Positions 1 to 36,512 of a DNA stretch of 36,512 bases are shown here, piece by piece (the first letter of the stretch is position 1; each line of letters starts with the position of its first letter). A program made the translations under genes and the position numbers. The notes beneath the pieces are model-generated. The model was not told where the DNA came from and ran no database searches. It worked only from the letters and a program-made list of their open reading frames with translations. This DNA is from Clostridia bacterium (GTDB lineage Bacteria; Bacillota; Clostridia; Peptostreptococcales; Anaerovoracaceae): contig JAKSSR010000007.1 of NCBI GenBank assembly GCA_024402995.1, positions 1 through 36,512 on the forward strand, in the 5' to 3' direction.

Positions 1-50
1 GCCGATGATACTTGGTGGGAAGCTGCCTGGGAAAGTAGGACGTCGCCGGT
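1..50 (+). rRNA. rrf: 5S ribosomal RNA, 3' end (partial)
   Basis: The first ~50 bases match the conserved 3' half of Clostridia-type 5S rRNA: the GATGATACTTGGTGGG stretch, then CTGCCTGGGAAAGTAGG, and a closing GTCGCCGG that would pair with the missing 5' end. The gene is cut by the window edge. A run of eight T follows at once (50-57), so the terminal helix plus T-run might itself act as a weak terminator; this cannot be tested without the 5' half. Confidence 0.85.
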
Positions 51-59
51 TTTTTTTAA

Positions 60-134
60 GGCTCCATGGTCAAGCGGTTAAGACATCGCCCTTTCACGGC
101 GGTAACCCGAGTTCGATTCTCGGTGGAGTCACCA
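60..134 (+). tRNA. tRNA-Glu (anticodon UUC)
   Basis: A full cloverleaf can be drawn. The acceptor arm GGCTCCA pairs with TGGAGTC, with one G-T wobble. The anticodon stem encloses loop CTTTCAC with anticodon TTC, and the T arm contains GTTCGATTC. The discriminator is A and CCA is encoded (132-134). It starts only ten bases after the 5S rRNA end, so it is probably co-transcribed with the rRNA operon. Confidence 0.96.
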
Positions 135-138
135 ATTA

Positions 139-162
139 AGCCGTACGTAATGTACGGCTTTT
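139..162 (+). terminator. Hairpin after tRNA-Glu, possible weak terminator
   Basis: AGCCGTAC (139-146) pairs perfectly with GTACGGCT (152-159) around a five-base loop. Only about four T follow before a G, so termination may be partial. It may instead be a processing element between the two tRNAs. Confidence 0.5.
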
Positions 163-163
163 G

Positions 164-172
164 TGTTATAAT
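164..172 (+). promoter_or_regulatory. Extended -10 promoter candidate for tRNA-Leu
   Basis: TGTTATAAT is an extended -10 element with a perfect TATAAT at 167-172. No good -35 is visible 16-18 bases upstream; that position is occupied by the preceding hairpin. The predicted start near 179 is five bases before the tRNA, which suits a separately transcribed tRNA. Confidence 0.45.
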
Positions 173-183
173 AACAATATCGT

Positions 184-266
184 GCGGATATGGCGGAACT
201 GGCAGACGCGCAGGATTTAGGTTCCTGTGGGAGACCGTGCAGGTTCGATTCCTGTTATCCGCACCA
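184..266 (+). tRNA. tRNA-Leu (anticodon UAG)
   Basis: This is a class II tRNA of 83 bases. The acceptor arm GCGGATA pairs with TATCCGC. The anticodon stem CAGGA/TCCTG encloses loop TTTAGGT with anticodon TAG. A variable arm follows, then the T arm with GTTCGATTC. The discriminator is A and CCA is encoded (264-266). Confidence 0.96.
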
Positions 267-275
267 CTGTTTTAT

Positions 276-303
276 CGTCGGAGCGTTATCCGGCGATTTT
301 TTT
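276..303 (+). terminator. Rho-independent terminator of the tRNA cluster
   Basis: CGTCGGA (276-282) pairs with TCCGGCG (289-295), with one G-T pair and a six-base loop, followed by A and seven T. It ends the rRNA/tRNA unit. Bases 304-383 hold nothing recognisable. Confidence 0.85.
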
Positions 304-383
304 ATTTGTTCTGTTGTAAAGCTCGAATTGTATGTCTATAGTTTTCTTCTTTTCTCCGTGTTTTTTACTGTGAACACTTGCAT

Positions 384-424
384 AAAAAGACCCGCCGTAT
401 AGGAGCATATCCTTTTACGGCGGG
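384..424 (-). terminator. Terminator of pckA
   Basis: A nine-base perfect stem, CCCGCCGTA (391-399) with TACGGCGGG (416-424), lies just downstream of the pckA stop on the minus strand. Read on that strand it is followed by TCTTTTT, the expected U-tract. Confidence 0.9.
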
Positions 425-443
425 TTTAGATGTTTATTTAAGC

Positions 444-2048
444 TTACAGCTGGGGACCTGCTGCGACCAGAGCCTTGCCCGCTTCATTGTAGGTGTACTT
501 GGTGAAGTTCTTTACGAAACGTTCTGCAAGATCAGCTGCCTTGGTTTCCCAGGTGCCTGCTTCTGCGTAAGTGTCGCGTGGATCGAGAATTGCGGGATCA
601 ACGCCGGGAAGTTCTGTGGGAACTTCGAAGTTGAAAGTGGGGATCATCTTGGTGGGGGCGCTGTTGATGCTGCCGTCCAGGATGGCGTCGATGATGCCGC
701 GGGTATCCTTAATGGAAATTCTCTTGCCTGTTCCGTTCCATCCGGTGTTGACAAGGTAAGCCTTTGCTCCGCTTGCTTCCATTCTCTTGACCAGTTCTGC
801 TGCATACTTGGTGGGATGCAGTTCCAGGAAGGCCTGACCGAAGCAGGAGGAGAAGGTGGGAGTGGGCTCCTTGATCCCGCGCTCGGTTCCTGCCAGCTTT
901 GCGGTGAAGCCGGAGAGGAAGTAGTACTGAGTCTGTTCCGGGGTCAGGATGGAGACGGGAGGCAGTACGCCGAATGCATCTGCGGAAAGGAAAATTACGT
1001 TCTTTGCTGCAGGCGCTGCGGAAACGGGCTTGACGATGTTCTCAATGTGGTTGATGGGGTAGGATACTCTGGTGTTTTCGGTAACGCTCTTGTCGGTGAA
1101 GTCGATCTTGCCTTCGGAGTCTACGGTAACGTTTTCCAGAAGTGCGTTTCTCTTGATCGCGTTGTAGATATCGGGTTCGGATTCCTTGTCCAGGTTGATG
1201 ACCTTTGCGTAGCATCCGCCTTCAAAGTTGAATACACCGTTGTCGTCCCAGCCATGTTCGTCGTCGCCGATGAGGAGACGCTTGGGGTCAGTGGAAAGGG
1301 TGGTCTTGCCGGTTCCGGAGAGACCGAAGAAGATAGCAGTGTTTTCACCCTTCATATCAGTGTTTGCGGAGCAGTGCATTGCCGCAATGCCCTTGAGTGG
1401 GAGGTAGTAGTTCATCATTGAGAACATACCCTTCTTCATTTCTCCGCCGTACCAGGTGTTTACGATGACCTGCTCTCTGCTGGTGATGTTGAACATGACG
1501 GCAGTTTCGGAATTGAGGCCAAGTTCCTTGTAGTTTTCTACCTTTGCCTTTGAGGCTGTGTAGACGGTGAAGTCCGGAACGAAATTTTCAAGCTCCTCTG
1601 CGCTGGGCTGGATAAACATGTTCTTGACGAAATGTGCCTGCCATGCAACTTCCATGATGAAGCGGATGCACATTCTTGTGTCCTTGTTTGCGCCGCAGAA
1701 AGCATCTACGACGTAAAGAGTCTTGTTGCTGAGCTGCTTGACTGCGATATCCTTGACGGTTTTCCATGTCTCCTCGCTTGCGGGATGGTTGTCGTTCTTG
1801 TATTCTTCGGAAGTCCACCAGACAGTGTTCTTGGAATTTTCGTCCATGACGATGTACTTGTCTTTGGGGGAGCGGCCGGTGTAGATGCCGGTCATAACGT
1901 TGACAGCACCAAGTTCGGTAACGACACCCTTGTCATAACCTGTGAGCTCGGGATTCATTTCGTCCTTGAAGAGTTCTTCATAGGACGGATTGTGAATTAT
2001 GCGTTTGGTTCCGGTAATACCGTATTTTGTGAGATCGATGTTTGCCAC
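444..2048 (-). CDS. pckA: Phosphoenolpyruvate carboxykinase (ATP)
   Basis: Cytosolic enzyme that interconverts oxaloacetate + ATP and phosphoenolpyruvate + ADP + CO2. In anaerobes it can run toward oxaloacetate to feed succinate or propionate formation; the direction here is not shown by the sequence. At 534 residues it is a normal length for the ATP-dependent family. Visible motifs are TGRSPKDK (about 57-64), the kinase P-loop [11 protein letters not shown] (about 241-251) and the metal-binding DDEHGW (about 262). The start codon is GTG at 2048, chosen because AAAGG lies about seven bases upstream and the N-terminus [11 protein letters not shown] fits the family. The gene stands alone, with its own promoter (2127-2155) and terminator (384-424), and is divergent to the MATE gene. 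Two palindromes lie in its leader. Confidence 0.97.
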
Positions 2049-2081
2049 TTTTTTACCTTTCTTATATTATCTGAATAAAAT

Positions 2082-2096
2082 GTTAATAAAATTAAC
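2082..2096. promoter_or_regulatory. AT-rich palindrome in pckA leader, operator candidate
   Basis: GTTAAT-AAA-ATTAAC is a perfect 6-3-6 inverted repeat, about 24-38 bases downstream of the predicted pckA start site. The half-sites resemble the TTAAC of Rex operators, but the spacing is one base longer than the usual Rex site, so the regulator is unknown. Confidence 0.4.
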
Positions 2097-2105
2097 CATT
2101 CGGTA

Positions 2106-2120
2106 TCAGGATAGTCCTGA
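2106..2120. promoter_or_regulatory. Palindrome at the pckA transcription start, operator candidate
   Basis: TCAGGA-TAG-TCCTGA is a perfect 6-3-6 inverted repeat. On the minus strand it covers the predicted +1 region of pckA (six to seven bases past the -10), a classic repressor roadblock position. In RNA it would form only a six-pair hairpin with a three-base loop. Confidence 0.45.
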
Positions 2121-2126
2121 CGACTT

Positions 2127-2155
2127 ATCGTATCTCTGGCGCGTTGTATTGTCAA
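2127..2155 (-). promoter_or_regulatory. Sigma-A promoter of pckA
   Basis: On the minus strand a perfect -35 TTGACA (2155-2150) is followed after exactly 17 bases by TACGAT (2132-2127), a five-of-six match to the -10. The predicted start is near 2120, giving a leader of about 70 bases. Confidence 0.85.
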
Positions 2156-2186
2156 CCCCATTTAGCACTTTGTCATGGTGCTGCTG

Positions 2187-2215
2187 TTGATAATCGATTT
2201 GGCTGATGATATAAT
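2187..2215 (+). promoter_or_regulatory. Sigma-A promoter of the MATE exporter gene
   Basis: TTGATA (2187-2192), a 17-base spacer and a perfect TATAAT (2210-2215) lie upstream of the exporter. Its -35 is only 31 bases from the divergent pckA -35, so a bound regulator could affect both. Confidence 0.85.
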
Positions 2216-2259
2216 CTTTTAAAAGAAATTTGAATAAAAAAAGGAAAAAATAATAAAAA

Positions 2260-3693
2260 ATGAGTAAAAGCAAAGGCCCGAGCCAGGAAATACGCAAGAA
2301 TATGATGCTGAACGACCCCCTTCCCAAGGTAATTACTCGCATGGCGCTCCCTTCCATTATCAGTTTTATCATTAATTCCGTTTATTCACTGGCAGATACC
2401 TATTTTGTCAGTTCTCTTGGAAAGTCCGCTACAGCGGCTGTCTCGGTCAACTCTTCTCTAGATATGTTCATCATGATGGCGGGGTCTTTCCTTGCTATCG
2501 GTGCAAATTCGTATATTGCCAGACTTCTTGGCGCCAGAGACGAAAAGAAGGCCAGTCAGGTCCTGTCTACGTCCTGGTTTACCGCTTTGCTCTTTGGATT
2601 TATTATTCTGGGCGTCGGCTGCGGCTTCAGAGAAACCCTTTGCCGCTTGCTTGGGGCAACGGACACTTGTTTAAAGTATTCTGTTGATTATGCCACATAC
2701 ATTCTTCTTGTCGCGCCGCTCATGGCAACCAGCTTTGTCATGAACCAGTGTCTGAGAGCAGAAGGAGCAGCCACTCTTTCCATGATAGGCATGGGTTTTG
2801 GCGGAATACTCAACTGCTTCCTGGATCCCTTCTTCATTATGCAGGAAGTCCGCATCGGAGGTATGGTCCTTCCGGGTCTTGGTATGGAAGTCGTAGGTGC
2901 ATCACTGGCAACGGCAATATCCAAGGTGGTTTCTTTCTGTATACTTTTATTCCCCTATATTACAAAGAAGTCTGTGCTTCGACTGTCCCCGCGTAATATT
3001 AAGTTTTCAAGGGACATAATAAGTCAGGTCACTTCTGTGGGATCATCCGCGGCCTTCAGAACTATGCTCAGCGTCGTTGCCGGAATAGTTCTCAACAATA
3101 TTGCTGGCAATATTTCCGACGCATGCCTTGCGGGAATAGGCGTTTGTACCAAGGTCATGATGTTCCCCTTCGGAATAATCATCGGCTTCGGCAGCGGCTT
3201 CCAGCCTGTTATGGGATTTAACTGGGGGGCTAAGAATTACGGGCGAACCAAAGGCTGTCTGCGTTTTGCCCAGATAGGAAGTCTCGCTATAAGCACGGCT
3301 ATGGGTGTTACTTTGTGCCTATTTGCCGTCCCCATTATCAAGCTCTTTGCCGGAACTGATCCGGAGATGATAGAAATAGGCGCTCTTGCCATAAGACTTC
3401 AGGCCATTGCTCTTATTGCCCACGGATGGGTGGCTACAGTAAACTGGGCCTGTGCCGCTCTTGGATATGCAAGAGGCGCTGTTCTTCTTGCCACTTCCCG
3501 TCAGGGGACTTTCTTCCTTCCCATAGTATGGCCCATTTCACATTTCTTTGGAGCAGCCGGAGTTGCCTCAGTTCAGGCCATTGCCGACTTCCTTTCGGTC
3601 ATCCTTGCCGTTCCCATGCTGCGTCATGTAAAGAAAATGATAAGAGATGCGGAAAAGGGTGCCGGTCTTGAAGCCCCTGCCGCAAATCAGTAG
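2260..3693 (+). CDS. MATE family multidrug efflux transporter
   Basis: Integral membrane protein of 477 residues that probably exports cationic drugs or metabolites against a sodium or proton gradient; the substrate is unknown. It has the typical MATE layout of about twelve hydrophobic helices. The N-terminal signature runs through ALPSIISFIINSVYSLADT (about 29-47), and the repeat in the second half includes GFGSGFQPVMGFNWGAKN (about 309-326), a typical MATE motif. The ATG at 2260 is preceded by AAGGA at 2241-2245, a long 14-base spacing; the ATG pair at 2302-2307 is a possible alternative that would remove about 14 residues. It is a single-gene unit between promoter 2187-2215 and terminator 3694-3730. 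Confidence 0.93.
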   Translation: MSKSKGPSQEIRKNMMLNDPLPKVITRMALPSIISFIINSVYSLADTYFVSSLGKSATAAVSVNSSLDMFIMMAGSFLAIGANSYIARLLGARDEKKASQVLSTSWFTALLFGFIILGVGCGFRETLCRLLGATDTCLKYSVDYATYILLVAPLMATSFVMNQCLRAEGAATLSMIGMGFGGILNCFLDPFFIMQEVRIGGMVLPGLGMEVVGASLATAISKVVSFCILLFPYITKKSVLRLSPRNIKFSRDIISQVTSVGSSAAFRTMLSVVAGIVLNNIAGNISDACLAGIGVCTKVMMFPFGIIIGFGSGFQPVMGFNWGAKNYGRTKGCLRFAQIGSLAISTAMGVTLCLFAVPIIKLFAGTDPEMIEIGALAIRLQAIALIAHGWVATVNWACAALGYARGAVLLATSRQGTFFLPIVWPISHFFGAAGVASVQAIADFLSVILAVPMLRHVKKMIRDAEKGAGLEAPAANQ

Positions 3694-3730
3694 AAAAAAA
3701 GACCTTCGCCTTATTGCGAAGGTCTTTTTT
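3694..3730. terminator. Bidirectional terminator between convergent genes
   Basis: GACCTTCGC (3701-3709) pairs perfectly with GCGAAGGTC (3716-3724), flanked by seven A on the left and six T on the right. It can terminate both the MATE transcript (plus) and the radical SAM transcript (minus), whose stop lies two bases away. Confidence 0.92.
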
Positions 3731-3731
3731 A

Positions 3732-4631
3732 TTAAGTGTATTTCCCCTGGAACGAGTTCCTTACGGAAAACTCATGCTGAATGGCTCCCAGGACAACGTG
3801 TTTGTTTTTAGTCCAGTCCGGGGCAATGAGGGCGCTGCGGGGGGCGTCGCCGGTAAGGCGGTGGACGGTCACACTCTGAGGTGTTCTTTCAAGTATGTCC
3901 ACCACGGTGTTCACGTATTCTTCTTTGGTCATAATGGGGAAGGGGGCCTTGGCGTACATTTCCCCCAGTCTGGTCCCTTCCATGACGTGAAGCATGTGAA
4001 GCTTAATACCGAAAGGTCCAAAGGAAGCCGCGTATAAGGCCGTATTCAAGGCGTCTGACGAGTTTTCTCCCGGCAGTCCGAGTATTTCATGGACCACAAC
4101 TCTGATACCTCTTTTTTTGAGCGTTTTCATTGCATCTTCAAAGACAGAAGTTTCATAGCAGCGGTTAATGAGGACCGCCGTGTCGTCTCTCGATGTCTGA
4201 AGTCCCAGTTCGACCCAGAGATATGTTTTTTCGTTGTATTCGGATAGAAGATTCAGAACGTCATCGGGGAGACAGTCGGGACGGGTGGCAATGGCCAGGC
4301 CTACTACGTCGGGGTAGGACAGAGCCTTGTCCCACAGGCCGCGGAGACGCTCAACAGAGGCATAAGTATTGGTGTGGTTCTGAAAATAGGCCATATACTT
4401 TGCTTCGGGCCATTTGGGGCTGATCAGACGTATCTGAGACGGTACATCTGACGCAAAATCTCCGCTTCCGCTTTCCGAGCAGTAGATGCAGCCTCCGGTG
4501 CCCTTGGTGCCGTCACGGTTGGGGCATGTAAAGCCGCCGTCCAGAGCAAGCTTGACCACTCTGCATCCGAATTCTTCTTTCATGTGCACCGCTATTGAGT
4601 TGTAGTGCACGCTTCCGAATATATTTTCCAT
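3732..4631 (-). CDS. TIGR01212-type radical SAM protein (YtqA/YhcC-like)
   Basis: Predicted iron-sulfur enzyme of 299 residues that cleaves S-adenosylmethionine to start radical chemistry. The cluster motif is C36-X11-C48-X2-C51 within DGGFTCPNRDG...GGCIYC, the pattern typical of the YtqA/YhcC family rather than the standard CX3CX2C. Further conserved stretches are YFQNHTNTYA (about 84-93), IATRPDC (about 113-119) and HEILGLPGE. The substrate is not established from sequence; relatives have been linked to nucleotide or tRNA metabolism. The ATG at 4631 lies eight bases after the serine hydrolase stop, so the two probably share a transcript. The only SD-like GGGAG is about 16 bases upstream, so initiation may be weak or coupled. 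Confidence 0.9.
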   Translation of the reverse strand: MENIFGSVHYNSIAVHMKEEFGCRVVKLALDGGFTCPNRDGTKGTGGCIYCSESGSGDFASDVPSQIRLISPKWPEAKYMAYFQNHTNTYASVERLRGLWDKALSYPDVVGLAIATRPDCLPDDVLNLLSEYNEKTYLWVELGLQTSRDDTAVLINRCYETSVFEDAMKTLKKRGIRVVVHEILGLPGENSSDALNTALYAASFGPFGIKLHMLHVMEGTRLGEMYAKAPFPIMTKEEYVNTVVDILERTPQSVTVHRLTGDAPRSALIAPDWTKNKHVVLGAIQHEFSVRNSFQGKYT

Positions 4632-4639
4632 GGAGAAAA

Positions 4640-5611
4640 TTATCTGACTCCCAGGTATTCTTCAATGCTCTTTCTCATGAGAGAAGCGTCGATGGCATCA
4701 ATGTTGGACAGGAAAATGACTTTGATATTCTTTTCGGGAATGATGCCTACGAAGTTGTGGGTGCCGCAGGTTCCGCCGGTGTGGTGCCACATGGTGAATC
4801 CGTCATACTTGCTGATGCGGATTCCCTTGCTGTAGAGTATGCCGTCATCTGCCTTGGAGCGGCGGTCGTAGATCTTTTCAAGATTCATTGTTTCCAGCTT
4901 GTTCAGGTAGATCTTCAGGTCGTTGACGTTGGAGTAAACTGCGCCGTCGCCGATGGTTGCGGAGGTGTGTCCCTGATCGTGGAGAACCAGGTGGTCTTCT
5001 TCAAGCTTGGTGCCGTAAACGCGGTTCTTGATGTCGGAAACGCCCTGACGGTTGATCTCGGTATGTTCCATGCCGAAGGGACGGAATACGGTTTCTCTCA
5101 TGTAGTCTTCAATGCACGTTCCGCTGATCTTTTCAATGATGAGTCCCAGGAGAACGTAAGCGCTGTTGCTGTACTTGTACTGGGTCCCGGGAGTAAAATA
5201 TCCGTCCTTTTCGGAGCAGAGGAATTCCAGAACGTCTGCGTCTACCAGCTGGCGGTCCATGTGAAGCTTGTTTTCGCTGCCGTCGTAATCGCGGATGCCG
5301 GTGACGTGGTTGAGGAGCTGTTCAATGGACAGCTTCTGAAGGTATTCGGGAAGATTGTCGTAGAGCTGATCCAGTGTTGTTTCATAGGAAAGTTTGCCGT
5401 TTTCGATGAGAGCGCGAACGCCGTGACCGATGAACTGCTTGGTTACGGAAGCAAGACGGAAGTTGGAGTCTGCATCAATGGCAGCAGGTTCGCCGACCTT
5501 GCGGAAACCGTTGTAGCATTCCAGGACCTGGCCGTCTTCTTCATAGTACAGAGCGTAGCCCTGAAGGGGGCTTATAGTGACATATTTTAAAAGTTGTTCT
5601 TTGGTGATCAT
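4640..5611 (-). CDS. Serine hydrolase of the beta-lactamase class C / PBP4* fold
   Basis: Predicted active-site serine hydrolase of 323 residues (Pfam Beta-lactamase, PF00144). All three active-site elements are visible: S55-x-x-K58 (SVTK), Y147-S148-N149 and H277-T278-G279. No signal peptide or membrane segment is visible at the N-terminus (MITKEQLLKYVTISPL), so it is probably cytosolic. That argues against periplasmic antibiotic hydrolysis and fits an esterase or peptidase role; the substrate is unknown. The ATG at 5611 has GAGGG a suitable distance upstream. It is the first gene of a two-gene minus-strand unit with the radical SAM gene. Confidence 0.9.
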   Translation of the reverse strand: MITKEQLLKYVTISPLQGYALYYEEDGQVLECYNGFRKVGEPAAIDADSNFRLASVTKQFIGHGVRALIENGKLSYETTLDQLYDNLPEYLQKLSIEQLLNHVTGIRDYDGSENKLHMDRQLVDADVLEFLCSEKDGYFTPGTQYKYSNSAYVLLGLIIEKISGTCIEDYMRETVFRPFGMEHTEINRQGVSDIKNRVYGTKLEEDHLVLHDQGHTSATIGDGAVYSNVNDLKIYLNKLETMNLEKIYDRRSKADDGILYSKGIRISKYDGFTMWHHTGGTCGTHNFVGIIPEKNIKVIFLSNIDAIDASLMRKSIEEYLGVR

Positions 5612-5648
5612 ATTTTTCCCTCATATCCGAACAATAATTAACGGAGAA

Positions 5649-5678
5649 AGTATATCACAGCGCATGGAACGAAAACAA
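5649..5678 (-). promoter_or_regulatory. Promoter of the serine hydrolase/radical SAM unit
   Basis: On the minus strand TTGTTT (5678-5673), an 18-base spacer and TATACT (5654-5649) form a plausible sigma-A promoter. The -10 is preceded by TGTGA, as in the two large plus-strand operons. Confidence 0.65.
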
Positions 5679-5720
5679 GATAATACTATATATAAAGAGT
5701 TTCACTACTTTCCCTTTTGA

Positions 5721-5745
5721 TGTGATATAATTTATTATCTATGAG
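5721..5745 (+). promoter_or_regulatory. Extended -10 promoter box of the queH operon
   Basis: TGTGATATAAT (5721-5731) contains TATAAT at 5726-5731 with an upstream TG. No convincing -35 is seen. The predicted start near 5738 is only a few bases from the queH ATG at 5741, leaving no room for a Shine-Dalgarno. The 25-base box through 5745 is 24/25 identical to 18064-18088 upstream of lepA. Confidence 0.7.
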
Positions 5746-6352
5746 TATGAAAAGATTGCTGCTTCACAGCTGCTGCGGGCCCTGTTCTACTGCGGTCATA
5801 GAAAGGCTGGCGGAAGACTGGAAAATTACGGTCTTTTATTTCAACCCTAATATCACCGATCCGGCGGAATATGAACACCGCAAGGCTGAACAGAAGCGTT
5901 TCATAACTGAATATAACGAAAAAGCGGCAGTACCCGTAGAATTCATTGAGGGAGATTACGATCCCGATTCCTTCTTTGCTCTGGTATCCGGTCATGAAGA
6001 GGACAGAGAGGGCGGACCTCGCTGCAGCCTCTGTTTCCGGCAAAGACTCGGAGCTGCTGCGGCCCTTGCGGCTTCCATGGGGTTTGACGCCTTTGATACG
6101 ACTCTGACCGTAAGTCCCTATAAGAACTACGATGTCATTTCGGAGATCGGCAGGAAACTTGAAGGGGAATACGGCGTAGCCTACGTTTGCGGCAACTATA
6201 AAAAGAAGGACGGTTACAGACGCTCCGTCGCTTTATCAAATGAATACGGCCTCTACAGGCAGCACTATTGTGGCTGCGTTTTCTCCGAGAAGCAGGCTGA
6301 AGAGGACAGGGCTGCCAGAGCCTTGAAGAAAGCCGCGGAGGTGTCATCATGA
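5741..6352 (+). CDS. queH: Epoxyqueuosine reductase QueH
   Basis: Catalyses the last step of queuosine tRNA modification, reducing epoxyqueuosine to queuosine at the wobble base of GUN anticodons; it is the cobalamin-independent alternative to QueG. The 203-residue protein has the family cysteines: C11-C12-G-P-C15 near the N-terminus, C95-x2-C98 in PRCSLCFRQR, and C177-G-C179 near the C-terminus. The ATG at 5741 is used, but ATG at 5747 (third codon) is equally possible. Neither has a Shine-Dalgarno, and the predicted transcription start is within a few bases, so translation may be leaderless. It heads a ten-gene operon and overlaps priA by four bases (ATGA). Other queuosine genes are not in the window. 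Confidence 0.94.
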   Translation: MSMKRLLLHSCCGPCSTAVIERLAEDWKITVFYFNPNITDPAEYEHRKAEQKRFITEYNEKAAVPVEFIEGDYDPDSFFALVSGHEEDREGGPRCSLCFRQRLGAAAALAASMGFDAFDTTLTVSPYKNYDVISEIGRKLEGEYGVAYVCGNYKKKDGYRRSVALSNEYGLYRQHYCGCVFSEKQAEEDRAARALKKAAEVSS

Positions 6353-8355
6353 GGTACGTCACTCTCATTGTTGACAATAATACCAACGCTACAGACGAAC
6401 TATATACCTATGCCTGCGACTTTGATGACATCCGGGTGGGATGGGAAGTAAAAGTTCCCTTCGGAATACACAACAGAGTTGTTGACGGATTTGTGGTCTC
6501 TGTAAGCGACGAGGCCCCTGCCGGCGTAAAGAAGTTCAAAAAGGTCCTGGAAATCGGTGAAGAACAGGGACTAAGTCCGGAGGCAATTGAGACTGCCGTG
6601 TGGATGCGTGGACGCTACATGTGCCGTTACGTGGAGGCTGTCAAGTGTTTTCTGCCGGGATATACGCCTGCGAAGCGCAAGACCAAGGATCCCTTCGCAG
6701 GTATTGAAATTTCAGAGGATAAGGCCAAGCCTGCTACTCCGGAACAGTTAAACGCCCTCTGCCGCATTTACAAAAGTCTGGACGAAAAACGCCACGAGAT
6801 ATTTCTTCTTCACGGCGTTACGGGTTCGGGCAAGACCGAGGTCTATCTTCAGGCCATGGCAAGGACTCTGGAAGCCGGAAGGCAGGGCATTATCCTTGTT
6901 CCGGAAATATCCCTTACTCCTCAGACTGTCAGCCGCTTTATGAACCGCTTCGGCAGAGACGCGGTGGCAGTCATTCACAGCAAACTTACGCCCCAGCAGA
7001 GATCTGTGGAATACCGTAAGATTGAAAGGGGCCAGGTCAAACTGGTCATAGGAGCAAGATCGGCTATTTTCGCGCCCTTTAAGGATATCGGCCTCATCGT
7101 CATAGACGAGGAACACGAAAGTTCATATAAATCCGACAAGAGTCCCAAGTACGATGCCATTGAGGTGGCGGCAAAACGGGCCATGGCTCACGGAGCTGCT
7201 GTTATTCTCGGCAGCGCCACCCCGTCGGTCCAGGATTACTACCGCTGCGGCAAAGGCATTTTCACCTTGCTGGAGCTGCCGTCAAGATACAATAAAGTCC
7301 CTCTTCCCAAGGTCAGCGTCGTCGACATGGTAGACGAACTGAAGCACGGAAACCGCAGTCTGTTTTCAAAAGAACTTGCCGATGATATGGCTGCATGTCT
7401 TGAAAAAAGGAAGCAGGTCATTCTTTTCCTCAACAGGAGAGGCTACGCGGCCTTCGTTTCATGCAGAGACTGCGGAAATGTTATTAAATGCCCCGAATGC
7501 GGCATTTCAATGACCTACCACAAAGATGCCGGTTCTCTCATCTGCCACTACTGCGGGCGGAAGACTTCCGTTCCGAAGAAGTGTCCCCGGTGCGGAAGCG
7601 GAATTATAGGACGCTTCGGCGCCGGTACTCAGCAGTTGGAGGAGAAATGCAGAGAACTTTTTCCCCAGGCTTACGTGGAGCGCCTTGACCTTGATACGGT
7701 CAGCGCCAAGGGAAATCTTGAGAAGGTACTCAAAGGTTTTGCCGACGGAAAGACCGACGTGCTCATAGGCACTCAGCTTATTGCCAAAGGCCTTGATTTT
7801 TCCAACGTGGGGCTGGTTGGCGTCATCAGCGCCGACGTAAGTCTGAACATACCTGATTTCCGCAGCGCGGAACGCAGTTTCCAGCTTATGACACAGGCTG
7901 CGGGAAGAGCCGGAAGAGGAGAAGAACAGGGCAAGGTGGTCATACAGACCTGTCAGCCTGATCACCCGGCCATACTCAGCGCCGCAAAGCAGGATTACCT
8001 TAAGTTTTACGAAGGGGAGCTTGCCGTGCGTAAGGCCGTAGGCTATCCGCCCTTTTCTGATATTTTCCAGATAGTCATTTCCGACGAAGACTGTGAAAAG
8101 GCTGAAAGATCTGCGGACCGCTGCGCTAGACGTCTGCGGTCTACGGTTCCCGAAGGCATCGCTGTTCTCGGGCCGGCCATTTCGCCCATAAACAGCATAG
8201 GCGGCAAGTACCGCTATCAGCTGCTGGTCAAGTCACCGGCGGGAATGCGCCGCGAAATAAGCCGAATTATATTGCAGCTTCGCAGGTCATTCACCGAAGA
8301 TAAAACCTCAGCAGAACTGATGACAACAGATATTAACCCCTATTCATTCTTGTAA
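6349..8355 (+). CDS. priA: Primosomal protein N' (replication restart helicase PriA), short form
   Basis: Superfamily 2 DNA helicase that rebuilds replication forks at stalled sites and loads the primosome. Domains: an N-terminal 3'-end-binding region (about 1-105), helicase lobe 1 with Walker A GVTGSGKTE (about 156-164) and DEEH (about 252-255), a cysteine-rich zinc module (about 374-425; CRDCG, CPECG, CHYCG, CPRCG), and helicase lobe 2 ending in an ordinary C-terminal domain. At 668 residues it is shorter than most PriA proteins (about 730-820). The missing part appears to be the winged-helix domain between the N-terminal domain and the helicase: only about 45 residues lie between FLPGYTPAKRK and the helicase lobe. 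The start overlaps queH by ATGA. Confidence 0.95.
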   Translation: MRYVTLIVDNNTNATDELYTYACDFDDIRVGWEVKVPFGIHNRVVDGFVVSVSDEAPAGVKKFKKVLEIGEEQGLSPEAIETAVWMRGRYMCRYVEAVKCFLPGYTPAKRKTKDPFAGIEISEDKAKPATPEQLNALCRIYKSLDEKRHEIFLLHGVTGSGKTEVYLQAMARTLEAGRQGIILVPEISLTPQTVSRFMNRFGRDAVAVIHSKLTPQQRSVEYRKIERGQVKLVIGARSAIFAPFKDIGLIVIDEEHESSYKSDKSPKYDAIEVAAKRAMAHGAAVILGSATPSVQDYYRCGKGIFTLLELPSRYNKVPLPKVSVVDMVDELKHGNRSLFSKELADDMAACLEKRKQVILFLNRRGYAAFVSCRDCGNVIKCPECGISMTYHKDAGSLICHYCGRKTSVPKKCPRCGSGIIGRFGAGTQQLEEKCRELFPQAYVERLDLDTVSAKGNLEKVLKGFADGKTDVLIGTQLIAKGLDFSNVGLVGVISADVSLNIPDFRSAERSFQLMTQAAGRAGRGEEQGKVVIQTCQPDHPAILSAAKQDYLKFYEGELAVRKAVGYPPFSDIFQIVISDEDCEKAERSADRCARRLRSTVPEGIAVLGPAISPINSIGGKYRYQLLVKSPAGMRREISRIILQLRRSFTEDKTSAELMTTDINPYSFL

Positions 8356-8373
8356 TAAAAAAAGGAGATATAT

Positions 8374-8838
8374 ATGGCACTTAGAAACATTGTTGAAGAA
8401 GGCGATCCCGTACTGAGAAAGGAATGCAAAGAGGTCAAGGAGATCACTCCCAGAACTCTTCAGCTCCTGGACGATCTGGCAGAAACCATGAGAGACGCCA
8501 ACGGCGTAGGTCTTGCCGCGCCCCAGGTAGGCATTCTGAGAAGAATCGCTGTCGTTGAAGTTGACGACGAACTTTATGAACTGATCAACCCAGAGATCGT
8601 CCTTACCGAAGGCGATCAGTATGATGACGAAGGCTGCCTGTCCGTTCCCGGAAAGGCAGGAAAGGTCCACAGACCCGAATACGTTGAAGTAAACTGTCTC
8701 AATCGCTTCGGCGAAGAAGTTACCTATGAGGCCGACGGTCTTCTGGCAAGAGCATTCTGCCACGAGATCGACCACCTGGACGGCGTTCTCTACATCGATA
8801 AGGCCGATAATATTCGCTACCTGGACGAGGAGGAATAG
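8374..8838 (+). CDS. def: Peptide deformylase
   Basis: Removes the formyl group from the N-terminal methionine of new proteins; a cytosolic metalloenzyme. The 154-residue protein has the three family motifs: GVGLAAPQ (44-51), EGCLS (86-90, metal-ligand C88) and HEIDH (130-134, two metal-ligand histidines and catalytic E131). The residue before HEIDH is C129, where Q is usual. AAGGAGAT lies at a good distance before the ATG. It is paired with fmt, which adds the formyl group to Met-tRNA; one base separates them. Confidence 0.97.
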   Translation: MALRNIVEEGDPVLRKECKEVKEITPRTLQLLDDLAETMRDANGVGLAAPQVGILRRIAVVEVDDELYELINPEIVLTEGDQYDDEGCLSVPGKAGKVHRPEYVEVNCLNRFGEEVTYEADGLLARAFCHEIDHLDGVLYIDKADNIRYLDEEE

Positions 8839-8839
8839 C

Positions 8840-9769
8840 ATGCGCGTAGTCTTTATGGGAACCCCCGACTTTGCTGTTCCCGCTCTTGAGGCCTTAAACA
8901 AGGCCGGTCACCAGATCCCTCTGGTAGTTACCAAGCCTGACGTAGCCAAGGACAGAGGAAAAAAGATCCAGAGCTGCCCCGTAAAGGCAAAGGCCCTTGA
9001 ACTTGGACTTAACGTTGAAACTCCCGAAAAGCTTAAGAACAACGAGGCTTTCTTTGAAAAGTTGGAGGCCATTGCCCCTGATTTTATCGTCGTTGCGGCA
9101 TACGGAAAGATCCTTCCCAAGAGAGTTCTGGACACTCCCAAGTACGGATGCATCAATATCCACGCGTCTCTTCTTCCCGAATACAGAGGAGCTGCACCCA
9201 TTCACCGTGCTGTCATCGACGGCAAGGAAGAAACCGGCGTGACCATTATGTTTATGGCAGAAGGCATGGACACCGGTGATATTTGCGTTCAGAAGAAGAC
9301 CCCCGTTGCCTTAAAGACCACCGAGGAGCTTTTTGACGAGCTTTCCGCAATGGGCGCTGAGCTTCTTGTTGAGACTCTGCCTGCCATCGCTGACGGCACC
9401 GCTCCCCGCATTGCCCAGGACGACGCCATGGCGACTCTTGCTCCCATGGTATTCAAGGAAGAGGGCATTCTGGACTACACCAAAACTTCCCGTGAGATCT
9501 GCTGCACTGTCAGGGGCTTTTACAGCTGGCCCATGGCGTCTACCGTTTACAACGGTCAGATGATGAAGGTCCACGCGGCCAGAGAGGGAGAGTGCGCATA
9601 CGACGCCGCTCCCGGAACAGTCGTAAAAGCAGACAAGAAGGGTATCGTAGTCGCCTGTAAGGACGGCAGCGTTGTCCTTGAACGCATTCAGATGCCCGGC
9701 AAAAAGGCAATGGACGTTTCAGCATTCCTGGCCGGAAACAAAATGGAAATCGGCACCGTATTAGGTTAA
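8840..9769 (+). CDS. fmt: Methionyl-tRNA formyltransferase
   Basis: Formylates initiator Met-tRNA using 10-formyl-tetrahydrofolate. The 309-residue protein begins with the canonical MRVVFMGTPDFAVPALEAL; the ATG at 8840 is chosen over the in-frame upstream extension to 8726 because it fits the family start, follows the def stop by one base and has GAGGAGGA (8827-8834) as ribosome binding site. Catalytic elements seen are INIHASLLPEYRGAAPI (about 104-120) with the family Asn and His, and the Asp in GMDTGD (about 139-144). A C-terminal OB-type domain follows from about residue 205. Confidence 0.97.
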   Translation: MRVVFMGTPDFAVPALEALNKAGHQIPLVVTKPDVAKDRGKKIQSCPVKAKALELGLNVETPEKLKNNEAFFEKLEAIAPDFIVVAAYGKILPKRVLDTPKYGCINIHASLLPEYRGAAPIHRAVIDGKEETGVTIMFMAEGMDTGDICVQKKTPVALKTTEELFDELSAMGAELLVETLPAIADGTAPRIAQDDAMATLAPMVFKEEGILDYTKTSREICCTVRGFYSWPMASTVYNGQMMKVHAAREGECAYDAAPGTVVKADKKGIVVACKDGSVVLERIQMPGKKAMDVSAFLAGNKMEIGTVLG

Positions 9770-9775
9770 TTTTTA

Positions 9776-11053
9776 ATGGACAAAGACAGAAGACTGGCAT
9801 TTCTCATACTGAAGGACATGGAGCAGAAGGATTCCTACTCCAATCTTGTCATAAACGCTTATCTGAAAGACGGAGCCGGTAATCCGGCTTTTATCAGGGA
9901 ACTCGTTTACGGCGTTTTAAGGAACCAACTGCTTCTGGACTGGAACATCAGGCAGTATCAGACTAAGGCCGGAAGGCTTAAGCCTGCGGAAAGAGTCCTG
10001 CTTCGCATGGGCTTCTATCAGCTGGCCTTCATGAACTCCGTTCCCTCATACGCAGCTGTGGGGGAAACCGTAAAGCTGGCTGCGGCCTTTATGAAGGGGC
10101 GCCAGGGCTTTATAAACGCTTTGCTAAGAAGCTTTGAACGAGACGGTTCTGTGCTTAAGGTCCCGGACGAGAAAAAGGACGGAGAACTGACATTTCTTTC
10201 TGTCAAATATTCCTGCAATGAAGAGATCGTCCGCCTGTGGCTTGATGCCTACGGACGTGATAAAACTGAAGAAATGCTGGCTGCGTCCAACAGGACTGCT
10301 CCATTGACTATACGGGTCAACACCCTGAAGATCCGGCCTTTTGAGCTTAAAGATAAACTTATTTCCAAAGGCTTTTCTGTAACCGAAGGCAGCCTTTCCC
10401 GGTCTTTTACTGTAGAAGGCAGCGGGCTCATCGACACTGAAGAATTCAAAAATGGATTTTTCCAGGTCCAGGACGAAGCCTCCCAGCTTGCTGTGGAAAC
10501 TTTGGATCCTAAACCCGGCGATGAGCTTATAGACCTTTGCGCCGCTCCCGGCGGCAAGTGCTGCGCTGCGGCAGTTCTTATGGAAAACAAAGGGCATATC
10601 AGCGCCTTTGACTATTATGAGGCAAGGGCAGGGCTTATTGAGAAACTGGCCGATCGACTTGGTATCACCATTATCAATGCTTCTCAGGCGGACGCTGCGG
10701 TGTTGAAAGAAGAGCTCATAGGCAAGGCAGACTGCGTCATATGCGACGTTCCCTGCAGTGGCCTTGGGGTACTGCGCCGCAAGCCGGAAATCAAGCTTCG
10801 TCCTCTTGACGAAGACTACGTAAATCTTCCGGAAAAACAAAATCGCATTTTGCATAATGCGTCATTATATGTTAACCTAAAGGGTGGTAAAGTGCTTTAC
10901 AGCACCTGCACCGTAAACCCGGCTGAGAACCGTCGGGTAATTGACCGTTTTTTGAAAGATAATCCCGATTTTGCCGTGGAAACAGAGCGTCAGCTCTTCC
11001 CCGGTAAGAGTGACGGTTTTTATATCTGTCTGTTAAGGAGGCAGAATGATTAG
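9776..11053 (+). CDS. rsmB: 16S rRNA (cytosine-967 C5)-methyltransferase RsmB
   Basis: Methylates C967 of 16S rRNA using SAM. The 425-residue protein has an N-terminal NusB-like RNA-binding domain (about 1-135) followed by a Rossmann methyltransferase. The SAM-binding loop DLCAAPGGK lies at about 254-262. The two catalytic cysteine motifs are PCSGLGVLRRKPE (about 326-338) and STCTVNPAENRRV (about 376-388). It starts six bases after fmt with only a weak SD (TTAGG), suggesting translational coupling, and overlaps prpC by eight bases. The rlmN gene often found next to it in Firmicutes is absent here. Confidence 0.95.
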   Translation: MDKDRRLAFLILKDMEQKDSYSNLVINAYLKDGAGNPAFIRELVYGVLRNQLLLDWNIRQYQTKAGRLKPAERVLLRMGFYQLAFMNSVPSYAAVGETVKLAAAFMKGRQGFINALLRSFERDGSVLKVPDEKKDGELTFLSVKYSCNEEIVRLWLDAYGRDKTEEMLAASNRTAPLTIRVNTLKIRPFELKDKLISKGFSVTEGSLSRSFTVEGSGLIDTEEFKNGFFQVQDEASQLAVETLDPKPGDELIDLCAAPGGKCCAAAVLMENKGHISAFDYYEARAGLIEKLADRLGITIINASQADAAVLKEELIGKADCVICDVPCSGLGVLRRKPEIKLRPLDEDYVNLPEKQNRILHNASLYVNLKGGKVLYSTCTVNPAENRRVIDRFLKDNPDFAVETERQLFPGKSDGFYICLLRRQND

Positions 11054-11777
11054 TGTAGGTTTCAAAACAGATAAGGGCATGCTGAGAAAGGGCAACGAGG
11101 ACGCTCTTTTCGTCCTTCCCGATCAGCAGCTTTACATAGTCGCCGACGGCGTCGGAGGTCATAACTCCGGTGAACTGGCCAGCCGCATGGCTGTGGGGTA
11201 CATTGCCCAGTATGCCGCTCTGAACCCTGTTGATCAGGTGCAGAGCAAGCGTGAGCTTCGCCAGTATTTCCAGACCTGCTTTGACGGCGCCAACGAGCTG
11301 ATCTACCAGAAAGCCAAAAGCGAGCCGGACAACAGCGGCATGGCAACTACCTGCGTCTTGTGCTACCTTCGCGGAAGCAGCGCTTACGTGGTCAACGTAG
11401 GCGACAGCAGAGCCTACCTTCTTCGCGACGGCGTTTTACGCCAGATCACCGAGGACCACACCTGCGTGCAGGTCATGCTCAAAGAGGGCATAATCAGCAA
11501 GGAAGAGGCTGCGGTCCATCCCGACAGAAATATGATAACAAGAGCCATCGGAGGCGACAGCAAGGTCGAGGCGGACTTCTTCCAGTTCGACATTTTCTCC
11601 GGTGACGTGATAATACTGTGCACTGACGGCCTCTACGGAGAGGTCGGAGACGAAAGCATGCTGGGTCTCGCTGCGCGCACGGAAAGCATGCACAGACTTG
11701 CCAACAATCTGGTTGACGAGGCTAACTACAACGGCGGCAAGGATAACATATCCGTTGTCTGCATTAAGATTCAGTAA
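11046..11777 (+). CDS. prpC: PP2C-family serine/threonine protein phosphatase (PrpC/Stp)
   Basis: Cytosolic metal-dependent phosphatase that dephosphorylates PrkC and its targets. The 243-residue protein shows the PP2C metal-binding motifs: GNEDA (about 16-20), VADGVGGHNSGE (about 33-44), VNVGDSRAYL (about 117-126), CTDGLYGEV (about 195-203) and GGKDNISV (about 231-238). A strong AAGGAGG sits inside the rsmB 3' end, with which it overlaps by eight bases. The phosphatase-kinase pair with prkC 14 bases downstream is the standard arrangement. Confidence 0.95.
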   Translation: MISVGFKTDKGMLRKGNEDALFVLPDQQLYIVADGVGGHNSGELASRMAVGYIAQYAALNPVDQVQSKRELRQYFQTCFDGANELIYQKAKSEPDNSGMATTCVLCYLRGSSAYVVNVGDSRAYLLRDGVLRQITEDHTCVQVMLKEGIISKEEAAVHPDRNMITRAIGGDSKVEADFFQFDIFSGDVIILCTDGLYGEVGDESMLGLAARTESMHRLANNLVDEANYNGGKDNISVVCIKIQ

Positions 11778-11791
11778 CAGGGGGAATTTCT

Positions 11792-14101
11792 ATGGGAAGC
11801 AGAATCCTGGCCGGAAGATATGAACTGATCGAAAAGATCGGTGAAGGCGGAATGGCCGTGGTGTTTAAATCACGCGACCGTCTGCTCAATCGCTACGTGG
11901 CCATTAAAATCCTCAGACCCGAATATACCAAGGACGAAAGCTTTATCGACAGCTTCAGACGCGAGTCGCAGATCGCGGCCAATCTGGTCCATCCCAATAT
12001 CGTAAATGTCTATGACGTCGGTAAAGAGGGCAATATATATTACATCGTAATGGAACTTGTTGAGGGCAGAGCTCTCTCTGACATTATCAGGGACGAGGCA
12101 CCCCTTGAACCGCGCCGTGCCGCAACCATAGCAAAGCAGATCGCATCCGCTCTGTCCATGGCCCACAAGCACCAGCTGATCCACAGAGACGTAAAGCCTC
12201 ACAACATTCTCATGACTGCCGACGGAGTCGCTAAGATCGCTGACTTCGGTATTGCCAAGGCTGTCACCACCGACACCTTCGTTGAAGGCGGTACAGAGGC
12301 TGTCATGGGCTCCGTTCATTACTTCTCTCCCGAGCAGGCCAGAGGAGCCTACGTGGACGAAAAGTCTGACATCTACTCTCTGGGTATCGTTCTTTACGAA
12401 ATGCTGACCGGCAAGGTCCCCTTCGACGGAGATACCGCCGTTGCAGTTGCCGTAAAGCACATGAACGAGCCCATGGTCCCGCCTACCAAGCTGAATCCCG
12501 AGATCCCTTCTGACCTTGAAGAGATCGTTCTCAAGGCCACCAGCAAGCTTCAGATGAACCGCTACAAGTCGGCGGATGAAATGATCACTGCTCTGAACTT
12601 CGTCAAGTTCTCCAGATTTGCCAACCCCGCCGCTGCCGCAAGCGCTGCCGCAGAACACGGCCATCTCAAGGATACTCTTACGGAAATTTCCGACGAAAAT
12701 TATGCCAGAGAAGTTGAAGCCGCTGCCGCCGAAGGCCGTGAACTTGATACTGAGGCTGAGATCCAGAAGCGCAAGGAAAAGCGTGAAGAGAAGGAAAACC
12801 GTGGAAAGAAGAAAAAAAAGGCTGCCAGAAACGCCGACGAAGAAGACGGCGATGAAGACGAAAGATACGATGATTACAACGAGGATGACTACTTCCATCC
12901 CGGAAGATCAATTTTCCTCGTTCTCCTAACCCTTGCCATTATGCTTGCCGCAAACTTCGGCCTTGGTCTCATCAATAACTTCCAGGGCACCATCAAGGGC
13001 AAGTCTCATGATCTTCCAAAGCTGGTAGGCATGCAGTATGAACAGGCCAGTGAAGAACTTGCAAAGATAGGCGTAACTCTTACCGTAGAAGTTCAGATCG
13101 CCGCAGCCGACAAGGCCGCAGGCATTATTCTCAGCCAGACCCCGGCTCCCGGAACTGTAGTCAAGGAAGGCGGAAACGTCAGAGTAACAGTAAGCAAGGG
13201 CACAGAACCGATTCATATTCCCGACGTCGAAGGAATGGCTCTGACCAAGGCCAAGAGAACTCTTGAAGGCTATCACTACACTCTGGGTGAGGTTACCGAA
13301 GATTACAGCGAAGATGTTCCCAAGGGTATGGTCATAAGTCAGGATCCTGTTGCCGGCGTTGAAGCGGATCAGTTTACAGCTGTCAACCTGCTGGTCAGCC
13401 TCGGCCCCAAGGATGGTGAGAAGAATACTGTTAATCTTGTTGGAATGACTCTTGAAGATGCTCAGTACCTCCTTGAAGATCTTCCCTACGAACTCGGTAC
13501 TGTCAGTTCTGTCATCAGCGCATCAGTTCCCAGAGGTGTTATCATAAGCACTTCGCCCGATCCTGACGAGAAGCTTAAGGATGGCGATTCTATCGATATC
13601 GTTGTCAGCATGGGTCCCGACGGAAATGCAGGTCCTGTTCAGATCATCGATCCGGACGCACCTGTAGAACCTGAGATCCCCGAAACCACCGAAGATCCCA
13701 CCGCTGCGGATCCTGCTGGTACAGAAACTCCTGCAGGCACTGATCCCGGAACAACTGCAGATCCCGGTACAGGCACCGGATCAGGCACTTCTCAGGATCC
13801 CGCAGCAGAGCAGCCTCCCGTTCCCGCTCAGCTTTATTCCGTAGCTATTTACGTTGACTTCAACAACGCAAGCCAGGATGCTTTCGATTTTGTGGTCCAC
13901 GTCAGCGACGGCATCAATGCCTCTTCCGCCACCAATCTGGGCAACAGAGCAAAAGCCAGCGGCGGCGAACTTATTACAGTCAGCGGTTCCGGCAATAACG
14001 GCAAGGTCGTTGTTATGTACGGCAACGAAATGGCATACGAATACAGCGTAGATTTTGAAGGCCAGCAGTACACCTGCACATACACAGGGAACAACTGGTA
14101 A
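11792..14101 (+). CDS. prkC: PASTA-domain serine/threonine protein kinase PrkC
   Basis: Membrane kinase that senses peptidoglycan fragments or lipid II and phosphorylates targets in cell division, wall synthesis and translation. The 769-residue protein has a cytosolic kinase domain (about 8-270) with P-loop IGEGGMAVVFKSRD, lysine in VAIKIL, HRDVKPHN, DFGIAKA and HYFSPEQARG. A charged juxtamembrane region (about 305-368) contains a lysine block then an acidic block. One TM helix follows (about 372-393), then three PASTA repeats (about 405-472, 473-541, 542-612), a Pro/Thr/Gly/Asp-rich linker (about 613-675) and a C-terminal domain of about 94 residues (676-769) rich in predicted beta strand that I cannot assign. 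All essential kinase residues are present. The stop overlaps rsgA by one base. Confidence 0.95.
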   Translation: MGSRILAGRYELIEKIGEGGMAVVFKSRDRLLNRYVAIKILRPEYTKDESFIDSFRRESQIAANLVHPNIVNVYDVGKEGNIYYIVMELVEGRALSDIIRDEAPLEPRRAATIAKQIASALSMAHKHQLIHRDVKPHNILMTADGVAKIADFGIAKAVTTDTFVEGGTEAVMGSVHYFSPEQARGAYVDEKSDIYSLGIVLYEMLTGKVPFDGDTAVAVAVKHMNEPMVPPTKLNPEIPSDLEEIVLKATSKLQMNRYKSADEMITALNFVKFSRFANPAAAASAAAEHGHLKDTLTEISDENYAREVEAAAAEGRELDTEAEIQKRKEKREEKENRGKKKKKAARNADEEDGDEDERYDDYNEDDYFHPGRSIFLVLLTLAIMLAANFGLGLINNFQGTIKGKSHDLPKLVGMQYEQASEELAKIGVTLTVEVQIAAADKAAGIILSQTPAPGTVVKEGGNVRVTVSKGTEPIHIPDVEGMALTKAKRTLEGYHYTLGEVTEDYSEDVPKGMVISQDPVAGVEADQFTAVNLLVSLGPKDGEKNTVNLVGMTLEDAQYLLEDLPYELGTVSSVISASVPRGVIISTSPDPDEKLKDGDSIDIVVSMGPDGNAGPVQIIDPDAPVEPEIPETTEDPTAADPAGTETPAGTDPGTTADPGTGTGSGTSQDPAAEQPPVPAQLYSVAIYVDFNNASQDAFDFVVHVSDGINASSATNLGNRAKASGGELITVSGSGNNGKVVVMYGNEMAYEYSVDFEGQQYTCTYTGNNW

Positions 14102-14988
14102 TGGAAGGAATAATCATTAAAGGCATAGGCGGCTTCTATTATGTGGCCGCCTATGATGGTACTATATATGAATGCAGGGCCCGCGGGCTTTTCAGGCTGG
14201 ACGGTGTTACCCCTCTTGCGGGTGACGCAGTCCGTTTTTCCGTTACGGGCAATATGACTCAGTCGGGCTTTTATCCGGAAGGCTTTGTGGAGGAGATCCT
14301 TCCCCGAATAAACGCCTTTGACAGGCCGCCCTGCGCCAACGTACAGCTGCTGGTTTTAGTCACAGCAGCAATGAATCCGGCCCCCAGCTTTGACGTCATC
14401 GACCGTTTTCTCGTTTCCGCCTCATGCTGCGGAGCAGAGATAGTAATATGCGTCAGCAAGTCGGAGCTGCTTGACGATGAGACTCGTCAGGAGTTCCTGT
14501 CCCGCTATGAGGGCGTCTATCCCCTGGTCTTTACCAGCGCGGAGAAGGGTGAGGGAATAGAAGAGCTCAGGTCCCTGATCCGGGGAAAACAAGCGGCCCT
14601 TGCAGGAGCGTCCGGAGTCGGCAAGTCCACTCTGACCAATGCTCTTTTGGGAGAGCATACCAGTACCGTAGGCGAAATAAGCGAAAAGACCGCCAGAGGA
14701 AAGAATACCACCCGTCACACGGAGCTCTTTGCCGGCGACGGGTTCTGGCTTTTCGATACACCGGGCTTTACTTCCTTTGACGTCATCGACATGGAAGCCG
14801 AAGACCTGGTCCTTCATTTTCCCGAATTTACACCCTACCTGGGAAAGTGCAGATTTTCCGACTGCACTCACATAAGCGAACCTGAATGCGCCATACGTGC
14901 CGGAGTGCGCTGCGGAAAGATAAATAAAAAAAGGTACCTTGCCTTTAAGGGCATGTATCTGGAACTGAAAGATAAGAAACAGTATTAG
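14101..14988 (+). CDS. rsgA: Ribosome small subunit-dependent GTPase A
   Basis: Circularly permuted GTPase that checks late maturation of the 30S subunit. The 295-residue protein has an N-terminal OB fold (about 1-70), then G motifs in permuted order: G4 at about 117-123, G1 GASGVGKST (about 170-178), a G2-like region TTRHTE, and G3 DTPGF (about 218-222). A C-terminal zinc module follows with C250, C255, H257 and C263. The G4 motif reads SKSE instead of the usual N/T-K-x-D, an unusual Asp-to-Glu change at the guanine-binding position. The start overlaps the prkC stop (TAATG); no separate SD is evident, so translation is probably coupled. Confidence 0.95.
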   Translation: MEGIIIKGIGGFYYVAAYDGTIYECRARGLFRLDGVTPLAGDAVRFSVTGNMTQSGFYPEGFVEEILPRINAFDRPPCANVQLLVLVTAAMNPAPSFDVIDRFLVSASCCGAEIVICVSKSELLDDETRQEFLSRYEGVYPLVFTSAEKGEGIEELRSLIRGKQAALAGASGVGKSTLTNALLGEHTSTVGEISEKTARGKNTTRHTELFAGDGFWLFDTPGFTSFDVIDMEAEDLVLHFPEFTPYLGKCRFSDCTHISEPECAIRAGVRCGKINKKRYLAFKGMYLELKDKKQY

Positions 14989-14997
14989 GAGTAAAAA

Positions 14998-15651
14998 ATG
15001 GCAAAGCTTGCACCTTCGATTTTATCTGCTGATTTTTCAAAGCTCGGCGCTGACATCGCTCTCATAGAAGAGGGCGGCGCAGACGTCATCCACATGGACA
15101 TTATGGACGGGACCTTCGTTCCCAATATTTCCTTCGGTGTCCCCGTGGTAAAGGCCATGGTCGGCAAGACCGGTCTGCCCTTTGACATTCATCTCATGAT
15201 CGAACATCCCGACGACATTCTGGAACAGTTCATGACTCCCCAGACAGAGTACATCGTAGTTCATCAGGAGGCCTGCAAGCACCTGCACAGAACCATTCAG
15301 CACATTAAGAGCCTGGGCTGCAAGGCCGGCGTTGCTCTAAATCCCGCAACTCCTCTCATTATGCTCGAGGATATTCTCGAAGACGTTGACCTGGTTCTCA
15401 TTATGTCTGTAAACCCAGGTTTCGGCGGTCAGAAGTATATCCCCGTCGCTACCGAAAAGATTAAGGCCCTTGACGCTGTCAGAAAAGCAAGAGGTCTTAA
15501 GTTTGAGATCGAAGTTGACGGCGGCGTCAATCTGAAGAATTGCGCAGAGCTTAAGGCTGCAGGCGTCGATCTTTTCGTAGCCGGCTCCGCAGTTTTCGGC
15601 GCAGAAGACGTTCCCGCCAGATGCAGAGAATTCAAGGAGATCCTTAAATAG
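14998..15651 (+). CDS. rpe: Ribulose-phosphate 3-epimerase
   Basis: Interconverts ribulose-5-phosphate and xylulose-5-phosphate in the pentose phosphate pathway. The 217-residue TIM-barrel protein has LAPSILSADF at the N-terminus with the active-site Ser, the metal/catalytic motif HMDIMDGTFVPN (about 32-43), DIHLMIEHP (about 63-71), VNPGFGGQ (about 139-146) and DGGVN (about 174-178). The ATG follows TTAGGAG. It sits after rsgA, as in many Firmicutes, and overlaps the following GTG start by one base. Confidence 0.97.
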   Translation: MAKLAPSILSADFSKLGADIALIEEGGADVIHMDIMDGTFVPNISFGVPVVKAMVGKTGLPFDIHLMIEHPDDILEQFMTPQTEYIVVHQEACKHLHRTIQHIKSLGCKAGVALNPATPLIMLEDILEDVDLVLIMSVNPGFGGQKYIPVATEKIKALDAVRKARGLKFEIEVDGGVNLKNCAELKAAGVDLFVAGSAVFGAEDVPARCREFKEILK

Positions 15652-17606
15652 TGAAAAAAATAATTTCTACCGCCCTGGCAATCGCCATGGCGGTTTGTCT
15701 TAATACGAGCGCTTATGCCGCAGGCGGTACTATGAAAAACGCAGACACCATTCTGGCTTCCATGAGCCTGGAAGAAAAAATAGCACAGACCTTTATGGTA
15801 GATTTCCGTACCTGGAACGGAGAGGATATGACCGTTCTCCCCGCTGTCGTTGCCGACGCCATCAGCAAATACAAGTTCGGCTCCTTCATACTCTTTGCAA
15901 ATAACGTAAAGACTACTGAGGATACTCTGGCCCTTACCAAGGACCTGCAGACGGCAGTCACCAAGGATGGCGGACTTCCCATGCTCATTACCACCGACCA
16001 GGAGGGCGGTTCAGTGGTACGTCTCGGAAGCGGCACTCCTCTTCCCGGAAACATGGCCCTTGCCGCAGGCGGAAATCTTGAAAACGCCAGAAACGCAGGG
16101 CGCATCATTGGTCAGGAACTTATGTCTCTGGGTATTAACAGCACCCTTGCTCCTGTTCTCGATGTAAACTGCAATGCCAATAACCCTGTCATAGGTCTTC
16201 GTTCCTTCAGCGACGATCCTGCTGTGGTAAGCTGCTTCGGCATTGCCTTTAACGAAGGGCTGGCTGAAAGCGGCGCCGTAGGCTGTCTGAAGCATTTCCC
16301 CGGTCACGGCGATACTGCTGTTGACTCTCATTACGGTCTTCCCCTTGTGGACAGAAGCTACGAGGAACTGAGGGAAAGGGAACTGGTCCCCTTTGCAGAG
16401 GCCATAAAGAACGGGGCTGACATGGTCATGACCGCTCACATTCTTTATCCTCAGGTGGACAGTACCAAGGTATATTCCAGCAAGACCGGAAAAATGGAGA
16501 GCAGACCTGCTACCATGTCCCACATAATCATTACAGACATTCTGAAGGGTGAAATGGGCTTTGACGGAGTGGTCTGCACTGACGCTCTTAATATGGCCGG
16601 TGTATCCGCCAATTTCGGAGAGGTCCAAGCTGCAGTCGAAGCCCTTGCCGCAGGTGCTGACATGCTCTGCATGCCTGCCGCCGACATCGGAAACGCCAAT
16701 GGTCTGAAGCGTTTTGAAACCCTCATAAAAGGCATTGCCAAGGCCGTGGAGGATGGAACCTTGCCCCAGTCCAGGCTGGAAGACGCCGTAAGAAGAATTC
16801 TGACTCTCAAAATCAGCAGAGGCATTCTTCAGTATGACGGAAGCCTGCTTACAGCAGAAAAGGCTGCCGCCACCTTGGGCAACCCGGGCTTTAAGGCCGA
16901 AGAAATGAACATGGCTGATGAAGCCGTAACTCTTGTCCGCAACGACTCCGGTGCGGTCCCCGTCAAACTCAGCTCCGGCAGCAGGATCTTGCTCATGTGT
17001 CCCTACGCCAACGAGTGCGAGCCTATGATGAACGGTTTCAGAAGGGCACTAAAAAAACTCCCTGCCAATGAAATGGCGGAAGCCCGGACCTATCAGTATT
17101 CTGCTTCTGACTACAGCGCAAGCGGCAAACTTCTTGAGGCTCTCAAATGGGCCGACACCGTAATAATCAATTCCGAAATATCCTCGGCGGCAAAAATGAA
17201 ATACAGCAGCTGGTTCTCCTGCGGTGTAAAAAACGTCACCGAATACTGCAAGAGGAACGGCAAGACCTGCATTGTAGTCTCCGTTGACAAACCCTATGAC
17301 GTCCAGCTTTATCCCGACGCATCAGCCGTCCTTGCCGTTTACGGCGACAAGGGTACCGGTCCCAACCTGCGAGCAGGTGTTGAGGCCGCTCTCGGAGTCT
17401 TCAATATTACGGGAACATTGCCTGTCAATATCCCCGCCTTTAATGCCTCAACAGGGACCTACAGCTCAGAGATAGTTTATCCTCGCGGTTTCGGTCTGAA
17501 GGTCATAGTTGAACCGAAACATGTTGCAGGAAGCCTGGGACAGCGGCTGGTGAATAATTCCGGAAGGATCACACCCGCTGATCTTCAGAGCAACACAAAG
17601 AAATAA
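15651..17606 (+). CDS. Secreted glycoside hydrolase family 3 enzyme, NagZ-type beta-N-acetylhexosaminidase
   Basis: Predicted extracellular enzyme of 651 residues that removes N-acetylglucosamine, probably from peptidoglycan fragments. It begins with a signal peptide (MKKIIS, hydrophobic core, AYA-A near residue 23); no lipobox is evident. The GH3 barrel contains TDQEGG (about 115-120), the NagZ loop KHFPGHGDTAVDSH (about 213-226) whose Asp-His pair acts as the acid/base, and TDALNMAG (about 308-315) with the nucleophile Asp. A second domain (about 415-620) resembles the GH3 C-terminal domain, which Gram-negative NagZ lacks. The start is GTG at 15651, overlapping the rpe stop (TAGTG). It ends the queH operon before the terminator at 17616. 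Substrate specificity is inferred. Confidence 0.9.
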   Translation: MKKIISTALAIAMAVCLNTSAYAAGGTMKNADTILASMSLEEKIAQTFMVDFRTWNGEDMTVLPAVVADAISKYKFGSFILFANNVKTTEDTLALTKDLQTAVTKDGGLPMLITTDQEGGSVVRLGSGTPLPGNMALAAGGNLENARNAGRIIGQELMSLGINSTLAPVLDVNCNANNPVIGLRSFSDDPAVVSCFGIAFNEGLAESGAVGCLKHFPGHGDTAVDSHYGLPLVDRSYEELRERELVPFAEAIKNGADMVMTAHILYPQVDSTKVYSSKTGKMESRPATMSHIIITDILKGEMGFDGVVCTDALNMAGVSANFGEVQAAVEALAAGADMLCMPAADIGNANGLKRFETLIKGIAKAVEDGTLPQSRLEDAVRRILTLKISRGILQYDGSLLTAEKAAATLGNPGFKAEEMNMADEAVTLVRNDSGAVPVKLSSGSRILLMCPYANECEPMMNGFRRALKKLPANEMAEARTYQYSASDYSASGKLLEALKWADTVIINSEISSAAKMKYSSWFSCGVKNVTEYCKRNGKTCIVVSVDKPYDVQLYPDASAVLAVYGDKGTGPNLRAGVEAALGVFNITGTLPVNIPAFNASTGTYSSEIVYPRGFGLKVIVEPKHVAGSLGQRLVNNSGRITPADLQSNTKK

Positions 17607-17615
17607 CAAAAAAGT

Positions 17616-17645
17616 AAAAACCCGGAGAGACACTTCCGGGTTTTT
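17616..17645. terminator. Bidirectional terminator between the GH3 gene and rpsT
   Basis: AAAAACCCGGA (17616-17626) pairs with TCCGGGTTTTT (17635-17645) around an eight-base loop, giving a GC core with A- and T-runs on both sides. It closes the ten-gene queH operon and can also serve the convergent rpsT gene. Confidence 0.9.
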
Positions 17646-17686
17646 GTATGCATTTAACTTATGCACGTGTGGGGGACGGGTGAGAT

Positions 17687-17956
17687 TTACTCTGCCTTAG
17701 CCTTGTTATAGGCCTTGGTCATTCTGCTGACTTTTCTGCTTGCAGCGTTCTTATGGATGGTGCCCTTAGCGGCAGCCTGCATAAGCTTCTTTTCTGCAAG
17801 AGCAAGCTTTTCCTTAGCGGTTTCGAAATCTTCTGCTTCAAGAGCCTTGTAGAAGTTCTTGAGGATAGCCTTGAGGCTGTTCTTGACCTTTCTGTTGACA
17901 AGGGTCTTGTGTTCGATTACGCTGATTCTTTTCTTAGCAGATTTAATGTTTGCCAT
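17687..17956 (-). CDS. rpsT: 30S ribosomal protein S20
   Basis: Small basic 16S rRNA-binding protein of the 30S subunit. The 89 residues begin MANIKSAKKRI, the canonical S20 start, and show the lysine-rich helical character of the family through to SRMTKAYNKAK. The ATG at 17956 is preceded by GTGGGG, a modest SD. It is a single-gene minus-strand unit divergent from lepA; rpsT beside lepA is common in Firmicutes. Confidence 0.97.
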   Translation of the reverse strand: MANIKSAKKRISVIEHKTLVNRKVKNSLKAILKNFYKALEAEDFETAKEKLALAEKKLMQAAAKGTIHKNAASRKVSRMTKAYNKAKAE

Positions 17957-17993
17957 GATGTTTACCCCACTTTCTTAAAATATCACGAGTGAG

Positions 17994-18022
17994 AGTATAT
18001 CCCATTGCTCCGTGAATTGCAA
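17994..18022 (-). promoter_or_regulatory. Promoter of rpsT
   Basis: On the minus strand TTGCAA (18022-18017), a 17-base spacer and TATACT (17999-17994). The predicted leader is about 30 bases. The -10 lies in GGATATACTCT, similar to the other promoters in this window. Confidence 0.7.
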
Positions 18023-18063
18023 GTGATTTTTGTTTATTTTTGCCTTTTGGATATGTTAAATAT

Positions 18064-18088
18064 TGTGATATAATTTACTATCTATGAG
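18064..18088 (+). promoter_or_regulatory. Extended -10 promoter box of the lepA operon
   Basis: TGTGATATAAT (18064-18074) with TATAAT at 18069-18074, followed by a stretch matching the queH promoter box in 24 of 25 positions. The -35 is poor (TTTGGA, 18046-18051). The predicted start is near 18081, 32 bases before the lepA ATG and three bases before the ATG of a ten-codon leader ORF. Confidence 0.72.
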
Positions 18089-18116
18089 ATTATACAATGT
18101 AAAGAGGATAGTATGA
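18084..18116 (+). CDS. Ten-codon leader ORF coupled to lepA (putative)
   Basis: An ATG at 18084 opens a ten-codon frame ([10 protein letters not shown]) whose TGA stop at 18114-18116 overlaps the lepA ATG as ATGA. It starts about three bases after the predicted transcription start, so it would be leaderless. Its codons cover the lepA ribosome binding site (AAAGAGGA, 18101-18108). The ATG corresponds to the queH start in the duplicated promoter box. It could be fortuitous; no coding evidence is available at this length. Confidence 0.3.
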
Positions 18117-19924
18117 AAGAACAGCAGAAATTCATCAGAAACTTCAGCATTATAGCACATATCGATCACGGCAAAAGTACACTGGCAGACAGACTTATCG
18201 AGAGCACCGGAACCGTCGCTCACAGAGATATGAAGGAGCAGTTCCTGGACAACATGGACCTCGAAAGAGAACGCGGAATAACCATTAAGCTTCAGACTAC
18301 CCGCCTTGTCTACAATGCCAAAGACGGCAACGAATATATTCTGAATCTTATTGACACTCCGGGCCACGTGGACTTCAACTATGAGGTCTCCCGCAGCCTT
18401 GCCGCCTGCGAAGGCGCCGTGCTCATCGTTGACGCAACTCAGGGCGTAGAGGCACAGACTCTGGCCAACGTTTATCTTGCCCTTGACGAAGATCTTGAGA
18501 TCCTTCCCGTCATAAACAAGATCGATCTGGCGTCGGCCCGTCCCGAAGAGGCAAAGCAGGAGATTGAAGAGGTCATAGGACTGGACGCTTCTGACGCTCC
18601 TCTCATTTCCGCCAAGGAAGGCATCAATATTCAGGACGTTCTTGAGGATATAGTCGCTAATGTTCCCGCTCCCGACGGAGATTACGACGCTCCTCTCAAG
18701 GCTCTTATTTTCGACTCTTACTACGACAACTACAAGGGCGTAGTTATTTATACAAGAATTTTCGACGGCAAGGTCAAGGCCGGCGACAGGATCAAAATGA
18801 TGAACACCGGCGCTGTCTACGACGTTACCGAAGTAGGCGTCAATGCGCCTTTCCAGACTCCCGTCGCAGAACTCTCCGCAGGCTCCGTAGGCTACATCTG
18901 CGCCAGTATCAAGCAGGTGCGCGATGCGCGCGTCGGCGACACCATTACCCTTGCCGATGATCCCTGCAAGGAACACCTTCCCGGCTACAAGAAGGTCCAG
19001 CCCATGGTCTACTGCGGTATTTATCCCACTCCGGACGAAAAATACGAAAATGTAAAGGACTGCCTGGAAAAGCTTCAGGTCAACGACGCGGCCTTCGTAT
19101 TCGAGCCTGAAACATCTCAGGCTCTGGGCTACGGTTTCCGCTGCGGTTTCCTGGGCCTGCTTCATATGGAGATCATAGTCGAGCGTCTGGACCGCGAGTT
19201 CAACGTAGACATTATTACCACTTCTCCCAGCGTTATCTACAAAGTAGTAATGCCTGACGGAAGCGAGATCTTCGTGGAGAATCCCTCCAACATGCCCTCG
19301 CCCCAGGAATACGATCACGTTGAAGAACCCATGGTCAAGGCCGATATCATGCTGCCCAAGGAATACGTGGGAAGCATTATGGCACTCTGCCAGGACCGCC
19401 GCGGCGTCATGAAGGAAATGACCTACATTACTCCCGAACGCGTAAATCTTCACTATGATATGCCCCTCAACGAGGTTATTTACGACTTTTTTGACGCTCT
19501 CAAGAGCAAGACCAGAGGCTACGGTTCTCTTGACTACGAATTTGACCGCTATGAAAAGAGCAATCTGGTCAAGCTGGACATTATGCTCAACAAGGAACTG
19601 GTCGACGCCTTCTCCATGATAGTTCATGAAAGCAAGGCATATAACAGAGCACGCTTCGTCTGCGAAAAACTGAAGGAAGTCATTCCCATGCACCAGTTCG
19701 AAGTTCCCATTCAGGCTGCCATAGGCCAGAAGGTCATCGCCAGAGAAACTGTAAGAGCTTACCGCAAGGACGTTCTTGCCAAGTGCTACGGCGGCGACAT
19801 TTCCCGTAAGAAGAAGCTGCTGGAAAAGCAGAAGGAAGGTAAGAAGAGAATGCGTCAGTTCGGTACAGTTGAAGTACCTCAGGAGGCATTCACTGCCGTT
19901 CTCAAATATGACGAAGACAAATAA
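18113..19924 (+). CDS. lepA: Elongation factor 4 (LepA GTPase)
   Basis: Translational GTPase that acts on the ribosome during elongation stress and 30S biogenesis. The 603-residue protein has G1 AHIDHGKST (about 15-23), G3 [14 protein letters not shown] (about 81-94), G4 NKIDL (about 135-139) and a full set of EF-G-like domains, ending in the LepA-specific C-terminal domain with [27 protein letters not shown] provides a good SD. It is the first large gene of an eleven-gene operon and overlaps hemW by 17 bases. Confidence 0.98.
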
Positions 19925-21053
19925 AGAAAAGCTGGGACTGTATATACACGTACCCTTTTGCGTAAAAAAATGCCGCTACTGCGACTTCGTGTCCTTCCCC
20001 GGATGCGGAGAAGAAACCATGGAGGCCTACGTTCAGCGCCTTTGCGAAGAAATTCTTATGCGCGGTGAGAAAATGAAGGACCGTTACCTGGTGGATACGG
20101 TCTTTATAGGCGGCGGCACTCCCAGTCTTCTCAAGGCTGAACAGATAGGACGCATTTGGGACACCGTACGCAGAGCCTTTGATTGTTCCGATACGGAATT
20201 TACTGTTGAGTGCAATCCCGGAACTATAGACGAAGAAAAACTGAAAGCTATGAAAGCCCTTGGCGCAAACCGCGTAAGCCTTGGGGTGCAGAGCCTGAGC
20301 AATCCCGTTCTGAAAAAGCTGGGCCGCATACATAATAATGAAACAGCCATTGAGGCCATGAGGCTCTGCAGAAAAGCCTGCCTGAATTTCAACGTAGACC
20401 TGATGTTCGGTGTTCCCGGTCAGACCTTGAGGATATGGAAGGACACCCTTAAAAAGGCCGTTGCAGAAGGGCCTGATCACATTTCCTTCTACAGCCTTCA
20501 GCTGGAAGAGGGAACCCCTATGTGCGATGACTACCGCATGGGGGATCTGGAGCTTCCCTCCTGGGAAGAAAACCGTGATATGTATCACTATGCCGCAGAT
20601 TTCCTAAAAGAGAAGGGCTACCTTCACTATGAGATCTCCAACGCCGCAAAAGCGGGCTGTCAGTGCCGTCACAATCTGAAATACTGGCACATGGAAGAAT
20701 ATCTGGGCTTGGGTCTGGCGGCCTATTCCTTCGTGGAAGGCAAGCGCTTCTACAATACTTCGGATCTTGAACGCTACATGTATGCTCCTGATTTCGGCTG
20801 CTATAGCGAAGAACCTGATCCAAGCGGACTTAAAGGTGACTTCGTGTTTACGGAGCTTCGCCTCATTGAAGGCTTTGATACAGAAGACTATAAGAAAATG
20901 TTCGGTACTGACTTTGCCGATGATTTCGGTGAGGCGTACCTGTCACTGATAAAGGAGGGACTGCTTACCGTAAAGAGCGGAATGGTCGCTCTGAGTGAAA
21001 CCGGCCGGGACAACACCAACCCTGTCATGGAAAGATTACTGGAGGCAATATGA
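19908..21053 (+). CDS. hemW: Radical SAM heme chaperone HemW (HemN-like)
   Basis: Heme-binding radical SAM protein of 381 residues, annotated for years as oxygen-independent coproporphyrinogen III oxidase. The cluster motif is C18-x3-C22-x2-C25-D-F, the HemW form that lacks the fourth cysteine of true HemN (CxxxCxxCxC). Other family motifs are [10 protein letters not shown] (about 66-75), ECNPGT (about 101-106) and [12 protein letters not shown]. The start at 19908 ([17 protein letters not shown]) is preferred over the longer in-frame extension to 19776, which lies entirely inside lepA. The last 17 bases of lepA overlap, so translation is probably coupled. Confidence 0.95.
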
Positions 21054-22537
21054 GCAAGTACGTAATGGCAATGGACGCGGGGACTACAAGCAACCGCTGC
21101 ATTATCGTTGACCGCAGCTGCAGACCCGTTTCTGTCGCTCAGAAGGAGTTTACCCAGATTTATCCCAAGGCTGGTTGGGTGGAACACGACCCCCTTGAGA
21201 TCTGGGACACTCAGCTGGCCGTGGCGAGAGAAGCCATGGAAAAGGCCGGGATCAAAGCCGAAGACATTGCCGCCATAGGCATTGCCAATCAGAGAGAGAC
21301 CACCATTGTCTGGGATAAGGAAACCGGCATGCCCGTGTATAATGCCATTGTATGGCAGTGCCGCAGGACCGCTGAACTTTGCACTAAGCTTGAAGCTCAG
21401 GGTAATGTGGACATGATAAAGAACAAGACCGGTCTTAAAATAGATGCCTATTTCTCCGCATCTAAAATTGCCTGGATACTGGACAACGTCGACGGAGCAA
21501 GGGAAAAGGCAGAAGCCGGAAAGCTTCTCTTCGGAACTGTGGACTGCTGGCTCATCTGGAAGCTTACGGGAGGAAAGGTCCACGCCACGGACTATTCCAA
21601 CGCATCACGAACTATGCTCTTCAATATCCACGACCTTTGCTGGGACGAGGATATTCTGAAGCTTTTCAATATTCCAAAGTCCATGCTGCCTCAGGTCGTT
21701 GAAAATTCCGCTGTTTACGGTGAAACATCTCCTGAACTTCTTGGTGGGAGCATAAAGATCGCCGGCGCCGCGGGAGACCAGCAGGCATCTCTATTCGGTC
21801 AGGCCTGCTTTGATCCGGGAGACGCAAAGAATACCTACGGCACCGGTGGATTCCTGCTGATGAACACCGGTGAAACGCCTGTAGAAAGCAGCAACGGGTT
21901 GGTCACTACTATCGCCTGGCGCATAGGCGGAAAGACCATCTACGCCCTGGAAGGTTCCATTTTCGTTGCGGGCGCCGCCATTCAGTGGCTTCGTGACGAG
22001 ATTGGCCTTGTTGAAACCGCACCTGATTCCGAAGGCTGCGCCATGGCAGTAGAAGATACCAACGGCGTTTACCTGGTACCGGCCTTCGTCGGTCTCGGTG
22101 CCCCCTACTGGGATGCCTACGCCCGAGGAAGCATAGTCGGTCTCACCCGCGGAGCAAACCGCAATCACATAGTCCGCGCCGCTCTTGAATCCATTGCTTA
22201 TCAGACCTGCGACGTTCTCCGCGCCATGGAGAGCGACAGCGGCATAAAGTTAGGAAGCCTGAAGGCCGACGGCGGCGGATGTGCCAATAATTTCACCATG
22301 CAGTTCCAGAGCGATATTACAGGTTCTGAAGTCAGACGCCCTGCCTGTATTGAAACAACAGCCATGGGTGCCGCTTATCTGGCCGGTCTGGCCGTGGGAT
22401 ACTGGTGCAGTATTGATGACGTGAGAGCAAATTGGATGGTGGACAGAGTTTTCATTCCGCAAATGTCTGCCGAAGCCGCTCAGGAAATACTCTCAGGCTG
22501 GCACAAGGCAGTAAAGGCCACAAGAGTATTTGAGTAG
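21050..22537 (+). CDS. glpK: Glycerol kinase
   Basis: Phosphorylates glycerol with ATP to sn-glycerol-3-phosphate. The 495-residue FGGY-family protein has the phosphate-binding N-terminus [11 protein letters not shown] (about 6-16), the glycerol-binding region NQRETT (about 80-85) and QCRRT (about 102-106), GTGGFLLMN (about 263-271), and the FGGY C-terminal nucleotide site with ADGGGCANN (about 405-413). It overlaps hemW by ATGA with GGAGG before the start. Together with gpsA downstream it gives two routes to glycerol-3-phosphate in the same operon that carries plsX and plsY, so its role here may be lipid synthesis as well as glycerol catabolism. No glycerol facilitator gene is adjacent. Confidence 0.97.
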
Positions 22538-22549
22538 AAAGGTAAAAAA

Positions 22550-22939
22550 ATGAGACTATATCCCAATCAGATCGCTTTGCTTCAGGCACACCCTTATTTC
22601 GATCACATTTCCGATAAGGACATGACCTGGTTCCTTAACTGCATGGACGCAGAGTGGTTAAACGTAAAGGCCGGAACGGTACTTTGCGAAAAGGGCGAAA
22701 AGACCGAGTTTGTCCCCGTGGTCCTGGAGGGCAGCACTGATGTTGATATCCCACGCTTTTCGGACTGGGAAAAAATCGAAAGCCAGAGCGGCCTGTCACA
22801 TTCAATAATAGCGCTGGTTCCCTCTGTAAGCTGCGTCTGCACAACAGACTGTACCGTCATTTCACTAAGGGTCATGCGCCTTCTCAAGCCCTGCAATTTC
22901 CATTGTCCGTTCCATGTGGGAGTTGCTGAAAAGATTTAG
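22550..22939 (+). CDS. Crp/Fnr-like effector domain without a DNA-binding domain
   Basis: A 129-residue protein resembling the N-terminal sensor half of Crp/Fnr regulators: LLQAHPYFDHISDKDM (about 10-25), the turn VKAGTVLCEKGEKTEFVPVVLEG (39-61, given as KAGTVLCEKG and VVLEG blocks) and a later strand TDCTVISL. The phosphate-binding cassette expected for cAMP binding is missing, and the protein stops at PFHVGVAEKI, where the dimer helix of full-length relatives would begin, so the helix-turn-helix is absent. C95, C97, C101, C115 and C119 cluster near the end and might bind metal or sense redox. The ATG has AAAGG upstream; the next gene starts 17 bases after the stop, so no remnant of an HTH remains. 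It could be a decayed regulator or a stand-alone sensor. Confidence 0.7.
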   Translation: MRLYPNQIALLQAHPYFDHISDKDMTWFLNCMDAEWLNVKAGTVLCEKGEKTEFVPVVLEGSTDVDIPRFSDWEKIESQSGLSHSIIALVPSVSCVCTTDCTVISLRVMRLLKPCNFHCPFHVGVAEKI

Positions 22940-22956
22940 CATTTACAGGAGCAGTA

Positions 22957-23532
22957 ATGTTAAACGCGGAAAATTTAAGTTTTTCATATAAAAACAACAA
23001 AGTGCTGGACGGTCTGAGCTTTACCCTTGCCGACGGCGAGTGCCTTATTTTTACCGGGGCAAACGGTTCCGGCAAATCCACGGTTCTTGCCATTGCCGCA
23101 GGTATTTTAAAGCCCGATTCCGGTAATATCACAGTTGATGGGGCCGTGGCATACTTGCCCCAGGCCAATGCTCTTTTTGCCGATATGACGGTTCTGGCAA
23201 ATCTCCGCTTCTTTGCGAAATTGGCCGGGAAAAAGCTTGAAGGAGAGCTTCCCTTGGGTCTTGAGGAACTGAAAAATAAAAGGGTCGGCAAGCTTTCCGG
23301 CGGTCAGCAGAAAAGGGTCAGTATCGCCTGCACCTTTATTGCGGATGCCGACATTCTTCTTCTTGACGAACCCTGCAGCGGTCTTGACAAGGACTGGCAG
23401 GAGTGTTTTCTGAATATGGTTTCGGAAAAGAAGAAAAAGGGCTGCAGCATTATATACGTCAGTCATAATCCGGACGAATACTCCGGATTTGCAGATAGAA
23501 TAATTGATTTTACTAAGGAGGACAATAAATGA
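22957..23532 (+). CDS. ABC transporter ATP-binding protein
   Basis: Cytosolic ATPase subunit of 191 residues, short for an exporter ATPase (usually 220-300). All motifs are present: Walker A GANGSGKST (34-42), Q-loop Q69, signature LSGGQ (113-117), Walker B ILLLDEP (133-139) and switch H170. The helical region between the Q-loop and the signature is compact. It overlaps the zinc-ribbon gene by ATGA, and two ABC-2 permease genes follow; these are its likely membrane partners. Confidence 0.93.
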   Translation: MLNAENLSFSYKNNKVLDGLSFTLADGECLIFTGANGSGKSTVLAIAAGILKPDSGNITVDGAVAYLPQANALFADMTVLANLRFFAKLAGKKLEGELPLGLEELKNKRVGKLSGGQQKRVSIACTFIADADILLLDEPCSGLDKDWQECFLNMVSEKKKKGCSIIYVSHNPDEYSGFADRIIDFTKEDNK

Positions 23533-25145
23533 TCTGCCCAAATTGCAAAACTGAAATTGAAGAAGGCGCCGCTTTCTGCCCCAACTGCGGAAGCGCAATA
23601 ATTAGGGAAGAAGCGCTTGCCGCAGAAGCAGCAGAAGCTGCTGAAGAAGTTGCTGCTGCTGAAACTGCAGCAGAAGAACCTGCCCCTGAAGCTCCCAAGA
23701 AGAGCAAGAAGGGACTCATTATCGGAATCTGCGCCGCAGTTGTCGCCGCCGCCGTTATTGCCGCCGTGGCTGTTTTCGGAAGCAATCCCCTTTCTCTCGT
23801 ATCCGAAGCCGCAAAGAATACTGCAGAGATCCGCAGTGCCAAGGCTAAGGAACTGGGCACTCAGATGAGCGTGGCTCTCAATTACGATCTGACTGATCTT
23901 TCCGCAGATCTTCTGGGCGTTGAACTTCCCGCAAGCGCCGACATCGCTTTTGCCGTTGACGCAGCCGACGTCATGTATGCTCTCAATGCCAGCGTCAGCA
24001 TTAAGGATAACCCCTTTGCAGACGTAAGCGCATGGCTCAGCAAGGACGAAATGGTAGTCAGCAGCGATACTCTTCTTGGAGAATCCTACGGTGTCAGCCT
24101 TGCAGACATGGCCCAGAACCTTCCCGGTTCTGTCCTGAACCCCGAACAGGGACTTTTCACCCAGGAAGAATATGACGTGCTGATGAATTATGCTGAAAAT
24201 CTGGACAAGACAGACGCCTTCATCCTTGATCTGAGCAATGTTATCAACAGCACCTTCGCGGTCACTGCAAACAGTGCAAAGAGCAACAGCAAGGCAGAAA
24301 AGAGCAAGAACGAAGTCGATTTCGGCGGCGAAAAGCTTCAGGCGACCGTCGTTACCGTCACCTTCACCGGCGAGCAGTTTGCCAACATCGTATCTGATAC
24401 TGTTGAATATCTGAAGAATGATGAGTACATTAAGGAAAATCTGAAGAACCTCAGCGAAAACTTCGCGGAACTCTTCGAAATCTATACCGGTCAGCCTGTG
24501 GCAGAAGCTCTCAACAGTTTCAATGAAGGACTGGAAAACTTCGATAAGCAGAATATCATCAATGAGTACGGCAGCGATGAGATCGTTCTCACCGTTGACT
24601 TTACTGTTAACAGCGCAAAGGAACTGGTAGGGATCAAGGGCGACTTCACTCCCGAAGACCTGCACTTTGATTATCAGTGCGGCCCCGACGCAGCCAAGCC
24701 CGTTTATACCGCAGTATCCGTCAAGTACGGCAATGAAGGCGTAAGCACCACTTATACCATTTCCGAAAACAATGACAGCGTCTACAGCGCAAAGGCCAGC
24801 GTAGATGTTGAAGACGCAGTTTCTTTCGATGCTGATATTGACTGGAACAAGGCCAGCGGAGACTTTACCGTCAAGAGCGGAGACATTGCTTTCAAGGCAG
24901 ACGTAAAGAAGAACGGCAGCGTAACCGTTATCGTTCCTCAGGCCATTGAAGGACTTGGTGTGGATGAATACAGCGATTACCTGAATAAGGCAACCATTAC
25001 TGTCAGCCGCAGTGTTGAATTCCCCGCAATCCCCGAATATAAGGATCTTCTGACCATGAGCGCTGAAGAAATCGTAGACATGGCAGACCAGATCGAAGCA
25101 GTTCCCGATACTCTGTTATACGGACTGTACAGCTTCCTGTTCTAA
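23529..25145 (+). CDS. Zinc-ribbon, single-TM protein with a large extracytoplasmic domain
   Basis: A 538-residue protein of unknown function. A cytosolic zinc ribbon lies at the very N-terminus (C3-x2-C6, C17-x2-C20), followed by an Ala/Glu-rich linker (about 28-55), a short basic stretch KKSKKG and one TM helix (about 62-84). The remaining ~450 residues are predicted outside the cell, acidic and alternating in a way that suggests beta structure (for example DLSADLLGVELPASADIAFAV, about 120-140). No catalytic motif was recognised. It is translationally coupled to the ABC ATPase before it (ATGA) and lies nine bases before the first permease, so it probably works with the transporter, perhaps as an outer binding or adaptor subunit. 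Confidence 0.8.
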   Translation: MICPNCKTEIEEGAAFCPNCGSAIIREEALAAEAAEAAEEVAAAETAAEEPAPEAPKKSKKGLIIGICAAVVAAAVIAAVAVFGSNPLSLVSEAAKNTAEIRSAKAKELGTQMSVALNYDLTDLSADLLGVELPASADIAFAVDAADVMYALNASVSIKDNPFADVSAWLSKDEMVVSSDTLLGESYGVSLADMAQNLPGSVLNPEQGLFTQEEYDVLMNYAENLDKTDAFILDLSNVINSTFAVTANSAKSNSKAEKSKNEVDFGGEKLQATVVTVTFTGEQFANIVSDTVEYLKNDEYIKENLKNLSENFAELFEIYTGQPVAEALNSFNEGLENFDKQNIINEYGSDEIVLTVDFTVNSAKELVGIKGDFTPEDLHFDYQCGPDAAKPVYTAVSVKYGNEGVSTTYTISENNDSVYSAKASVDVEDAVSFDADIDWNKASGDFTVKSGDIAFKADVKKNGSVTVIVPQAIEGLGVDEYSDYLNKATITVSRSVEFPAIPEYKDLLTMSAEEIVDMADQIEAVPDTLLYGLYSFLF

Positions 25146-25154
25146 AAGGTATAA

Positions 25155-26351
25155 ATGCAGCTTCTCAAAAGAGATCTAACATTACTGATAAAAGGAATAG
25201 TGTCCGCGATGCTTCTGACAGGCCTTCTTATGCTTGTCTCAGGCCTCGCGGGCCTTTCTGCATTCATAGCGGCGGACGATTTGACGGTCCCTGCCTCTGT
25301 GGCCCTTGTTGACGAGGAAAACAGCCTCATCAGCAGGCTTTGTATTGGAATGGTCGAGAATACCGACTATGCTCGTGAACTCCTGGTTATTGAGAAATGT
25401 TCACGGGATAAGGCCATGGAAGGTCTTGAAAAAGGCTCTTTTGCCGCGGCCATCATCCTTCCAGAAGATTACACCTCAAGAATAATGGTTGGTGAAAGCT
25501 GCAAAGGAACCATAATATTATCTGAAAAAGCCCTGACCATGAAGGAGCTTGTACAGAGGGCCTCTGAAATCGGCGAGCAGCTTATTGCCGCCGGCCAGTA
25601 CGGCGTATTTGCCGGAGAAGACCTGATCCGCTCCGGTCAGTCGCTTACTCAGGGAGATTACGAAAAGTACCTGACTCTCTCTAATGCCGGACTTATAGAC
25701 AAGGCTTTGGATATGGAGGATGGGGCTTTTGAAACTGTAATTCTTCCGTACTCTGCCTTTGGCACCGATACTGTGTCCCATTTTATCCTCTCCTGGGCCT
25801 GCTTCTTTGCAAGCCTCTGCGGGTTGTTTTTCACCGATCTCTACACAGCGGACAGAGGTGAGGCTATACGCGACAGACTGAAAAGCTGCGGAGTCGGAAC
25901 GGTGAGTTTTGTTCTGGGAAAGGTACTCTGGCCCTTTGTTTTCAGGTGCTTGCTCTGGATCGCGGTTATTGCTGCGGCAGGACGTTATACAGCACTTGAC
26001 CTTAGCTTTGGGAATGTACTCTGGTCTCTGACCGGACTCCTCTTATGCACCTGTTTTACCACAGGACTTGCCCTTGGGTTTCCCGGAGGAGCGGCCTGGA
26101 CTGTCCTTCTCCTTTCGGTGGTGGGACTGTTTTTCTGCGGCGCAATAATTCCCCTGCAATATCTTCCCTACGGCTTCTTTACTGTCGGAAAGCTTCTCCC
26201 ATTGGGCGCTTTTGCCGGAACGGTTTCTTCTGTTTTCGGAGGCCAAGGCAGTACGTCCTCACTTATTATTTGCGCCGTATGGGCCGCAGCCTCCATGATA
26301 CTGGCTTTTGCGCAGCTTTCAAAGAGAGAGGGGAGGCCTTCTGAGATATGA
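25155..26351 (+). CDS. ABC-2-type permease (first subunit)
   Basis: Membrane protein of 398 residues with the ABC-2 exporter topology: one N-terminal TM (about 13-40), an extracytoplasmic domain of about 165 residues, then five TM segments (about 210-228, 253-275, 287-310, 313-335, 370-391). The outer loop contains ALVDEEN and MEGLEKGSFAAAIILPEDY, motifs typical of the ABC2_membrane_3 family. AAAGG precedes the ATG. It is coupled to the next permease by ATGA, suggesting a heterodimer energised by the ATPase at 22957. Substrate unknown. Confidence 0.85.
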   Translation: MQLLKRDLTLLIKGIVSAMLLTGLLMLVSGLAGLSAFIAADDLTVPASVALVDEENSLISRLCIGMVENTDYARELLVIEKCSRDKAMEGLEKGSFAAAIILPEDYTSRIMVGESCKGTIILSEKALTMKELVQRASEIGEQLIAAGQYGVFAGEDLIRSGQSLTQGDYEKYLTLSNAGLIDKALDMEDGAFETVILPYSAFGTDTVSHFILSWACFFASLCGLFFTDLYTADRGEAIRDRLKSCGVGTVSFVLGKVLWPFVFRCLLWIAVIAAAGRYTALDLSFGNVLWSLTGLLLCTCFTTGLALGFPGGAAWTVLLLSVVGLFFCGAIIPLQYLPYGFFTVGKLLPLGAFAGTVSSVFGGQGSTSSLIICAVWAAASMILAFAQLSKREGRPSEI

Positions 26352-27322
26352 GACACGTAATATCCCGCCCACTGGCAATCTTTGTACTGTTGCTTATACT
26401 TACCGCGGTCCTTCCCCAACTTGCCGTCAGACTGTCTGACAGCGCCGCTCCGCTTCCTGCCGCCTATTTTGCTGAAGGAGAGGCTGGCCCAGATGCCGCG
26501 AAGCTCTGTTCCTTCTTCGGTGATCTGGAAATGGTTTCTTACGAAAGCAGGGCTGAGCTCGAGAGTGATTTGGAAAAAGGCCGCCTGTCCATTGGTGTAG
26601 TCGTTCCGGCAGACTTTTCCCAACGTCTTGCCGAGGGTGATAGCGATGAAATACTTATACTGCTCGAGGGACGTTCTTCGGTTTTCGAAGCCCTTGAGAA
26701 AACTGAGATCAGCAGCGCTCTCTTTAAGGTCATAGCGCCTTATATCACAAAAGATTCTCTTGAAAATTCCGGATTCACCGTTGATGATGAAGCCGTGTTC
26801 GAAACATATTATTCAATGATCGATTCCGGCAGTCTGTTTACTTTTGAACAGCAGACCGTTGAAGGAACTTCCGTTGAGCCTGTAAGCAGACTTAACCTTT
26901 TCCGACTGGCTCTTGGTCTTTTGCTCTGGCTGACTGTGCTTCTGGGGATCTGTGTTCCCCTTACTGCAAGAGTAAACTCCATTGCTCCTGCCATAGGAAA
27001 GGAAAAGGCGTGGAAATGCCTTGGCATTCCGGCTTTTATCTTCGCCTTTTCAGTTCTTTTTGCCGCCGGAGCGGCATCCTGCATAATTGCAGGTTATAAT
27101 ACATTGATTCTGCCGGTCCTTCTGACAGCGGCACTTATGGGTCTTGCCGGCCTTGTTCTGTGCCTTGTCTTTCCCGGCGGTCACATATGCACCTTAGTGT
27201 GCGTATTCCTCGCGGCCTTTGCGCCTGCCCTTTGTCCGGGACTTACCGATATATCTCTGGTGGTACCCGTGATCGAAAAAATAAGAGTCATATGCCCCGT
27301 TTACTGGCTGTGGCTTTTATGA
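26348..27322 (+). CDS. ABC-2-type permease (second subunit, shorter)
   Basis: Membrane protein of 324 residues, related in layout to the preceding permease: N-terminal TM (about 7-27), outer domain (about 28-185) with LEKGRLSIGVVVPADF matching the LEKGSFAAAIILPEDY block of its neighbour, then four clear TM segments (about 190-212, 232-255, 258-282, 285-305). It ends at VYWLWLL, where its neighbour continues for about 50 residues with a sixth TM, so this subunit lacks the last helix. A 41-base gap then precedes plsX. Probably the second half of a heterodimeric exporter. Confidence 0.82.
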   Translation: MRHVISRPLAIFVLLLILTAVLPQLAVRLSDSAAPLPAAYFAEGEAGPDAAKLCSFFGDLEMVSYESRAELESDLEKGRLSIGVVVPADFSQRLAEGDSDEILILLEGRSSVFEALEKTEISSALFKVIAPYITKDSLENSGFTVDDEAVFETYYSMIDSGSLFTFEQQTVEGTSVEPVSRLNLFRLALGLLLWLTVLLGICVPLTARVNSIAPAIGKEKAWKCLGIPAFIFAFSVLFAAGAASCIIAGYNTLILPVLLTAALMGLAGLVLCLVFPGGHICTLVCVFLAAFAPALCPGLTDISLVVPVIEKIRVICPVYWLWLL

Positions 27323-27363
27323 TAGAAACAATACAATAACTTAATAACATGAGGAGGTAGATC

Positions 27364-28335
27364 ATGAAAATCATTCTCGATGCCATGGGAGGCGACAATG
27401 CTCCTCTGGCCATCGTCAAAGGCGCGGTGCAGGCAGCCCGCAGCCAGGACGACGAGATAGTGCTGGTCGGACCTAAGCAGGAACTTACGGAGATCCTTGA
27501 ATCTGTCGGGACTTCCGGGTTAGTCGGAAAAATCAGTATTTTCCCTGCGAGTCAGGTCATCAGCAACGATGAAGCACCTGTTAAGGCGGTCAAGACCAAA
27601 ACCGATTCCTCGGTAGTAGTCGGGGCGAACATAGTCCGCGACGGCCTTGGCGACGTCCTTCTTTCTGCCGGGAGCACCGGAGCTTTGCTTGCAGCGGGCT
27701 TTATGGTAATAGGCAGACTTAAGGGCATCAGCAGACCTGCTATCTGCAGCATTTATCCCATTCTCGGAAAGCAGCCCTCACTTCTGGCCGATGCCGGAGC
27801 CAATTCGGACTGCAAGCCCGCAAATCTTCTTGATTTTGCTTTTATGGGCAGTGCGTATATGGAAAAGGTCCTTGGACGTGAAAATCCCACAGTAGGCCTG
27901 GTCAATATAGGCACCGAGTCTAAGAAAGGCAATGCTCTTGCTCAGAAAAGCTACGAGCTGCTGGAAAAATCAGGCCTGAATTTTATAGGCAACGTGGAGG
28001 CACGGGACATTCCACGGGGCGTCTGCGACGTTATCGTTGCCGACGGTTTTACGGGCAACGTTATCCTCAAGCTTACCGAGGGAATGGGCATAGGAACTCT
28101 GCGCTATCTGCAGAGCAACCTGGAAGCTGAAGGGGCCATGAAGGCTCTCGGCTCTCTCAAAAAAGAATTCGATTACAGCGAATACGGCGGCGCTCCGATT
28201 TTGGGACTTGCAAAGCCTGTCATGAAAATGCACGGTTCAAGCGATGAAAAAAGCGTTGCTTCAGCCATAAGAGTCGCGGCGGATTTTGCCCGCGGCGGAG
28301 TCATTGAAAAGATCAGCGGGGTGGCAGAAAAGTGA
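27364..28335 (+). CDS. plsX: Phosphate acyltransferase PlsX
   Basis: Converts acyl-ACP and phosphate to acyl-phosphate, the acyl donor for PlsY in phospholipid synthesis; a peripheral membrane protein. The 323 residues begin with the canonical IILDAMGGDNAP. Other conserved blocks are SAGSTGALLAAG (about 99-110), RPAICSIYP (about 122-130), DAGAN (about 139-143) and VADGFTGNVILKL (about 222-234). GAGGAGG lies before the ATG. It is usually followed by fabD/fabG in Bacilli; here it is followed directly by plsY and gpsA. No FapR-like operator was seen in the 41 bases upstream. Confidence 0.96.
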   Translation: MKIILDAMGGDNAPLAIVKGAVQAARSQDDEIVLVGPKQELTEILESVGTSGLVGKISIFPASQVISNDEAPVKAVKTKTDSSVVVGANIVRDGLGDVLLSAGSTGALLAAGFMVIGRLKGISRPAICSIYPILGKQPSLLADAGANSDCKPANLLDFAFMGSAYMEKVLGRENPTVGLVNIGTESKKGNALAQKSYELLEKSGLNFIGNVEARDIPRGVCDVIVADGFTGNVILKLTEGMGIGTLRYLQSNLEAEGAMKALGSLKKEFDYSEYGGAPILGLAKPVMKMHGSSDEKSVASAIRVAADFARGGVIEKISGVAEK

Positions 28336-28934
28336 AATTTGCTTTATTTGTCATAGTCACCTATCTGCTTGGCAGCATAAATCCTTCCATAGTACAGGGA
28401 AGGCTGAAGGGCATAGATATAAAGAAGGAAGGAAGCGGAAATGCCGGAACTACCAATACCCTCAGGGTAATGGGAAAGAAGGCTGCCCTGGTCTCTCTTG
28501 TATGTGACGTACTCAAGGGTGTTATCTCGGTACTTCTCGGTGGCCTTGCGGGACCTTACTGCGCTTATGCCTGCGCTTTGTCTTGTTTCTGCGGACACAT
28601 CTGGCCTGCCTATTATCACTTCAAAGGGGGCAAGGGTGTTGCCACTTGTTTTGGCACCGTTCTTGCGGTCAACTGGAAGCTGGCTCTCATATGTCTCTCC
28701 GCGGTGGTGGTCATTGTACTGATCACCAAGATGGTTTCTGCAGGTTCTATCATCGGCGCTGCTGTTCTTCCGGCAGTTTCTCTTATGATGGAACCGCTTT
28801 TCGTCCCCTTTGCCGCAGCCATGGCTGTCATCATCATCGTCAAGCACCGCAGTAATATTGATAGAATAGTCAACGGCAAAGAATCTAAGTTGTCCTTCGG
28901 AAAGAACAAAAAAGGGAAGAAGGCCGGAAAATGA
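28332..28934 (+). CDS. plsY: Glycerol-3-phosphate acyltransferase PlsY
   Basis: Integral membrane enzyme that transfers the acyl group from acyl-phosphate to glycerol-3-phosphate, giving lysophosphatidic acid. The 200-residue protein has the family motifs YLLGSINPSIV (about 11-21), GSGNAGTTNTLRVMGKK (about 35-51) and KGGKGVATCFG (about 97-107), with about five TM segments and a basic C-terminal tail. The start is GTG at 28332, overlapping the plsX stop (GTGA). It overlaps gpsA by ATGA, so plsX, plsY and gpsA are translationally linked. Confidence 0.96.
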   Translation: MKFALFVIVTYLLGSINPSIVQGRLKGIDIKKEGSGNAGTTNTLRVMGKKAALVSLVCDVLKGVISVLLGGLAGPYCAYACALSCFCGHIWPAYYHFKGGKGVATCFGTVLAVNWKLALICLSAVVVIVLITKMVSAGSIIGAAVLPAVSLMMEPLFVPFAAAMAVIIIVKHRSNIDRIVNGKESKLSFGKNKKGKKAGK

Positions 28935-29836
28935 AAATATGTGTAGTAGGCGCAGGCTCTTTCGGAAGAGCCCTGGCCGGACTTCTGGGGGAAAAATGGG
29001 GAGAAGATTCCGTTTGTCTCTGGAAGAGAGGAGATGATTTTGCTCCTCTCCTCTGCGGCGTGGACTTTGCAGTTTACGCAGTCCCCGCTCAGGCCTTCAG
29101 AGAAGTCTTTGCCGCAAGCATGGTCTGCCTTTCCCCGAAAACTATAGTGATCAATGTTGCTAAAGGTATTGAACTCAACAGTCTTAAAAGACTTTCTCAG
29201 ATAGCTGATGAACTTCGCCCCGAGATTTGCTACGTGGCTCTTTCCGGTCCGTCTCACGCCGAGGAGATCCAACTGGGCCTTCCGACTACGGTCACGGTAT
29301 GCTCAGAAGATGAAGAGGCCGCTCTCAAGGCACAGGATCTTTTCATGACCGAGAATTTCCGCGTATATACAGGTTCTGATATGGCCGGGACCGAGGTGGG
29401 AGGGGCTGTCAAGAATGTCATAGCCCTTGCTGCCGGTATCAGCGACGGTCTGGGCTTCGGCGACAATACCAAGGCTGCTCTTATGACCCGCGGCATGGCC
29501 GAGATTACCCGATTGGGAGTTGCGCTGGGAGCCAGACCTGAGACCTTTCTCGGGCTTACGGGCTTCGGTGACCTTATAGTGACTTGCACAAGCATGCACT
29601 CCAGAAACCGCCGCTGCGGCATTCTTTTAGGACAGGGTGTGCCTGCTTCAGATGCCATTGCTCAGATCGGCATGGTAGTGGAAGGGGCGTCAACTGCCCG
29701 CTCGGCCCTGTGCCTTGCGGAAAAGCTAAAGGTAGACATGCCTATAACCGAGGCTGTGTGTGCCATTCTGGACGGGAAAGCCAGTCCGAAGGAGACGGTC
29801 TGCCGTCTTATGACCCGGGAAAGAAAACCTGAATAA
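28931..29836 (+). CDS. gpsA: NAD(P)-dependent glycerol-3-phosphate dehydrogenase
   Basis: Reduces dihydroxyacetone phosphate to sn-glycerol-3-phosphate for lipid synthesis. The 301-residue protein is somewhat shorter than usual (about 330). It has the nucleotide-binding GAGSFGRALA (about 7-16), LSGPSHAEE (about 104-112), the catalytic-lysine region GGAVKNVIALAAG (about 157-169), GFGDNTKAAL (about 176-185) and GLTGFGDLIVTC. It is the last gene of the lepA operon, followed by a terminator at 29847-29873. Confidence 0.96.
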   Translation: MKICVVGAGSFGRALAGLLGEKWGEDSVCLWKRGDDFAPLLCGVDFAVYAVPAQAFREVFAASMVCLSPKTIVINVAKGIELNSLKRLSQIADELRPEICYVALSGPSHAEEIQLGLPTTVTVCSEDEEAALKAQDLFMTENFRVYTGSDMAGTEVGGAVKNVIALAAGISDGLGFGDNTKAALMTRGMAEITRLGVALGARPETFLGLTGFGDLIVTCTSMHSRNRRCGILLGQGVPASDAIAQIGMVVEGASTARSALCLAEKLKVDMPITEAVCAILDGKASPKETVCRLMTRERKPE

Positions 29837-29846
29837 CGTCAATCTG

Positions 29847-29873
29847 AAGCTTCGCCAAATGCGGAGCTTTTTT
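29847..29873 (+). terminator. Terminator after gpsA
   Basis: AAGCTTCGC (29847-29855) pairs with GCGGAGCTT (29861-29869), with one T-G pair and a five-base loop, followed by a T-run to 29873. It separates the lepA operon from the heat-shock operon. Confidence 0.88.
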
Positions 29874-29895
29874 ATATGAAGATTCTGTGTAGGCC

Positions 29896-29923
29896 TTGAC
29901 ATTATTCCGGGGGAGGCTATAAT
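29896..29923 (+). promoter_or_regulatory. Consensus sigma-A promoter of the hrcA operon
   Basis: TTGACA (29896-29901), a 16-base spacer and TATAAT (29918-29923): both hexamers are perfect. The predicted start near 29930 falls inside the CIRCE element, the standard layout for HrcA repression. Confidence 0.95.
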
Positions 29924-29927
29924 AGTG

Positions 29928-29954
29928 TTAGCACTCAGGGAGATAGAGTGCTAA
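29928..29954. promoter_or_regulatory. CIRCE operator (HrcA binding site)
   Basis: TTAGCACTC (29928-29936), nine bases, GAGTGCTAA (29946-29954): a perfect match to the CIRCE inverted repeat. HrcA bound here would block transcription of its own operon until heat or unfolded proteins inactivate it. Confidence 0.98.
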
Positions 29955-29967
29955 CAGGAGAGCGAAT

Positions 29968-31008
29968 ATGGATCTTAATGAAAGAAAACTGCAGATTCTG
30001 CAGGCCATAATTGCAGATTTCATATCTACGGGCGAACCGGTAGGCAGCAGGACCTTATCCAAGAATCCGGAAATAGAGGTCAGCGCCGCGACCATACGCA
30101 ATGAGATGGCAGACCTTGAGGAAATGGGCTATCTGACACACCCTCATACCTCTGCCGGCCGCATTCCTTCCGATAAGGCTTACCGCCTTTACGTAGATGA
30201 GTTCATGGATACTTCGGACCTTCCCGATGATCGCAAAGAGGCCATACGCGAGAAGCTTTCCGAGACCCGCACCGAGCTGGACGCAACCATTGAACACGCT
30301 GCCGAGCTTCTGTCGGAGATGACTAATCTCACCTCCTTTGCCATTACTCCTCAGGTCAACGAGAACAAACTGAAGTACATTCAGTTTCTCCCCGTAGACG
30401 AAAGGACAGTAGTCCTCATGCTGGTCTCCGAAAAGGGCAAGGTCCTCAATAAGGCCATACGCCTGTCCGTTCCCTATACTGAGGAAAACCTGGAGCTTAT
30501 GAGCAAGGTAATGACCCATAATTACATGGGCAAGACCATTTCCTCCATTATGGCAAGGGACATTATCAAGGACTTTACCAATGACATGTCTTCCCTGGCA
30601 GGCCTTGCCAAGGACGTGGCTCCCAGCTTCATGAAGACTTTGCAGAAAATGCTGGACGTAGACCTTTACATGAACGGCTACACCAACGTTTTCGATCTTC
30701 CCGAATACAGTCAGGATCCGGTGAAGAGCCGCAATTTCCTGCAGCTGCTTGAAAACAAGAGCCACCTGAAGGACGTCATCGTCAACAGAGACGAAGGTCT
30801 GGTCATAACCATAGGCGACGAAAACTCCGAAGACATGCAGGACGTTTCCCTCATTACCGCGGACTACAAGGTCAACGGCAAGCTGGTAGGAAAACTTGGC
30901 GTCATCGGCCCTAAGCGCATGAAATACGGAGAGATAAGCTCGGTCATAAAATACATTTCGGAGAACATAAGTGAAACATTTGAAGTCAAGGGAGAAACGG
31001 ATGACTGA
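29968..31008 (+). CDS. hrcA: Heat-inducible transcription repressor HrcA
   Basis: Repressor of chaperone operons that binds CIRCE; its activity depends on GroEL in known systems. The 346-residue protein has an N-terminal winged helix (about 1-75) with DLNERKLQILQAIIADFI, GEPVGSRTL, SAATIRNEMADLEEMGYL and HTSAGRIPSDKAYRLYVD, all hallmark HrcA blocks, then a GAF-like domain and C-terminal dimerisation region. AGGAG precedes the ATG. It overlaps grpE by eight bases. A CIRCE element lies directly upstream, so it is autoregulated. Confidence 0.98.
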   Translation: MDLNERKLQILQAIIADFISTGEPVGSRTLSKNPEIEVSAATIRNEMADLEEMGYLTHPHTSAGRIPSDKAYRLYVDEFMDTSDLPDDRKEAIREKLSETRTELDATIEHAAELLSEMTNLTSFAITPQVNENKLKYIQFLPVDERTVVLMLVSEKGKVLNKAIRLSVPYTEENLELMSKVMTHNYMGKTISSIMARDIIKDFTNDMSSLAGLAKDVAPSFMKTLQKMLDVDLYMNGYTNVFDLPEYSQDPVKSRNFLQLLENKSHLKDVIVNRDEGLVITIGDENSEDMQDVSLITADYKVNGKLVGKLGVIGPKRMKYGEISSVIKYISENISETFEVKGETDD

Positions 31009-31564
31009 AGAACAGAAGAAGGAAGAACTGAAGGAAGAAAAGACTGAACAGCAGACTGAAGAAACTCCCGAAGAAAACACCTCAGAACCTGAAAATACAG
31101 AAGAGAAAAAAGAAGAAAAGACAGAAGAAAAACCTGCTGAAAAGAAGGAAGAAGACGAGGATCTCAATACCCGTTATATGCGCCTTATGGCTGACTTCCA
31201 GAATTTCAGACGCAGAACGGAAAAGGAAAAGAGCGATATCTATGCTTACGGAAACGAAAAGCTGGTATCCGATATGCTTCCTATCCTGGATAATTTCGAA
31301 AGAGCACTTGCTGCCGCCCCTGAAGGAGACAAATTCACGGAAGGCATGGAGCTCATATATAAACAGATGGTGGACGCCCTCAAGAAGAATAAAGTTGAGG
31401 AAATCGAAGCCGAAGGTAAGGTCTTTGATCCCAACATGCATAACGCAGTAATGCGTCAGGCAAAGGAAGGTGCCGAGAGCGATACCGTCATCACAGTACT
31501 TCAAAAGGGTTATACATTAAACGGCAAGGTAGTCCGTCCCAGCACGGTAATCGTAGCCGAATAA
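31001..31564 (+). CDS. grpE: Nucleotide exchange factor GrpE
   Basis: Releases ADP from DnaK to restart the chaperone cycle. The start is set at the ATG at 31001 ([10 protein letters not shown]), preceded by GGGAG, rather than at 30971, which would lie inside hrcA; this gives 187 residues. The first ~53 residues are a low-complexity Glu/Lys/Thr-rich tail, followed by the coiled-coil helix ([19 protein letters not shown]) and the beta domain ending in [18 protein letters not shown]. The start overlaps the hrcA stop by eight bases. Confidence 0.96.
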
Positions 31565-31601
31565 AACAGTTAATAATTCATATTTTACCGGAGGTAATAA
31601 A

Positions 31602-33527
31602 ATGGGTAAAGTTATAGGAATCGACTTAGGAACAACCAATAGCTGCGTTGCAGTACTCGAAGGCGGCGAACCCACAGTTATCGCTAACGCAGAAGGCAAC
31701 AGAACAACTCCGTCCGTAGTAGGCTTCACCAAGGGCGGCGAAAGACTTGTCGGCGAAACCGCAAAGCGCCAGGCAATCACCAACCCCGACAGAACCATCG
31801 CGTCCATTAAGAGACACATGGGCACCAACTATACAGTAGCCATCGACGGAAAGAACTATACTCCGCAGGACATTTCCGCAATGATCCTCAGCAAGCTGAA
31901 GGCAGACGCTGAAAGCTACCTGGGCGAAAAGGTCACCGAAGCAGTCATTACCGTTCCCGCTTACTTCAGCGACAGCCAGAAGCAGGCAACCAAGGACGCC
32001 GGCAAGATCGCAGGCCTGGACGTTAAGAGAATCATCAACGAACCGACCGCAGCAGCTCTTGCATACGGCCTTGACAAGGATGACACCCACCAGAAGATCC
32101 TGGTATACGACCTTGGCGGCGGCACCTTCGATGTCTCCATCCTCGAACTGGGCGACGGCGTTTTCGAAGTTCTCTCCACCAATGGCGATACCAAGCTTGG
32201 CGGCGATGACTTTGACAACGTTCTCATGAACTTCATGGCAGATCAGTTCGCAAAGGAAAACGGCGTTGATCTGAGAGCAGACAAGATGGCTCTCCAGAGA
32301 CTTAAGGAAGCAGCAGAAAAGGCAAAGAAGGAACTCTCCTCCAGCCAGACCACCAATATCAATCTGCCTTTCATTACCGTAAATCAGGACGGTCCTCTCC
32401 ACATGAACATGGACATTACCAGAGCTAAGTTCGATCAGCTGACCGCTCATCTGGTAGAAAGAACCATCGAACCTATGCAGAAGGCTATGAGAGATGCAGG
32501 CGTCACCATGAGCGACCTGAACAAGGTCATCCTCGTAGGCGGCTCCACCAGAATCCCCGCAGTCCAGGCTGCAGTTCAGAGAGTTACCGGCAAGGAACCC
32601 TTCAAGGGCATCAACCCCGATGAATGCGTTGCAGTAGGCGCTTCCATCCAGGCTGGCGTTCTCACCGGCGAAGTCAAGGACGTTCTTCTCCTCGATGTTA
32701 CTCCGCTGTCACTTTCCATCGAAACTCTGGGCGGCGTAGCTACCAGACTTATCGAGAGAAATACCACCATTCCTACCAAGAAGAGCCAGATCTTCTCCAC
32801 CGCAGCAGACAACCAGAGTGCAGTTGACATTCACGTTATGCAGGGTGAAAGACCTATGGCAGCCGACAACATCACCCTCGGCCGCTTCCAGCTCTCCGGT
32901 ATTCCCCCAGCGCCCCGCGGAATTCCTCAGATCGAAGTTACCTTCGATATTGACGCCAACGGCATCGTAAACGTCAGCGCCAAGGATCTGGGAACCGGCA
33001 AGGAACAGAGGATCACCATTACTTCCTCCACCAAGCTGAGCGATGAAGAGATCCAGCAGAAGGTCAAGGAAGCTGAACAGTACGCAGAAGCTGACAAGTC
33101 CAAGAAGGACGAGATCGAAGCTCGCAACCAGGGCGAGACCCTTGTTTACGAGACCGAAAAGAACCTGAAGGAACTGGAAGGCAAGCTCTCCGAAGACGAA
33201 AAGAACAAGATCGTTGCCGCAAAGAATGCACTCTCAACTGCTCTTGAAAGCGGCACTCTGGAAGACATCAAGGCAAAGACCGAAGCGCTCACCAACGAGT
33301 ACCACATCATCTCCACCAAGCTCTATGAACAGGCTGCAGCACAGCAGCAGGCTCAGGGCGGCGCACAGGGCTTCGATCCCAGCCAGATGGGCGGAATGGG
33401 CGGACAGGGCTTCAATCCCAACATGGGCGGCTTCGGCGGTCAGGGCTTCAACCCCAATGCAGGCGCTAAGCCCGCCAACGACGACGGCGTAGTCGACGCA
33501 GACTTCGAAGTCGTAGACGACAAGTAG
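31602..33527 (+). CDS. dnaK: Molecular chaperone DnaK (Hsp70)
   Basis: ATP-driven chaperone for folding and refolding of cytosolic proteins. The 641-residue protein has the nucleotide-binding domain (about 1-360) with [28 protein letters not shown] and [10 protein letters not shown], the interdomain linker [11 protein letters not shown], the substrate-binding domain, and a C-terminal lid. The tail (about 580-641) is rich in Gly, Gln, Phe, Asn and Pro, with an imperfect repeat of GGQGFNPN, ending in [18 protein letters not shown] precedes the ATG. Confidence 0.98.
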
Positions 33528-33533
33528 AATACC

Positions 33534-33548
33534 GAGGACAGGCTCCTC
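33534..33548 (+). other. Short hairpin just after dnaK
   Basis: GAGGA pairs with TCCTC around a five-base loop, six bases past the dnaK stop. No T-run follows. It may protect the dnaK mRNA end or be fortuitous. Confidence 0.3.
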
Positions 33549-33581
33549 AGACAGCAATAACCATTAATTATCAAGACATCT

Positions 33582-33604
33582 GGCGGAATGAATTTCATTT
33601 CGCC
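33582..33604 (+). other. Hairpin in the dnaK-dnaJ gap
   Basis: An eleven-pair stem can be drawn between 33582-33592 and 33594-33604 (ends GGCG/CGCC, one G-T pair); the last pairs must open to form a loop. A T-poor tract follows (TTATGTCGTTTTG), so it is at most a leaky terminator. It lies 58 bases before dnaJ. Confidence 0.55.
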
Positions 33605-33625
33605 TTATGTCGTTTTGTAGGCGGG

Positions 33626-33649
33626 CACGTTTTTTACGCGAAAAACGTG
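33626..33649 (+). other. Hairpin immediately upstream of dnaJ
   Basis: CACGTTTTT (33626-33634) pairs perfectly with AAAAACGTG (33641-33649) around a six-base loop, ending 13 bases before the dnaJ ATG. The region available for a ribosome binding site is reduced to CGGAA. It could control dnaJ translation or mark a processing site. Confidence 0.55.
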
Positions 33650-33662
33650 ACGGAAATATACT

Positions 33663-34820
33663 ATGGCAGAAGATAAGAGAGATTACTATGAGGTGCTGGG
33701 ACTCCAGAAGGGTGCCGGCGAAGATCAGATAAAAAGTGCCTTCAGAAAGATGGCAATGAAGTATCATCCGGACAGAAATCCCGATGATAAGGATGCCGAA
33801 GAAAAGTTCAAGGAAATCAACGAGGCATACAGTGTCCTTTCTGATCCCGAAAAGAAGGAAAAATACGACCGTTTCGGTTTCGCAGGCGTAGATCCCAATA
33901 TGGGCGGTGCAGGTGCCGGCGGTTTCGGAGGCTTTGGCGGATTCGATGACATCTTCAACATGTTCACCGGCGGCTTCGGGGGGTTCGGTGGCTTCGGCGG
34001 CCAGACAAGAAGCAACGGGCCCAGACGTGGCGCGGATATCCAGAAGCGTATGAACATCAGCTTTGAAGAGGCTGTTTTCGGCTGCAAGAAAGAGATACGT
34101 CTCACCAAGGATGTTCGCTGTGAGACCTGCGGCGGTACCGGAGCGGCTCCGGGAACCTCCAAGAAGACCTGTCCCAAGTGCGGCGGCAGCGGTCAGGTCT
34201 ATACTGTCAGAAACACTCCTTTAGGCCAGATGAGGACCTCAAGCGTATGCCCCGACTGCGGCGGCACCGGTGAGATCAACGAAAGTCCCTGCAAGGACTG
34301 CGGCGGCACAGGCAAGGTACGCAAGACCATTAACCTGAGCGTCAACATTCCCGCAGGCGTAGACGACGATTCCGTCATCACTCTCCGCGGACAGGGCCAG
34401 CCCGGCTACAACGGAGGTCCTGCAGGCGATCTTTACATCGTACTTTCCGTAGGAGAACACAAACTCTTTGAACGCCGCGGCGACGACCTCTGGGTACAGG
34501 TCCCCATTACCTTCACTCAGGCTGCTCTGGGCGATGAGATCACCGTTCCCGGCCTTAGGGAGAAGCTTTCCTGCAAGGTCCCCGCAGGAACTCAGACGGG
34601 TACCGTCCTTCGCATGAAGGGAAAGGGCGTTGTCAACGTCAACAGCGGAAAGCCCGGCGACATGTACGTCCAGGTAAATCTGGAGGTTCCCACCAAGCTG
34701 ACCCAGAAGCAGAAGGAACTCATCAGGGAATTGGGCGAAACCAAGGGACACGAAGGATACGCGAAGCGCAAGAAATTTGCCGATGCACTCAAGGACCTTT
34801 TCGGTTCCGATAAGAAGTAA
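33663..34820 (+). CDS. dnaJ: Chaperone protein DnaJ (Hsp40)
   Basis: Co-chaperone that delivers substrates to DnaK and stimulates its ATPase. The 385-residue protein has a J domain (about 1-70) with H35-P36-D37, a Gly/Phe-rich region (about 80-118), four CxxCxGxG zinc repeats ([32 protein letters not shown]; about 157-220) and the C-terminal substrate-binding domains. The ATG at 33663 has no clear Shine-Dalgarno; the nearest candidate is GGAA. Unlike the tight junctions elsewhere in the operon, 135 bases with hairpins separate it from dnaK. Confidence 0.97.
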
Positions 34821-34837
34821 AAGAAAGGTATGGAGGA

Positions 34838-36163
34838 ATGAAGGTCTCATTCTACACCCTCGGCTGCAAAGTTAATCAATATGAAACTCAGGCCGTCGGC
34901 GAAGCCTTCCGCAGAGCCGGATATGAAATTGCCGGTGAAGAGGATCTTGCCGATGTTTACGTGGTGAACACCTGTACTGTCACCAGACTTGCCGACCGCA
35001 AGAGCCGCCAGTACATCCGCAGAATGAAGAAGGCCAATCCTCACGCAGTTGTGGTGATCATGGGCTGCTATCCTCAGACCAATCCGGAGGAAGTTGCCCA
35101 GATAGAGGAAGCGGACATTATTCTGGGAACTACAGAGAAGACCAAGGCTCCCGAATACGTGGCAAAGTTCCTCGAAGACAGAAAGACACAGCACCACGTT
35201 GCCGAGCCCAAGGTTACGGAAACAACATTCAACGAAGAGGGCGGCGTCACCTGCCTTGAAAGCAAGACCCGCGCTCTCATAAAGATCCAGGAGGGCTGCA
35301 ACCGTTTCTGCTCTTACTGCGTAATTCCCTATGCCCGCGGAGCTGTCAGGTCAAGAGACCTTTCTGAGATCGTTTCTGAGGCCGAAAAACTGGTCAAGGC
35401 GGGGTATAAAGAGATCGTTCTGACAGGAATCAATACAGCCCTGTACGGCCTTGAAAATGAGGCGTTTTTAGATAAGTCCAAGGCCTACGGAATAGAGACC
35501 GTAGTTGAGGCCATCAGCTGTATCCCCGGAGACTTCCGCATACGTCTGGGCTCCATGGAGCCTACCGTAGTCGACGCGGAATACGTCAGCAGACTTTTTA
35601 AATACGATAAGCTCTGCCATCACATACATCTGGCTCTCCAGAGCGGCAGCAATAATATTATCAGGGCTATGAACCGCAATTATACTGCGGAGAGTTATCT
35701 GGACATAGTCCGTGTGCTCAGAGAGTTTGACCCCTGCTACGGAATTACCACCGATATCATCACCGGATTCCCCGGAGAAACTGAGGAGGATTTCCAAGCA
35801 AGTCTGGATATGGTCCGCAAGGTGAAATATCTTAAAGTCCACGGCTTCCCCTATTCCCAGAGGCTGTTCACTCCGGCTGCTGAAATGGACGGCCAGATCG
35901 CTCCTCCTGTCAAGAAGGAACGCAACAAGGAACTCATTGCTCTTGGTGAAGAAGTCGCTGCTGATTTCTGCAGGTCTCTCATAGGCATTCCTCAGAGAGT
36001 TCTGGCCGAAGAGCGGGGAGCAGACGGACTGTGGCGCGGTCACGCGGACAATTTTACCGAGATATATTTCCTGGATGAATCGGGAAATGATATAAGCAAC
36101 ACCTTTGTAACTGTTATTCCGGCGCTTCCCTACGAAGAAGGTCTGCTGGGCCGAAAGGAGTAA
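34838..36163 (+). CDS. mtaB: tRNA t6A37 methylthiotransferase MtaB
   Basis: Radical SAM enzyme with two iron-sulfur clusters that converts t6A to ms2t6A at position 37 of ANN-decoding tRNAs. The 441-residue protein has the N-terminal MTTase domain with C10, C46 and C77, the radical SAM motif C154-x3-C158-x2-C161, and a C-terminal TRAM-like region. The start [16 protein letters not shown] is characteristic of MtaB rather than MiaB or RimO. AAAGG lies about eight bases upstream of the ATG. It follows dnaJ directly; prmA and rsmE, often found between them, are absent. Confidence 0.95.
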
Positions 36164-36166
36164 ACA

Positions 36167-36512
36167 ATGACTGACTGCATTTTCTGCAAACTCGCCTCCG
36201 GCGAAATCCCAACTACTGTGGTTTATCAGGACGACCAGGTCTTTGCCTTTAACGACATGGATCCACAGGCTCCGGTTCATATTCTCCTTATCCCTAAGAA
36301 GCACATCGCTTCCATTTCAGAGCTTACTGAGGAGGACGCAGCTCTCATGGGTCACATGATGCTGGTGGCAAAGAAGCTTGCTGCCGACGCAGGCATTGCC
36401 GAAGGCGGTTTCCGCTGTGTCATGAACACCGGCGAAGACGGCGGACAGAGCGTCAAGCACCTGCACATGCACATTCTGGGCGGCAAGGCCATGGGCTGGC
36501 CCCCCTATGCAG
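36167..36512 (+). CDS. HIT family protein (HinT-like), 3' end cut
   Basis: Histidine-triad nucleotide-binding protein; HinT relatives hydrolyse AMP-lysine and similar adenosine phosphoramidates. The 115 residues in the window include C4 and C7 (CIFC, a likely zinc site in this subgroup), the nucleotide-binding middle, and the triad H98-L99-H100-M101-H102 (KHLHMHILGG). Family length is about 113-116 residues, so probably only the last one or two codons and the stop are missing. AAAGGAG (36154-36160) overlaps the mtaB stop region, and the ATG is three bases after it. mtaB-HIT adjacency after dnaJ is common in Firmicutes. Confidence 0.95.
   Translation, partial: MTDCIFCKLASGEIPTTVVYQDDQVFAFNDMDPQAPVHILLIPKKHIASISELTEEDAALMGHMMLVAKKLAADAGIAEGGFRCVMNTGEDGGQSVKHLHMHILGGKAMGWPPYA

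Follow-up and report, generated by a model that had tools for sequence, protein, structure and literature searches.

NosD is an outer protein encoded together with an ABC-2 ATPase and permease (NosFY), and it is a soluble periplasmic beta-helix protein. A membrane-anchored extra subunit has a precedent in LptC, whose transmembrane (TM) helix lies at a lateral gate of LptB2FG and which reduces the ATPase activity and accepts LPS (PMC6744409). In Lactococcus lactis, Llmg_0524 and Llmg_0526 carry an N-terminal CX2CX10CX2C ribbon that binds zinc, and their deletion affects the cell wall (PMC4628341). The locus analyzed here lies in a DNA stretch of 36,512 nucleotides from a Clostridia bacterium (the window), which belongs to a draft genome of 1.69 Mb in 120 contigs with 84% completeness. 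One of its proteins has the layout of zinc-ribbon membrane proteins of the TcaA/Llmg_0524 type, namely a four-Cys ribbon followed by a TM helix, and its gene stands among the genes of an exporter.

Exporter operon and protein architecture

To describe the gene setting, the ORFs of the window were compared with Pfam and with related loci. The genes glpK, a short ORF, the ATPase, the outer protein, permease 1, permease 2, plsX, plsY, and gpsA follow one another in this order, all on the + strand; the names glpK, plsX, plsY, and gpsA were assigned by eye from the translations. The ABC ATPase (191 aa, 22957..23532, +) matched PF00005 (E 1.8e-25), and its Walker A (GANGSGKS), signature (LSGGQ), Walker B (LLLDEP), and H-loop motifs were intact by eye. 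Permease 1 (398 aa, 25155..26351, +) was assigned to ABC2_membrane_3 by PF12698 (E 8.8e-18) and by its relatives, and by eye it has one N-terminal TM helix, an outer loop of ~150 aa, and then the other TM helices. Permease 2 (324 aa, 26348..27322, +) is diverged and was assigned by homology only: it had no Pfam match of its own but showed 29% identity to L059:7439-8524 (E 2e-37), and several permease-2 homologues do match the permease-1 profile. The system is identified as an ABC-2 exporter by the three ATPase motifs (Walker A, signature, and Walker B) and by the ABC-2 permease domain. The outer protein gene (23529..25145, +) shares 4 nt (ATGA) with the ATPase gene and is separated from permease 1 by 9 nt, and its strong Shine-Dalgarno sequence AAGGAGG (23515..23521, +), read from the sequence, is within the end of the ATPase gene. 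The coordinates and Pfam matches thus confirm the sequence-only reading, which had placed the gene between the ATPase and permease genes of one exporter.

According to the ORF list and the translation, the outer protein gene starts with ATG and encodes 538 aa, and homologues occupy the same place in other operons. At the N terminus is a zinc ribbon, CPNC-X10-CPNC (residues 3-23; 23535..23597, +), which matched PF13240 (E 2.3e-7, 30.9 bits against a cut-off of 25) and is optional in the family. It is followed by an Ala/Glu/Pro-rich linker with a basic KKSKK stretch (23604..23708, +; linker sequence EEALAAEAAEAAEEVAAAETAAEEPAPEAP), recognized in the translation, and by a single TM helix identified by hydropathy (residues ~62-84; 23712..23780, +), with the N terminus inside as judged by the positive charges. 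Because the TM helix comes after KKSKK, the ribbon is predicted to lie inside and 454 residues outside (23781..25142, +); this extracytoplasmic domain was assigned to the distant DUF6583 superfamily by profile comparisons. The ORF, the PF13240 match, and the hydropathy agree with the architecture proposed earlier, in which an Ala/Glu linker joins a four-Cys ribbon to one TM helix and a large outer part.

Two further ORFs of the window were noted. The short ORF at 22550-22939 had a weak match to a cyclic-nucleotide-binding domain (E 0.013) and appears shortened or diverged. Opposite the outer protein gene there is an antisense open frame of 400 aa (23463-24665, -), with nothing indicating a real gene.

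Linkage of the outer domain with the exporter

The distribution of the outer domain was assessed by single-sequence and profile searches. Among 350 genomes of the same family, single-sequence searches with the outer domain and with permease 1 each found the window alone. Since the other family genomes are without outer domain and permease, the linkage in the lineage of the window rests on one genome; close relatives are few in number. For permease 1, relatives were found in 38 other genomes when 391 genomes of the class were searched. An alignment of 13 outer proteins (A1) served as a search profile; its members had been chosen next to permeases and are therefore not independent evidence. With A1, 46 other genomes were matched in the class, but only 8 others in a phylum sample of 398 genomes. 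No match was found on plasmids, viral contigs gave no match or ribbon-only matches, and a contig scan gave ribbon-only matches with dissimilar outer parts.

In total, 28 loci from 15 families have the outer domain next to genes for an ABC ATPase and one or more ABC-2 permeases; apart from the window, these are 27 loci spread over 14 further families of the class. Three gene orders were observed. At 11 loci the order is ATPase-outer-P1-P2, with P1 and P2 denoting the two permeases (the window, L059, L061, L062, L063, L064, L074, L114, L116, L134, and L115+L128, the last split over two contigs and counted as one); at nine it is outer-ATPase-P1-P2 (L124, L125, L135, and L178-L183); and at eight the outer gene faces the exporter genes, which run ATPase-P1-P2 (L065-L070, L126, and L127). 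L074, L180, and L182 are incomplete and stop inside the exporter genes, only one permease was recognized in L116, and the second permease of L134 was judged by TM count only. The four genes of the window recur in unchanged order at L059, the closest linked relative, which lies in the genome with the best permease-1 match (G591); identities to the window are 45% for the ATPase, 24% for the outer protein (E 3e-21), 36% for permease 1, and 29% for permease 2.

Co-occurrence with the permeases, the check suggested for the original proposal, was then quantified. All 15 of the best permease-1 loci (E up to 7e-9) are in genomes with an outer-domain match. Conversely, ten independent genomes found via the outer domain and absent from the permease-1 match list (G469, G736, G517, G606, G493, G537, G703, G618, G653, and G720) were all linked. 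At the genome level, 22 co-occurrences were observed against 4.7 expected among 391 genomes (Fisher p 4.6e-13, a value that is uncorrected for kinship and inflated by it). The outer-domain distances correlate with the permease distances (r 0.85), as would also be expected from shared descent alone. Because homologues share the same setting in other families, the gene setting is more than chance. Throughout the class the outer domain turned up again next to an ATPase and a pair of permeases of this kind, even when it was found independently of the permeases, which supports the earlier claim that the outer protein is a genuine partner of such exporters.

The outer domain was also found away from the exporter. 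Outside the seed alignment, 15 of the 39 class loci examined were linked and 24 were unlinked, and the unlinked loci were mostly of the DUF6583 type (family f67) or from family f58 and genus g173. The outer domain can thus act without this exporter, because the wider superfamily is mostly without ABC-2 neighbors. The counterargument that the protein occurs mostly without ABC-2 partners therefore holds for the wider superfamily (24/39 loci) and not for the nearest linked relatives. In g173, the outer proteins resemble the window protein as closely as L059 does (27% identity, E 2e-29) and have no ribbon, and their genes are unlinked to the exporter, the clearest case adjoining NAD(P) transhydrogenase genes. 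The permease is elsewhere in five of the six g173 genomes with an outer gene, ~14 kb away in two of them (two of these five permeases were already in the search alignment). This indicates that the outer gene and the permease are separable on the chromosome and still mostly co-occur. Genome G540, with an outer gene, has no permease, and G619, without an outer gene, has a weak permease match only.

These unlinked loci bear on an explanation in which the protein has a stand-alone surface role in wall or envelope stability and its position among exporter genes is incidental. The many superfamily loci without ABC-2 genes and the transhydrogenase neighbors in g173 are consistent with it, but the linkage recurs in 15 families and in three gene orders, even when found without the permease, and we regard this explanation as improbable.

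Homology and fold of the outer domain

The outer domain had no Pfam or NCBIfam match. The outer protein did not match PF20224 (DUF6583) at E up to 1, so that the gathering score was not reached, and TcaA outer domains of Pfam gave no match at E up to 1 either. Because identities among outer proteins are low (12-27%), homology was tested with controls. The outer parts of the window, L059, and L115, with the TM helix removed, matched an alignment of twelve independent proteins at 97.4% (E 1.1e-11), against 0.6% for the reversed control. Furthermore, A1 matched A4, an alignment of seven DUF6583-type proteins, over 433 columns with probability 99.4 and E 2e-21; three of these seven match PF20224 directly. 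The window and L059 alone matched DUF6583 only weakly (30%). These comparisons show a very remote relationship of the outer domain to Pfam DUF6583, running through intermediates, since the window protein by itself falls short of DUF6583. The likeness to DUF6583 (PF20224) includes an N-terminal single TM helix, a large outer domain, and the same order of conserved blocks; the difference is that DUF6583 loci were seen without adjacent ABC-2 genes. DUF6583 was not named in any paper in the literature searched.

The conserved residues of the outer domain are structural (N, Y, G, S, P, F, L, and W), with no enzyme-like His/Cys/Asp set. A profile search against PDB sequences returned only three chance-level matches, to designed proteins. 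Single-sequence structure prediction of the whole protein reached a pLDDT of 35.6, and the alternating strands and helices of this model carry no weight as a sign of a LolA/LppX-like lipid carrier fold (a half-barrel beta sheet with helices in its cavity). For residues 85-368, the prediction reached a pLDDT of 50.2 and a pTM of 0.47, and a PDB fold search with this low-confidence model found nothing (best E 0.6). A match of the outer domain to an unrelated enzyme, which would have spoken against the exporter reading, did not appear: the sole relation found was to DUF6583, which has no known function.

Additional features were seen in the wider superfamily. DUF6583-type genes of one genus (L119:6100-7806, L123:6055-7806, and L132:2635-4350) adjoin a pair of fused TM-ATPase ABC exporter genes, which is a different exporter class from ABC-2. 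Two outer-domain relatives in f58 (L110:5720-7726 and L117:6419-8476) carry a BamE-type domain on the C-terminal side (PF04355, E 6.4e-8 and 2.8e-7).

Variation of the zinc ribbon and the anchor

The sequence-only reading had further suggested that the protein may couple the state of the ATPase to a chaperone-like domain on the outside. In such a mechanism, the ribbon would dock on the ATPase and move the outer domain through the TM helix. The predicted topology places the ribbon and the ATPase together on one side of the membrane, their genes overlap, and the ribbon is present in 7 of 28 linked outer proteins (the window, L065, L067, L069, L070, L124, and L125). However, it is absent from the other 21, the closest linked relative L059 included. 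A tree built from the ATPase and permeases of 20 loci requires no fewer than four changes of ribbon state, also when only well-supported branches were considered, and the nearest neighbor of the window on this tree is L059, without the ribbon. L114 and L135 have lipobox-like starts (FISSC and TAAASC, respectively); they look like lipoproteins, which would have no cytoplasmic part. Such ribbons are also common on unrelated membrane proteins, and in other proteins a ribbon of this kind is followed by outer domains that differ greatly. Because the ribbon is mostly absent and its state has changed repeatedly, and because two linked relatives look like lipoproteins, we conclude that it is an exchangeable N-terminal cap and not a coupling device. 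Coupling through the ribbon is thus very unlikely. The ribbon and even the TM anchor appear to be dispensable in the family, suggesting that the outer domain is the part that matters.

Proposed role of the outer protein

As judged from gene context and homology, the outer protein probably serves a heteromeric ABC-2 exporter as its dedicated extracytoplasmic subunit, in an exporter type that occurs in scattered lineages of the class. The exporter would consist of the ATPase, two permeases, and one anchored outer protein, with the anchor holding the outer domain beside the outer loops of the permeases. On the outside, the outer domain may receive, hold, or release the exported molecule, or it may gate the permease. 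ATP-driven changes would reach it via the permeases and not via the ribbon, which may stabilize or anchor the N terminus as a removable cytoplasmic cap. A bolder version, which we put forward tentatively and consider possible, is a four-gene Clostridia export machine in which the DUF6583-superfamily outer protein is the obligatory substrate-handling subunit, an independent counterpart of LptC in bacteria without the Lpt route, and in which the anchors (ribbon-TM, plain TM, or lipid) are freely swapped.

As an alternative, the outer protein could be of a sensor or immunity type, with the outer domain detecting an outside molecule (a peptide, an antibiotic, or a lipid) and either switching the exporter or sequestering the molecule for removal. 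An anchored protein that is encoded with an exporter and variable in sequence would suit such a role. The gene is separable from the exporter (facing in family f17, elsewhere in g173), which fits no need for a fixed amount, and the Lactococcus ribbon-TM-outer protein Llmg_0524 affects cell-wall integrity (PMC4628341). However, neither a sensor kinase nor a consistent regulator gene is linked, and the loss of the ribbon and the lipoprotein anchors leave no inside part for direct signaling, so that we consider this alternative unlikely.

With regard to the substrate of the proposed exporter, our guess is an amphiphile or an envelope component. The neighbors glpK, plsX, plsY, and gpsA, which might indicate a lipid substrate, were discarded as evidence: plsX of five relatives in the family or order was without these neighbors within 5-6 kb. 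In the same comparison, a sixth plsX relative shared only a weak, distant kinase match, and the L059 exporter was elsewhere. In f17, the exporter and the outer protein adjoin a secreted protein of ~1000 aa with a phosphodiester glycosidase domain (L065:7019-10000 and L126:1-3097; PF09992, E 7.5e-33 and 3.4e-32), and the same glycosidase-type gene was recognized in L067, L068, L069, and L127 by similar start or size. This neighbor may hint at what is exported in f17; being confined to f17, it gives no general clue to the substrate. In two families (L074:1012-3256 and L066:1754-4023), a gene pair near the exporter encodes a short protein resembling a regulator and an AMP-ligase-like protein; the starts are very similar.

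These results tie a superfamily of no known function, the DUF6583 neighborhood, to a definite machine, a two-permease ABC-2 exporter, which makes its function testable. The eye-catching zinc ribbon is an exchangeable extra, and experiments should target the outer domain.

Comparison with known systems

Llmg_0524 and Llmg_0526 resemble the window protein as membrane proteins with an N-terminal ribbon, and the ribbon of the window protein also has the CX2CX10CX2C spacing. The likeness covers the ribbon and TM layout, whereas the Lactococcus genes share their operon with one short gene and no ABC exporter. NosD resembles it in being an outer protein encoded alongside an ABC-2 ATPase and permease, but NosD is soluble and periplasmic, whereas the window protein is membrane-anchored. 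The profile search against PDB sequences, among which solved NosD structures would be present, detected no similarity to NosD.

The same search with the outer domain detected no sequence similarity to LptC, which has a beta-jellyroll fold, and to our knowledge, these organisms are without the Lpt outer-membrane route. The likeness to LptC is one of architecture: both proteins combine one TM helix with an outer domain, and both accompany a transporter encoded by a single ATPase gene plus two permease genes. The outer domain of the window protein is, however, ~3 times larger, and the permeases here are of the ABC2_membrane_3 type. The outer subunit would work at the outer face of its exporter as LptC does for LptB2FG, by analogy rather than by shown homology. 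If the subunit role is true, the LptC-like exporter architecture extends beyond the Lpt system.
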